From positions 1 through 48,553 of the forward strand of contig JACRLC010000034.1 of assembly GCA_016235425.1 (NCBI GenBank): a stretch of DNA of 48,553 nt. Reading direction: 5' to 3'. The notes under the pieces were generated by a model. That model was given only the letters and a program-made list of their open reading frames with translations. It was not told the origin of the DNA and ran no database searches. This stretch comes from Chloroflexota bacterium. Its GTDB lineage: Bacteria > Chloroflexota > Anaerolineae > Anaerolineales > Villigracilaceae. The position numbers and the translations under genes were made by a program. Below, piece after piece: positions 1 through 48,553 of this stretch (position 1 is its first letter; every line of letters begins with the position of its first letter).

Positions 1-90
1 TGCCAGGTGGTTCGGAGGCAGCGCTTCTCCCAGCTGAATCGTCTGCTTCAAGGTCGCTTCATAATTGGCGGTTCGAAATTTTCGGCTCAT
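1..90 (-). CDS. Transposase N-terminus, cut by window edge
   Basis: The first 30 codons of a minus-strand gene start at the ATG complementary to 88-90 and run off the left edge. The peptide begins MSRKFRTANYEATLKQT and continues to a GEALPPNHLA motif. That Leu-Pro-Pro-x-His-Leu-Ala segment is typical of the DUF772-type N-terminal domain of IS5/IS1182-like DDE transposases. The catalytic part lies outside the window, so family assignment is provisional. The element's terminal inverted repeat should lie to the right of position 90, but I cannot define it from one end. A truncated coding tail follows directly, suggesting insertion into or next to an older gene. Confidence 0.6.
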   Translation of the reverse strand, partial: MSRKFRTANYEATLKQTIQLGEALPPNHLA

Positions 91-128
91 GGTGGAAGTT
101 TATCACCTGTCTCAACCTCGTTCACTCC

Positions 129-314
129 GACAAACTGCTAGAATATTATTTACAGCAGTACAGCAAGGAAAGAGGGTATTTCGATGAATTAGAAGAGATA
201 GGGTTGATTAGTGTATCGGACAGAGAAGATCCTGAAGCCACAGCAGATTTGAATAAGACAGGCCGACAATTTTTGCTTCGAGTGAGGCTTCAACAAAATT
301 CAAGAGATAAATAA
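129..314 (+). pseudogene. C-terminal remnant of an unknown gene beside the IS
   Basis: A frame stays open from before position 90 to a TAA at 312-314 without any plausible start codon. Its last 61 residues (beginning DKLLEYYLQQYSKE) look like real protein: mixed charged helix, no low complexity. The left end runs into the insertion-sequence region, so this is best read as the 3' end of a gene truncated by the element. I do not recognise the family. The left boundary given is only where protein-like composition begins. Confidence 0.35.
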
Positions 315-399
315 CTCAAGGCATTCTCCTCACATCTACATACTATATATCGTGTCAGCATAAGAGCTTGAAATTTTAGCGGAAAACTGGAGTAGAGAA

Positions 400-945
400 A
401 TGGCGAAGAAAATTCAAATCAACCGTGCGCCTGTTCTGACCTTGTGGGCAGTGATTGTCGCAGAGCGACTTGGTTATGACGAAAAGGAAGCTTTGACATT
501 TGGCAAAGCAGTGGCTGGACTCAACGCCCAGTCCAAAGGAAGGCGATTGGGGATCTACGAAGAAAAAAGTGAGGAAGAGAAGAAGAAAGAGGAAGAGAAG
601 AAGAAAGAGCAAAAGCGGAAGGAACCAGCCGATTTAAAGTTTGTCGAATTGCTTGGGCGCGGTGTGCCAGCAACAAAGACATCCAAAGGATTGAGGACTG
701 TTATCAAGGGAGAGGAAATCAGCCCTGAAAGTGTCCAAAAATATTTGGAGCAGAAGTTTGGCGAGGACTTGGACGAAGTCCGCGCGGCGATGGAAAAGTT
801 GGCGAGCGCCTACGCGCAGAAGGAACTCGAAAGCAAGGCTTATGACTTGTATGAAAAATTTCGCCCTGAGATACCAGAGGGAAAGAAAGGCTGGGGTGCG
901 AAAGGTGAACTGGATTTGGATTACGTCCGCGCGCTGGCGGAGTGA
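400..945 (+). CDS. Conserved hypothetical protein with Lys/Glu-rich linker
   Basis: A 181-residue soluble protein in three parts. An N-terminal block (about residues 1-48) contains the motif RAPVLTLWAVIVAERLGYD and an Ala/Gly-rich helix. A highly charged stretch of almost only K and E follows (about 52-75), then a C-terminal block with several helices. There is no signal peptide or membrane segment. The N-terminal pattern recurs in unannotated bacterial proteins as far as I recall, but I cannot name a function. The gene stands alone, between insertion-sequence debris and a palindromic repeat. The ATG at 400 is preceded by a weak purine stretch (agtagaga). Confidence 0.7.
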   Translation: MAKKIQINRAPVLTLWAVIVAERLGYDEKEALTFGKAVAGLNAQSKGRRLGIYEEKSEEEKKKEEEKKKEQKRKEPADLKFVELLGRGVPATKTSKGLRTVIKGEEISPESVQKYLEQKFGEDLDEVRAAMEKLASAYAQKELESKAYDLYEKFRPEIPEGKKGWGAKGELDLDYVRALAE

Positions 946-958
946 AAAGTGATCATTT

Positions 959-1234
959 ATGTCGTTGCGAGCGCTCTTTGCGAAGCAACCCCCAGTTTAA
1001 TGGGTTCACGTATCGAAGAAATTTCCCGATTCTGATGTTTTTTGTGGTTGGGTCGCAAACCGTCCACGAATGTGCCACGAATGCGCGAATGGACGGCTCC
1101 AAATTCGTGAATTCGTGCAATATTCGTGGATGGTTTGGGCAGAACGGCAAGACCACAGACTCCGGCAGAATCAGGAAATTTCCCGATAATAGGAGATTGC
1201 TTCGTCGGGAAGAACGCCCTCCTCGCAACGACAT
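959..1234. repeat. Nested palindromic intergenic repeat
   Basis: This fills the gene-free stretch 946-1270. The outer arms are a perfect 13-bp inverted repeat (atgtcgttgcgag at 959-971, complement at 1222-1234). Further in, GAAGCAA (about 981-987) has its complement near 1197-1203. A 17-bp arm (gaaatttcccgattctg, 1019-1035) pairs with 1164-1180 with one mismatch. The core is rich in attcgtg motifs. The layout resembles non-autonomous palindromic elements; no coding sequence is credible inside it. It lies downstream of both flanking convergent genes, so it could also end transcription. Confidence 0.6.
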
Positions 1235-1270
1235 TGGAACACCAAGCCTGTTTCCAAAAGAGACAGGCTT

Positions 1271-2605
1271 TTACTTCCTAAATCCCACAGTCACCTGCAA
1301 CCCGCCCTCGGATAAATTCCCCGCGGAAATTTTCCCGCCCTGCGCTTCGATGAGCTGCTTCGCGATCGCGAGTCCCAATCCCGTGCCGCCCGTTGACCGC
1401 GCGCGGGATTTGTCTTTGCGCCAGAAGCGGTCGAAGATGTAGGGCAAATCCGCTTCGGGGATGCCTTTGCCATTGTCGTTGACTTTCAGTACGATACCTT
1501 CATTTTCACGCGCAACCGTCAGCCAGACTTTGCCGCCATCGGGAACGTAACGCAAGGCGTTGCCCACCAAATTACTGACGGCCTGCTCCGTGCGCTGCGG
1601 GTCGGCGTGGACGGTCAAATCTTCATCGCTGCGTTCGATGGAGAGGGAAATATTTTTCTCGCGAGCTTCCACATCGAAGATATTGATGACGCGTTTCGCA
1701 AGTTCACCTAAATCGAAGTTGCGTTTCTCGAAATGCAGTTGACGCGTCTCGGCCAGAGTCAGCAGGCGCAAATCGTCGGTGATGCGTTCGAGCAGATAGA
1801 CCGACTCGAGCGCGGGCGAAATTTGATTTGCCTGCGCGGGATAGATTCCATCCACGATGCCTTCGAGGCGGCCGCGAATGACGGAGAGCGGAGTCCGCAA
1901 TTCGTGGGCGATATCGGCGAGCATTTCGCGGCGCTCGCGGTCGCTGCGTTCGAGAGCGGTCGCCATTTCGTTGAAACTGTCGGAGAGGCCGCGCAAATCC
2001 TGCGGGCCGCTGACAGGGATGCGCGTATCGAGTTTGCCATCGGCAACGGAACGCGCCGCGAAGATAACGTCTGCAAGAGGGTTCACAAATCGCCGCATGA
2101 GCATGAACGCGACCACCACCAGAAACATCGCAAGTATCAATGAAATCGCGCTGATGGGAACGAGGATTCCGCTTGCAATGCGCGCGCGAATTTCGATGGG
2201 TATGTTGGTCATCACGAGCGTCCCAATGTTTTTGCCGTTTGCCTGCAAACGAAGCCTGAGGTCGTGCGCGCCAAACTCAAAGATGGAACCAACCGTCGAA
2301 ACGGAAGCCAGCCCACCGTCGAGAATGACGCGGTCCTCTTCGTCGAGCAAAACCGTGTATTCGGGAGGAAATTCATGGTGGTTCTGAAAGACCGCTTCCA
2401 CACCGTCCCAGCTTCCGTGACCGAGATAATATCCTTCGAGGTGCCCAATCAATGGAAAGCGCAGGTAGGCCGTTGGAGAATAATACGTGAGAACATAGGC
2501 GGTGATGAAGAGAAATAAAAACAGCGAGAGAAGCAGGACGCCGACGAAGGCGCGGCCAAGCAGGGATAAAAGACGGAGGCGGATTTGAGCGGTGGAATTA
2601 TCCAT
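1271..2605 (-). CDS. HAMP-domain sensor histidine kinase
   Basis: A 444-residue membrane histidine kinase. Two transmembrane segments (about 15-40 and 145-169) bracket an extracytoplasmic sensor region of about 100 residues. A HAMP linker follows (about 170-222), then a HisKA domain with HELRTP, where H234 is the expected phosphorylation site. The HATPase domain shows an N box (NLVGNALRY), G1 (DNGKGI), F (FDRFWR) and G2 (GGTGLGLA), all intact. It is the last gene of the efflux/two-component operon, after the response regulator, from which it is separated by a hairpin at 2625-2678. By context it senses a substrate or envelope stress connected with the MacAB-like exporter; the signal itself is unknown. 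Confidence 0.93.
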   Translation of the reverse strand: MDNSTAQIRLRLLSLLGRAFVGVLLLSLFLFLFITAYVLTYYSPTAYLRFPLIGHLEGYYLGHGSWDGVEAVFQNHHEFPPEYTVLLDEEDRVILDGGLASVSTVGSIFEFGAHDLRLRLQANGKNIGTLVMTNIPIEIRARIASGILVPISAISLILAMFLVVVAFMLMRRFVNPLADVIFAARSVADGKLDTRIPVSGPQDLRGLSDSFNEMATALERSDRERREMLADIAHELRTPLSVIRGRLEGIVDGIYPAQANQISPALESVYLLERITDDLRLLTLAETRQLHFEKRNFDLGELAKRVINIFDVEAREKNISLSIERSDEDLTVHADPQRTEQAVSNLVGNALRYVPDGGKVWLTVARENEGIVLKVNDNGKGIPEADLPYIFDRFWRKDKSRARSTGGTGLGLAIAKQLIEAQGGKISAGNLSEGGLQVTVGFRK

Positions 2606-2624
2606 GATTTATCCTTCGATAAAC

Positions 2625-2678
2625 CGTCCCGCAGGTTTTCGTGAATCAATTGTGTCGTTCAAAGAAACCTGCGGGACG
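2625..2678. repeat. Palindrome between regulator and kinase genes
   Basis: A perfect 14-bp inverted repeat (cgtcccgcaggttt at 2625-2638, complement at 2665-2678) encloses a 26-base loop. It lies between the response regulator stop and the kinase start, inside an operon, and may dampen read-through. A related but imperfect copy of the same arms (cgtcctgca / tgcgggacg) occurs at 31784-31830, so this is a dispersed repeat family rather than a gene-specific signal. Confidence 0.6.
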
Positions 2679-2683
2679 TTCAT

Positions 2684-3349
2684 TCAATCCTCAAATTTAT
2701 AACCGACGCCATGCACGGTGACAATCAAATCGTCGGGTTCGAGTTTGCGGCGCAGGTTGCGGATGTGCGAATCAATGGCACGCTCATAGCTTTCGAATGC
2801 GACACCATGCGCGGCGTTCAACAATTGCGAACGGGAAAAGATGCGGCCTGGCTGACTCATCAACGCGGCGAGAATTTCGAATTCGGTCGGGGTCAATGTG
2901 ACGGTACGCGTCTTTATCTGGACCTGATAATGGGCGCGGTTCAAAAAGACATCCCCCACCCGAATGACCTCCGCGCTCGAATCCGCGCCGACGCGCCTCA
3001 GCACCACTTTGACACGCGCCACCAATTCACGCGGACTGAACGGTTTGGTGATGTAATCATCCGCACCAAGTTCGAGGCCGATGAGTTTGTCGGTCTCTTC
3101 GACGCGGGCAGTGAGCATGATGATGGGCACATCGCTCTCGCGCCGAAGCGCGCGGGTGACATCGAGGCCGTCCATTTCGGGGAGCATGAGGTCGAGCACG
3201 ATCAGGTCGGGTTTTTCGCGGCGGGCGAGCTGCAAGGCCTGTGCGCCGTCTTTCGCGGTGAGCGCGTCGTACCCTGCCGCTTTGAGATAATCTCGGCAGA
3301 TTTCGACAATCTGGGGTTCATCATCCACGATGAGGATTTTCTTGAGCAT
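2684..3349 (-). CDS. OmpR/PhoB-family response regulator
   Basis: A 221-residue two-domain regulator. The receiver domain opens MLKKILIVDDEPQ, carries the phospho-acceptor D53 in VLDLMLPEMDG and the conserved Lys in ADDYITKPFS. The C-terminal winged helix contains LTPTEFEILAAL and ends with the usual hairpin HGVGYKFED. The open frame extends 17 codons further upstream, but that part reads into a dispersed repeat, so I place the start at the ATG ending at 3349. It pairs with the kinase at 1271-2605 and most likely controls the exporter genes upstream in the same operon. A candidate direct-repeat site lies at 6807-6826. Confidence 0.93.
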   Translation of the reverse strand: MLKKILIVDDEPQIVEICRDYLKAAGYDALTAKDGAQALQLARREKPDLIVLDLMLPEMDGLDVTRALRRESDVPIIMLTARVEETDKLIGLELGADDYITKPFSPRELVARVKVVLRRVGADSSAEVIRVGDVFLNRAHYQVQIKTRTVTLTPTEFEILAALMSQPGRIFSRSQLLNAAHGVAFESYERAIDSHIRNLRRKLEPDDLIVTVHGVGYKFED

Positions 3350-3360
3350 GGGAATATTAT

Positions 3361-3420
3361 AGACGATGGACGACAGACGATAGACCATGTCATCGTCCAT
3401 CGTCCACGGTCTATCGTCTA
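3361..3420. repeat. Dispersed ctatcgtc-type hairpin repeat
   Basis: The sequence is made of near-repeats of agacgatgg / agacgatagacc and their complements. A perfect 12-bp inverted repeat (agacgatagacc at 3375-3386, complement at 3408-3419) forms a hairpin. It fills the gap between permease and regulator genes and just overlaps the permease stop codon at 3418-3420. Confidence 0.55.
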
Positions 3421-4668
3421 TTCGTACCTCAATGCCTCCATCGGATGCAGGCTGGCGGCGCGGTAGGCGGGATAAATGCCGAAGAACAAGCCAATCGCGA
3501 GGGCAAACGTGAATGCCATCAGCACGTTGCTAATCGAGACAATGGACGTAATCAGTCCCAGCACGGTGAAGACCCAGGCAATGCCAACGCCGAGCAAAAT
3601 ACCGATGAGGCCGCCCAGCAGACTCAAAGTCATCGTCTCGATTAGGAACTGCAAAAGGATTTGGTTCTTGCTTGCGCCCACGGCTTTGCGGAGACCGATT
3701 TCCTTCGTCCGCTCGGTGACGGAGACCAGCATGATATTCATGATGCCGATGCCGCCCACGAGCAGGGAAATGGCCGCAATCGCGCCGAGGAAGATGGTCA
3801 ACGTCTGCGTGACGGTATCCATCGTTTTGAGAAAATCCGCCTGGCTGGAGATGTTGAAGTCCGCCTCTTCGCCGGGAGCGATGTCATGCTCGCGGCGCAG
3901 AAGATATTCAGCCTGGCCGATGACCGTGTCCACGGTTTCGGATGAATCCGCGGAGAGCAAAATCACGCTCACGGTCTGCCTGCCGTCCTTGATCGCAGAC
4001 GTGCCAAATAACTTGGAATAACCCGTTTCGAGCGGAATGAGCACCACGTCATCAGGATTATCAATGCCAGAGGAACCTTTTGCCTGCAAGACGCCAACCA
4101 CCTGGAACTTCACGCCATTAATGGATATATCCTTGCCAACAGGGTTGAGATTGCCAAACAAATCATCAGCGGTCTGCGCGCCAAGCACGGCCACGCGCGA
4201 GCGCGAGTCGTTGTCGCTCCCGTTAATGCCGCGTCCGTTTTCGATTTGATAGGAACGAATAGGCAGGTAATCTTCCATCACACCCGTCACGCTGACCTGG
4301 AAACTCTCGCTTCCATATTTGATTTTGTACGAAGACGAGAAGGCGGGCGATATTCCAGACACATTCGAGACAACGCGCTTGTTCAAGGTCTCATAATCGC
4401 TGTAATAAAGAGAACCCACCTGCGCCTGCGTCGAATTGCGAATGGTCATCATCTGGCGGCCCGGCCTGATGGTGATCAGATTTGAGCCGATGCCTTCGAT
4501 GTCGCTGGTAATGCTGGCCGTCGCGCCGTTGCCGATGGCAAGCAGAGCCACCACCGTCGCCACACCGATGACGATGCCCAGCATGGTCAATGCCGAGCGC
4601 ATGGTATTGGCTTTCAAGGCACGCAAGGCGAGTAAAAAGTTTTCAGAGAGCAGCATAATTGATTCCAT
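3418..4668 (-). CDS. MacB-like ABC transporter permease
   Basis: A 416-residue FtsX/MacB-type permease. One N-terminal transmembrane helix (about 26-47, TMLGIVIGVATVVALLAIG) is followed by a large extracytoplasmic domain of about 220 residues. Three C-terminal helices come next, with the family signature SVTERTKEIGLRKAVGA between the first two. It ends in the usual HPMEALRYE motif. The four-helix topology is that of MacB permeases, which act with a periplasmic adaptor and a separate or fused ATPase. Here the ATPase is the next gene upstream. A second in-frame ATG is four codons in (4656), and neither start has an ideal ribosome-binding site. The gene is separated from the ATPase by a G/C-rich hairpin repeat. 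Confidence 0.92.
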   Translation of the reverse strand: MESIMLLSENFLLALRALKANTMRSALTMLGIVIGVATVVALLAIGNGATASITSDIEGIGSNLITIRPGRQMMTIRNSTQAQVGSLYYSDYETLNKRVVSNVSGISPAFSSSYKIKYGSESFQVSVTGVMEDYLPIRSYQIENGRGINGSDNDSRSRVAVLGAQTADDLFGNLNPVGKDISINGVKFQVVGVLQAKGSSGIDNPDDVVLIPLETGYSKLFGTSAIKDGRQTVSVILLSADSSETVDTVIGQAEYLLRREHDIAPGEEADFNISSQADFLKTMDTVTQTLTIFLGAIAAISLLVGGIGIMNIMLVSVTERTKEIGLRKAVGASKNQILLQFLIETMTLSLLGGLIGILLGVGIAWVFTVLGLITSIVSISNVLMAFTFALAIGLFFGIYPAYRAASLHPMEALRYE

Positions 4669-4670
4669 TC

Positions 4671-4743
4671 TCCCTCATCCCCAACCCTTCCCCCAAAGGG
4701 GGAAGGGAGTCCCCTCTCCCTTCGGGAGAGGGTTAGGGTGAGG
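4671..4743. repeat. G/C-rich double hairpin repeat
   Basis: Two adjacent hairpins: cccttccccc / gggggaaggg, then ctctccc ttcg ggagag. They are flanked by ccctcatcc at the left and ggtgagggc at the right. It sits between the ATPase and permease genes of one operon, so it probably causes partial attenuation or protects mRNA. The sequence has the look of a widely dispersed bacterial palindrome. Confidence 0.6.
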
Positions 4744-4750
4744 GCAAGCC

Positions 4751-5470
4751 TTAGTGTTCTTCATCCCTCGCCGCCCCCGCCTTAATCGGACTAGGGTTTT
4801 TCTCATCCGACACGATATGCCCGTCAGAGAGACGGATAATGCGGTCAGTATGGCGCGCCACGTATGAGTCGTGCGTCACCAAAATGACCGTCTGCCCGTT
4901 GTCGCGGTGCAGGCTTTGAAAGAGGGACATGATTTCCACACCCGTCTTGCTGTCCAGCGCGCCTGTCGGCTCATCGGCCAAAATGATGGATGGCTCATTG
5001 ACCAGCGCGCGCGCAATCGCCACGCGTTGCTGCTGTCCGCCCGAAAGCTCGTTGGGATTGTGATCCATGCGGGCGCCGAGTCCGACGCGCTCCAGCGCTT
5101 TCTTCGCGCGCTCGGTCCGTTCTTTCATGGTCGCGCCTGCGTACAACTGCGGCAGCATCACATTTTCCAATGCGCTCGTTCTCGCAAGCAAATTGAATTG
5201 CTGAAATACGAAGCCTATCTTTCGTCCGCGCACCTGGGCAAGTTCGCTTTCGTTCAGGCTTTCCACAGGCTCACCGTCCAACACATACCTGCCATCCGTC
5301 GGCACATCGAGGCAGCCAATGATGGACATCAACGTGGTCTTGCCCGAACCCGACGGCCCCATGATGGCGACCATCTCGCCTTCGTTGATGGTGAAACTCG
5401 CTCCATCCAGCGCGCGCACTTCGTTTTCGCCCATCGTAAAAACTTTGGAAAGGTTTTCCGCAACGATCAT
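4751..5470 (-). CDS. ABC transporter ATP-binding protein, MacB/LolD type
   Basis: A 239-residue ATPase. It has Walker [10 protein letters not shown], a Q-loop in [11 protein letters not shown], the signature [15 protein letters not shown], Walker [14 protein letters not shown] and the switch His in VTHD. The GALDS form after Walker B and the start [11 protein letters not shown] are typical of the MacB/LolD/FtsE group. The frame is open 29 codons further upstream into the adaptor gene, but the ATG ending at 5470 lies seven bases after the adaptor stop and gives normal family length. It energises the permease at 3418-4668. Confidence 0.94.
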
Positions 5471-5477
5471 GGCGCAC

Positions 5478-6758
5478 CTAGTTTCCGCCGAACGGGCCGG
5501 GCATATCAAGGTTTGAATCTTGCGCCACCGAAAGCTGGTCGCCTTCCCGCAAGTCACCCGTCACCACCACGCGCTCATCCACGATTGCGCCGCTGACCAC
5601 GTCCACGCGGCGGGTCGTCCCATCGGCATTCACCACCATCACGTATTCACCCTGCGAGTCGTTTTTGATTGCGGCCAACGGCACAGCCAGCGCGCTCGCC
5701 GCGTCGCTGACCTGAATGGTTACGTCTACGGTTGCGCCGAGCAGGATTTGTTCTTCGGTTTCATCCAAACCAATCAGGACGGTATATTTCACAAGCCCGG
5801 AGATTTCCTCGCCAACCGGATTAATCGCCATCACTTCACCCGTCAAACCAACAGGCAGCGCATCCATCGTAACCTGAACCTGATCTCCCAATTTGACATT
5901 CGCGATATCCGATTCATCCACCTGCACCTCGACGAACAGTTGCGTCGAATCCGCGAGATTGACCGCGAACTCGCCCGCAATCACCACATCCCCTTTTTGA
6001 TGTTCGACCCACAGCACTTCGCCATCGAACGGAGCAATGATGCTCATCGAATTGACGGTTGCCTGCGCCGCATCCACTTTGGCTTGCGCGGCAATGACGT
6101 CGTCAGAATTGGGACCGTCCTTCAAACGATCATACGTGCGCTGGGCTTCTTCCAACTCGGCCTTTTTCAAAGCCAGGTCATTATCTGCTTCGATAAGCAT
6201 GTCTTCGGTGGCAGGCCCTTTATAAGATTGGACACGATAATCATATTTCCAGCCATTCGGTGTTTTCCGCATATAGACTTTGGAATCTGTCAGCGGAATC
6301 CTGTCCTCGTTCTCCAAATATTTGCGATAGCTGAGAGCGCTATCGTAGGCCTCCTGGGCATCCCTCAAATCAATGACTGCCTGCGCGCGGTCGGTGTCTG
6401 AGGCGAGTAAATCCTCCAGATTTTTTTGAGCAGTTACCAGGTCCGCTTGAGCCGAGGCGATGCTGGCAGAAGTGCTGGACGGTTGAAGAGTCAACAGCAC
6501 ATCGCCCGCTTTAACTTTATCGCCAGGTTCGACGTTTACTTCCTCCACAATACCGCCCGTCTTCCAATCCAGGCTCGCAAACGGACGGGCTTCGAGTGAG
6601 CCGGCCGCTTCCACTACTTCGGCCACGTCAACCGTTGTCACAACGTCATATTGCACTTCCGAGGAGGCATTTACATTGCGAAATGCCTGCGCAGCAACCA
6701 CCACCGCCAACAGCGCCACCACGCCGCCAATCATCCATTTGGATTTTAAAAATTTCAT
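5478..6758 (-). CDS. HlyD/MacA-family efflux adaptor
   Basis: A 426-residue membrane-fusion protein. One N-terminal membrane anchor (about 9-26) is followed by a split biotinyl-lipoyl-like fold: GGIVEEVNVEPGDKVKAGDVL near residue 75 and APFDGEVLWVEHQKGDVV near 245. These halves are interrupted by an alpha-helical hairpin rich in Ala, Glu and Gln. Beta-barrel and membrane-proximal domains follow (VQVTMDALP, TVDVTIQV). Within the hairpin is a non-helical insertion with several Tyr residues (about 140-175). The start at 6758 is supported by aaaaggag six bases upstream. It is the first gene of the operon; the rest of a tripartite channel is not encoded here. Confidence 0.9.
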   Translation of the reverse strand: MKFLKSKWMIGGVVALLAVVVAAQAFRNVNASSEVQYDVVTTVDVAEVVEAAGSLEARPFASLDWKTGGIVEEVNVEPGDKVKAGDVLLTLQPSSTSASIASAQADLVTAQKNLEDLLASDTDRAQAVIDLRDAQEAYDSALSYRKYLENEDRIPLTDSKVYMRKTPNGWKYDYRVQSYKGPATEDMLIEADNDLALKKAELEEAQRTYDRLKDGPNSDDVIAAQAKVDAAQATVNSMSIIAPFDGEVLWVEHQKGDVVIAGEFAVNLADSTQLFVEVQVDESDIANVKLGDQVQVTMDALPVGLTGEVMAINPVGEEISGLVKYTVLIGLDETEEQILLGATVDVTIQVSDAASALAVPLAAIKNDSQGEYVMVVNADGTTRRVDVVSGAIVDERVVVTGDLREGDQLSVAQDSNLDMPGPFGGN

Positions 6759-6806
6759 TTCGATTCTCCTTTTGCTTTTTGTTTCAGTCACAGGATACCG
6801 GTCAAA

Positions 6807-6826
6807 TGTGCAGAATTTGTGCAGAA
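6807..6826 (-). promoter_or_regulatory. Tandem 9-bp direct repeats upstream of the efflux operon
   Basis: Two copies of TTCTGCACA (minus-strand reading) start 11 bases apart, about 50-70 bases before the adaptor start codon. OmpR-family regulators typically bind direct repeats with one-helical-turn spacing, and such a regulator is encoded in this same operon. A TTGACC sequence follows at 6800-6805. Autoregulation is inference. Confidence 0.45.
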
Positions 6827-6865
6827 ACGCGGGAGAGATGTGGAGGGATTCTTGAGTAAAATATT

Positions 6866-6916
6866 GCCACTGAATCACAGACACAAAAAACTCTGTGCTC
6901 TCTGTGACTCCGTGGC
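6866..6916. repeat. Imperfect palindrome before clpS
   Basis: Arms gccactgaatcacaga (6866-6881) and tctgtgactccgtggc (6901-6916) match at 14 of 16 positions. The loop contains acacaaaaaactctgtgct. This has the form of a dispersed intergenic repeat and ends six bases before the clpS ATG, so it probably forms part of that gene's leader. Confidence 0.5.
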
Positions 6917-6922
6917 TAAATC

Positions 6923-7228
6923 ATGAATCTTCAAACCACCCCCGAAATCGAGATCATCGAAGAAGCCGAGACCGAGCTCGAGCCGCTCTACCGCGTCATC
7001 ATCCACAACGACGATGTCACGCCGATGGATTTTGTCGTCAATGTGCTGACTTCCATTTTCTTCCTCAGCCAGCCGGATGCAATCGAAGTGATGTTCACCG
7101 CGCATTATTCAGGCGCGGCCTACGTGCAAACGCTTCCCAAGTCCGAAGCCGAGAAACGCATCGGCAAAGCGCACTTCGCCGCGGGGCTGGAAGGTTATCC
7201 CCTGCATTTTTCGATGGAGCGCGAATAG
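6923..7228 (+). CDS. clpS: ClpS-like protease adaptor
   Basis: A 101-residue protein matching the ClpS fold. An acidic, flexible N-terminal tail (about 1-22) comes before the core LYRVIIHNDDVTPMDFVV, in which the N-D-D and T-P-M residues form the N-degron pocket. The second part has A-x-x-V-M-F-x-A-H, then GAAYV. ClpS delivers N-end-rule substrates to ClpA/ClpC with ClpP. No Clp ATPase or protease gene is nearby, so it acts with partners encoded elsewhere. Function assignment is by family. Confidence 0.88.
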   Translation: MNLQTTPEIEIIEEAETELEPLYRVIIHNDDVTPMDFVVNVLTSIFFLSQPDAIEVMFTAHYSGAAYVQTLPKSEAEKRIGKAHFAAGLEGYPLHFSMERE

Positions 7229-7242
7229 CCGCATCCCTTTCA

Positions 7243-7397
7243 CTGGTGATTACCCACATCTTTTACGCCCGCCAATTTCAGAGAAAAAAAGCAAAACCTC
7301 AGCCGCGGATTTCACGAATTTTCGCGAATTGGTTTTAAAAATCCGTGTGAATTAGCGAAATTCGCGGCAGAATGCTCTGCTTGTGGGTAATCACCAA
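7243..7397. mobile_element. 155-bp MITE-like element with target duplication
   Basis: Perfect 15-bp terminal inverted repeats (tggtgattacccaca at 7244-7258, complement at 7382-7396) bound a non-coding A/T-rich core. The core contains ccgcggattt and its partial complements. The 8-bp sequence ccctttca is present directly at both sides (7235-7242 and 7398-7405), as expected for a target-site duplication. There is no transposase, so it would be mobilised in trans. A diverged relative of its core lies at 30340-30470. Confidence 0.72.
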
Positions 7398-7408
7398 CCC
7401 TTTCATTA

Positions 7409-7437
7409 TTGCACGCGCCCCAAAAATAAGATATAGT
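7409..7437 (+). promoter_or_regulatory. Sigma-70-type promoter for the lipid gene trio
   Basis: TTGCAC (7409-7414) and TATAGT (7432-7437) are separated by 17 bases, about 40 bases before the methyltransferase ATG. The -35 box begins only a few bases past the MITE's right target duplication. Confidence 0.55.
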
Positions 7438-7477
7438 AGCCAAACTTAATTCACTACAATCGGAGAAATCACTTCAC

Positions 7478-8074
7478 ATGGCAGGCATGACTCGCGGTAA
7501 AGGACTGCTCGAACCCATGCTCGCGGACTTCCGCGCGCAGAGAGCAAACAAACTAATCCCCACACATCTTCGCAAGGGACGCATCCTCGACATCGGTTGC
7601 GGTTCCTATCCATATTTCCTGGCACACACATCCTTTGAAGAAAAATTTGCAATAGACCAGATCCCCCTCCCGCAACAAACCGCGGCAGACTTGAAGATCG
7701 AATCCTTCACGCTCGATCTCGAACAGAAACCCAAACTTCCATTCGAAGATAATTTCTTTGAATCGGTCACACTCCTGGCGGTCGTCGAACATCTCGATCC
7801 CTCGTTGATGGCGATGCTCTTCAAGGAAATCTATCGCGTGCTCAAACCCGGCGGCATGGTCATCCTCACCACGCCCGCGGCCTGGTCTGACGGCCTGCTC
7901 AAATTCATGGCGCGCATCAGCCTCGTCAGTGCGGAGGAAATCCACGAGCACGCCTACGCCTACACACTTCCCCTGCTTGGCTGGTACTTCGGCCAGGCCG
8001 GTTTTGAAATGACAAAAACCAAATTCGGCTATTTCGAATTCATGCTCAACATGTGGGCTACCGCGCAAAAGTAG
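7478..8074 (+). CDS. Class I SAM-dependent methyltransferase
   Basis: A 198-residue Rossmann-fold methyltransferase. Motif I is RILDIGCGSYPYFL (about residues 35-48), followed by an acidic residue after the second strand (FAIDQI). The segment PFEDNFFESVTLLAVVEHLDP and VLKPGGMVILTTP correspond to later motifs of the Methyltransf_11/25 type. There is no membrane segment. Its stop codon overlaps the likely start of the acyltransferase gene (TAGTG), so the two are probably translationally coupled. The substrate is unknown; the neighbours suggest a lipid or glycolipid precursor. Confidence 0.85.
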   Translation: MAGMTRGKGLLEPMLADFRAQRANKLIPTHLRKGRILDIGCGSYPYFLAHTSFEEKFAIDQIPLPQQTAADLKIESFTLDLEQKPKLPFEDNFFESVTLLAVVEHLDPSLMAMLFKEIYRVLKPGGMVILTTPAAWSDGLLKFMARISLVSAEEIHEHAYAYTLPLLGWYFGQAGFEMTKTKFGYFEFMLNMWATAQK

Positions 8075-8952
8075 TGAATCCCCTCGCTGCCCTCACGCAG
8101 ATCAATCTCAACGACCTCACCGCATCCTTCGGCTGGCAAAACCGGCCTCTTCTTTCACGCGCCCTTCGCAGGCTTTTCCGCCATCCCGCGCGGCGTTTTG
8201 CCGAATACATGTGGGAATTTGACTCGGCCATCGCGGACTGCGGATTAGCCGACGCCGCGCGCCTGTCACAGCGGCATTACGTTCGTGACGTGCGCGTCTT
8301 TTCGGACCCTCTGCCTGATTCCGCTTTTTTGGCATTATCCAACCACCCAGGCATGACTGACACCCTCTCGCTCTTTGCCGCGCTCAACCGGCAGGACTTG
8401 AAGATCATCGCCCTCGACCGCCCGTTTTTGAACGCGCTTCCCAACACGAGCAAACACCTCTTCTACGTCAAAGATGACTCTGCTTCACGCATGGGCCTCG
8501 TGAGACAGGTCAGTTCGCACCTGCGCGCAGGCGGCGCGGCGCTGACGTTCCCCGCGGGCCACATCGAACCCGATCCCGATGTGCACGATGGCGCACTCGA
8601 CTCATTGCAAACGTGGACGGATAGCGCGGCAGTTTTCATCCGCCTGGCTCCCAAAACTGCCGTGCTTCCTGTCTTAGTCCGCGGCGTGGTTTGGGAGAAG
8701 GCCGCGCGGCATCCGTTGTTGAAGATAAAAAAGACGAAGGATGAAAGAGAAAAACTCGCCGCCGCGCTTCAATTGCTCGTGCACGTCATGTGGAATATGC
8801 GTCCCGTCTCTGTGCGGGTGCAAATTGGCAGAGCGATTTACGCCAGAGATTTAGGCACAACTGAGACACAGGTTATCCATGAAGCCGTGTTGTGTGAGAT
8901 GGAAAGATTGATCGAGAACCCGCCTGAGGGCGAAGGGATGAGCGTATTATGA
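8074..8952 (+). CDS. PlsC-like acyltransferase
   Basis: A protein of about 292 residues with the acyltransferase signature HX4D (HPGMTD, His91/Asp96 from this start) and a second block FPAGHIEP resembling the substrate-binding FPEGT motif of glycerophosphate acyltransferases. No clear transmembrane helix is seen. The frame opens at a GTG at 8053, but a second GTG at 8074 overlaps the upstream stop by one base, which I prefer; no clear ribosome-binding site separates them. Its end overlaps the next gene by ATGA. It probably transfers an acyl chain to a glycerolipid-like acceptor; exact acceptor unknown. Confidence 0.75.
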   Translation: MNPLAALTQINLNDLTASFGWQNRPLLSRALRRLFRHPARRFAEYMWEFDSAIADCGLADAARLSQRHYVRDVRVFSDPLPDSAFLALSNHPGMTDTLSLFAALNRQDLKIIALDRPFLNALPNTSKHLFYVKDDSASRMGLVRQVSSHLRAGGAALTFPAGHIEPDPDVHDGALDSLQTWTDSAAVFIRLAPKTAVLPVLVRGVVWEKAARHPLLKIKKTKDEREKLAAALQLLVHVMWNMRPVSVRVQIGRAIYARDLGTTETQVIHEAVLCEMERLIENPPEGEGMSVL

Positions 8953-9986
8953 ACCCCTTCTTCATTCGGGAGATGGTCAGGGTGAAGGGAACGCGTATTT
9001 TTCGCGGCCTCGCGGTTTATTCTCTCCTCACTTCCCTTTTGTACTTCGCGCTTCGCAATGCGCCGCTGCCTGAAATTTGGGAAACGCTCAAACAACTGCG
9101 ACTCTGGCAAATCGCCGCGTTGATAATGCTGAATGCCGCCATCTATCTCCTCGTCACTTTGCGCTGGTGGCTGATCGTGAAAGCGGAGAAACGCGAATTG
9201 CCTCTCCTGCCCCTGCTTGCTGTGCGTGTGTCCGTGTTTGGGTTGAGTTATTTCACGTTCGGTCCGCAAGTGGGCGGCGAGCCGCTTCAAGTGTTGTACC
9301 TGCAACGCAAATATGGGATGACGTACACGCGCGCCACGTCCACCGTCATCATGGATAAACTGATCGAGTTTTTGGCAAATTTCTTTTTGCTGGGGCTTGG
9401 TTTAACGGCGGTCGTTCAGGCCGGGATTCTCTCCACAAACGGAAGCAGCCCGATCGTGAGTCTGATCGGGCTTGTCATCCTCATGATCTGGCCGCCCATT
9501 CACATCGCGTTATTGTTTCGGGGGATTTATCCGATCACATCGCTTTTGCGCGGACTGCCGTTCGTCAAAAAATCTGCGAAGGCCGTTCGTTTCATCGCGG
9601 CCTCCGAACGGATGGCCGGCGCGTTTTGCCGCCGTCATTTGGCGTACCTGATCTCTGCGATTTTCGTTTCGCTTTTCGCGGCAATGGGAATGGTGGGCGA
9701 GTTTTTCTTCATCACGTCGTTCCTGCAAATCGAGCTTTCATCCTGGCAAACCATTTCCGCATGGACGGCAAGTTGGCTGGCGTTTCTCGTACCATTGCCC
9801 GGCGGACTGGGCGCGCTCGAAGCAAGCCAGGTTTTTGCACTGGGCATGTTCAGTGTGCCGGCGGCCTCGGCGATCAGCGTGACGTTAATTTTGCGCGGGC
9901 GCGATTTATTGATCGGGGGAATTGGGTTGTTGCTGGCGGGTCAATCTGCGGGGACGCCCGCAAGAGAAGGCTCGTCGCCGTTGTAG
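8949..9986 (+). CDS. UPF0104/AglD-like flippase-type membrane protein
   Basis: A 345-residue integral membrane protein with about eight hydrophobic segments. Family motifs are visible: FGPQVGGEPLQVLYL near residue 100, then MDKLIEFLANFF, and VPLPGGLGALEAS near residue 285. This is the lysylphosphatidylglycerol synthase transmembrane-domain (LPG_synthase_TM) superfamily, which includes lipid flippases. There is no C-terminal aminoacyl-transferase domain. It is coupled to the acyltransferase by ATGA overlap. The last 46 bases overlap the end of the convergent MFS gene. With the two genes upstream it suggests synthesis and transfer of a modified lipid. Confidence 0.82.
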   Translation: MNPFFIREMVRVKGTRIFRGLAVYSLLTSLLYFALRNAPLPEIWETLKQLRLWQIAALIMLNAAIYLLVTLRWWLIVKAEKRELPLLPLLAVRVSVFGLSYFTFGPQVGGEPLQVLYLQRKYGMTYTRATSTVIMDKLIEFLANFFLLGLGLTAVVQAGILSTNGSSPIVSLIGLVILMIWPPIHIALLFRGIYPITSLLRGLPFVKKSAKAVRFIAASERMAGAFCRRHLAYLISAIFVSLFAAMGMVGEFFFITSFLQIELSSWQTISAWTASWLAFLVPLPGGLGALEASQVFALGMFSVPAASAISVTLILRGRDLLIGGIGLLLAGQSAGTPAREGSSPL

Positions 9987-11188
9987 TGGGTCAACTGCGG
10001 CCACTTCCACACGATCAGAAACAAGCCAACGATACAGCCGATCCCGCCGCTGATGACTGCGAACGGCGCGCCGAACAACTGCGCCACTGTTCCCGCTTCG
10101 ATCTCGCCGAGTTGCGGCCCGCCTTGAAAGAAGATTTGATTGACGCTGGTCATGCGCCCGCGGATATAATCCGGCGTTTGCAGTTGGCGGATGGTGTTGC
10201 GGATGATCGTGCTGACCGCGTCTGCCGCGCCGGTGGCTGCCAAAGCGCACCACGCGACGACGAAGAAACTGGTTCCGCCAAATAGAATGGTTGCCAGCCC
10301 AAACACAACCACCGAAACTATGAAAAGCTGTCCCTGCCTGCGAAGTTCCTTCACCTGCGAAATGACCAACGCGGCGATCACCGCGCCCACTGCCTGTGCG
10401 GCGGAGAGATAACCATACTCCACCACGCCGACGTTCAACACATCCTTTGCGATGATGGGCATGAGGGTGTTCGCCGAAGCAAAGAACGTCGCGACAAAAT
10501 CCAACAGCATGGACGAGAGAATGATGGGCTTGCTGAGGATGAAACGAATCCCTTCGCGAATGGATTGCACGCTCACGCCCGCGGCTTTCTCTGCAAACTT
10601 TTGCGGCACGTCGCCGATCATCACCAGCGCGAACAGGACCGCCACAAATGAGATGGCGTTGAAATAATAAACCGCTTCCTGTCCCGCAAATGCGATGACG
10701 AAGCCGGTGAGCGCCGGGCCAAGCACCGAGCCAATTTGAAATGATGTGAACGTCATGCTGAAGGCATTGGGCAGGTCTTTTTGCGGCACGAGGTTGGGGA
10801 TCAACGCCTGGCGCGCAGGCCCGTCAAAAGCAACGGCGACTGCCTGCAAGGCGGTCAACGCGTAAATGTGCCAGATGGTGATACTGCCAAACTGTGTGAG
10901 CAGGCCAAGGGCCAACGCGAGAAGCGCCGCGGAGCTTTGTGTAAAAAACAAAACATTGCGGCGGTTGGTTGAGTCCGCCAGCGCGCCGCCGATCAGGGAA
11001 AAGATGATGACCGGCAGGATGCGCGCGAGTCCGATCCCGCCAAGTGCGATGGGATTCTCGTTCAATTGGTTGATATGCCAAAATAAAGCCCAGATTTGCA
11101 TCTGGGTCCCCGTGATCGAGATTAATTGTCCAAGCCAGAGGTAGAAGAATTTTTTGTGCTTGAGTGAGGGTGGGATATGCAGGGTCAT
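9941..11188 (-). CDS. MFS exporter, EntS-like (MFS_3)
   Basis: A 415-residue major facilitator protein with twelve hydrophobic segments. Characteristic features are LWLGQLISITGTQMQ in the first helix and GGALADSTNRRNVLF after helix two. In the fourth helix region it has AFDGPARQALIPNLV, a hallmark of the EntS/MFS_3 group of exporters for siderophores and small hydrophobic compounds. It is the last gene of a minus-strand run, 26 bases after nadE, and overlaps the convergent flippase gene by 46 bases. Substrate unknown. Confidence 0.9.
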   Translation of the reverse strand: MTLHIPPSLKHKKFFYLWLGQLISITGTQMQIWALFWHINQLNENPIALGGIGLARILPVIIFSLIGGALADSTNRRNVLFFTQSSAALLALALGLLTQFGSITIWHIYALTALQAVAVAFDGPARQALIPNLVPQKDLPNAFSMTFTSFQIGSVLGPALTGFVIAFAGQEAVYYFNAISFVAVLFALVMIGDVPQKFAEKAAGVSVQSIREGIRFILSKPIILSSMLLDFVATFFASANTLMPIIAKDVLNVGVVEYGYLSAAQAVGAVIAALVISQVKELRRQGQLFIVSVVVFGLATILFGGTSFFVVAWCALAATGAADAVSTIIRNTIRQLQTPDYIRGRMTSVNQIFFQGGPQLGEIEAGTVAQLFGAPFAVISGGIGCIVGLFLIVWKWPQLTHYNGDEPSLAGVPAD

Positions 11189-11214
11189 TATTACCGGTCA
11201 GGAGTTATCAGTGT

Positions 11215-12039
11215 CTACGTTCCCCAATCTCGAAGATATAAAAAGTCATAGCCAACCGTGCGGTTGCTGAGTTTTGCAATCGGCGGCTGCATACGCTTGA
11301 ACTGGCTGCGGCGCACGCGCTTAACGACAACGTCAACGAACTTCGCGTCGAAGCCCGCCTCCACGCACTCCTGCGGACTGTAACGCTCGTCCACCAGCAG
11401 GTAGAGCAGTTGATCCACTTCCGCATAAGTGAAGCCGAGTTCGCCTTCGTCCGTCTGGCCCTCCCACAAATCGGCGGAAGGCGCCTTGTCAATGATCGGC
11501 TGCGGGACACCCAGCGCCTGCGAAAGTTGCCGCACCTGCGTTTTGTAAAGGTCGCCGATCGGGTTGATGGCGGAGGCAGAATCGCCCCATTGGGTGCTGT
11601 AACCGAGCAGGATCTCAGTTTTGTTGCTGGTGCCGACGGCAAGGCCCTTGAATACTTCGGATTGATCGTACAGGACGATCATCCGCGCCCGCGCCATCAG
11701 ATTGCCTTTGCGCGTTTTGGACATCTGCGGATCGCGCTCGAACAATGGATCAACCATTGGTGTGATGTCAATCGTCTCACTGCGGACCTTGAACTGGTCC
11801 ACCAACAATTGAGCATGTTCCAGCGAATCGGGCGAGGACGTGCGGTACGGCAGGCGCAAAGCCAGGACATTTTCCGCGCCCAAGGCCTCCACCGTTAACG
11901 CAAGCGACAGGGCCGAATCCAGTCCACCCGAAAGATTGATGACCGCACGCGAGTAATCCGCGCGTGTGATCTCGCTTTTGATAAAAGCCGTGAGGATGGT
12001 GCGGGCAAGGTTGGTATTGATGGAGAGATCAATTTTCAT
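11215..12039 (-). CDS. nadE: NAD+ synthetase (synthetase subunit)
   Basis: A 274-residue N-type ATP pyrophosphatase. The P-loop SGGLDSAL starts at residue 37. Further motifs are KGNLMARARMIVLYD, VGTSNKTEILLGY, TQWGDSASAINPIGDLYKTQ and KAPSADLWEGQTDE, all typical of NadE. It forms NAD+ from deamido-NAD+, ATP and ammonia. Like ammonia-dependent enzymes it lacks a fused glutaminase, but a nitrilase-fold gene with the glutaminase-domain residues sits six bases upstream. The two probably make a glutamine-dependent complex. Confidence 0.95.
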   Translation of the reverse strand: MKIDLSINTNLARTILTAFIKSEITRADYSRAVINLSGGLDSALSLALTVEALGAENVLALRLPYRTSSPDSLEHAQLLVDQFKVRSETIDITPMVDPLFERDPQMSKTRKGNLMARARMIVLYDQSEVFKGLAVGTSNKTEILLGYSTQWGDSASAINPIGDLYKTQVRQLSQALGVPQPIIDKAPSADLWEGQTDEGELGFTYAEVDQLLYLLVDERYSPQECVEAGFDAKFVDVVVKRVRRSQFKRMQPPIAKLSNRTVGYDFLYLRDWGT

Positions 12040-12045
12040 ACAAAG

Positions 12046-12894
12046 TTACTTGGAGAGAATACGATCCAGTTCCTTTTGCACAAGATTTGTCCGTTCGTCC
12101 CTTAACAGCGGAAGCCGCGCCCGTGTCCGGCGTAATTGATTCAAATCAAGTGAGGCAACGGTCAAGGCTTCTTCAAAGTAGGGCCCCTGTGCGATCAGTT
12201 CACCGTTGGGATCGTACGCGACCGCCCCGCCCCAGAAAAGCAGGCCATCTTCATAGCCGACGCGATTGCTGTGCGCCACAAAGGACGTGAACATGCTGGC
12301 GTAGGCCTTGGTCACACGCTCCACCCAGCGGGCAGATTCGAGTTTTTCCTTGTCGTTCAGGCCGCGCCCTGGGGAGGCGGAGGAGAAAAGCATGATGTCC
12401 GCGCCATCGAGCCAGAGTAAATATGGCGGCGAAGCGTGCCAGAAATCTTCACAAATGAGCATGCCCACGCGGCCAAAGCGCGTGTCGAACGAACGGACCG
12501 AGTCACCCCAGGCGAAGAAGCGGCCCTCGTCAAAGAGGCCATAGGTGGGCAGGTAAACTTTGTGATGAACATGGAGCGTCCGTCCGCCGGAGAGGTAGGC
12601 GGAGGCAATGTAAAAGCGGTGACGGGAGTCTTCATCAACGAATCCAACTACAAGGTCCAGATCGTGACTCGCTTTGAGGAGATGTTTGAAAACGGGATCG
12701 TCCTCCGTCGGCTTGTGTGCGACGGTGGCGACGAGGTCCTGTAAAACATATCCGGTTAAAGAGAGTTCGGGGAATACGAGCAGGTCAGCTTTCCGGGCTT
12801 TGGCCTGCTCGATCAAGTCCAGGTGCTTTTCCAGGTTGGACTGAACGTCCCCCAGCTTGGTTGCGATTTGGGCGAGGGCAAGGTTGATCTGCAT
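12046..12894 (-). CDS. Nitrilase-fold glutaminase partner of NadE
   Basis: A 282-residue carbon-nitrogen hydrolase. The catalytic triad is visible as E43 (FPELSLTGY), K112 (HHKVYLPTYG) and C148 (MLICEDFWH). The stretch LPTYGLFDEGRFF and the CEDFWH form match the N-terminal glutaminase domain of fused glutamine-dependent NAD synthetases more than stand-alone nitrilases. It likely releases ammonia from glutamine for the adjacent NadE, with which it is co-transcribed. The alternative, an independent amidohydrolase, is less likely given position and motif. Confidence 0.85.
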   Translation of the reverse strand: MQINLALAQIATKLGDVQSNLEKHLDLIEQAKARKADLLVFPELSLTGYVLQDLVATVAHKPTEDDPVFKHLLKASHDLDLVVGFVDEDSRHRFYIASAYLSGGRTLHVHHKVYLPTYGLFDEGRFFAWGDSVRSFDTRFGRVGMLICEDFWHASPPYLLWLDGADIMLFSSASPGRGLNDKEKLESARWVERVTKAYASMFTSFVAHSNRVGYEDGLLFWGGAVAYDPNGELIAQGPYFEEALTVASLDLNQLRRTRARLPLLRDERTNLVQKELDRILSK

Positions 12895-12919
12895 TGTTTG
12901 AATCTTACCACCAAATTTT

Positions 12920-12951
12920 AGACCCTAAAGGTCTTGTTACCTTTAGGGTCT
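12920..12951. repeat. AGACCCTAAAGGT palindrome
   Basis: A perfect 13-bp inverted repeat (agaccctaaaggt / acctttagggtct) with a six-base loop lies between tRNA-Ser and the nitrilase gene. The same arms border a longer element at 32117-32212, so it belongs to a dispersed family. On the minus strand the hairpin is followed by taaaattt and may end tRNA transcription. Confidence 0.6.
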
Positions 12952-12956
12952 TTCAG

Positions 12957-13044
12957 CGGAGAGGGAGGGATTCGAACCCTCGGTGGACACGAGGCCCACA
13001 ACGGTTTTCGAGACCGTCCCATTCAACCACTCTGGCACCTCCCC
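12957..13044 (-). tRNA. tRNA-Ser (CGA)
   Basis: An 88-nt cloverleaf can be folded on the minus strand. The acceptor stem GGGGAGG pairs with CCTCTCC (one G-T pair). The anticodon stem ACGGT/ACCGT holds the loop CTCGAAA, giving anticodon CGA. A long class II variable arm fits serine, and the T arm is GAGGG-TTCGAAT-CCCTC. The discriminator base is G and the CCA end is not encoded. It reads UCG codons. Confidence 0.95.
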
Positions 13045-13064
13045 AGTGCGGGCGAAATTATAAC

Positions 13065-14459
13065 CTAAATTTCCACGCTCTCATGCAAATCAGGGTAGTG
13101 GACACACTCCATTCCCTTCGTCTTCAGCATTTCCTTCAAGGCCATGGCCGGTGTCTCTTCGCCATGCACAAGGAAAATCTGTTTCAGGCGTCCATTCGAG
13201 GCAAGGGCATACTCGGTGAGCAAATCCTGTCCCGCATGAGCAGACAGGCCGCCAATCGTGGCAACCTCGCATTTGCGCTTATACACTTCCCCGTAAATTT
13301 TCACCTGATTCTCGCGGTCCGCAAGACGGCGCCCGAGCGTGTGCGGCGCCTGCCACGAGGCAATGCAAACGGTATTGTTCGGGTTTTCGATATTGTTACG
13401 CAAGTGATGCAAAATGCGGCCGGTTTCCGCCATGCCGGAGGCCGAGATGATCACCATCGGATCTTTGCGCTCATTCAACGCCTTGGATTCATCCACCGAC
13501 TTGATATAAGTCAGCATTTTGAAATCCAGCGCAGGATGACGCGCCTCCCGGACAAATTCGCGCGTCTCGGGATCGAAACATTCGGGATGATCCTTGAAGA
13601 CCTGTGTGGTATTCACCGCCAGCGGACTATCCACGTAAACAGGTATGGACGGCACATCCCCATCATGCATCATTTGATTTAAGTCATAAACAAGTTCCTG
13701 TGTGCGTCCAACGGCAAAGGCAGGTACGATCACTTTTCCGCCGCGACCCACCGTGCGCTTCACAACATCGCGGAATTCCACAAAAGCGGCTTCGGGATCG
13801 CGATGCGGCTTATCGCCATACGTGCTTTCCATGACCATATAGTCCACCGCATCAGGCAAAACCGGGTCACGCAGGAGCGGCAATTTGAACCTGCCTATAT
13901 CCCCTGAAAACCAGATACGAAGTTTTCGCCCCTTTTCTTCGATCTCCAAAGAAACCGCCGCCGAGCCGAGAATATGACCTGCCTCCACAAAGCGCGCGAT
14001 GACACCCGGCACAGGTTCGAATTCCACGTCATAATCCACGCCGCGGAAATATTGCGCCACCTCCTCCGCATCCCATTGCGTATAAAGCGGCTCAATCGGG
14101 CCGTTCCCGCGCCGCGAAGGTTTCTTGTTTACAAACTTTGCATCCGCTTCCTGAATGTGTCCCGAATCACTTAACATGATGTTGGAGAGGTCAACTGTGG
14201 CCCTCGTTGCGTAAATCGGCCCATCATAGCCCCGCCTCACAAGATTGGGCAAATTTCCCGAATGGTCAATGTGAGCGTGCGAAAGGATCACCGCGTTCAC
14301 ACTGCGCGGATCAAAAGGAAAGTTCAGGTTGCGCTCGTAAGTTTCCGAGCGCCGGCCCTGATACAGCCCGCAATCCAGCAATAACTTCGAGCCGTTGATC
14401 TCCAGCAAGTGCTGGCTTCCCGTCACAGTGTGCGCCGCGCCGTGAAATCTAATTTGCAT
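13065..14459 (-). CDS. MBL-fold/beta-CASP RNA-processing nuclease
   Basis: A 464-residue metallo-beta-lactamase protein of the CPSF73/YSH1-like class. Metal ligands are in HAHIDH (H61, H63, D65, H66), with further motifs FVEAGHILGSAAV and FSGDIGRF. The beta-CASP part holds VMESTYGDKPH and VIVPAFAVGRTQELVY, and the C-terminal RNA-specificity domain has VATIGGLSAHAGQ and FLVHGE. It probably cuts or trims RNA in the cytoplasm. I start at the ATG ending at 14459, which has ggagg five bases upstream, rather than the TTG four codons earlier. It overlaps the end of the RNase D gene by 11 bases, linking two RNA-processing enzymes. Confidence 0.9.
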   Translation of the reverse strand: MQIRFHGAAHTVTGSQHLLEINGSKLLLDCGLYQGRRSETYERNLNFPFDPRSVNAVILSHAHIDHSGNLPNLVRRGYDGPIYATRATVDLSNIMLSDSGHIQEADAKFVNKKPSRRGNGPIEPLYTQWDAEEVAQYFRGVDYDVEFEPVPGVIARFVEAGHILGSAAVSLEIEEKGRKLRIWFSGDIGRFKLPLLRDPVLPDAVDYMVMESTYGDKPHRDPEAAFVEFRDVVKRTVGRGGKVIVPAFAVGRTQELVYDLNQMMHDGDVPSIPVYVDSPLAVNTTQVFKDHPECFDPETREFVREARHPALDFKMLTYIKSVDESKALNERKDPMVIISASGMAETGRILHHLRNNIENPNNTVCIASWQAPHTLGRRLADRENQVKIYGEVYKRKCEVATIGGLSAHAGQDLLTEYALASNGRLKQIFLVHGEETPAMALKEMLKTKGMECVHYPDLHESVEI

Positions 14460-15588
14460 CGCCGCCTCCAAGCAGTTTCAATATCTGGCTTCCATATTGT
14501 TCCAGGCGCGAAGGGGTGGCGTTCAACATCGCTTCCAGTTCACGCCGGTTCTTTGGCGGCTTCTCCGCCAGCGCAAATACAAAAGGCCTCGGCAGGACGA
14601 TATCCGACTCGACACCCAATTCCTGCCCGACCTTCTTTCTCCACTCTTTCAATTTTTCAAGCCGACGAAGAACCGCATCATCCTGACGTTTGGCAGGCTT
14701 CCGTTTCACCAGCGGGGCATCCAGCCCGCGGCTGATCGCCGTTAAGACGTGATCCCCCCACAATCGGATTTGCCGTTCACTCAAACCAATCCCGGCCAAA
14801 TCCACTTTATGGCTTGGGAGATTGTGCGCAAGTTCGATCAACAGGTCGTCAATAACCACCTTATACGGCGGACGGTTCAACTTTTTCGCTTCCGCATCAC
14901 GCCACCTGCACAACTCCGCCAGAATGGTCAACTCGCGCTGGGAAATATCCTTGCGTGCGGCAAAGCGTTCCCACGTCTCACCATTGACTTTCTGCTTCGA
15001 TTCTTCAGAATTACAGGCGCGTGCGAAATCCTCCTGCGCCAGGAGCCAGCGGCCCTTCTCGCGCAACTCCTTCTCCATTACGTCACGCAAATCGAACAGG
15101 TAATGTGTATCGAGCCGCGCGTAATGGATCTGTTCCCTCGTCAGCGGGCGCGCCGCCCAGTCCGCTTTTTGGTGGCGTTTATCAATTTGAATGCCGAATT
15201 TCTCGCCGAGCAGTCTATCCAAACCGACGGCCGGATAACCGATCGTACGCGCCGCCTGCATCGTATCGAACAGGTTCGCGAATTTGAAGCCAAAATCGCG
15301 GCGCAGGCAGATCAGGTCATATTCGGCGGCGTGGAAGATTTTTTCGATTTTCGGATTTTCGAAAATAGGACCGAGCGCGCCCAGTTCTTTCAATTCAAGC
15401 GGATCCACCAGGTAATCCACTCGCGGCGATGAAAACTGCATCAAACAGACCTGCTCACGATAGGCATGCAAACTGTTCGACTCGGTGTCGACCGCGATGC
15501 TTTCCTGGGACGATAGATCGTCAAGCATACGAGACAGTAAATGTTTTGTGTTCACCCATACAGGCGGAGGAAGGGCAGCGATATCCAT
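14449..15588 (-). CDS. rnd: Ribonuclease D
   Basis: A 379-residue 3'-5' exoribonuclease. The DEDDy residues are visible: DTESNSLH (ExoI, D34/E36), HAAEYDLICLRRD (ExoII), and YARLDTHYLFDLRD (ExoIII). HRDC-like helices follow (REL and LCRWRDAEAKKLNRP, then a second helical domain). It trims tRNA and other RNA 3' ends. The frame opens at a TTG at 15621, with ATGs at 15597 and 15588. No start has a ribosome-binding site. A TATAAT lies seven bases before the 15588 ATG, which favours a leaderless start there. The gene overlaps the MBL nuclease downstream. Confidence 0.88.
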   Translation of the reverse strand: MDIAALPPPVWVNTKHLLSRMLDDLSSQESIAVDTESNSLHAYREQVCLMQFSSPRVDYLVDPLELKELGALGPIFENPKIEKIFHAAEYDLICLRRDFGFKFANLFDTMQAARTIGYPAVGLDRLLGEKFGIQIDKRHQKADWAARPLTREQIHYARLDTHYLFDLRDVMEKELREKGRWLLAQEDFARACNSEESKQKVNGETWERFAARKDISQRELTILAELCRWRDAEAKKLNRPPYKVVIDDLLIELAHNLPSHKVDLAGIGLSERQIRLWGDHVLTAISRGLDAPLVKRKPAKRQDDAVLRRLEKLKEWRKKVGQELGVESDIVLPRPFVFALAEKPPKNRRELEAMLNATPSRLEQYGSQILKLLGGGDAN

Positions 15589-15648
15589 TGCAGGCATTAT
15601 ATCTTGTGACGGGAGTTTCAATATTACTCGTTTCAGAATTGGCGGGTT

Positions 15649-16659
15649 TTATGACGAAAGATTCAACCGACGGATCAGGGCATCGTACGCCTTTTGCGAA
15701 TAATAACAGACGACCAATACAATGATGGAACCCGGCAACAGCCGCACCCAAACCACGTCCCTGCTCAGGATGCCCCATTGAAAACCCGCGGCAATCTCCC
15801 AAATGGGACGGTGATACAAGTAGGCAAAGTACGAAGCGCCTGAGATCGGCCCCCAAATTTTCCAACCGGATATCCCGGCCCTGAAAATCCTCAGCCAAAG
15901 AAGCGCCCAACTGAGAATGTAAATATCAACTGCCAGGAAATATTGCCATGAATAGAAGTCATATCCCCTGGCCTGGACGAACCAAAACAGGAAAAACCCA
16001 AGCGCGGCAAAGATAAAGCTGAAAACAAAATGGATCGAGAAAAACCATTCAAACACTTTCTCATTCCGCGAGAAATAGATGCCCACCGTGAAAATAAAAA
16101 GATATTCTAAAAAGCGGCCGTCTATTAGACCGGTGAGCCGGTTGATTAGATATGCCAAGCCAAATATGAAAAGCGCACTCAAAAACAATTTCACACTGGA
16201 CAATGTTTTTACGAACACAAAGGCAAAAATGACGTAAAAGGCCATCAAAACACTGACATACCACAAAGTAAGCAACTGCTTGGTGAAAACGGGCGAGAAT
16301 ATGAATTGCAGGTTCAATAGATAAACGGCCCAATCCCTGCGCCGCATGGAATACTCCAAAATGAGAACGAACAATATCACTGCCAGCAGATAGGGAGGAT
16401 AGATGCGGACCATTTTGGATTTAAAAAATGCGAATATGCCTCTTTCCCGCCTGCGAAAGGACGCATCCGCAAAATAACCGGCCATGAAGTAAAACGATCC
16501 CAACAGGAACCCGCCGACATAATTTCCAACCGGCTCCAACACAACACTGCCAAACTGACGGGAGAATACTTCACTGTGCAGGATCAGGAGCAGAATGATG
16601 GATACCGCCCGCAAAGCATCGAACTCAGGGAGTTTGTTTTTAGCAGGGTCTTGTGTCAC
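15649..16659 (-). CDS. Acyltransferase family 3 membrane protein
   Basis: A 336-residue protein with about ten transmembrane helices. The N-terminus PEFDALRAVSIILLLILHSEVF carries the family's conserved Arg and His in helix one. A conserved R-R pair follows (FRRRERGIFAFFKSKMVRIYPPYL). This is the OafA/NodX-like AT-3 family that O-acylates sugars of envelope polymers. The GTG start at 16659 has cggaga nine bases upstream. It begins 13 bases after the GNAT stop codon and is probably co-transcribed. Acceptor unknown. Confidence 0.88.
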   Translation of the reverse strand: MTQDPAKNKLPEFDALRAVSIILLLILHSEVFSRQFGSVVLEPVGNYVGGFLLGSFYFMAGYFADASFRRRERGIFAFFKSKMVRIYPPYLLAVILFVLILEYSMRRRDWAVYLLNLQFIFSPVFTKQLLTLWYVSVLMAFYVIFAFVFVKTLSSVKLFLSALFIFGLAYLINRLTGLIDGRFLEYLFIFTVGIYFSRNEKVFEWFFSIHFVFSFIFAALGFFLFWFVQARGYDFYSWQYFLAVDIYILSWALLWLRIFRAGISGWKIWGPISGASYFAYLYHRPIWEIAAGFQWGILSRDVVWVRLLPGSIIVLVVCYYSQKAYDALIRRLNLSS

Positions 16660-16672
16660 GAAATGATCTCCG

Positions 16673-17107
16673 TTATTGCAATGCCTTTTCCATCACCATG
16701 CCGTCCTCGCCGTCATTGTAATAAGTCTTCCAGATATCGAACGTTGCGTAACCCTCTTTTTCGTACATTGCAATGGCCCCGGTGTTCGACAGTCTCACCG
16801 TCAACCGCACACGCGGGACATTTAACTTGTCCTCGCAAGCGCGCAACAAAGCGCGGCCAATGCCGCGTCGCTGGTAGCCTGGATCAACCCCAATGGTGGC
16901 GATCCAGGCCCACCCGTCGCGCGGACGCGGGTCTCCAGCCACGAATCCGACCATTTGGCCGTCCACCATTGCCTTAAGTCTGATCACTTCGGGGAAGGTC
17001 AAAACCGCGATCAAATCCAACAGGGGCCAGGCGTCTTTATCAAAGCAGGCATGTTCAAGTTTGCGGAGCGCGCCCAGGTCGCGCAGGGATGCAGTCGTTA
17101 TTTCCAT
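16673..17107 (-). CDS. GNAT-family N-acetyltransferase, RimI-like
   Basis: A 144-residue GNAT domain. The acetyl-CoA-binding motif A is IGVDPGYQRRGIGRALL with the pyrophosphate loop Q-R-R-G-I-G. Before it lies the strand MVGFVAGDP and after it LTVRLSNTGAIAMYEKEGY, as in RimI-type protein acetyltransferases. Single-domain length is normal. The gene heads a short transcription unit with the acyltransferase downstream. The substrate could be a protein N-terminus or a small amine. Confidence 0.88.
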   Translation of the reverse strand: MEITTASLRDLGALRKLEHACFDKDAWPLLDLIAVLTFPEVIRLKAMVDGQMVGFVAGDPRPRDGWAWIATIGVDPGYQRRGIGRALLRACEDKLNVPRVRLTVRLSNTGAIAMYEKEGYATFDIWKTYYNDGEDGMVMEKALQ

Positions 17108-17124
17108 GAGTCAGGCGATTGTAT

Positions 17125-17167
17125 CAATAAAAAAGTAGAAAGTGGAAGTTTGCGTTCCACTTTCTAC
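17125..17167 (-). terminator. Rho-independent terminator of the NfeD-slipin operon
   Basis: On the minus strand a perfect 13-bp stem (gtagaaagtggaa / ttccactttctac) with a seven-base loop is followed directly by TTTTTTATT. It lies 28 bases after the slipin stop codon. Confidence 0.85.
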
Positions 17168-17194
17168 CTGCCTGCATGTTTACGTGCGCCCGAC

Positions 17195-18100
17195 CTACTT
17201 CTTGCTGTCTTTTCCGAGGAAGTTATCAAGCATGCTCGTGAACTCCATCGGGAAGATATATTTCGTGGATGGGCTTGTGCCAATGGTTTTGAGCGTCTCA
17301 AAATACTGAAGGGTCATGGTCTTTTGATCCACTGTCTTCGCGGCATTGAAGATGGCCTCAAGCGCCAGCGCAAAACCCTCGGCTCGCAAAAGTTGGGACT
17401 GTCTTTCGCCTTCTGCCGCCAAAATCACGGATTGCTTCTGGCCTTCCGCGCGCAGAATGTTGGATTGCTTCTCGCCTTCTGCCACGTTGATGGCCGCTTC
17501 GCGCGTACCAGTGGATTCGGTCACGACCGCGCGGCGGATACGCTCGGCAGACATCTGGCGGTTCATCGCGTCCTGCACTTCGCGCGGCGGGATGATCTCG
17601 CGGATTTCAACGTTGGTCACTTTCACACCCCAGCGCTCGGTCACTTCATCGAGACGGGTGCGGAGCATGTTGTTGATATGCTCGCGTTCGGAAAGAACAT
17701 CATCGAGCGGGATACCGCCGATCACGGCGCGCAGGGTCGTGGCCGCAATACCGGCCGCGGCGGACTCAAAGTTGCCAACCTGCAATACCGATTCAGCCGG
17801 GTCGAGCACTTTGTAGTACCACAGGAAATCAATCGAGATCGGCGCATTGTCCTTGGTGATCGAAGTCTGGTGAGGCACTTCGCGCACTTGTTCGCGCAAA
17901 TCCACTTTCACACCCCGGTCAATCACAGGGATGAGAAAAACGATCCCCGGCCCGCGCGCTCCGATACAACGACCCAGGCGGAAAACGACCAGGCGCTGAT
18001 ATTCGGGAACAATGCGGATCGCGTTGGCAATAAAGATCAACGCGATGATTACGACGCCGCCGATCAAACAAAGAACACTACTGGTTAATACGCCATTCAT
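17195..18100 (-). CDS. Slipin/stomatin-like SPFH protein
   Basis: A 301-residue band-7 protein. One N-terminal membrane helix (about 8-27) is followed by the SPFH core, with VFRLGRCIGARGPGIVFLIP and VPHQTSITKDNAPISID, the stomatin signatures. A coiled coil rich in Ala, Glu and Gln follows (about 180-250). The ATG at 18100 has aaggag eight bases upstream; a TTG six codons earlier would bury that site. It follows the NfeD gene by 14 bases, a common bacterial pairing. Such proteins form membrane microdomain scaffolds. Confidence 0.92.
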   Translation of the reverse strand: MNGVLTSSVLCLIGGVVIIALIFIANAIRIVPEYQRLVVFRLGRCIGARGPGIVFLIPVIDRGVKVDLREQVREVPHQTSITKDNAPISIDFLWYYKVLDPAESVLQVGNFESAAAGIAATTLRAVIGGIPLDDVLSEREHINNMLRTRLDEVTERWGVKVTNVEIREIIPPREVQDAMNRQMSAERIRRAVVTESTGTREAAINVAEGEKQSNILRAEGQKQSVILAAEGERQSQLLRAEGFALALEAIFNAAKTVDQKTMTLQYFETLKTIGTSPSTKYIFPMEFTSMLDNFLGKDSKK

Positions 18101-18114
18101 AGAGATGTCTCCTT

Positions 18115-18720
18115 TCAAGTTTTGGCTGAATTATCTTTTTCCACAACGAGGATAAAACCCTCGCGGCGTACGACTCGAATATGGCTCCCAGCGGAGATGG
18201 GTTCGTCACTGCGCGCGCTCCACAGTTCCCCTGCCACTTGCACACTTCCATCATCGTGCACCTTCGTTCTCGACTCACCCATCTGCCCAACCAGTTCTCC
18301 AAGGTCATGGACCGGGCGCACGCCCGCGGCTTGAACAGCTTTGCGTACGGCTATCCATAGAAATCCGGCCACCAACACCGAAGCCACAATTGCAAGAACC
18401 GGGTTGACCGCCGGCTGGCCGTTTTCCAACGCGAACAAAAAGACCGAGCCGGCAACCAGCAGGAGGATTGCCAGTCCCAGGAAGGGTTCACGTTTCGGTT
18501 TTTGAATGGCATACACAAAGGGGACGATGCTCAAAGCCAGAAGAATTAACGCCCACCAACTGAACGAAAGGTTATACACCGCATACCCGGCGAGCAAAAG
18601 GCAGAAGAAGGCTCCCACCTCGAACAACCCCGTGCCTGGTGTGACAATCGCCATCATCACCAACAGCACACCCGTCAGCAAAATGAGATAAGCAACGTTG
18701 GGGTCAAGAAGAAAATCCAT
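18115..18720 (-). CDS. NfeD-family membrane protein
   Basis: A 201-residue protein with four to five transmembrane helices in the first 130 residues and a C-terminal OB-fold-like domain (about 140-195). That domain includes LVGQMGESRTKVHDDGSVQV, W-S-A-R-S and the ending IRVVRREGFILVVEK. This is the short NfeD form without the ClpP-like protease domain. NfeD proteins usually partner the SPFH protein encoded beside them, as here. The ATG has ttggagg six bases upstream, and a TATAAT lies at 18735-18740. Confidence 0.9.
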   Translation of the reverse strand: MDFLLDPNVAYLILLTGVLLVMMAIVTPGTGLFEVGAFFCLLLAGYAVYNLSFSWWALILLALSIVPFVYAIQKPKREPFLGLAILLLVAGSVFLFALENGQPAVNPVLAIVASVLVAGFLWIAVRKAVQAAGVRPVHDLGELVGQMGESRTKVHDDGSVQVAGELWSARSDEPISAGSHIRVVRREGFILVVEKDNSAKT

Positions 18721-18734
18721 ATCGCCTCCAATTC

Positions 18735-18740
18735 ATTATA
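18735..18740 (-). promoter_or_regulatory. -10 box of the NfeD-slipin operon
   Basis: A perfect TATAAT (minus strand) lies 14 bases before the start codon, leaving room for the ribosome-binding site between them. I see no good -35 box at 16-18 bases. Confidence 0.4.
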
Positions 18741-18818
18741 CAACAAGACGGTTGAATCCGATTCTATGTACGAAACTTGCCGCGTTAAAGTTGTGTAAAA
18801 GAAACCTCTTCCCAGTTG

Positions 18819-18824
18819 TATAAT
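18819..18824 (+). promoter_or_regulatory. -10 box of the UDP-sugar dehydrogenase gene
   Basis: A perfect TATAAT preceded by GTTG, the same context as the divergent NfeD box, lies about 40 bases upstream of the GTG start. A TTGTGT at 18791-18796 is too far (22 bases) to be a normal -35 box. Confidence 0.4.
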
Positions 18825-18863
18825 AAGCCCGCCAAAGACAATCCCTCCCAGTAAGGAGTTTGA

Positions 18864-20168
18864 GTGAAATTCAATAAAATCTGCGTACTCGGCCTCGGTT
18901 ATATCGGACTGCCGACGGCCTGCACCTTCGCAACCAAAGGCATCAAAGTCACCGGTGTGGATGTCAACCCCGCCATCATCGAAACACTTCGCAACGGCGA
19001 AATCCACATCCACGAGCCTGGTTTACGGGCTGTCGTCGAAACAGCGATCAAATCCGGTAACTTCACAGTCTCCGCCCAACCCGAAGAAGCCGATGCCTTT
19101 CTAATTGCCGTGCCGACCCCGTTTCACGAGGGACGATTCGGCGAATATGACGGCAGGCAATACAAGCTTGCGGACATGACCGCCGTGATCTCGGCGACCG
19201 AGGCCATTGCGCCTCATCTCCGCAAAGGGAATCTCGTCGTTTTGGAATCCACCTCGCCTCCCCGCACGACCGTTGACCTGGTCGCCCCCATCTTGGAAAG
19301 ATCAGGGCTGAAAGCTGGTTCCGATTTCTTCCTGTGCTATTCGCCGGAGCGCGTGCTGCCGGGACAAATCCTGCGCGAGCTGATCGAGAACGCGCGCGTT
19401 ATCGGCGGCGTGACCCCCGAATCGGCCAGGGCAGGCTGTGACCTGTACGCGGCCTTCGTCAAAGGCGAGATCATCGAAACGGACGCGACCACCGCCGAGA
19501 TGGTCAAATTGATGGAAAACACCTACCGCGACATCAACATCGCCATCGCCAATGAATTCTCGCGCCTCGCCGAAAAGTTTGGCGTGGACGTTTGGGAGGC
19601 CATCAGCCTCGCCAACCGGCACCCGCGTGTGAAGATTCTCAATCCCGGCACGGGCGTTGGCGGCCATTGCATCAGCGTGGATCCGTGGTTCTTCGTCGAA
19701 GCCGCGCCGGAATTGACGCCGCTCATCTACCACGCGCGCACCGTCAATGACGCCCAACCGCATTTTGTAGTCGAGAAATTACGACAAGCCTTCTCCTCGT
19801 TCAAAGGAAAAAAGATCGCCGCGCTCGGCCTCGCCTTCAAACCGGATGTGGATGACCTGCGCGAATCTCCCGCATCGGAAGTGATCCACCTCCTGCAGGA
19901 GGAAGGCGCGCTGGTAAGGGCCTGGGAACCTTTCAAACCCATGGCAGACATGCCCGGCATTAACATGTCCTCCAGCCTCGAAGCCGCCCTTCAGGACGCG
20001 GACGCGATCCTTCTGCTCGTCAACCACACACAATTCAAGGAACTGAAAGCAACAGAAATTGCGGCCAGGACCAAAGCGCGCCTGATATTCGATGCCGTCA
20101 ATGCCTGGAACGCCAACGAATGGCAAAGCGCGGGATTCAAGGTTTATCGTTTGGGAGTGAGCAAGTAA
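18864..20168 (+). CDS. wecC: UDP-N-acetyl-D-mannosamine dehydrogenase
   Basis: A 434-residue nucleotide-sugar dehydrogenase. The N-terminal NAD-binding motif is GLGYIGLPTA, then VTGVDVNP. AVPTPFHEGR and VLESTSPPRTT follow, and CPERVLPGQ appears as YSPERVLPGQ. The catalytic Cys is in GVGGHCISVDPWF. These blocks, including ANRHPRVKILNPG and GLAFKPDVDDLRESPA, match WecC rather than UDP-glucose dehydrogenase. It oxidises UDP-ManNAc to the uronate for polysaccharide synthesis. The GTG start has aaggag five bases upstream. No other polysaccharide genes are adjacent, apart from an acyltransferase 2 kb away. Confidence 0.92.
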   Translation: MKFNKICVLGLGYIGLPTACTFATKGIKVTGVDVNPAIIETLRNGEIHIHEPGLRAVVETAIKSGNFTVSAQPEEADAFLIAVPTPFHEGRFGEYDGRQYKLADMTAVISATEAIAPHLRKGNLVVLESTSPPRTTVDLVAPILERSGLKAGSDFFLCYSPERVLPGQILRELIENARVIGGVTPESARAGCDLYAAFVKGEIIETDATTAEMVKLMENTYRDINIAIANEFSRLAEKFGVDVWEAISLANRHPRVKILNPGTGVGGHCISVDPWFFVEAAPELTPLIYHARTVNDAQPHFVVEKLRQAFSSFKGKKIAALGLAFKPDVDDLRESPASEVIHLLQEEGALVRAWEPFKPMADMPGINMSSSLEAALQDADAILLLVNHTQFKELKATEIAARTKARLIFDAVNAWNANEWQSAGFKVYRLGVSK

Positions 20169-20239
20169 TGAACCAAGTACACATGTTTGTGAGCCTCATC
20201 TATTTGTGTATCTGATGCCGGGAGTTTTCCCCATGATTC

Positions 20240-20278
20240 TCCAACTCATATCGCTCAGGAAGCGAAGTGATTGTTGGA
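20240..20278. other. Long imperfect hairpin between wecC and a secreted protein
   Basis: The arms tccaactcatatcgct and agcgaagtgattgttgga pair over most of their length around a five-base loop. There is no T-run, so it is not a standard terminator. The surrounding 250 bases hold no credible gene. Confidence 0.3.
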
Positions 20279-20437
20279 AGATGAGGCCTCTTACACGGAG
20301 ACGGCCAGAGCGTCCAATTCACATGAAGATGGTCATATCGCGGAGAGAATTGTGCAGTCTCTTATGAATTTTGCAAGGTTAGCAGTTTGTAATGTGACCT
20401 TTGGGGGATTCTGAGTATAATGTTAAATGGCAATCAT

Positions 20438-21379
20438 ATGTATCGGCGAATTCTTTCGTGGTTCCTGACGTGTTTCCTGGTGGGCGTAAGCTGGTACTCA
20501 GTTCACGCCCAGGCAGTTGATTTTAAGTATTTCAGCGAAACGGGACATAACGTCAAAGGGGAATTTCTGAAGTTTTACAACGGCAATCCAAACGCCACGC
20601 TTGTTTACGGCTATCCCATCACCGAAGAGATCACAAGCAAAGACGGAAAGACCGTCCAATACTTCCAACGCGCCCGCTTTGAATACCGCGCTGATTTGCC
20701 GGAAGGCCAGCGCGTTCATGTAACACTTCTGGGACGGGAAACCTATTCAGCCGCCAGTCCCCTCAATGCTTACAATGCCCTCGCCTGCCGCATGTACAAT
20801 GAAACAGGCTTTCCGGTTTGTTTTGCCTTCCTTGAATTCTTCGATAAATATGGCGGCGTGAGTCAGTTCGGGTATCCCATCTCGCCTTTTGAATATCACG
20901 ACAACATGATCGTGCAGTACTTTGAAAAGACGCGCCTCGAATGGCAGCCGTGGAAACCCGAGGGACAGCGCGTGGTGGTCTCTGATTTGGGGCGTATCTA
21001 CTTCGACAAACTGGGCGAAGATCCGGGTTACCTGGCTCCGGCCAAATCGCTGGATAATTCTGCAACGGCAGTAACCACCCTGCAAGTGCGCGCGTTTGTT
21101 TGGAAGGCCGTCACACTGGCTACCGATTCGCAGTTGATCTTCATCATCGTGCAGGATCAGGGACTCCAGCCGATTCCCAGCGCGAATTGCACTGCCACAG
21201 TCCATTGGCCGGATGGCCGCGGGGACTCAAGCACCGTCGTCACAAATACGAACGGCGTGGGCATGGTGGCGCTTTCCTACACCAACCAGCAATATGGCAG
21301 TTTGATTTACACAGACGTTGCCTGCGAATACAACGGCCTGTCCGGGAAAACGACGACTTCGTTCCGCATTTGGTATTAG
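20438..21379 (+). CDS. Secreted protein with two LGFP-like repeats
   Basis: A 313-residue exported protein with a signal peptide (RRILSWFLTCFLVGVSWYSVHA). Two related repeats follow: YGYPITEE ... VQYFQRARFEYR (about 50-95) and FGYPISPF ... VQYFEKTRLEWQ (about 140-180). Each is followed by PEGQRV and a hydrophobic strand. The pattern resembles LGFP-like repeats of surface proteins common in Chloroflexota. A C-terminal beta-rich region (about 215-313), TATVHWPDGRGDSSTVVTNT, looks Ig-like. The frame also opens six codons earlier (20420), overlapping a TATAAT at 20416-20421, so I prefer the second ATG. Function probably cell-envelope binding. Confidence 0.75.
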   Translation: MYRRILSWFLTCFLVGVSWYSVHAQAVDFKYFSETGHNVKGEFLKFYNGNPNATLVYGYPITEEITSKDGKTVQYFQRARFEYRADLPEGQRVHVTLLGRETYSAASPLNAYNALACRMYNETGFPVCFAFLEFFDKYGGVSQFGYPISPFEYHDNMIVQYFEKTRLEWQPWKPEGQRVVVSDLGRIYFDKLGEDPGYLAPAKSLDNSATAVTTLQVRAFVWKAVTLATDSQLIFIIVQDQGLQPIPSANCTATVHWPDGRGDSSTVVTNTNGVGMVALSYTNQQYGSLIYTDVACEYNGLSGKTTTSFRIWY

Positions 21380-21393
21380 ATTTCCTGCCATCC

Positions 21394-21427
21394 AAAAACC
21401 CTCTTCCAAAAACGGGAGAGGGTTTTT
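21394..21427. terminator. Bidirectional terminator
   Basis: The stem aaaaaccctcttcc / gggagagggttttt, with one mismatch and a six-base loop, has A-rich and T-rich outer ends. It ends both the plus-strand secreted protein gene and the minus-strand PyrK-like gene. Confidence 0.75.
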
Positions 21428-22097
21428 ATATTAACTCGGCCAAATCAAAAACAGGCCCATCTTTACAGACCATCTTCCAGCCATGTTTGACAGTGACCGC
21501 GCAGACGCCGCAATCAGCCAATGCGCCGCACGGCATGGGGGCGCGGACTAAAACCTGCGCTTCCCACCGGACCCGAACCTGACTCTCCCGTCCAAGCCTT
21601 GATCTCAACTCAGGCAGTGTCTCGCGCGCAACGTCGAACGCGGCGTAATCAGCCCAATTCAAAACGTCACTCAGCGCGCGCAGAGGTTGGACTTCCACAT
21701 CCTCCGGCAGGTCATCAGAGACATCCTTGCAGACCAGGGTGACCGCGGCTCCCTGCTTCAACGCGGGCCGGATTAATCCGCGCAGACGCGCTGGCGAATC
21801 ATCGAGTGCGACCAAAGCCACGCGCCGCGCGGAAACTGGCAGGGAAAATCCATGCCCAAGCGGACCGCGCAAATGCAGGCGCGTGCCGGGAGTCCACGCA
21901 ACGGGCAAAGGGGACGCGAGGCGAAATCCATTGGGCGCTGATTCTGATAAGAAAACGGGAACAGCCAACGGGGCGTCTGAGGCGAATGCCTGGGCAAGGA
22001 GATATTGCCCGGGAGCGGGAATCAGTTTGGGCGGGCAAACGAGTCGACCGCCGGAGTCCAGATATGTTTCCACCAATTGTCCTTCACCGCTGCGCAT
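21426..22097 (-). CDS. PyrK-like iron-sulfur flavoprotein subunit (orphan)
   Basis: A 223-residue protein resembling the electron-transfer subunit of dihydroorotate dehydrogenase B. The C-terminus carries a [2Fe-2S] ligand set C190, C196, C199, C211, followed by KDGPVFDL, a close match to PyrK. The N-terminal FAD domain has PGQYLLAQA but lacks a clear R-x-Y-S flavin motif. The NAD-binding half is short, and the first cysteine spacing (x5) is one longer than usual. No pyrD lies beside it, so the partner is unknown. It may serve another oxidoreductase. It sits alone, bounded by a terminator and a divergent SPFH gene. Confidence 0.65.
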   Translation of the reverse strand: MRSGEGQLVETYLDSGGRLVCPPKLIPAPGQYLLAQAFASDAPLAVPVFLSESAPNGFRLASPLPVAWTPGTRLHLRGPLGHGFSLPVSARRVALVALDDSPARLRGLIRPALKQGAAVTLVCKDVSDDLPEDVEVQPLRALSDVLNWADYAAFDVARETLPELRSRLGRESQVRVRWEAQVLVRAPMPCGALADCGVCAVTVKHGWKMVCKDGPVFDLAELI

Positions 22098-22170
22098 GGA
22101 ATCATGCTATCACGATTTATAAAGAGGGACAAGCGTTATAATTGCGGCAAACATTTCCCCGGAGGAAATC

Positions 22171-23190
22171 ATGAATATTGCAAGCGTCATTCAGAGTATA
22201 GCCACCCTCGCATGGGTGGGGTTCCTTGGCATTTTGGTCACCATGGTGGTGCGTGCCAGCCGCAATCAAGCGGCAAAAGGATTTGGTTCCCTGGCCGTGA
22301 TTCTTTTGGTCACAGCCCTCCTTTTGACCAGTGTTGGCGCAGGGCTTGTCTTCATCCAGCCCGAGGAACGCGGCATCGTCATTTCGGCCTTCGCGGCCAA
22401 GGGGTATCGCGAACAGGCTTTGCAACCCGGCCTGCGCTGGATCATTCCGTTTGCAGAACAGGTGCGCCTGTACCCAATCTCCCGCCAGACTTATACGATG
22501 GCTTCGTCCGCGGGCGAAGGGCAGGTCATTGGTGATGATTCGATCCGTGCCCGCACCAAAGACGGGCAGGAAATTTTAATTGATGCCTCTGTGATCTATT
22601 CAATTGATCCAGAGAAAATCATCGAATTGCACATCAACTGGCAAAACCGCTTCCAGGACGAATTGGTGCGGCCGGCCTCACGCAACACAATCCGCGATGC
22701 CGTCTCACAATACAATGTGGAAGAAATTGTCAGCACAAGACGCGTTGAAATGGAAGATTTGATCACGGTAACGTTAGCTGAGGCATTTGCAGATAACGAT
22801 CTTATTCTGGTCAGTTTCCTGCTTCGCGATATTCATTTCAGTGAAGAATACGCCGCCGCGGTTGAACAAAAACAAATTGCCGAACAGCAGGCGCAACAGG
22901 CCAAGCTCGTTGTTGAGCAAAGGAAACAGGAAGCCGAACAGGCCCGCCAGGTGGCTCAAGGCCAGGCGGACGCAGCTGTGATCGCGGCGCAGGGCGCGGC
23001 GCAAGCACGCATCATCCAGGCAGAGGCCGAAGCAAAAGCCAACCAGTTACTGGCCGCATCCCTGACGCCCGAGTTGATGCAATACCAGTACATCTTGAAG
23101 CTTGCCCCCGGCGTTCAAACCATCTTCCTTCCCTCCGGCAACCAGTTTATCCTGCCCCTGCCCACCACCACAACGCCGACAACGCCGTAG
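22171..23190 (+). CDS. Prohibitin-like SPFH/band-7 protein
   Basis: A 339-residue protein with two hydrophobic segments near the N-terminus (about 8-27 and 38-60). An SPFH domain follows, with PEERGIVISAFAAKGYREQ, QPGLRWIIPF and SRQTYTMAS. A long Gln/Ala/Glu coiled coil (about 225-290) and a Thr-Pro tail complete it. The coiled coil and PEERG block are prohibitin-like, unlike the stomatin-like protein at 17195-18100, so these are two distinct SPFH types. The ATG has cggagg six bases upstream. Probable role: membrane scaffold or protease regulator. Confidence 0.9.
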   Translation: MNIASVIQSIATLAWVGFLGILVTMVVRASRNQAAKGFGSLAVILLVTALLLTSVGAGLVFIQPEERGIVISAFAAKGYREQALQPGLRWIIPFAEQVRLYPISRQTYTMASSAGEGQVIGDDSIRARTKDGQEILIDASVIYSIDPEKIIELHINWQNRFQDELVRPASRNTIRDAVSQYNVEEIVSTRRVEMEDLITVTLAEAFADNDLILVSFLLRDIHFSEEYAAAVEQKQIAEQQAQQAKLVVEQRKQEAEQARQVAQGQADAAVIAAQGAAQARIIQAEAEAKANQLLAASLTPELMQYQYILKLAPGVQTIFLPSGNQFILPLPTTTTPTTP

Positions 23191-23198
23191 TTTTTGCA

Positions 23199-23263
23199 AG
23201 GTGACAGTCACTTTTGCGAAGCATCCTCGAAGCAACGCGGAGAGGACGAAGTGACTGTTACCT
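23199..23263. repeat. GTGACAGTCACTT palindrome, copy 1
   Basis: Arms aggtgacagtcactt (23199-23213) and aagtgactgttacct (23249-23263) match at 14 of 15 positions. The same arm opens the hairpin at 27716-27745. It separates the SPFH gene from selD. Confidence 0.55.
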
Positions 23264-23280
23264 CTCATTCAAGGAGCATT

Positions 23281-24345
23281 ATGCCGATTCCACAAACAGG
23301 ACGCGAAATTAGATTGACGACTCTATCCGCCTGTGCGGGTTGAGCGTCGAAACTAAGCGCGGACGCGCTGGCGCAGGTTCTGCGTCCTGTCAAGGATATC
23401 TTCGATCCCGCCTCATACCCGGACCTTTTGGTTGGTCTCGACGGACCGGATGACGCGGCCGTTTGGCGTTTAAGCGAAGACCGCGGCATCGTGGTCACAA
23501 CAGACTTCTTCACGCCAGTGGTGGATGGCGCGTATGATTATGGTTCCATCGCGGCGGCAAACAGTCTCTCCGATGTGTATGCCATGGGCGGGACTCCGTT
23601 CATGGCGCTCAACATCGCCGCCCTGCCCGATCAATTGCCGCCGGAAATCTCAAGCGAAATCCTGCGCGGCGGAGCGGAGAAGGCGCGCGAGGCAGGAGTC
23701 GTCATTGCGGGCGGGCATACGGTGAAAGACAAGGAACCAAAATATGGACTTGTGGTCATCGGTTTCATTGACCCTCGTACGATGCTCACCAAAGGCGGAT
23801 TGCGGGAAGGTGACGTACTGGTGCTGACCAAGCCGCTCGGCATGGGTGTCACCACCACGGCGTTGAAACAGGAAAAAGTCGAAGAGGCCGATATTCAGGA
23901 AGCAATTGGCTGGATGAAGCGCTTGAACAAAACCGCAGGCCAACTCGCGATGGAGTTCAACTTGCGCGCGGGGACAGATATCACCGGCTTTAGCTTGCTC
24001 GGTCACGGGATGGAAATGGCAGAAGCTTCTGGTTTGTTGCTTAATATTGACTACGCGCAAATCCCTTTCATCGGCGGAGCACGCAAATACGCCGAGAAAG
24101 GACTCTTCCCTGGCGGCGCGTTCGACAACAGAATGCACTTCGGTTCGCAAGTGAATTTCGACAAGAAGATTGACGAACCCGCGGAGATGTTGCTCTTCGA
24201 CCCACAGACCAGCGGCGGTCTCCTGCTTGGTGTGCCGCGCGAAAAGCTGGATGCGTTCAAGAGGCGCGCCAGTGAATTGGGTCAACCCGTTTGGGTGGTG
24301 GGCAGTGTCCATAACGGCAGCGCCGCAATTTCCGTCAGAGTGTAA
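23281..24345 (+). CDS. selD: Selenophosphate synthetase with in-frame UGA (Sec21)
   Basis: A 354-residue SelD read through a TGA at 23341-23343. The frame before the TGA (MPIPQTGREIRLTTLSACAG) has aaggag four bases before its ATG. The frame after it gives ASKLSADAL, then GLDGPDDAAVW, TTDFFTPVVD, AMGGTPFMAL, VIAGGHTVKD, DITGFSLLGHG and FDPQTSGGLL, all SelD motifs. The stop codon falls exactly where SelD proteins have their catalytic Cys or Sec (Cys17 in E. coli), with the conserved Lys three residues later. Thus TGA most probably encodes selenocysteine. Automated calls will start downstream and lose the active site. The enzyme makes selenophosphate from selenide and ATP. Sec machinery genes are not in the window. 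Confidence 0.93.
23356..23369 (+). promoter_or_regulatory. Candidate bacterial SECIS hairpin in selD
   Basis: A perfect 5-bp stem AGCGC/GCGCT with loop GGAC begins 13 bases after the UGA codon. Bacterial SECIS elements are short hairpins in this distance range with guanines in the loop. An alternative stem GCGTC/GACGC (23344-23348 / 23362-23366) competes. Confidence 0.45.
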
Positions 24346-24396
24346 AATGAAAATTGTGGGGCAACGAGATTGAGGTCCGATAGGAAGCGAGGAGAA

Positions 24397-24549
24397 ATGT
24401 TTAGAATTGGCATCATGGAATTGGGCGTCACATGTGTGATCGTCCTGCTGGCACTGGTCATTCCAGCGGTTCTTGTTTGGTCTTACAAACGGATCGACCA
24501 GCGTTTAAGAAACATCGAAAACACTCTCGACAAAAAGTCAAAAGAGTAA
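24397..24549 (+). CDS. Small single-pass membrane protein
   Basis: A 50-residue protein starting at an ATG with gaggag three to seven bases upstream. One transmembrane helix (about 8-29, VTCVIVLLALVIPAVLVW) is followed by a basic, amphipathic tail (KRIDQRLRNIENTLDKKSKE) that may form a short coiled coil. It lies 51 bases after selD on the same strand. I do not recognise a family; the layout resembles small envelope-associated proteins. Confidence 0.55.
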   Translation: MFRIGIMELGVTCVIVLLALVIPAVLVWSYKRIDQRLRNIENTLDKKSKE

Positions 24550-24716
24550 TTCATAAGGTAAAATGAGAACGGTACGTTACGTTGCCGTAAAAATCATGTC
24601 TGAAATCCCCATAGAAATTAGTTTCACCAGCGGCCTGATTGCAATTGGCACCCTTCTTCTGGATGGCGCGCTTGCAATGGCCGGAACAACCCTAAAAACA
24701 TTCGATCGTTGGATAA

Positions 24717-24769
24717 AACCCAAAGACCATCCTCGGACACAGCTTTGCGCCGGGAAGGGTTTTTGGGTT
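24717..24769 (+). terminator. Terminator-like hairpin before the CorC gene
   Basis: Arms aacccaaagacc and gggtttttgggtt pair with one mismatch; the right arm includes a T-run. It lies in the gap between the small membrane protein and the CorC-type gene. Confidence 0.4.
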
Positions 24770-24803
24770 GAGCGATTTAAGGCCAAATATTTTTCTAAAC
24801 CCA

Positions 24804-24827
24804 CTGGCAGGGTTAAGATCCTGCCAG
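24804..24827 (+). other. Hairpin next to the CorC ribosome-binding site
   Basis: A perfect 8-bp stem ctggcagg / cctgccag with an eight-base loop ends just before aggaagg and the ATG at 24838. It could affect access to the ribosome-binding site. Confidence 0.35.
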
Positions 24828-24837
24828 GAAGGAAGTC

Positions 24838-26145
24838 ATGAGTTACTGGAACGAAATTGCTGTCATTGCATTGCTCATTTTGATAAACGGTGTATTATCC
24901 ATGTCGGAGGCGGCGCTTGTCGCATCCCGCAAGGCAAAGCTTCACCAACAAGCAAACGAAGGTGACCAAGCTTCGAAATCGGTGTTGAGGCTGACCGCAA
25001 ACCCCAATATCTTTCTGTCCACAATACAGATCGGCATCACCTTGATCGGCGTATTATCGGGTGCAGTTGGCGGCGCAACAATATCGGAGCTTCTCGCCGT
25101 AGAATTTTCAAAGATCCCAGCGATTCAACAATATAGCGAGGCCCTGGCATTGGGCATCGTCGTTATGATCATTACCATCCTTTCACTTTGGCTGGGTGAA
25201 TTGGTTCCCAAGAGGCTGGCACTGCACAGCCCGGAACAGATTGCGCGCGTGGTTGCCAATCCGATGATCTTTATTTCAAAGGTTTTTTCTCCTGCCGTAA
25301 AAATTCTAAGCGGCGCTACCGATCTTGTCTTAAGGTTAATGGGCGTCAAGGATTCTACTGAGCCGCCCATCACAGAAGAAGAATTGCAGGTGCTTCTCGA
25401 CCAGGGCACACAAGCCGGTATCTTTGAAGAGGCAGAACAGGATATGGTCGAGGGCGTGTTCAGCCTGGGCGACCAGCGCGTCTATTCCCTGATGACGCCG
25501 CGGACAGAGATCGTTTGGCTGGATATTGATGACAGCCCGGAAGAAATCCGTCTCAAGGTGGCGGAACACGGCTATTCGCGCTATCCTGTGTGCGAGGGAA
25601 ACCTCGATATGGTACTGGGCATCGTGAAGACCAGCGATCTGCTCGTGCCTGCGCTCGCCAGCGAAAAGTTCAAATTGAAAGATTTACTGCGCCCTGCCTT
25701 GTATATCCCCGAAACAATGTTCGCGTCGCAAGCCCTGCAAATGCTCAAGGAACAGAATCGAAAGATATTACTCATCATTGATGAGTTCGGCACTTTGCAG
25801 GGTCTCCTGACCTTGAACGATGTTCTCGAAGAGATCGTGGGCGATTTTGAGCCGGAGGCGCAGGCCACCCAGCGGCAGGACGGTTCGTGGTTGTTGGACG
25901 GCAAACTGCCGGTTGATGACTTCAAGGAAATTTTTAACGTCAAGGCGCTCCCCCACGAAGATGAATATGAGACGTTGAGCGGTTTCGTGATGATGTCTTT
26001 GGGACGCGTCCCGCAACCGGCAGATCATTTCGAATGGCTGAGCTTGCGTTTTGAGGTGATGGACATGGATGGGCGGCGCGTGGACAAGGTGATGGTCACG
26101 ACACTCCCGGCCCGTTCGACAACAAATTCAGGAGCAGCCAAATGA
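24838..26145 (+). CDS. CorC/HlyC-type membrane protein (CNNM-CBS-CorC_HlyC)
   Basis: A 435-residue protein in three parts. An N-terminal CNNM (DUF21) domain has about four membrane helices (about 1-180), with MSEAALVASRKAKL and NPNIFLSTIQIGITLIGVLSGA. A CBS pair follows (about 205-335), starting VFSLGDQRVYSLMTPRTEIVWLD and containing HGYSRYPVCEG. The C-terminal CorC_HlyC domain (about 350-430) has DGSWLLDGKLPVDDF. Family members are linked to Mg2+/Co2+ transport or tolerance; the old haemolysin name is misleading. The ATG has a good ribosome-binding site. The end overlaps the DUF1330 gene by ATGA. Confidence 0.93.
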   Translation: MSYWNEIAVIALLILINGVLSMSEAALVASRKAKLHQQANEGDQASKSVLRLTANPNIFLSTIQIGITLIGVLSGAVGGATISELLAVEFSKIPAIQQYSEALALGIVVMIITILSLWLGELVPKRLALHSPEQIARVVANPMIFISKVFSPAVKILSGATDLVLRLMGVKDSTEPPITEEELQVLLDQGTQAGIFEEAEQDMVEGVFSLGDQRVYSLMTPRTEIVWLDIDDSPEEIRLKVAEHGYSRYPVCEGNLDMVLGIVKTSDLLVPALASEKFKLKDLLRPALYIPETMFASQALQMLKEQNRKILLIIDEFGTLQGLLTLNDVLEEIVGDFEPEAQATQRQDGSWLLDGKLPVDDFKEIFNVKALPHEDEYETLSGFVMMSLGRVPQPADHFEWLSLRFEVMDMDGRRVDKVMVTTLPARSTTNSGAAK

Positions 26146-26429
26146 GCGCTTATGTGATTGTGGACATCGAAGTACTAGATCCTGATGGATACAAGGAATA
26201 CGTCAAACTCGCGCCGGAGGCCGTAAAACTTTACGGTGGCCGCTACATCGCGCGCGGCGGGCAGAACGAAACGCTCGAAGGCGAGTGGCAGGCCAAACGG
26301 CTGGTCATCCTTGAGTTTGAAAGCATTGAAAGAGCAAAGCAGTGGTTGAATTCTCCTGAGTACGCGCCCGCGCGCGCGTTGCGGCACAAATATGCGAAGA
26401 CGAACATGGTGGTTGTCGAGGGAACGTAG
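26142..26429 (+). CDS. DUF1330 protein
   Basis: A 95-residue ferredoxin-like alpha/beta-barrel protein. Its start is MSAYVIVDIEVLDPDGYKEY, followed by YGGRYIARGG, RLVILEFESIERAKQWLNSPEY and ARALRHKYA, the typical DUF1330 pattern. Related small dimeric proteins include monooxygenases and stress proteins, but no reaction is assigned. It is translationally coupled to the CorC-type gene by ATGA overlap. Confidence 0.9.
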   Translation: MSAYVIVDIEVLDPDGYKEYVKLAPEAVKLYGGRYIARGGQNETLEGEWQAKRLVILEFESIERAKQWLNSPEYAPARALRHKYAKTNMVVVEGT

Positions 26430-26445
26430 GGAAAATGTAGTTCGC

Positions 26446-26462
26446 CAGCAGTTATACTGCTG
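26446..26462 (+). terminator. Short hairpin after the DUF1330 gene
   Basis: CAGCAGT TAT ACTGCTG is a perfect 7-bp stem 17 bases beyond the stop codon. A second weaker inverted repeat (gtttcacc / ggcgaaac) follows. There is no strong T-run, so termination is uncertain. Confidence 0.35.
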
Positions 26463-26521
26463 ACGTTTCACCACCCCACAGTACAACTGCGGCGAAACAC
26501 AAAATACGCCCATTCTTTCGA

Positions 26522-26530
26522 TGGTATAAT
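26522..26530 (+). promoter_or_regulatory. Extended -10 promoter of the LysM gene
   Basis: TGGTATAAT matches the extended -10 form TGnTATAAT, with no -35 box visible. Only ten bases separate it from the ATG at 26541 and no ribosome-binding site is present, so the mRNA may be almost leaderless. Confidence 0.45.
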
Positions 26531-26540
26531 CTCCGCCCGT

Positions 26541-27701
26541 ATGAGTCCAGAAGCATCTTCATCAAAAACAAAAGTCTGCCCGACCTGCGGAACGCGCTTG
26601 AGCGAGAACGCCACGCGCTGTCTCGTTTGCGGGACCGATCTAGGCGCACGGCCTGAGCCTAAAGCCGCTAAAAAAGTGGAAAAATCGGTGCAGGCCACCC
26701 GAATGCCGGAGATCACTTTGAGCCTGCCGGCCGCGCTGGGGATTATCGCGGTAGCGCTGGTTGTTGCCGGAGCAGGCGTATTTTTCGCACTACGCTCGCG
26801 AACACCCGAAGCGTTTGTGGAAGCAGCCACTTCAACACCAACATTAACTCCAACTGTCACCCAGCCCGCAACCGCAACCCCCATTCCAACCGATATCCCC
26901 ACACTCACGCCCCAGCCGCCATTTAGTTACACGGTCGGTCCGGGTGAAACCTGTTCGTTGATCGCCTTCAACTTTCAAGTGTCGGTCAACAGCATTATTA
27001 TTTTGAACAATCTCCCCTCCACATGCCCGATCAGCGAGGGACAGGTTTTGCAAATTCCCTATCCGACCCCCACTCCCCTGCCGCTCCCAACAAACACTCT
27101 GCCTCCTGTGGATGCAACGAGGGAAGCCTGTCAAAAGGTCGTTGTTACCGTTAACGAAAACGACACGCTTTCCAGCATCTCGCTTAATTATGCCGTATCC
27201 ATGGAGGCCATCAAGGAATTCAACGGCCTGACGACCGACAACGTTTTCATCGGGCAATCGCTCATCGTCCCATTGTGCAAACGTGCGGCCACACCCGGCC
27301 CCACGCCCACAGCGACGATTCCGCCTCCCTACCCGGCCCCGAACCTGCTTCTGCCTGCGGACGGCGCGGCCTTCACCCTGGCAAACGACGTGGTCACTTT
27401 GCAGTGGGCTTCGGTCGGCACATTGCGCGACGGTGAAGCCTACCAAGTGACCATCGAAGATGTCACCTCGGATCAACCTCGCCGCCTCACCGATTACGTG
27501 ACCGACACGAAATATATCGTTCCCACCACCTTCCGCCCGAAGGACAATGTGGCTCACATCCTGCGCTGGTGGATCACACCCGTGCGTCAGGCCGGAACGG
27601 ATGATCAGGGCCAGCCCATTTGGGTCTCTTCCGGCGCCACCAGTGACAAGCGTGTTTTCACGTGGGTCGGCGTGGTCGTCGAAGGGACACCTTCACAGTA
27701 A
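26541..27701 (+). CDS. Zinc-ribbon, single-pass, double-LysM surface protein
   Basis: A 386-residue protein. The N-terminus is a cytoplasmic zinc ribbon (CPTCG ... CLVCG, about 13-34). One transmembrane helix follows (about 60-83, SLPAALGIIAVALVVAGAGVF is its core region). Outside is a Thr/Pro linker, LysM 1 (YTVGPGETCSLIAFNFQVS, about 132-175) and a Pro-rich spacer. LysM 2 (VTVNENDTLSSISLNYAVS, about 200-245) and a C-terminal fibronectin-like or Ig-like domain (about 270-380) complete it. LysM domains bind peptidoglycan or related glycans. An intracellular zinc ribbon tied to external LysM domains is a layout seen in Chloroflexota; its signal role is unknown. Confidence 0.85.
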   Translation: MSPEASSSKTKVCPTCGTRLSENATRCLVCGTDLGARPEPKAAKKVEKSVQATRMPEITLSLPAALGIIAVALVVAGAGVFFALRSRTPEAFVEAATSTPTLTPTVTQPATATPIPTDIPTLTPQPPFSYTVGPGETCSLIAFNFQVSVNSIIILNNLPSTCPISEGQVLQIPYPTPTPLPLPTNTLPPVDATREACQKVVVTVNENDTLSSISLNYAVSMEAIKEFNGLTTDNVFIGQSLIVPLCKRAATPGPTPTATIPPPYPAPNLLLPADGAAFTLANDVVTLQWASVGTLRDGEAYQVTIEDVTSDQPRRLTDYVTDTKYIVPTTFRPKDNVAHILRWWITPVRQAGTDDQGQPIWVSSGATSDKRVFTWVGVVVEGTPSQ

Positions 27702-27715
27702 AAAAGCCCAATCAT

Positions 27716-27745
27716 GTGACAGTCACTTCAAAAAAGTGGCTGTCA
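27716..27745 (+). terminator. GTGACAGTCACTT palindrome, copy 2
   Basis: gtgacagtcactt and aagtggctgtcac pair with one G-T step around a short loop, then cttttaatt follows. It sits between the LysM gene and the NicO fusion gene and shares its arms with 23199-23263. It could weakly terminate the upstream gene. Confidence 0.45.
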
Positions 27746-27759
27746 CTTTTAATTAAGTC

Positions 27760-30258
27760 ATGACACGATTCAAGCGCCTGATTTTTATTTTCCTGACTGG
27801 CCTTCTGCTCTACGCGGGGACTCCGGCAAAAGCGCATCCCTCGGACATGTATTTTCAGACAATACGGGCGGAAATCTCCTCGCAGAATATCTTCATCGAA
27901 TGGACAATCAAGCCCGGTCCCCTGCTGGCAAACTGGATGTGGAGCGGGGTTGACCAGAACCAAAACGACCAGATCGAACCCGATGAATTGAACACCTGGG
28001 GGCAGGGATACGCGGGGATGCTCGGCGCGACGTTGAACGGAATGCCGCTCGATCTTCAGATCGAAGATATTTATTTCCCATCCGCCCGCACCGACCTGCA
28101 ATCCGGCGATGACCCGATTCGCATTTCGCTGAACGCGGGTTGGTCTCAGCCGTTGGATAAAAAAAACGAACTCACCATTTTCAACCAGTTTGAAGAGCAA
28201 AATTCGATCAACTGGTTTTACGTCACCGCGTTGGATGGGATTAGGTTCGAGAAGCCCGTTCAAAGCGGCGGGAAATTGGGTGTGATCTTCCTCCTAGACA
28301 GCGGGGCACAGGAAAATTTGCTCACGAGTTGGGATAGCGGAAAACCATCCCTGCCGCCGGGACAAAGCAAGGACCCGGTCTCACAGTCGGCGGAACAGGT
28401 CATTCCCGAATTGCAGAAAGAGACGCCGCAGGAAATTCTCACACGGCTGGTTAAGGAGAGGGAACTTTCAGTTCAATTCTATTTGCTGGCGCTGATCATC
28501 TCCGGGGCATTGGGCGCGTTACATGCCCTTACACCAGGACATGGCAAGACTGTCGTCGCGGCATATCTGGTCGGCTCGCGTGGAACGACGAAGCACGCGA
28601 TTGCGCTGGGCAGCATCGTCACTTTGACGCATACCGGATCGGTTTTTCTGCTCGGCGTTGTGACACTCGTTGCGTCAAAATACTTCCTGCCTTCCAACCT
28701 GATCCCGCTGTTGGAAATCCTCTCAGGAGTTCTGATCGTCGGACTCGGCATCAGTCTGCTTGTTGGGCGCTGGCGGGATTTACGCAAAAACGCGGCAGAG
28801 CAGGATCATCATCACGATCACAATCATGCTCACGATCACGAGCATGAGCACGATCATCACGATCATGAACATTCGCACAGCCACGAAATTCCAGATCAAA
28901 TCACATGGAGGTCATTGGTTACGCTGGGCGTCAGCGGCGGACTCGTCCCCTGCCCGGATGCGGTGGCGATCCTGCTGGTGGCTGTCGCGATCCATCGCAT
29001 CGCGCTGGGGCTGGCGCTCATTCTCGCATTCAGTTTTGGGCTTGCACTCGTGCTGATTTTGATCGGACTCGTGATGGTGAACAGCCGCCGCCTGTTCGAC
29101 CGCATGGACGCTTTCAGCAGGTTCGCGCCGGTCATGCCAATTGTCAGCGCGGCGGCGGTCATCATTCTGGGCATGGCGCTCACTTACGGCGCGGCGACAA
29201 AGGTTCAGGGGGCGAATCTGCTTTCCATAGCGGAGGCAGGTTCAGGGTCCGTGAGTGAAGCGGGCGCGGGATTTGAAATAGCCGATTCGCGAGTCCTCTT
29301 TCTTGGTTTGGATGAAAACGGTAAAAAGCAAGTCTTGCTTAAAAATATGTCGGATGATGAAGTCCGCATTTTGACTCACGAAGCAAACGACGTAACCGGC
29401 TTTGAGTTATCGCCTGACGGGACACGCTTCACGTATCTGTCGAATCGCACGTTGCAGGACAGCGACATCTGGCTTTACGACCTCACGACGAACAAGAGCC
29501 GCAAGCTGGTGGATTGCACGGGTCATCTTTGCTGGCAGGCAAGTTGGTCGCCGAACGGTGAGCAGATCATTTTTGAAAAGGTGAACATGCGCGCCGCCGA
29601 AGGTAAGTTGAATCTGCCCACGCTCGAATGGGTAAATGTTGAGACGGGCGAGGGCACGTCTGTGTTTCAGGATGATACGTTGCCAGGATATTATCCCGCC
29701 TGGTCGCCAAACGGGGAGTGGCTGAGTTATCGCGCGCCGGGCGGAAACATCCGCATGCAGAATTTGTCCACTAGCGAAGAAATCATGGTTACAAGTGCGG
29801 TTTCGGGGCCGGTGTATTGGTCGCCGGATTCGAGCGGTTTTCTTTTTGCAAATGGAACCGTGGTTCAGGATAAGTTCATCACGCGCCTGTTTTTCTATGA
29901 TTTGGAAAAGCGCGAATTTCATCAGGTGAACGGTGAGGGCAATTTTGAAGACAGCATCGCGGCCTGGTCGCCGGATGAGACAAAGATCGCGTTCATCCGC
30001 CGCGACCTGACCGCGTCATTCGGCGAACAAATTTGGATGATGAACGCGGACGGCTCCAACGCGATCCAGTTGACCCAATCCCCCGCCTCCATTCACGACG
30101 GGTTGAACTGGTCGCCAAACAGACAGTTTTTACTTGCCCACGAATACCTGCTGGACAAACCGCTTTCCGAACCGCGCATTATTTTGATTGATGTCGAAAG
30201 CGCGGAAGTGAAAGTTTTGACAGAGGGAAGCAACGCGGCCTGGTTGCCATACAAATGA
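27760..30258 (+). CDS. NicO-type metal transporter fused to a beta-propeller
   Basis: An 832-residue multidomain protein. It has a signal peptide (about 1-25), then an extracytoplasmic region starting AHPSDMYF that contains an EF-hand-like loop DQNQNDQIEPDE (65-76). A NicO/RcnA-like transporter core with about six helices (about 238-480) follows. It has HALTPGHGKT (255-264), a His/Asp-rich loop (350-375, about fourteen His) and GGLVPCPDAVAILL. The C-terminal 320 residues are TolB/PD40-like propeller repeats (FELSPDGTRFTYLS, ASWSPNGEQIIFE, PAWSPNGEWLSYR, VYWSPDSSGFLF, AAWSPDETKIAFIR, LNWSPNRQFLLA). It probably moves Ni2+ or Co2+; the propeller may sense or deliver. No frame break is seen across the joints. 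Confidence 0.85.
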   Translation: MTRFKRLIFIFLTGLLLYAGTPAKAHPSDMYFQTIRAEISSQNIFIEWTIKPGPLLANWMWSGVDQNQNDQIEPDELNTWGQGYAGMLGATLNGMPLDLQIEDIYFPSARTDLQSGDDPIRISLNAGWSQPLDKKNELTIFNQFEEQNSINWFYVTALDGIRFEKPVQSGGKLGVIFLLDSGAQENLLTSWDSGKPSLPPGQSKDPVSQSAEQVIPELQKETPQEILTRLVKERELSVQFYLLALIISGALGALHALTPGHGKTVVAAYLVGSRGTTKHAIALGSIVTLTHTGSVFLLGVVTLVASKYFLPSNLIPLLEILSGVLIVGLGISLLVGRWRDLRKNAAEQDHHHDHNHAHDHEHEHDHHDHEHSHSHEIPDQITWRSLVTLGVSGGLVPCPDAVAILLVAVAIHRIALGLALILAFSFGLALVLILIGLVMVNSRRLFDRMDAFSRFAPVMPIVSAAAVIILGMALTYGAATKVQGANLLSIAEAGSGSVSEAGAGFEIADSRVLFLGLDENGKKQVLLKNMSDDEVRILTHEANDVTGFELSPDGTRFTYLSNRTLQDSDIWLYDLTTNKSRKLVDCTGHLCWQASWSPNGEQIIFEKVNMRAAEGKLNLPTLEWVNVETGEGTSVFQDDTLPGYYPAWSPNGEWLSYRAPGGNIRMQNLSTSEEIMVTSAVSGPVYWSPDSSGFLFANGTVVQDKFITRLFFYDLEKREFHQVNGEGNFEDSIAAWSPDETKIAFIRRDLTASFGEQIWMMNADGSNAIQLTQSPASIHDGLNWSPNRQFLLAHEYLLDKPLSEPRIILIDVESAEVKVLTEGSNAAWLPYK

Positions 30259-30301
30259 CAAAATTGAACTGTGAAGCCCGCAAAAAGCACGAAGAAAATC
30301 T

Positions 30302-30327
30302 GTAAAAACTGGTTCTGCCGTTTTTAC
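30302..30327. other. Perfect 8-bp hairpin after the NicO fusion gene
   Basis: gtaaaaac and gtttttac flank a ten-base loop 44 bases after the stop codon. It may mark the end of the transcript or the edge of the adjoining repeat. Confidence 0.35.
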
Positions 30328-30491
30328 GGGAAAGCCCAAATACCTCAGCCGCGGATTACGCGGACCCTTCGACAAGCTCAGGGCAGGTTTTCGCAAATTT
30401 GATTCAAAAAATCCGCGTGAATTAGCCTGTCCTGGCGGACAGGCCAGGGTGAAATTCGCGGCGAAGAACCTGCTTTTCCCACCCAAAACGG
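30318..30491. repeat. Palindromic repeat with two nested small palindromes
   Basis: Imperfect outer arms (ccgtttttacgggaaagc / gcttttcccacccaaaacgg) enclose a core related to the MITE at 7243-7397: ctcagccgcggatt, aaaaatccgcgtgaattag and gaaattcgcgg occur in the same order. Relative to that copy, this one carries two extra blocks: cccttcgacaagctcaggg with flanks, and cctgtcctggcggacagg. Each block is itself palindromic. It occupies most of the gene-free stretch 30259-30674. Confidence 0.6.
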
Positions 30492-30564
30492 AAGAAGGAC
30501 AAAACTCAGCGTCCTTCGCGCGCTTTGCAGTAATAAAGGCGGATGACAGTAGAGAACGTAACCC

Positions 30565-30596
30565 AAAAACCCATCGAGGTATCTCGGTGGGTTTTT
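30565..30596 (+). terminator. Rho-independent terminator
   Basis: aaaaacccatcgag and ctcggtgggttttt pair with one G-T step around a four-base loop and end in a T-run. It insulates the ArsR promoter beginning at 30599. Confidence 0.75.
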
Positions 30597-30598
30597 CC

Positions 30599-30626
30599 TT
30601 GACAAAATCGAAAAACGGTATAAAAT
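30599..30626 (+). promoter_or_regulatory. Promoter of the ArsR-type regulator
   Basis: A consensus TTGACA (30599-30604) and TAAAAT (30621-30626) are spaced by 16 bases. The expected start point is near 30633, so the palindrome at 30635-30654 falls over the initially transcribed region. Confidence 0.7.
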
Positions 30627-30634
30627 AATGCAAG

Positions 30635-30654
30635 TTATTCAATATTTTGAATAA
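30635..30654. promoter_or_regulatory. Candidate ArsR-type operator
   Basis: TTATTCAATATTTTGAATAA has perfect 8-bp arms around TATT. A second perfect palindrome TTGAATAATTCAA (30647-30659) overlaps it. A/T-rich TTCAA-n-TTGAA dyads are the usual form of ArsR/SmtB sites. The adjacent gene encodes such a regulator, so autorepression is likely. Confidence 0.65.
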
Positions 30655-30674
30655 TTCAATAAACGGAGTAAACC

Positions 30675-31778
30675 ATGTCCCCTTTCGCGCTAAATCTCGA
30701 AAAACCAAAGGTTGAAACATCAATTGTTTCCCTCGAACCCGCCATCAACTGTTTCGGGAGCATGATTCTGCTCGCCAAAAATGAAGGCGATCCGGGCATC
30801 CACGAGTGGGTGGAAAAAACCCGCGCGCAGATGAACGCCGAGGAGTTTTTCAACCACAGATTGGTGACCATCGGTTTTTACTACGCCATTGTCCCGCGCG
30901 AAAAATCGAATTCGTTCGAAGCGTACCTGGAAGGCCTCGACCAGATGCAGCCATCCGCGTTCCGCGACAACTTGCTGAATTCGTATGCCACCATCTGTAT
31001 CCCGGAGGAGGCACAAAAGGATAAAGACTCGCCCGTAAACTGGGACGAGGTACTCTCCTCCGCTGAAAACTACGTTGAATTCCTGAGGCGCCGCTTCGGC
31101 GATGAACTGACGGAAGTTGAACTGGAAACTCGCGCCTACCAATACGTGATTGACCCCGCCGCGCTCAAGCAGTTGATCACCAGTCACCTGCGCTGGTTTT
31201 GGAAAAGCCACTTACAGCCCGAATGGACGCGCGTACGCCCCATGCTGGAAGAATCGGTGCGGGCTTTCAACCAGATTGACATGAGCGCCATGACCCGCCA
31301 GGAACTTGTCCGCTTCATTACGGGCAAGGAATTTGACGAGCCGAAATGGCTTGACATACTGGAAACAGCCAATGAACTGGTCTTCGTGCCAAACGCTCAC
31401 ATTGGGCCGTATATTCATAAGACCCAGCTTAACGACAAGTACTATATCTACTTTGGAGCGCACCTGCCGGAAGGCTCAAAGATACACATCCCCGAATTGG
31501 ACCGCGCAGAGATCGTGGCGCGCCTCTCCGCCCTCGCGGACGATACGCGCCTGCGGATTTTACAGATGATCTCCGAAAGAGGCGAGATGCGCGCGCAGGA
31601 CATCATTGACGAGACCGGATTGAGCCAGCCCAGTGTCTCACGCTATCTCGTACAACTGACGGCAACAGGCTATCTACAGGAAAGGAGAGTCAACGGAGCG
31701 AAGGCATACACACTGAACTATGACCGCATCGAAAAAACACTCAAGGCAGTTTCCGCCTTTTTATTGAACCGCTCGTGA
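30675..31778 (+). CDS. Long ArsR-type transcriptional regulator
   Basis: A 367-residue protein whose C-terminal 90 residues form an ArsR winged helix. Landmarks are RAEIVARLSALADDTRLRILQMI, then DIIDETGLSQPSVSRYLVQL as the recognition helix region, and a wing with RRVNGAKAYTLN. The first 270 residues are a helical domain without transmembrane segments that I cannot match to a named sensor, though it is seen with ArsR helices in Chloroflexota. Cysteines are scarce (two), so metal sensing through Cys is unlikely. The start has cggag seven bases upstream. It probably controls itself and the downstream MFS gene. Confidence 0.85.
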   Translation: MSPFALNLEKPKVETSIVSLEPAINCFGSMILLAKNEGDPGIHEWVEKTRAQMNAEEFFNHRLVTIGFYYAIVPREKSNSFEAYLEGLDQMQPSAFRDNLLNSYATICIPEEAQKDKDSPVNWDEVLSSAENYVEFLRRRFGDELTEVELETRAYQYVIDPAALKQLITSHLRWFWKSHLQPEWTRVRPMLEESVRAFNQIDMSAMTRQELVRFITGKEFDEPKWLDILETANELVFVPNAHIGPYIHKTQLNDKYYIYFGAHLPEGSKIHIPELDRAEIVARLSALADDTRLRILQMISERGEMRAQDIIDETGLSQPSVSRYLVQLTATGYLQERRVNGAKAYTLNYDRIEKTLKAVSAFLLNRS

Positions 31779-31783
31779 CACAC

Positions 31784-31836
31784 CGTCCTGCAACTGCGAC
31801 CAACTTTAAATCAAAGAAATCTGCGGGACGTTTTTT
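31784..31836 (+). terminator. Terminator of the ArsR-type gene
   Basis: cgtcctgca and tgcgggacg pair with one G-T step across a 29-base loop and are followed by TTTTTT. The arms match the palindrome at 2625-2678, so a dispersed repeat seems to serve as terminator here. Confidence 0.5.
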
Positions 31837-31853
31837 GCTAATCGGAGGCAGAG

Positions 31854-32099
31854 ATGAATAACTGGCACAACGAATATTTGGCTGAATACCATCGCCGCGA
31901 CATCGTCACCGAAATGGAACAGGCACGCCTGGAAGAAAAAGCCATGCGGGGCAGACCATATCGTCCCGGCTTATTCCAGCGCAGTATGCAGGGACTCGGC
32001 GCATGGCTGGTTGCAACTGGGGAAGGATTGCAGTGCCGCTACCAAACCCCAATTTCGGCTGACTGCGCGCAGTCGTCTAAACGGAGTTACGCACACTAG
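31854..32099 (+). CDS. Small hypothetical protein
   Basis: An 81-residue protein with a good ribosome-binding site (cggagg). It starts MNNWHNEYLAEYHRRDI, has a charged helix, then a PYRPGLFQRSMQGLGAWLVATGE segment that could lie on a membrane. The last 20 residues are Ser/Gln-rich. It stands between the ArsR-type regulator and the MFS gene on the same strand. The pattern of short charged helix plus G-x-W-L is one I associate with unannotated Anaerolineae proteins near regulators; function unknown. Confidence 0.6.
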   Translation: MNNWHNEYLAEYHRRDIVTEMEQARLEEKAMRGRPYRPGLFQRSMQGLGAWLVATGEGLQCRYQTPISADCAQSSKRSYAH

Positions 32100-32116
32100 C
32101 ATCAGATGTGCAATGC

Positions 32117-32212
32117 AGACCCTAAAGGTTTTTCCCGATAACCAAACATAAAATTTACCGGAAGCCTTTGCGCACATTGCAAGTTCGATTGCAAAGGAAA
32201 CCTTTAGGGTCT
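32117..32212. repeat. 96-bp element with AGACCCTAAAGGTT ends
   Basis: Perfect 14-bp terminal inverted repeats (32117-32130 and 32199-32212) enclose a non-coding core with an inner cctttgc / gcaaagg repeat. The same end sequence forms the hairpin at 12920-12951. No target duplication is obvious. Confidence 0.55.
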
Positions 32213-32244
32213 ATCTCTTTAATATTTGATGAAACGAGCAAACC

Positions 32245-33483
32245 ATGTTTAAAAAACTAAAATCCATTTACAACGAATATCCCAAAGCGTTCTGGATCTA
32301 CAACGTCATCGTGTTCATTGACCGCTTCGGCGGATTCATGCTCTACCCGTTCTTCGCATTGTATCTCACACAAAAGTTCGACATCGGCATGTCCACCGTG
32401 GGTATGTTGTTCGCTGTATTCTCGGTATCCGGCTTCGTAGGAAGCGCCCTCGGCGGCGCGTTGACCGACCGCATGGGACGCAAAGGCGTGATCATCTTCA
32501 GCCTCGTGCTTTCCTCCCTCAGCGCCCTCGGGATGGGATTTGCCCCATCGCTTGAGTTCTTCGTGGCGGTCTCGGTGATCGTCGGCACACTTTCCAGCAT
32601 CGGCGGCCCCGCTCACGAAGCCGTGGTCGCAGACCTGCTCCCCGAAGGAAAGCGCGCCGAAGGTTACGGGATCATCCGCGTGGTTTTCAACATGGCCGTG
32701 ATCGTCGCCCCTGCGGTTGCAGGCCTGCTCATTGCAAAATCCTATATCCTGCTCTTCATCGTGGACGCGGTCATCAGCCTGATCTCGGCGGCCATCGTGA
32801 TCTTCGCCCTGCCCGAAACCAAACCGAAGGCGCACCCCAGCGCCAAGCCCGAAACCATGTCCCAGAGTTTTGCGGGCTACGGAAAAGTATTCAAAGATAT
32901 TCCCTTCGTGGCCTTCGTCTTCGTGAGCATCATGATGACTCTCGTGTACACGAACATGAACACCACCCTCGGTGTGTTCCTGCGCGACACGCACGGCATC
33001 CCCGAGGCAGGCTATGGATACCTGATCAGCATGAACGCGGTGCTTGTGGTGCTCTTCCAATTCTGGATCGCGCGCAAGCTGGAAAAATACAAACCCATGC
33101 TCATGATGGCTTTCGGTTCGGCGTTGTATGCCATCGGCTTTGCGATGTACGGCTTCACCTCCACCTACATGCTGTTCGCATTCGCAATGGTCGTCATCAC
33201 CATTGGCGAGATGATCGTCTCACCGTTCCAGCAGTCGCTGGTGGCGAGTTTCGCTCCCGAAGAAATGCGCGGACGCTACATGGCAATCTCCGGTCTTTCG
33301 TGGGGAATCTCCTTCGCGATTGGGCCGTATCTGGCCGGGCTGGTCATTGACAACATCAACCCCAACTGGCTCTGGGTCGGATGCGGCATTCTCGGCGCAA
33401 TCGCAATGGCTGGTTTTGTCGTGCTGGACAAAATCCATCACTCCCCCGCTCCCGTGCTGGCAGAACCTGCCGCCACAGATTAG
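32245..33483 (+). CDS. MFS transporter, DHA1-like
   Basis: A 412-residue transporter with twelve hydrophobic segments. Motif A after helix two reads GGALTDRMGRKG, and helix one has FIDRFGGFMLYPFFALYLT, as in MdtH-like drug exporters. The middle loop (about 190-210) is Lys/Pro-rich. The C-terminal half has PFQQSLVASFAPEEMRGRYMA, another MFS signature. By position it may be controlled by the ArsR-type regulator. Substrate unknown. Confidence 0.9.
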   Translation: MFKKLKSIYNEYPKAFWIYNVIVFIDRFGGFMLYPFFALYLTQKFDIGMSTVGMLFAVFSVSGFVGSALGGALTDRMGRKGVIIFSLVLSSLSALGMGFAPSLEFFVAVSVIVGTLSSIGGPAHEAVVADLLPEGKRAEGYGIIRVVFNMAVIVAPAVAGLLIAKSYILLFIVDAVISLISAAIVIFALPETKPKAHPSAKPETMSQSFAGYGKVFKDIPFVAFVFVSIMMTLVYTNMNTTLGVFLRDTHGIPEAGYGYLISMNAVLVVLFQFWIARKLEKYKPMLMMAFGSALYAIGFAMYGFTSTYMLFAFAMVVITIGEMIVSPFQQSLVASFAPEEMRGRYMAISGLSWGISFAIGPYLAGLVIDNINPNWLWVGCGILGAIAMAGFVVLDKIHHSPAPVLAEPAATD

Positions 33484-33501
33484 TGTTTTTCTCCTCGCCA
33501 A

Positions 33502-33531
33502 GAGAGTCGGGCTTACGCAGGCCCGACTCTC
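33502..33531 (+). terminator. Strong hairpin after the MFS gene
   Basis: A perfect 11-bp stem gagagtcgggc / gcccgactctc with an eight-base loop starts 19 bases after the stop codon. It is followed by gcattt rather than a clean T-run. Confidence 0.6.
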
Positions 33532-33743
33532 GCATTTAAGGCATTCATTTGAAGACAGGCACGCCTCCCGCGTCGACTTGGGCCTGCGCGGCCTCCCCAA
33601 ACATCTCCAACCCGAGGGAGGATTCTGCCACACGACTCTGGAGTCCAGCATAGAACCTGTGGTTTACTGAATTTACATAAAAGTTGATAAGCTGTACAAT
33701 CTCATTCCATTCCCATTTCAGGAGCCATAAAAGAGGAACACCC

Positions 33744-34568
33744 ATGAAGATTCTGATTGCCGCAGATATGGAAGGAATTACCGGCGTGGTGAACTGGGAT
33801 CAGGTCTATCCCGGCCAGCCTGAATATCCGCGTTTCCAAAAGTTGATGACAGGCGATGTCAATGCCGCAGTTCGCGGCGCGTTTGCCGCCGGGGCTGATT
33901 CGGTTATCGTCACCGACGGACACAACACCGGGCGGAATATCCTGATCGAAGAACTCGACCCGCGCGCAGTTTTGATCTCAGGCTCGCCCTCGCGTCTTTC
34001 GATGATTCACGGCGTGGATGAAAACGTGGACGGCGTGATGTTCATCGGCTATCACGGACGAATGGGCGCGGCCAATGCCATTCTCGATCACACGTGGTCG
34101 GACGAGCGCGTTTCCGGGTTGTGGATCAACGACCGGGCGTTCGGGGAATCAGGCTTGAACGGCGCTGTGTGCGGTCACTTCGACGTGCCGGTTATCATGG
34201 CTTCGGGAGATCAGACCCTTTGCGCAGAAGTCAGGGAATTTTTCGGGAATGAAATTGGAACGGCGCAGGTGAAGAAGGCCGTGAGCCGCATGTCTGCGGA
34301 ATGTTTGCCGCCCTTTGAAACCGCGAAGCTGATCGAAGGCGTGGCGCAGCATGCGGTAAAAAATCTCAGGGAAGGCAAAGCGCCGAAGCCGTTCAAAGTT
34401 TCGACGCCGATCCACATGGAGATTGAATTCATCCAATCCGAAATGGCCGACAAAGCCGCACTCATGCCAAACACCCAACGCGGGGCGGATCGCCGGGTGG
34501 CTTACAACGCCGATGACATGATCACGATTTACCAGGCGTTTCGCACGATGCTGGCGCTGGCCAGGTAG
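33744..34568 (+). CDS. M55-family D-aminopeptidase-like protein
   Basis: A 274-residue zinc peptidase of the DppA type. Metal ligands appear as DMEG (D8, E10), H60 in VTDGHNTGRN, and H104 in IGYHGRMG, followed by GLNGAVCGHFDVPVIMASGD. The frame is open 20 codons upstream, but the ATG at 33744 has agaggaa upstream and the family's start MKILIAADMEGITGV. DppA-like enzymes release D-amino acids from short peptides. It heads a four-gene plus-strand run. The residue numbers are counted by eye. Confidence 0.92.
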   Translation: MKILIAADMEGITGVVNWDQVYPGQPEYPRFQKLMTGDVNAAVRGAFAAGADSVIVTDGHNTGRNILIEELDPRAVLISGSPSRLSMIHGVDENVDGVMFIGYHGRMGAANAILDHTWSDERVSGLWINDRAFGESGLNGAVCGHFDVPVIMASGDQTLCAEVREFFGNEIGTAQVKKAVSRMSAECLPPFETAKLIEGVAQHAVKNLREGKAPKPFKVSTPIHMEIEFIQSEMADKAALMPNTQRGADRRVAYNADDMITIYQAFRTMLALAR

Positions 34569-34605
34569 GCAGCGTACACAGGTAGATAAGTAAAAAGAGG
34601 AAACC

Positions 34606-35385
34606 ATGAAACTCGAAGTCATCCACAGATCACCGCAAGGCAACGCAAAAGCGACTCCCCTGCTCTTCGTTCACGGCAAATGGCACGGCGCATGGTGCTG
34701 GGACGAATACTTCCTGCCCTATTTCGCAGAGCATGGCTACAACTCCTACGCCCTCAGCCTGCGCGGACACGGCACAAGCGTGGGCAAAATTTGGGGCGCA
34801 TCCATCGCCGACTACGTGAACGATGTAGCTCAAACAGCGAGTCAATTTGATACGCCGCCCGTAATCATCGGCCACTCGATGGGCGGGTTCATCACGCAAA
34901 AATACCTTGAAACGCGCACCGCACCTGCCGCCGTTTTACTGACCTCCGTCCCTTATTATGGACTCTGGCCTGCCACGTTTAGCCTGCTCATGCAAAGGCC
35001 GTTGGCTGTGTTGAAGGTGTTGGGAACACTCAGGTTATACCCTGTGGTGGAAACTCCCGCGCTTGCCCAACATGCTTTATTCTCAAAGGATATGCCGGCA
35101 GTAAAAGTTGCAGCCTACCAGAAGCGATTGAGCGACGAATCATTCCGCTCCTATCTCGACGAACTTGGCCTTAACCTGGCTCGCCCCAAACAAATAAAAA
35201 CGCCCATGCTGGTAATCGGCGCAGCAAACGACAATGTCATCTCGCACAGGGATGTCGAAGCGACGGCGCGGGCCTACGGCACAAAAGCGGAATTCTTCAA
35301 CATGGCACACGACGTAATGCTGGAAGCGAACTGGAAACCCGCGGCGGATAGAATCATTGGCTGGCTCCAAGAGAAAGGTTTATGA
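34606..35385 (+). CDS. Alpha/beta hydrolase
   Basis: A 259-residue hydrolase with the oxyanion motif HGKWHGAWCW, nucleophile elbow GHSMGG (S91), acid near D209 (GAANDNVI) and His near 235 (MAHDVMLE). The catalytic triad seems complete. There is no signal peptide, so it is cytoplasmic. Substrate cannot be deduced; the fold includes esterases and haloperoxidase-like enzymes. Its stop overlaps the next ATG (ATGA). Confidence 0.88.
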   Translation: MKLEVIHRSPQGNAKATPLLFVHGKWHGAWCWDEYFLPYFAEHGYNSYALSLRGHGTSVGKIWGASIADYVNDVAQTASQFDTPPVIIGHSMGGFITQKYLETRTAPAAVLLTSVPYYGLWPATFSLLMQRPLAVLKVLGTLRLYPVVETPALAQHALFSKDMPAVKVAAYQKRLSDESFRSYLDELGLNLARPKQIKTPMLVIGAANDNVISHRDVEATARAYGTKAEFFNMAHDVMLEANWKPAADRIIGWLQEKGL

Positions 35386-35612
35386 AAAACGAATCAATCG
35401 GCATCGGCGACCACGTGCAGATTTACCTTGGCTCTAAATTTGGGGACAAGGAAGGCTGGTACGCGGGCACGGTCTTCAAGATCGATCCCTACTCCGGGCA
35501 TCGCGGTTTTTACTGGGTCGAGTTGAATGCCGAAGCGCAGGAGATTCTGGGCCTGGCACAGATCTCGGTTTTCAACCCGAAGAACATCCAAAAGACTGAT
35601 CCAAATCAATAA
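35382..35612 (+). CDS. Small SH3-like hypothetical protein
   Basis: A 76-residue protein with alternating beta strands: GDHVQIYLGSKFGDKEGWYAGTV, then YWVELN and a Pro-containing tail. The pattern of V-x-I then W-Y-x-G-x-V resembles SH3-like barrels. It overlaps the hydrolase by ATGA and is followed one base later by the methyltransferase gene, so it is probably translated as part of that operon. No function assigned. Confidence 0.7.
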   Translation: MKNESIGIGDHVQIYLGSKFGDKEGWYAGTVFKIDPYSGHRGFYWVELNAEAQEILGLAQISVFNPKNIQKTDPNQ

Positions 35613-35613
35613 G

Positions 35614-36636
35614 ATGACACCGGCCCCAATCATTCCCCTGCTCGAAAAAGCCCTCGCCTCCCGCGTGACCTTGTTTGACTCGCGCCACGAATCAGCCTTC
35701 CGCCTCTTCAACGGATTCACGGAAGGCCATCCCAATCTGGTGTTGGATGTGTACGGGCAGACTCTCGTGATCCATAACTACGCGGATGATCCGACACAAA
35801 ATGAGACGCTCATTCGCGAAGTGCAAGAATATATCCAACATACCCTAATCTGGCTGCACGCAGGGATTCTAAAAACTCGCAATGGCAGGACGCAGGAAGA
35901 AAAACGCGGGATTCTCCTATTCGGTGAATCGCCTGACCGCAAGATAAAAGAGCATGGCGTCTGGTATTCAATTAACCTGACAATGAACCGCGACGCGAGT
36001 CTCTACCTCGATACGCGCAACCTGCGGAAATGGCTCATCGAAAACATGCGGGGCAAATCGGCGCTCAACACGTTCGCGTACACGGGCAGTCTGGGCGTGG
36101 CCGCTGTCGCAGGCGGGGCCAGCCAAATGGTCCAGCTTGACCGGAATCGTCAGTTCCTGAATCTTGCAAAAGATTCGTACCTCCTCAACGGCTTCCCCAT
36201 CCATAAACAGGATTTCATCGCCGCAGATTTCTTCCCGCAGGTGAGCAAATTCAAACGGACGGGCGAAACCTTCGATTGTGTGCTCATTGATCCGCCGTTC
36301 TTCTCCAGCACTTCAAAAGGCAAAGTGGATCAGGAAAACGACAATGCGCGGCTCATCAACAAGGTGCGGCCATTAATCAACGACGGCGGCCATTTGGCTG
36401 CAATCAACAATGCTTTGTATGTGAGCGGAAAAGATTACATGCAAACGCTTGAAGCGCTATGCGAAGATGGATATTTGAAGATCAAAGAACTCATCCCTGT
36501 GCCGGAGGATTTCACGGGTTATCCTGAAACGCGCACCGGCGTTCCCATCACCGACCCCGCGCCGTTCAATCATTCGACGAAGATCGCCGTATTGGAAGTA
36601 AGGCGAAAGGGCGGGACAGAGCTGTTCGCGGCATAA
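35614..36636 (+). CDS. RlmI-like class I rRNA methyltransferase
   Basis: A 340-residue methyltransferase. The N-terminal part (about 1-100) contains RLFNGFTEGHPNLVLDVYG, as in the RlmI/RlmK group after the PUA domain. The Rossmann core has ALNTFAYTGSLGVAAVAGGA, Q-L-D-R-N and VLIDPPFFS. The DPPF motif and a downstream NN pair agree with base methylation of rRNA. I start at the ATG one base after the SH3-like stop; the longer frame reads through that gene. The precise target nucleotide is unknown. Confidence 0.85.
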   Translation: MTPAPIIPLLEKALASRVTLFDSRHESAFRLFNGFTEGHPNLVLDVYGQTLVIHNYADDPTQNETLIREVQEYIQHTLIWLHAGILKTRNGRTQEEKRGILLFGESPDRKIKEHGVWYSINLTMNRDASLYLDTRNLRKWLIENMRGKSALNTFAYTGSLGVAAVAGGASQMVQLDRNRQFLNLAKDSYLLNGFPIHKQDFIAADFFPQVSKFKRTGETFDCVLIDPPFFSSTSKGKVDQENDNARLINKVRPLINDGGHLAAINNALYVSGKDYMQTLEALCEDGYLKIKELIPVPEDFTGYPETRTGVPITDPAPFNHSTKIAVLEVRRKGGTELFAA

Positions 36637-36801
36637 CCGGAGACATTCAAAAGGGCGGGAAATCTCGAGGCCGGCGCGTCAGGCCAAAACTTGTGCTGAG
36701 GCGAACGAAGTGTCAGCGCGTGATGTGGCGCTTCGTGAAAAAAATCCAAAGCGATTGCTTCAACCCATACAAAAACGTCGAGGCATTACTTATTTCCCCC
36801 C

Positions 36802-36830
36802 TTGATTTTCTCTGGGGAAAGTTGTATAGT
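36802..36830 (+). promoter_or_regulatory. Promoter of the signalling operon
   Basis: TTGATT (36802-36807) and TATAGT (36825-36830) are 17 bases apart. It implies a leader of about 230 bases before the kinase ATG. The rest of the gene-free stretch 36637-37067 shows no coding sequence. Confidence 0.55.
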
Positions 36831-36858
36831 CTGAAAATAAGACAGGATTTGTCTAATT

Positions 36859-36886
36859 AAACTCTGAGAATTCCTTGCCAGAGTTT
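36859..36886 (+). terminator. Attenuator-like hairpin in the kinase leader
   Basis: aaactctg and cagagttt form a perfect 8-bp stem followed by T residues, about 20 bases after the predicted start point. It lies between promoter and gene, so it may act as an attenuator. Confidence 0.4.
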
Positions 36887-37067
36887 TCACCCAAAACCGC
36901 GGCAAGTGTTGAAGGATGCAACAGGTCAAAATCAGGAAGATGACGCGAAAGGTGCGGAGAAAATATTTCAAACATTTATTTGCTGAAGGCTGGAATATGC
37001 GGCAAATTCTGTGAACGACCCAAGAACTGACTAAATGCTACCTGGTATGAGTTGAAAATGGATAACT

Positions 37068-38690
37068 ATGAAAGCTTCATTACCGAATGTCACGCTCCCA
37101 CATCTCACACCTGCTGAAAAAAAGGGTTTGCAGGACTATTGGAGAGTCTACGAGGCCCACCGCGAGGAGATCACGGCTCAGGTGATGCAAATGGCAAGCC
37201 AGCATCCCGAGTTTAAATCCATTGTGCAAAATGCAGCTTCACAGCCTTCAGCGGAACAGCAAGCCGCTTCCTACAATTTACAACGCAATGCAATCCTACA
37301 CGATGCCTGGGAACCCTATCTGAAAAATATGCAGCTTCAGGGAATGGTCTATGCCCGGACCGGCCTGAGCTTTCATGCGTGGTTTGAAATCGTCGGCGCT
37401 TTTCGGAGACATATTTTGCCGTATTTGCTGGATGCCTACAGCAAAACGCCACAACGCCTGCTGGACTCAATGAGCGGCGTGGATATCTTGATTGACACTG
37501 CCATGAGCGTGATCGGGAATAGCTACCTCGAGACCAAAGAGGAGTTGATCCGCGAGCAGGCAGAGGCCGTGCGCGATGCCATCCAACAGAAACGCAGCGA
37601 GGAAAAATTCCGCGCTCTGCTGGAATCCGCCCCGGATGCGGTGGTAGTCGTTGACAGGATGGGAATCATTCAGGTGGTCAACTCGCAAGTGGAGAAACTG
37701 TTTGGCTACAACCGCGCCGAGATCGTAGGCCAGTCCATCGAGATCCTCGTGCCGAAGCATCTTCGCAAGAGGCATATTAAACATCGTGAGGAGTATTACA
37801 TCGAACACCCGGTCCGCCCCATGGGAATTGGACTCGAACTCTTCGGCCTGCGCAAAAATGGGACCGAATTCCCGGTGGAGATCAGCCTTGGTCCGCTTGA
37901 ATCGGAGGAGGGACTGCTGGTCAGCGCCGCGATCCGCGATGTGACGCAACGGAAGCGAAATGAGGATGAGATCAAGAAATTGAACGATGACCTGAAACAA
38001 CGCGCGGCTCAATTGGAGGCCGCCAACAAGGAACTCGAATCGTTCAGCTATTCCGTTTCACACGACCTGCGCGCACCCCTGCGGACGATAGACGGCTTCA
38101 GTCAGGCACTGCTGGAAGATCATAGTGAACAGCTTCCGCCGGAAGCCCGCGGGCATCTCGAACGCGTGCGAAGCGCGGCCCAGCGAATGGCCATCCTGAT
38201 TGACGACCTGTTGAACCTCTCGCGCATCACGAGAGCGCCCCTGCAACTCAGGTTTATCAACTTAAGCGCGATGGCGCAAGAGATCGCGCAGGCTTTGCGG
38301 GAGTCCCAACCCGAACGCCAGGCTGAGGTTTCCATCACGCCGGGCCTGATGGTGGATGGCGACCCGCATCTTCTGCACATCGCACTGCAAAACCTGCTGA
38401 GCAACGCCTGGAAATTTACATCCAAACAAAAACAGGCAATCATTGAATTCGGCCAGCAGAGCAGACATAACAAGGAGCGGACATTTTTTGTGCGCGACAA
38501 CGGTGTTGGATTCGACATGGCATACGCAGACAAGTTGTTCGGCGTGTTCCAGCGCCTGCATTCGATGAGCGAATTTCCAGGGACGGGCGTCGGCCTCGCG
38601 ACCGTCCAGCGCATTATTAACATTCATGGCGGGCGCATCTGGGCTGAAAGCGCCGAAGGAAAAGGCGCAACGTTTTACTTTACGCTTTAA
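37068..38690 (+). CDS. Globin-like/PAS sensor histidine kinase
   Basis: A 540-residue soluble kinase. Residues 10-165 form an all-helical domain resembling sensor globins of the RsbR or globin-coupled type, with MVYARTGLSFHAWFEIVGAF at the usual proximal-helix position. The expected haem-ligand His aligns with Tyr, suggesting a non-haem globin. A PAS domain follows (about 175-300), then a coiled linker. HisKA has SVSHDLRAPL with H332. HATPase has NLLSNAWKFT, DNGVGFDM and GTGVGLATV. No transmembrane helix is present. It is first of three signalling genes, 10 bases before the receiver gene. Confidence 0.9.
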   Translation: MKASLPNVTLPHLTPAEKKGLQDYWRVYEAHREEITAQVMQMASQHPEFKSIVQNAASQPSAEQQAASYNLQRNAILHDAWEPYLKNMQLQGMVYARTGLSFHAWFEIVGAFRRHILPYLLDAYSKTPQRLLDSMSGVDILIDTAMSVIGNSYLETKEELIREQAEAVRDAIQQKRSEEKFRALLESAPDAVVVVDRMGIIQVVNSQVEKLFGYNRAEIVGQSIEILVPKHLRKRHIKHREEYYIEHPVRPMGIGLELFGLRKNGTEFPVEISLGPLESEEGLLVSAAIRDVTQRKRNEDEIKKLNDDLKQRAAQLEAANKELESFSYSVSHDLRAPLRTIDGFSQALLEDHSEQLPPEARGHLERVRSAAQRMAILIDDLLNLSRITRAPLQLRFINLSAMAQEIAQALRESQPERQAEVSITPGLMVDGDPHLLHIALQNLLSNAWKFTSKQKQAIIEFGQQSRHNKERTFFVRDNGVGFDMAYADKLFGVFQRLHSMSEFPGTGVGLATVQRIINIHGGRIWAESAEGKGATFYFTL

Positions 38691-38700
38691 TGGAGAAAAT

Positions 38701-39138
38701 ATGGAGAATAAAATGATCCTGTTAGTGGAAGATAACCCAGACGACGAAGCGCTGACAATACGAGCGCTCAAGAAAAACAACATCGGCAACAAGGTGGTGG
38801 TAGCGCGCGACGGCGCTGAAGCATTGGATTTTTTATTTTTCACCGGGGCCTTTGCCGACCGTGATCCACGCGATGTTCCCCAGGTCATCCTGCTCGACCT
38901 CAAACTGCCCAAAGTGGACGGGCTGGAAGTGCTGCGCCAGATCCGCGCAGACGAGAGAACGCACCTTCTGCCCGTGGTGATCCTCACTTCATCAAAGGAA
39001 GAGCAGGACCGGCTCAAGGGCTATAGTTTGGGAGCCAACTCCTACGTGCGCAAGCCCGTGGATTTTAATCAGTTCGTGGAAGCCGTACGCCAGCTCGGCC
39101 TGTACTGGCTGATACTGAACGAAGCCCCTCCGAGATAA
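38701..39138 (+). CDS. Rcp1-like single-domain response regulator
   Basis: A 145-residue receiver. The acid pocket is in LLVEDNPDD, the phospho-acceptor D66 in ILLDLKLPKVDG, Thr in VVILTSS and Lys in NSYVRKPVDF. The extended loop FFTGAFADRDPRDVP and the C-terminal LGLYWLILNE are marks of the Rcp1 group that partner phytochrome-like kinases. No output domain. It starts ten bases after the upstream kinase stop with a tggaga site; the longer frame reads through the kinase. Likely a phosphate acceptor for that kinase. Confidence 0.93.
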   Translation: MENKMILLVEDNPDDEALTIRALKKNNIGNKVVVARDGAEALDFLFFTGAFADRDPRDVPQVILLDLKLPKVDGLEVLRQIRADERTHLLPVVILTSSKEEQDRLKGYSLGANSYVRKPVDFNQFVEAVRQLGLYWLILNEAPPR

Positions 39139-39147
39139 GAATAAATA

Positions 39148-41562
39148 GTGAGCAAACCTTTACGGTCTTTACGGATTCTTCTGATTGAAGATTCCCCCGA
39201 CGATGCCCAATTGCTAATGCGTGAAATCTGGCAAAGCGGGTATGAAGCGGAGTTTGAGCGAATAGAGGCAGCAGATTCCCTGCGGTCGGCTCTCAACAAA
39301 AAAACGTGGGATCTAATTATTTGTGATTACACCCTGCCCCGGCTCAACGCCCTGCAGGCATTGGAAGTTTTGAAAACCACTGCCCTGGATTTACCATTCA
39401 TCATCGTTTCCGGCACAATCGGTGAAGAGACCGCAGTGACCGCCCTCAAGGCAGGCGCAAATGACTTTCTCATCAAGGGAAAATTCGCACGGCTTGGACC
39501 GGCAATAGAACGCGAACTGCGGGAGGCTGAAACACGCCGCGAACGCAGGCGGGCCGAGGGTGCGCTTCGCCAAAGTCAGGAACAACTGCTTTCATTGATT
39601 GAAAGTGCGCCAATCAGCATTGCAATGTTCGACCACAGCATGAAATATATTGTCACCAGCCGCCGCTGGGTTGATGAATACGGGCGAGGCCATCGCGATT
39701 TGATCGGGCTGAGCCATTATGACGTCCATCCCGATTTACCGGAGCGGTGGAAGGAAGCGCATCGCGGCGGGCTTGCAGGAGAATCCCTGAGAAACGATGA
39801 CGATATGTGGATACAAGAGGACGGAACCAAATATTGGCTTCGATGGGCCATAGTTCCCTGGCATGACACGGGCGGCGAGATCGGGGGCATCATCATATCT
39901 GCAGAGGATATAACAGAACGCAAGCGGGCGGAGGAAACCCTGAGAAGAAGGGATGAGGAATTGCAACAGCGAAACGCCGAATTAGTGCGGCTATATCGCG
40001 CCTCCGAGGCCCTGCTCACCGGCGCCTTGGACGATTTATCGAGCCTGGCTCAAACCATCGTCCAGACCGCATTGCGCGAGTTCGAGCATTCAAATTGCAG
40101 TCTCCTTTTGCTGAACAAGGAGACACGTGAGTTGGAACGACCGGCAGTAGCCGGTCCATACGCGCAAGAGATAGTGAAGGCAAAATTAAGTTTGGATGGT
40201 CCCGGGTTGGCGGCGAAGGCCATTCGCACAGGCCGCGTGATCAATGCCTCCGAAGTTTCAGTGGAACCGGACTACGTGCCCAGTTGGGAATCAACACGCT
40301 CGGAATTGGTCATCCCGCTCAAAGTCGGCAGTGACGTTATCGGCGCCTTGGATGTTCAAAGCCCGGACATGGATGCTTTCCATGCAGATGACGAGCGCCT
40401 GATGGCGATCTTTAGCGAGCGGGCCGCCCTGGCGCTGGAGCGCACGCGCCTGCACGAACAGACCAAGAAACAGTTGAAGCGGCTCGAGGGTCTCCGCACA
40501 ATTGACCTGGCGATCACCAGCAGTCTTGACCTGCGCATTTCCCTCGATATTGTGCTCGAACAAGTTGTCACACAACTGGGCATTGACGCCGCCTCTGTTC
40601 TATTGATGAAACCGGGGTCAAACCGCCTGGAATACGCCGCAGGAAGAGGCTTCCGCACGCGCGATATCGAAGCCACCAGCCTGCGGCTCAGTGAAGGCTT
40701 CGCAGGGCAGGCCGCGCTTGAGAAACAAATCGTTTACGTTGGCAACTTGTCCGAAAATAACGAATTCTTTGCGCGCCGCGAATTATTGGCACACGAAGAA
40801 TTTGTCTCTTATTTTGGGGTTCCATTGGTCGCCAAAGGAGAAATAAAAGGAGTGCTGGAAATCTTCCATCGCAGGGAAATATATGCCGATATGGAATGGT
40901 TGAATTTTCTGGATGCCCTCAGCTGGCAGACCGCCATCGCCGTTGACAATGCGCTTCTCTTCGAAGGCATCCAGCGCTCGAATTTTGACCTTGCAATAGC
41001 ATACGACGAGACCATCGAAGGCTGGTCAAAAGCCCTCGACCTGCGCGATAAAGAGACCGAGGGCCACACCCAACGCGTCACCGATATGACCCTCAAGCTC
41101 GCCCGGATCATGGGGTTCCGCGATTCCGAACTGGTTCACATCCGCCGCGGCGCATTGCTTCACGACATCGGCAAAATGGGCGTGCCGGATAACATCCTCC
41201 TCAAACCCGCTGAACTCACAAAGGAAGAATGGGCGATCATGAGGCAGCATCCGCAATTCGCCTACGACATGCTTCAACCGATTGCCTACCTGAGAAACAC
41301 CCTGGATATCCCTTACTGCCACCATGAAAAATGGGACGGGTCCGGTTACCCGCGCGGGTTGAAGGGTAACATCATCCCGCTATCGGCGCGCATCTTTGCA
41401 GTTGTGGACGTATGGGATGCACTTACAAGCGACCGGCCGTATCGCCAGGCCTGGCCCCCCTCAAAGGCGCTCGAATACATTCGCGAAAACAGTGGAACTC
41501 ATTTCGACCCGGAAGTGGCGGAAACCTTCGTAAGCAACATCTCCGAATTTAGCGGGAAATGA
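39148..41562 (+). CDS. REC-PAS-GAF-GAF-HD-GYP c-di-GMP phosphodiesterase
   Basis: An 804-residue regulator. An N-terminal receiver (about 8-125, D60 in IICDYTLPRL, Lys in FLIKGKF) is followed by a PAS domain (about 145-270). A coiled linker and two GAF domains come next (about 290-430 and 445-595). The C-terminal HD-GYP domain has the paired HD in LLHDIGKMGVPDNIL, HH in YCHHEKWDGSGYP, and the GYP motif itself. The catalytic metal residues appear intact, so cyclic-di-GMP hydrolysis is likely. The GTG start lies ten bases after the receiver stop. With its neighbours it forms a kinase, relay and output unit. Confidence 0.93.
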   Translation: MSKPLRSLRILLIEDSPDDAQLLMREIWQSGYEAEFERIEAADSLRSALNKKTWDLIICDYTLPRLNALQALEVLKTTALDLPFIIVSGTIGEETAVTALKAGANDFLIKGKFARLGPAIERELREAETRRERRRAEGALRQSQEQLLSLIESAPISIAMFDHSMKYIVTSRRWVDEYGRGHRDLIGLSHYDVHPDLPERWKEAHRGGLAGESLRNDDDMWIQEDGTKYWLRWAIVPWHDTGGEIGGIIISAEDITERKRAEETLRRRDEELQQRNAELVRLYRASEALLTGALDDLSSLAQTIVQTALREFEHSNCSLLLLNKETRELERPAVAGPYAQEIVKAKLSLDGPGLAAKAIRTGRVINASEVSVEPDYVPSWESTRSELVIPLKVGSDVIGALDVQSPDMDAFHADDERLMAIFSERAALALERTRLHEQTKKQLKRLEGLRTIDLAITSSLDLRISLDIVLEQVVTQLGIDAASVLLMKPGSNRLEYAAGRGFRTRDIEATSLRLSEGFAGQAALEKQIVYVGNLSENNEFFARRELLAHEEFVSYFGVPLVAKGEIKGVLEIFHRREIYADMEWLNFLDALSWQTAIAVDNALLFEGIQRSNFDLAIAYDETIEGWSKALDLRDKETEGHTQRVTDMTLKLARIMGFRDSELVHIRRGALLHDIGKMGVPDNILLKPAELTKEEWAIMRQHPQFAYDMLQPIAYLRNTLDIPYCHHEKWDGSGYPRGLKGNIIPLSARIFAVVDVWDALTSDRPYRQAWPPSKALEYIRENSGTHFDPEVAETFVSNISEFSGK

Positions 41563-41569
41563 CCAGGAA

Positions 41570-42448
41570 CTAAAACAACCTCCCCTGCTCAAATGTATCC
41601 GGCTCGATCTCATCCCATGGCAACTGCGGAAGATTGACTCTTGCAGACACGCGCCGGTGCAATTCGCGGCATAGATAAGGCGCGATCAAATTATCAGGGG
41701 CATGACAAAAGACGTACGCATCCGCCCCCGCCGATAACTGCGAGGAAAGATAACCGGCCCATTCCTCCAGAAGAGCATCGTTCGGTCCCATCTCCGGGTG
41801 TCCGATATACCGCAGGAAAACAAAATCCGACGTCCGCTCCTGGAACACCGGCACATCAGGCTTGCTTTTCCTCGCTTCCAACAGGCTTTGATAGACACTC
41901 CCCTCAAGGATCTTCTCCCCCTCCAAACTGCGGATCGGGCGCGTGTCTATCACCACGCGCGCCATGTTATGTTTGGAAAGAAGCTGGTTGAGAGACTCGC
42001 GTCCCGGCGCCTCGAACCAATCCAGATGACGAACCTCGACTCCCAACCGGACCTCAGGCGGCCACGCTTCGAGGAAGATTTTCAAATCTCCCAAAAGGCG
42101 GGGAGAATAATTCGGAGGCAGTTGCAGGAACATCGGTCCGAGACGCGAACCGAGGCGGCCCATTACACCGATAAATGCCCGGGCGGAGTCGATGTGTTCG
42201 GCCAGCGTCCCGTCATGGCTGATCGCCTTCGGAATTTTGGGGCAGAACCGAAATGTCTCAGGCAGGACTTCAGCCCATCCATCTAGAGTCTTCTCCGCGG
42301 GGACGGCGTAGAAGGTGGTATTGCCTTCCACCGTGGTGAGCCGCTTTGCATACTCAAAAAGAAAATCGGCGGGCTTCGTGCCTTTGGGGTAAAAGTTCCC
42401 AACCCAGCCCTTGAACGACCAGATGGGGCAGCCGAGGTAGAGGTTCAT
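41570..42448 (-). CDS. DUF72 protein (YecE-like)
   Basis: A 292-residue TIM-barrel-like protein. The start MNLYLGCPIWSFKGWVGNFY is the family's hallmark, followed by VEGNTTFYAVP, FRFCPKIPKAISH, FLQLPPNYSP and VEVRHLDWF. YGP/R-N style motifs appear as FLRYIGHPEMGP. No reaction is known for the family. A TATAAT lies only six bases before the ATG and there is no ribosome-binding site, so the mRNA may be leaderless. A diverged copy of its start region lies at 42963-43009. Confidence 0.92.
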   Translation of the reverse strand: MNLYLGCPIWSFKGWVGNFYPKGTKPADFLFEYAKRLTTVEGNTTFYAVPAEKTLDGWAEVLPETFRFCPKIPKAISHDGTLAEHIDSARAFIGVMGRLGSRLGPMFLQLPPNYSPRLLGDLKIFLEAWPPEVRLGVEVRHLDWFEAPGRESLNQLLSKHNMARVVIDTRPIRSLEGEKILEGSVYQSLLEARKSKPDVPVFQERTSDFVFLRYIGHPEMGPNDALLEEWAGYLSSQLSAGADAYVFCHAPDNLIAPYLCRELHRRVSARVNLPQLPWDEIEPDTFEQGRLF

Positions 42449-42454
42449 GCAAAT

Positions 42455-42464
42455 ATTATATAAT
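42455..42464. promoter_or_regulatory. Symmetric -10 box of the DUF72 gene
   Basis: attatataat reads TATAAT on both strands. On the minus strand it lies six bases before the DUF72 ATG, fitting leaderless transcription. No -35 box is clear. Confidence 0.4.
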
Positions 42465-42526
42465 GGCTTTTAGCCAAAGAAAACTCAGGAATGGAATGCG
42501 GGCTTTATTAGAGAGGAGTACGGTGC

Positions 42527-42925
42527 TCAATCCGCGTGTAAGGGACTGCTGGCCCAGGCATCGATTTCGACTTTATAAACAGGGCTTGCCAGGGCCGCAA
42601 CATATAACAGGGTACTACAGGGTTTATGTCCTCCAAGTTTGGATGCCGCCAACTCGCGTCGTTTCGCCGTATCAATCTCACCCACCAGATAATAAGTGAG
42701 CTTGACAATGTCTTTTACATCCATGTGCGCGGCCTGGAGATTGCGAAAGATGTTCTCAAGAGCAACATCAATCTGTTCAATGGGATCTTCCGGTACTGTA
42801 CCATCCTCCCGCATGCCGACCTGGCCTGAAAGAACCAACATGCGCTCGTTTCCTTTGATTTCAATTTGATGGGAGTAAGAGCCGATCGGTTGATGAATAG
42901 TTTGTGGGTTACGAAATTCTTTCAT
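42527..42925 (-). CDS. Rid-family (YjgF/YER057c/UK114) protein without the catalytic Arg
   Basis: A 132-residue protein with Rid landmarks: MLVLSGQVGMREDG, QIDVALENIFRNLQAAHMD and C-terminal YKVEIDAWAS with E120 retained. The position of RidA's Arg105, in the usual PARS motif, is replaced (PCST). Enamine/imine deaminase activity needs that Arg, so this member probably belongs to the Rid4-7 type groups of unknown function. The ATG has aaaggag seven bases upstream. It lies between two copies of the DUF72 start region. Confidence 0.88.
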   Translation of the reverse strand: MKEFRNPQTIHQPIGSYSHQIEIKGNERMLVLSGQVGMREDGTVPEDPIEQIDVALENIFRNLQAAHMDVKDIVKLTYYLVGEIDTAKRRELAASKLGGHKPCSTLLYVAALASPVYKVEIDAWASSPLHAD

Positions 42926-42929
42926 GGGT

Positions 42930-43000
42930 CAACTCCTTTATCAATGTGCCATCCGTAATGGCGGATGGGACAGCCGAGATAGTTGTTCGTTTCGTTATTA
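42930..43000 (-). pseudogene. Relic of a second DUF72 gene start
   Basis: On the minus strand a frame reads NNYLGCPIRHYGWHIDKG, which parallels the DUF72 N-terminus (YLGCPIW...W...KG). The start codon position is ACG instead of ATG. Around it, 42963-43009 matches 42421-42467 at 35 of 47 positions without gaps, including attatataat. The rest of the gene is absent, replaced by the Rid-family gene. Confidence 0.45.
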
Positions 43001-43006
43001 TATAAT
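42997..43006. promoter_or_regulatory. Second attatataat box, upstream of the sulfotransferase
   Basis: The same symmetric box as at 42455-42464. On the plus strand TATAAT ends 12 bases before the sulfotransferase ATG, so it may now promote that gene. It appears inherited from the duplicated DUF72 promoter. Confidence 0.4.
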
Positions 43007-43018
43007 GGGAATGAACTT

Positions 43019-43771
43019 ATGAAACCTCGTTTATCCTACACAATCTGGTTCAGCCAGCGGACAGGGAGCACCTTACTGTGCAAAGCCCTTGAAGCAACAG
43101 GCATTGCCGGGAAACCGGACGAATGGCTCAATCACAAACCTGATTTGCTCGATGATTTCCACCTGGCGAGCCATGCCGAACTCCGGGACCATTTATGGAA
43201 TCTTGGAAGCACAGCGAATGGGGTATTCGGGTTGAAGCATTCTTTTTATGAACCGCACTTCAGTCAAATACTTGAAACGCTTCGCAAATTTCCGAATTGC
43301 CCGCGGGAGGAAAACAACCGAACGAAAATTTGGGAGCACGCTTTTCCCAATCACCGCCACGTTTTCATGACGCGCCGCAACAAAGTGCGGCTTGCCGTTT
43401 CATGGTGGAAAGCGGTCCAAACACAGGAATGGCATCGGTTACACGGAGAACGCCCCAAGCGGGTTGACCTGTCCGACGCGTATTTGTTCGACGCCATCAA
43501 TCATTTGTACTCCGAATGCGTCATGCGAGAAACAGGGATTCAGGAATTCTTTTCAGAGGGAGGCATTGTTCCGCTGACAATCGTTTACGAAGACTTTGTT
43601 CAGGGGTATGAACAAACTGTTCGAACAATCCTGGATTATCTTGAACTGGACGCAGAATCCATAACCATTGCGCCCCCGCATTTTGCTCAATTGGCAGATG
43701 ACGTTTCCGAAGAATGGACGCAACGATTCCGCGAAGAACGTCAGGCGGATTGGCAGAATCGGGGCTGGTAG
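43019..43771 (+). CDS. Stf0-like sulfotransferase
   Basis: A 250-residue protein. The PAPS 5'-phosphosulfate loop is FSQRTGSTLLCKALEATG, followed by AGKPDEWLN, as in the Stf0 trehalose sulfotransferase family. Later motifs are FMTRRNKVRLAVSWWKA (3'-phosphate binding) and TIVYEDFVQGYE. It would transfer sulfate from PAPS to a carbohydrate or lipid. The frame opens 12 codons earlier at TTG, through the TATAAT, so the ATG at 43019 is the sensible start. No ribosome-binding site is clear. Confidence 0.85.
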   Translation: MKPRLSYTIWFSQRTGSTLLCKALEATGIAGKPDEWLNHKPDLLDDFHLASHAELRDHLWNLGSTANGVFGLKHSFYEPHFSQILETLRKFPNCPREENNRTKIWEHAFPNHRHVFMTRRNKVRLAVSWWKAVQTQEWHRLHGERPKRVDLSDAYLFDAINHLYSECVMRETGIQEFFSEGGIVPLTIVYEDFVQGYEQTVRTILDYLELDAESITIAPPHFAQLADDVSEEWTQRFREERQADWQNRGW

Positions 43772-43926
43772 CGGACGAGCGGCAAAAGTAATCCGCTCTT
43801 GAAAAGTCCGGGCATATTATCTATACTGATGTAGACATTGATTTGACTCTCAGGCACGCGCGTTAATGGTGGGAGCCATAACGCAGTTTGTGTGTTGACC
43901 CATTCTTCATATACGCGGAGGAAAAC

Positions 43927-44988
43927 ATGGATACGAATGCCTACAAACAACTGGCCGAAAGGCTGAACGCTTTGCCAAACGGTTTTCCGCCCACAGACGA
44001 TGGCAGGGAATTGAAACTGCTGGCAAAATTGTACACACCAGAAGAGGCGGGACTCGCCGCGCAACTACAACCGTCGTTGGAAACCGTTGAGGAGATCGCA
44101 GGCCGAATGGGCGGAGATGTCGAGGAGTTACGGAAACAACTCAAAGGGATGTCCAGACGCGGGCTGATCGAAGCGGGCCGCAAGGACCGTGCACTTGGGT
44201 TCAAGCTAATACCTTTCGTTGTCGGCATCTACGAGATGCAGGTCGGCACAATGGACGCGGAACTGGCGCGCCTGTTCGAGGAATATTTCCAGAGTGCGTT
44301 CAGCGAAATGCTGAGCGTCAAGCCCCAATTCCATCGCGTCATTCCCGTGTATGAAACCGTTCGCAACTCGATGGAGGTGCGCCCGTTCGAAAGCGCGGCG
44401 GAAATTGTCAACACCATGCAATCGTGGGGCGTACTGGATTGTATCTGCCGAAAACAAAAGGCGCTCATCGGGCAGGCTTGCGAACATCCCATTGACATAT
44501 GCATGATTATGGACCCGCGCCCATTCGCGTTTGAGAAAAGCCCCGTCATCCGCGCGCTGACACACGACGAAGCGATGGGGACTCTGCGCCGCGCGGCCGA
44601 AGCGGGACTGGTCCATTCGGTGAGCAACAGCGCGGAGGGCGTGTATTACGTCTGCAACTGCTGTACCTGTTCGTGCGGCATCCTGCGCGGCATGGCAGAG
44701 TTGGGTATCGCCAACGTGGTGGCAAGTTCGGCGTTCGTCAACCAGGTGGATGAGACCATCTGTAACGGTTGCGAAGATTGCATCAAATCCTGCCAGTTCA
44801 ACGCGCTTTCGATGGATGACATGATCGCAAAGGTGGAAGCCGTCCGCTGTGTTGGATGCGGCGTCTGTGTGATTGCCTGCTCGACGGGTGCGCTCGGTCT
44901 CGTACGGAGACCCGAGGAGGAAGTGAAGCCCGTCCCGCAAACGTACGCGGAGTGGGGCGCGCTACGGGCGGCAGAACGAGGGTTGTAA
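43927..44988 (+). CDS. 4Fe-4S dicluster protein with N-terminal helical domain
   Basis: A 353-residue soluble protein. The N-terminal 90 residues look like a winged helix (VEELRKQLKGMSRRGLIEAG). The middle contains two extra cysteine groups (VLDCICRKQKALIGQACEHPIDICM and VCNCCTCSCG). The C-terminus has two ferredoxin motifs (CNGCEDCIKSC and CVGCGVCVIAC). I recognise it as a recurrent anaerobe family, not a named enzyme. The middle cysteines could hold another cluster or zinc. The ATG at 43927 has cggagg eight bases upstream; the 13-codon longer frame lacks one. It stands alone. Confidence 0.82.
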   Translation: MDTNAYKQLAERLNALPNGFPPTDDGRELKLLAKLYTPEEAGLAAQLQPSLETVEEIAGRMGGDVEELRKQLKGMSRRGLIEAGRKDRALGFKLIPFVVGIYEMQVGTMDAELARLFEEYFQSAFSEMLSVKPQFHRVIPVYETVRNSMEVRPFESAAEIVNTMQSWGVLDCICRKQKALIGQACEHPIDICMIMDPRPFAFEKSPVIRALTHDEAMGTLRRAAEAGLVHSVSNSAEGVYYVCNCCTCSCGILRGMAELGIANVVASSAFVNQVDETICNGCEDCIKSCQFNALSMDDMIAKVEAVRCVGCGVCVIACSTGALGLVRRPEEEVKPVPQTYAEWGALRAAERGL

Positions 44989-44996
44989 CCACGCGA

Positions 44997-45009
44997 ACCC
45001 CAAAGGGGA
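44997..45009 (+). terminator. Weak hairpin after the 4Fe-4S gene
   Basis: A short CCCC-AAA-GGGG stem lies nine bases past the stop codon. Soon after, gcgtcgcacctga (45016-45028) is a lone arm of the 88-bp hairpin family found at 45.6 and 47.3-47.6 kb. Confidence 0.35.
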
Positions 45010-45028
45010 CGATATGCGTCGCACCTGA

Positions 45029-45553
45029 TTATTTTTTTCTTTTCTCTTTTTTCTCCTTTTTATCGTTGTCGTCGTGCGCCATCATATCAATGGCAATCGC
45101 CACTGCCAGAATGAGAATGTCATTCTGCCCAGGGTCAATCTCCACGCCGTAGGTATCCGTAAGGCGGAACCATTTCTTGGAGATTTCGGCGACCTTATTC
45201 CAGCCTTGCTTGATGGAATATTCATGGTCAAGGATATCGCCCTGCACATCGAGGTCGGGTCCGTTCTTGACTTTGACATCCCATTTGTCACGGAAGGGAG
45301 CGATAAGCGCCTTTTTGATCGTGGCGATATCCTTGCCGTCCGCATCTTCAACCACCATCGTATCCTTGATTGTCAGCAATCGCTCCTGAATTTGGCACAA
45401 CTTTTTGCCATTCATATCTTCAAAGACAAGTGTCTTGCGGATGCGCAGAACCTTGCCGTCCACTTTGAAGACTTTCTGGCCTTCCTGATTTTCGATCCAG
45501 AAGTCGTCTCCGATGGAGATCAGATTTTGACGTATTTTGTAACGGTTTGACAT
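45029..45553 (-). CDS. LURP-one-related protein
   Basis: A 174-residue beta-rich protein of the LURP-one/tubby-like fold. Regular strands recur: YKIRQNLISIGDDFWIENQEG, VFKVDGKVLRIRKTLVFED, LCQIQERLLTIKDTMVVED, and WDVKVKNGPDLDVQGDI. The C-terminus has a hydrophobic segment (ILILAVAIAIDMMAH) and a Lys/Glu tail that may anchor it to the membrane. I start at the ATG ending at 45553, with aaaagga upstream; the longer frame runs through a repeat. Bacterial members are of unknown function. Confidence 0.85.
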   Translation of the reverse strand: MSNRYKIRQNLISIGDDFWIENQEGQKVFKVDGKVLRIRKTLVFEDMNGKKLCQIQERLLTIKDTMVVEDADGKDIATIKKALIAPFRDKWDVKVKNGPDLDVQGDILDHEYSIKQGWNKVAEISKKWFRLTDTYGVEIDPGQNDILILAVAIAIDMMAHDDNDKKEKKEKRKK

Positions 45554-45620
45554 GAGGTTTCCTTTTAAGTTGGATGGATAAATTTCCGCCTCAGTATAAT
45601 CCATTGAAACCGGCAAGGGA

Positions 45621-45708
45621 GTGCGTTGCACCAGATTGACAGGAGAATCTTCGTAAGTGGATGAATCTCCTCGATAGGACTCATCTCATTAAGTCAGGTG
45701 CGACGCAC
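45621..45708. repeat. 88-bp hairpin repeat, copy 0
   Basis: Outer arms gtgcgttgcac and gtgcgacgcac (near-perfect) bound an 88-base unit containing gacaggagaatctt and ctcattaagtcagg. The inner arms are more diverged than in the other copies. A tail of about 77 bases follows (to 45785) and encodes TVAEIQNTLR in one frame. It lies just downstream of the lipoprotein gene and fills most of 45554-45861. Confidence 0.65.
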
Positions 45709-45861
45709 CCTCCCCACACGGACACGGTCGCCGAAATTCAGAATACGCTCAGAACAGATTTCAAATTGAGCAGGATTGAGATTGTATTCTCATGAAACAA
45801 GGCTTCCGAAGTTTTCGGACTTCGGAAGCCTAAGATAAACAGATGAGGAAATTCTAAATGC

Positions 45862-47103
45862 TTACGGACACGCAAGCTCGGGGGCAAGTTGAAGCGGGAG
45901 TGAGAATGATCCGCTTTGAGTTTGATTAATATTTGGGCAGGTGAGTGTATCAGTGGTAGTCCATTGAATAATCCCATTGCCGTCTTCATTGATCGTAACC
46001 GTATATTCTCCTTGACCCGTTTGAACACATTCGCCACCGCCACCTGTAACAGAGGTGACACCTGCCAGGACCGTGTTCGGTGTGAAGGTGGTCACCGCAG
46101 AACCACCGCCGGGGAATGCAGCCTCAATTGTGAACGGCTTATCGAGACCGCAAATTTGACCGGAGAAAGAGACGTGGTTGCTCTCCCCGAAAACGGTATA
46201 GCCTTTCCTGCATTCCTGCATGATTTTTGAGAGCTTATCCAACTTGTCATTGAAACCGGGAGTCTCCATTGAGAATGCAAGTTGCCGCATCCTTCCCAAA
46301 TAAAGCAGATCTTTCACAGCTTGTTCGGCAAATTTACAATCCAATTCTGCGGCAACCATTTCTTTCTGAACAACTTGATCTTCAAATTGATCCAAAGTGG
46401 CTTTCAATTTCTCGGTAAATTCAGAATTATCCTGTGGGCTTGTTTCGAGTAATTTTTCCTGACGCTCAAGTTGAGAAAATTCTCCGAACTTTTGCCATAG
46501 TCGTGTGCTCGCGGTACTTGCCTGGACTTGTAAATTTGCCGCCCACTCTTTATCGCCACCACTCCCAATGCCTGCGCCGCTAAATTCCATTAACATAATT
46601 TTGATCTCGCGACTTTTCGAGTCTACGACCGCGAGATGATAATCCTGACCGCTTCCCTCGTAGCCAAAAATGATCTGTTTTTCAATGGGAATTTCCTGCG
46701 CTGGGACAATGGTCAGCGTCACCAATTCGTTGAAAAATAAACCGGAGGGTTCAAGCTGAACCGCCGCCACTTTCCCATCATCTAATGGCGCGCCTTCAAT
46801 GCTTTTCACAGCCGTCATAGTGATCACCGTTTCAGCATCCAACGCTCCGGCTGGTACTTCAAGAGTGAACACAGTCCCATCCCCGCCGGTCAGCGACATC
46901 GCACCACCTTCCGGCGAAACCGATCCACTGATAGTGGATGTTTCATCCAGTTGCACAGTTACATTGAGCGATTCAGCCGGCGACACGAAATCGACTGTCG
47001 GGAGGTCCCTGGAACTATCAGTACCGCCAGAAGTCAGAAAACTGCAAGATAGCGACAATGATGCAAGAACTAAAACAAATGAGAAAAATCGATTATTTTT
47101 CAT
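45862..47103 (-). CDS. Secreted lipoprotein with beta-rich domains
   Basis: A 413-residue protein with a lipoprotein signal peptide (lipobox LSLSC, Cys20). After a Ser/Asp linker, residues 50-170 form a ZU5-like beta domain (GGAMSLTGGDGTVFTLEVPA, then ALDAETVITMTAV and ETVI-like strands). A helical middle (about 185-305) and a C-terminal region (about 310-413) with six or more Cys and Gly-rich turns follow. It is exported and membrane-anchored; its role is unknown. It is A/T-richer than the genes to its left and sits between hairpin repeats on both sides, so it may be horizontally acquired. Confidence 0.75.
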   Translation of the reverse strand: MKNNRFFSFVLVLASLSLSCSFLTSGGTDSSRDLPTVDFVSPAESLNVTVQLDETSTISGSVSPEGGAMSLTGGDGTVFTLEVPAGALDAETVITMTAVKSIEGAPLDDGKVAAVQLEPSGLFFNELVTLTIVPAQEIPIEKQIIFGYEGSGQDYHLAVVDSKSREIKIMLMEFSGAGIGSGGDKEWAANLQVQASTASTRLWQKFGEFSQLERQEKLLETSPQDNSEFTEKLKATLDQFEDQVVQKEMVAAELDCKFAEQAVKDLLYLGRMRQLAFSMETPGFNDKLDKLSKIMQECRKGYTVFGESNHVSFSGQICGLDKPFTIEAAFPGGGSAVTTFTPNTVLAGVTSVTGGGGECVQTGQGEYTVTINEDGNGIIQWTTTDTLTCPNINQTQSGSFSLPLQLAPELACP

Positions 47104-47282
47104 AGCTTTGCCTTCATCTACCTTTTTTGTTGAATGGATTGATATTGTTTATAGCATAGTTTCCGATGCTCTGCACCAGGGAGATTGGCATACGGTCACC
47201 GAAATTCAGAATACGCTCAGGGCAGGGACAAATGTCAGATTGAGCGGGGCTGAAATTGTGGCGAAGTAACGCCCGCTCTTGA

Positions 47283-47370
47283 GTGCGTCGCACCTGACCG
47301 ACAGGAGAATCTTCTTAATGAGACGAATCTACTCGAAAAGATTCGTTTCATTAAGTCAGGTGCGACGCAC
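47283..47370. repeat. 88-bp hairpin repeat, copy 1
   Basis: Outer arms gtgcgtcgcacctgac (47283-47298) and its perfect complement (47355-47370). Inner arms cttaatgagacgaatct and agattcgtttcattaag pair with one wobble around actcgaaa. The whole unit can fold into one long hairpin. Confidence 0.7.
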
Positions 47371-47476
47371 CCTCCGCACGCGGACACGGTTGCCGAAATT
47401 TAGAATACACTCCAAGCACGGACGGATGTCAAATTGAGCGGAGTTGAGATTGTGGCGAAGTAATGCCCGCCCGCGA

Positions 47477-47564
47477 GTGCGTCGCACCAGACCGACAGGA
47501 GAATCTTCTTAATGAGACGAATCTACTCGAAAAGACTCGTCTCATTAAGTCAGGTGCGACGCGC
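47477..47564. repeat. 88-bp hairpin repeat, copy 2
   Basis: Same length and structure as copy 1, 194 bases later. Outer arms gtgcgtcgcaccagac and gtcaggtgcgacgcgc carry two mismatches. The inner arms keep pairing although two bases on the right arm differ from copy 1. Confidence 0.7.
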
Positions 47565-47737
47565 CCTCCGCATACAGACACGGTCGCCGAAATTCAGAAT
47601 GCGCTCAGGGCAGGGACAGATGTCAAATTGAGCGGGGTTGATGTTGCGGCAAGGTAACGCAATTAAGGTGTATACTTTTCGGCGAGTTCTAAAACAAATG
47701 CAACCATGAACAATCTACTTCAAGCGAGGGTAAATTT

Positions 47738-48397
47738 ATGGCAAAACAACCTTCTTTCACTTGTCCAGTCTGCGGAAAGCCATTAACTCAAACAGAGTAC
47801 GATAAGGCTTTGGGCTTATGGGACGAGAAGCAGGAACACATTAAACACCTTGAAACCGAACAGAAAAAATTAAGAGAACAAGCAAAGAAAAACAAAGAGG
47901 CAGTTGCGGCAGAGCGAAAGAAACTCCGAGAAAAAGAGCTTTCTTTCAAGACAGAGCAAGCAAAATTGCGCGCCCAGACAAAAAAGGCATTAGCCGATCA
48001 AGCAAAAAAGACAAATCAAGCTATCAAGAAAGAACGGGCTCTTGCAGAGCAACGGTTGAAACAACAACGAAAGCAGGTTGAAGCATCTTTAAAGAAGCAA
48101 ATGCAAACCCAACTCAAAGTGGGGATTGCAAAAGGGGTAGAGCAACAAAAGGCTCAACTCAAAAAACAGGAGGCAGAATTCAAGAGGCAACAGGCGGAGA
48201 TCACCAAGACCAAGAATAAAATGGCTCAACTCGAAAAGAGCCTGAAATTATCCGCCGACAAATATCATCAGGCAAATGCGGAGATCAAGAAACTGAAGGA
48301 GCAAATCCAAAAAGGAATAACTCGACTTTTGCAGCACATTACCAGCCAAATACTCCAACAACCAGACAAAAAGGGGGAGCAGTTGTACAATTCGTAA
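47738..48397 (+). CDS. Zinc-finger coiled-coil protein, DUF2130-like, cut by an IS
   Basis: A 219-residue open frame. It starts with a CPVCGKPL knuckle (Cys9, Cys12), and residues 35-190 are a long Lys/Gln/Glu/Ala coiled coil. Up to about LKEQIQKGIT it follows the pattern of DUF2130 proteins, whose next residues normally lead into the conserved nuclease-like domain. Instead the last 28 residues (LLQHITSQILQQ...) are out of pattern, and a transposase starts at 48422. I infer the gene is truncated by the insertion near 48322. It is low in G/C compared with the rest. Confidence 0.6.
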   Translation: MAKQPSFTCPVCGKPLTQTEYDKALGLWDEKQEHIKHLETEQKKLREQAKKNKEAVAAERKKLREKELSFKTEQAKLRAQTKKALADQAKKTNQAIKKERALAEQRLKQQRKQVEASLKKQMQTQLKVGIAKGVEQQKAQLKKQEAEFKRQQAEITKTKNKMAQLEKSLKLSADKYHQANAEIKKLKEQIQKGITRLLQHITSQILQQPDKKGEQLYNS

Positions 48398-48421
48398 CGA
48401 TCCCGATTCTGGGGGTGCAAC

Positions 48422-48553
48422 ATGCTACCTTTGGTGGAATTTCCTGAACTGGTGCAACACTATGCGCCTTTCTTTGAGAGTGTCTTTTCTGAACAGGCAT
48501 TCGTTGAATTTCAACGCTACGTCAGCGGATTGATTGTTTCGGAGAACAAAACC
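48422..48553 (+). CDS. IS701-like transposase N-terminus, cut by window edge
   Basis: Forty-four codons from an ATG to the right edge, starting MLPLVEFPELVQHYAPFF and including AFVEFQRYVSGLIVSENKT. The segment F-x-x-Y-V-x-G-L-I-x-S-x-N-K-T is typical of the N-terminus of IS701-type DDE transposases. A gggggtg stretch precedes the start. The family call is by pattern; the catalytic region lies outside. Confidence 0.65.
   Translation, partial: MLPLVEFPELVQHYAPFFESVFSEQAFVEFQRYVSGLIVSENKT

Follow-up and report, generated by a model that had tools for sequence, protein, structure and literature searches.

An Anaerolineae gene that joins an Ang-1-like domain, a NicO membrane core and a TolB-like propeller, with relatives beside zinc-type genes

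Background

Metal permeases preceded by an extracytoplasmic metal-binding domain are an already known kind. For the Ang-1 and Ang-2 domains, which stand ahead of HupE/UreJ-2 permeases, the authors proposed that the anglerase domain fishes for the metal and feeds the permease (PMC12537917). According to this source, the copper ligands of Ang-1 are the mature N-terminal histidine and Asn41, RbAng-1a binds copper with a Kd of 73.6 nM and nickel with 220 nM, and zinc slightly destabilises the solved Ang-1 domain (PMC12537917). The fusion protein described here is similar in its extracytoplasmic beta-sandwich, its predicted mature N-terminal histidine and the metal permease behind them. In contrast to Ang-1 and Ang-2, the permease is of the NicO instead of the HupE/UreJ-2 type, an EF-hand-like loop and a C-terminal propeller are added, and the host belongs to the Chloroflexota, not to the Pseudomonadota or Actinomycetota. 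The membrane core is homologous to RcnA-type NicO efflux proteins (PRK10019, PF03824), but the fusion scores below the cut-off of that subfamily (147.3 versus 195 bits) and is flanked by outer domains on either side of the core. In the ZevAB system, the permease ZevB is NicO-like and is paired with a zinc-binding protein of the periplasm; unlike the fusion, the system consists of two genes and is not known to include a propeller. ZevAB of Haemophilus influenzae has been named a zinc uptake system (PMC10563805, PMC8000910).

TolB and the propellers of S9 peptidases share the PD40 repeats and the propeller fold with the C-terminal part, whereas the propeller studied here has no peptidase domain and is attached to a transporter. 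Sister propellers of the fusion adjoin, in the loci described below, a pair of ArsP_1-like and DUF1980 proteins, and we take ScfA and ScfB to be such a pair. In the genome of the window the DUF1980 partner of a ScfA/ScfB-type pair is missing. ScfA and ScfB of group A Streptococcus are homologs of YcgR and YcgQ of B. subtilis and are presented in PMC5584981 without a propeller and with a function called unknown.

Results and discussion

The fusion gene and its occurrence

The window, a stretch of 48,553 nucleotides from a Chloroflexota bacterium, carries on the plus strand a gene at 27760..30258 that starts with ATG at 27760, ends with its stop codon at 30258, has no internal stop and encodes 832 amino acids. 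A preliminary description had read one open frame with a HupE-like start, an EF-hand-like loop, a NicO core and a propeller, and this reading was borne out by the frame and its homologs. The order of N-terminal domain, NicO and propeller recurs in a single frame in other genomes: in 10 of 61 relatives, the window's own genome counted, in 13 of 396 genomes of the class (open frames of at least 790 amino acids), and in 32 of 79 loci from named contigs, drawn from the best 80 of 585 stretches in 527 relatives, so that further fusions may exist at lower ranks. The sets of named and unnamed contigs overlap; L035 and L132, for instance, seem to be one and the same contig. The 32 fusion contigs are assigned to Anaerolineae, Anaerolineales, Chloroflexi, Anaerolinea, Brevefilum and Candidatus Desulfolinea, all of which we take to be Chloroflexota. 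Among the remaining 47 loci, L160 and L189 are incomplete because their contigs stop there; the others hold a NicO protein without this propeller and come from Chloroflexota as well as from other phyla, e.g., Acidobacteria, Deltaproteobacteria and Planctomycetota.

A sequencing error near codon 500 that joins two genes had been feared. The linker, residues 483-504, has indeed a low confidence in the structure model, but the same join is present in 32 contigs whose proteins are 34-46 % identical to that of the window. Because the three-part frame recurs in all these named contigs, an artefact is excluded with a residual chance close to nil. A description of a NicO-propeller fusion was not recognised in the literature covered, which comprised titles and beginnings of abstracts and included few subscription journals. 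What is new is that an Ang-type domain is combined with both NicO and a propeller, and that this propeller is tied to a family present at metal loci.

N-terminal domain and EF-hand-like loop

By reading of the sequence, residues 1-25 (27760..27834, plus strand) form a predicted signal peptide with cleavage expected before His26. The cleavage region reads PAKA-HPSD, therefore cleavage would expose H26, which is kept in 32 of 33 aligned fusions; a histidine directly after the signal peptide, as in Ang-1, is predicted. The following extracytoplasmic domain (residues 26-200; 27835..28359, plus strand) was modelled alone with a pLDDT of 94, and the model resembles the beta-sandwich fold of the Ang-1 "anglerase" domain from a HupE/UreJ-2 protein, solved with copper bound (PDB 9gce). 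This was the best match among solved structures (Foldseek E 2.6e-5, probability 1.00, TM-score of the match to the query 0.49; VIA Z 9.1 over 141 residues, rmsd 3.9, 6 % identity). A PDB sequence search with the domain at E up to 10 did not return 9gce, which was found by fold comparison alone. Zinc-bound ZrgA and PA4063 followed among the weaker Foldseek matches. Domains of ligand-gated channels (Z 6.4-7.2) were discarded as relatives, their likeness being taken as a shared beta-sandwich.

The EF-hand-like loop at residues 65-76 (27952..27987, plus strand) that the preliminary description had noted stood up to comparison: D65 and E76 are present in 33 of 33 aligned fusions, the loop has the canonical 12 residues, and the full structure model places it between helices 54-64 and 74-85, a helix-loop-helix. 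One such loop is visible in the domain. Pfam gave no EF-hand family for the window protein at E up to 1, and calcium-binding proteins were weak profile matches to the N-terminal domain (best E 0.0022). With L203 excluded for its short N-terminal part, the motif occurs in 32/32 fused and 20/45 unfused NicO proteins, in L173 away from its usual place, and in 13 of 947 other ORFs of the same loci. The loop begins at D65, the mature residue 40, next in numbering to Asn41, the second copper ligand of Ang-1; judged by numbering and fold, it would lie at the metal site.

The statement that a NicO protein usually consists of the membrane core alone fails for these relatives. Thirty-seven of 45 unfused rows carry His-Pro in the first 100 residues of their N-terminal part (one row, L160, is in fact a fusion truncated where its contig stops; L203 was too short and left out). 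HupE/UreJ-2 permeases bearing such an N-terminal domain have been published already (PMC12537917). The unusual part of the fusion relative to its NicO kin is the propeller.

Membrane core

The NicO core covers about residues 236-480 (28465..29199, plus strand). Residues 245-368 belong to PF03824 (43 bits, cut-off 27.7), and H255, H261, H291, C398 and D400 are each found in 33 of 33 fusions. We infer six membrane helices, with basic loops on the inner side and the two termini on the outer side; a signal peptide and the invariant propeller residues C586 and C591 agree with this topology. The best NCBIfam match of the fusion protein is an efflux subfamily, PRK10019 (NF007454, the RcnA subfamily), under its cut-off. 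HupE_UreJ_2 (PF13795) was not among the nine Pfam families listed at E up to 1. A His-rich loop at residues 350-375 had been claimed and is present in the window copy (residues 350-376; 28807..28887, plus strand), but its long form is not conserved among the 33 fusions: it was seen in few relatives, while in most the loop is short or His-poor and a short His motif is left, which is reflected in the columns of H365 (30/33) and H367 (31/33).

Two label changes are needed to account for the 41 fused rows in a tree of 91 NicO cores, and the fusion may have arisen once. The fork uniting the fused rows with the unfused group that holds L161 has a support of 79, and the unfused row L085 falls beside fused rows. 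Three unfused NicO proteins of 738-800 amino acids (L172 9164-11566, L184 9788-12073, L179 9407-11623) each match NicO in two or three separate places; their membrane part may be duplicated or extended.

The propeller and its kin

Pfam, structure model and fold comparison agree on a PD40/TolB-like propeller at about residues 505-832 (29272..30255, plus strand). It belongs to PD40 (PF07676, 39.5 bits, cut-off 20.9) and stays far below the cut-off of TolB (TIGR02800, 75.7 versus 343.15 bits). Most of the domain was modelled with a pLDDT above 90. The TolB-like repeats of the preliminary description are present, yet our count of strands in the model amounts to seven blades and not about six, with the last strand closing the propeller. 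The top Foldseek match was TolB (E 6.7e-13), the top VIA match the S9 peptidase 8wt1 (Z 29.3, 305 residues, rmsd 3.2). Although the best resemblance is to S9 peptidases, an identity as peptidase was dismissed, since Pfam gave no peptidase domain. Cys586 and Cys591 (29515..29532, plus strand), both in 33 of 33 fusions, may form a disulfide.

The propeller tree of 86 rows, gathered with the window protein as query, places 47 fused rows beside a group of 34 stand-alone propellers (SH-aLRT 97). These 81 are split by a long branch (support 100) from the outside propellers, which number five; one gene entered the tree twice (L069, L082). The tree also includes a piece of a broken copy (L104 7451-9339, genome G428), a fusion in a zinc locus that runs over two overlapping frames and has intact relatives. 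Twenty-seven of the 34 stand-alone propellers are near a Fur, Znu, ArsP_1 or DUF1980 gene, counted as centres within 6 kb in the available stretch, and locus L161 unites an unfused NicO gene, a Fur gene, ArsP_1, DUF1980 and a separate propeller. The fused propeller stems from a propeller family whose other members accompany ArsP_1/DUF1980 and zinc-type genes, and it may have been joined to a transporter a single time. Kin propellers adjoin a redoxin-like gene in L043 (4828-10181), L044 (4903-10260), L101 (8981-10866) and L102 (9742-11750); in L043 and L044 the propeller at the redoxin side is a second one, near ArsP_1/DUF1980, and CopC-like proteins were recognised nearby by reading.

Gene neighbourhood

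Six loci (L129, L135, L137, L143, L146, L147) have the order ArsP_1, DUF1980, propeller, fusion, Fur, ZnuA, ZnuC, ZnuB; for L035 and L036, Pfam and NCBIfam were used to check the family assignments of the neighbours. One or more genes of the set Fur, ZnuA/B, ArsP_1 and DUF1980 were present within 5 kb of 18/32 fusions versus 3/46 unfused NicO genes (Fisher p 2.6e-6, kinship ignored), L189 being excluded as its full NicO frame is missing. L160 entered this comparison as unfused, yet it is a fusion gene interrupted by the end of its contig; leaving it out makes the unfused count 3/45. Within the same distance of the 32 fusions, ZnuA/B was found 14 times, Fur 13 times and ArsP_1/DUF1980 10 times. 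Fourteen of the 32 fusions have no such neighbour within 5 kb, several of them with less than 5 kb of flank, and L140 was scored as none with ArsP_1, DUF1980 and propeller nearly at or beyond this limit. Because the queries were taken from L035, L036 and a small number of further loci of Chloroflexota, the search is biased towards finding these neighbours in that phylum. The neighbour link needs eight changes on the NicO tree, many linked fusions are close relatives, and part of the link reflects inheritance within one clade. The surroundings of the relatives speak more for zinc-type genes than for genes of nickel or cobalamin metabolism. In L165 (3633-8844) an unfused NicO gene is followed by a NikR-like gene, recognised by reading, and then by ZnuA, ZnuC and ZnuB-like genes.

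Regulatory signals

Upstream of fur, a Fur-type box with two mismatches or fewer was present in 13 of 13 loci; the box had been defined on four loci, of which at least one (L035) is apparently the same contig as the scored L132. Judged from its neighbours, the Fur protein beside znu is probably Zur. The same search (at most two mismatches, 250 bases, one strand) gave no box before any of the 32 fusions, the best having five mismatches, and none before the 10 arsP1 genes, the best having four; a box upstream of the fusion, as expected of a Zur-controlled zinc gene, was not present. Apparent boxes at the znuA start (11 rows, two to three mismatches at -1) are the Met-Lys-Lys codons with which the gene begins and were left out of the count. 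In the genome of the window, boxes with up to three mismatches amounted to 55 sites per strand versus 10 for the control. Two boxes had one mismatch, one before fur-znuACB on contig C83, the other on C26 with no recognised zinc gene beside it, and none of the sites listed was on the window's contig. A terminator-like hairpin with a T run was recognised by sequence reading and palindrome listing between the LysM gene and the fusion (27716..27750, plus strand). A search for RNA families near the gene returned one sub-threshold match (21382-21448, E 0.42).

The genome of the window

On its contig, C20, the fusion is surrounded by genes for SelD, CorC, a LysM protein and a long HTH protein, and its nearest relative, G033, has the same surroundings; Fur, Znu, ArsP_1 and DUF1980 genes are absent within 5 kb of this copy. 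C83 carries fur and znuACB. Its flanks resemble by reading those of G008, without the intervening ArsP_1, DUF1980, propeller and fusion genes. DUF1980 was not found in the genome, therefore the fusion protein can act without it. The sole ArsP_1 match, on C27, is weakly like the zinc-type ArsP_1. A second NicO gene, without propeller, is located on C53, and CbiM (PF01891, 212 bits), of a cobalt/nickel uptake family, adjoins a second Fur gene on C86. A check for nickel enzymes yielded five hydrogenase-family matches over the cut-off, on C5 and C104 and hence off the window's contig; urease was not found in the genome.

Proposed function

We propose a cell-surface transition-metal transporter with Ang-like capture and NicO transfer, and consider the chances of this reading as a whole to be about even. 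Cleavage of the signal peptide would free the N-terminal histidine H26, this residue and the nearby acidic EF-like loop would capture a metal ion, the Ang-like domain would hand it to the NicO channel, and the propeller, outside behind the last membrane helix, may act as a lid or as a docking platform for a partner. Zinc would be the likeliest metal and zinc balance the role, because many relatives are encoded together with fur-znuACB, ArsP_1, DUF1980 and a sister propeller; supply seems somewhat likelier than efflux. The preference of the solved Ang-1 for copper and then nickel (PMC12537917) and the missing Fur-type box before the fusion speak against zinc, and the sub-threshold likenesses to efflux families speak against supply.

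These likenesses would suit an RcnA-like efflux pump for nickel, cobalt, zinc or copper that works with ArsP_1/DUF1980 against metal excess, with outer domains that block re-entry. Besides the PRK10019 score of the NicO part (147.3 bits, cut-off 195, nickel/cobalt efflux), the ArsP_1 protein of L036 matches the Cu/Zn efflux protein SO_0444 (104 bits, cut-off 300) and SaoE, and the missing box before the fusion fits as well. However, all these efflux-family scores remain under their cut-offs, ZnuA/B is downstream in 14 of 32 fusion loci, and Ang-type domains were proposed for uptake (PMC12537917), so that we regard an efflux pump as rather unlikely. Somewhat more doubtful is a capture-and-uptake protein for copper or nickel to which the zinc genes are mere neighbours. 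The affinities of RbAng-1a (copper 73.6 nM, nickel 220 nM; PMC12537917), the CopC-like proteins near the kin propellers of L043 and L044, the NikR-like neighbour of the unfused NicO gene in L165 and the five hydrogenase-family matches on C5 and C104 argue for it. Zinc-type neighbours in 18 of 32 fusions argue against it, as do the CbiM of the cobalt/nickel uptake family already present in the genome and the urease that was not found there. Lower still in probability, we place a new metal-handling complex of Anaerolineae, in which fused and stand-alone outer propellers would dock mutually or on a shared partner and relay zinc at the cell surface between ZnuA and the permeases, while calcium at the EF-like loop would gate the metal site.

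The fusion extends the recently described anglerase-permease idea to the NicO family and to the Chloroflexota, and adds an EF-like loop that is invariant and lies next to where the metal site is expected. The ArsP_1/DUF1980 pair, with which we identify the ScfA/ScfB proteins, gains a genomic setting and therefore a testable metal. In PMC5584981 the function of that pair is called unknown.

Further genes of the window

Upstream of the fusion, SelD (selenide, water dikinase; 23281-24345, plus strand) is probably a selenoprotein, because the reading passes an in-frame TGA (23341-23343) at the active-site motif; the listed ORFs start too late. Downstream of the fusion, 30675-31778 (plus strand) encodes a protein of 367 amino acids with an ArsR-type helix-turn-helix at residues 289-334. 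Its first 280 residues have no listed Pfam match, and the gene also adjoins the fusion in G033.
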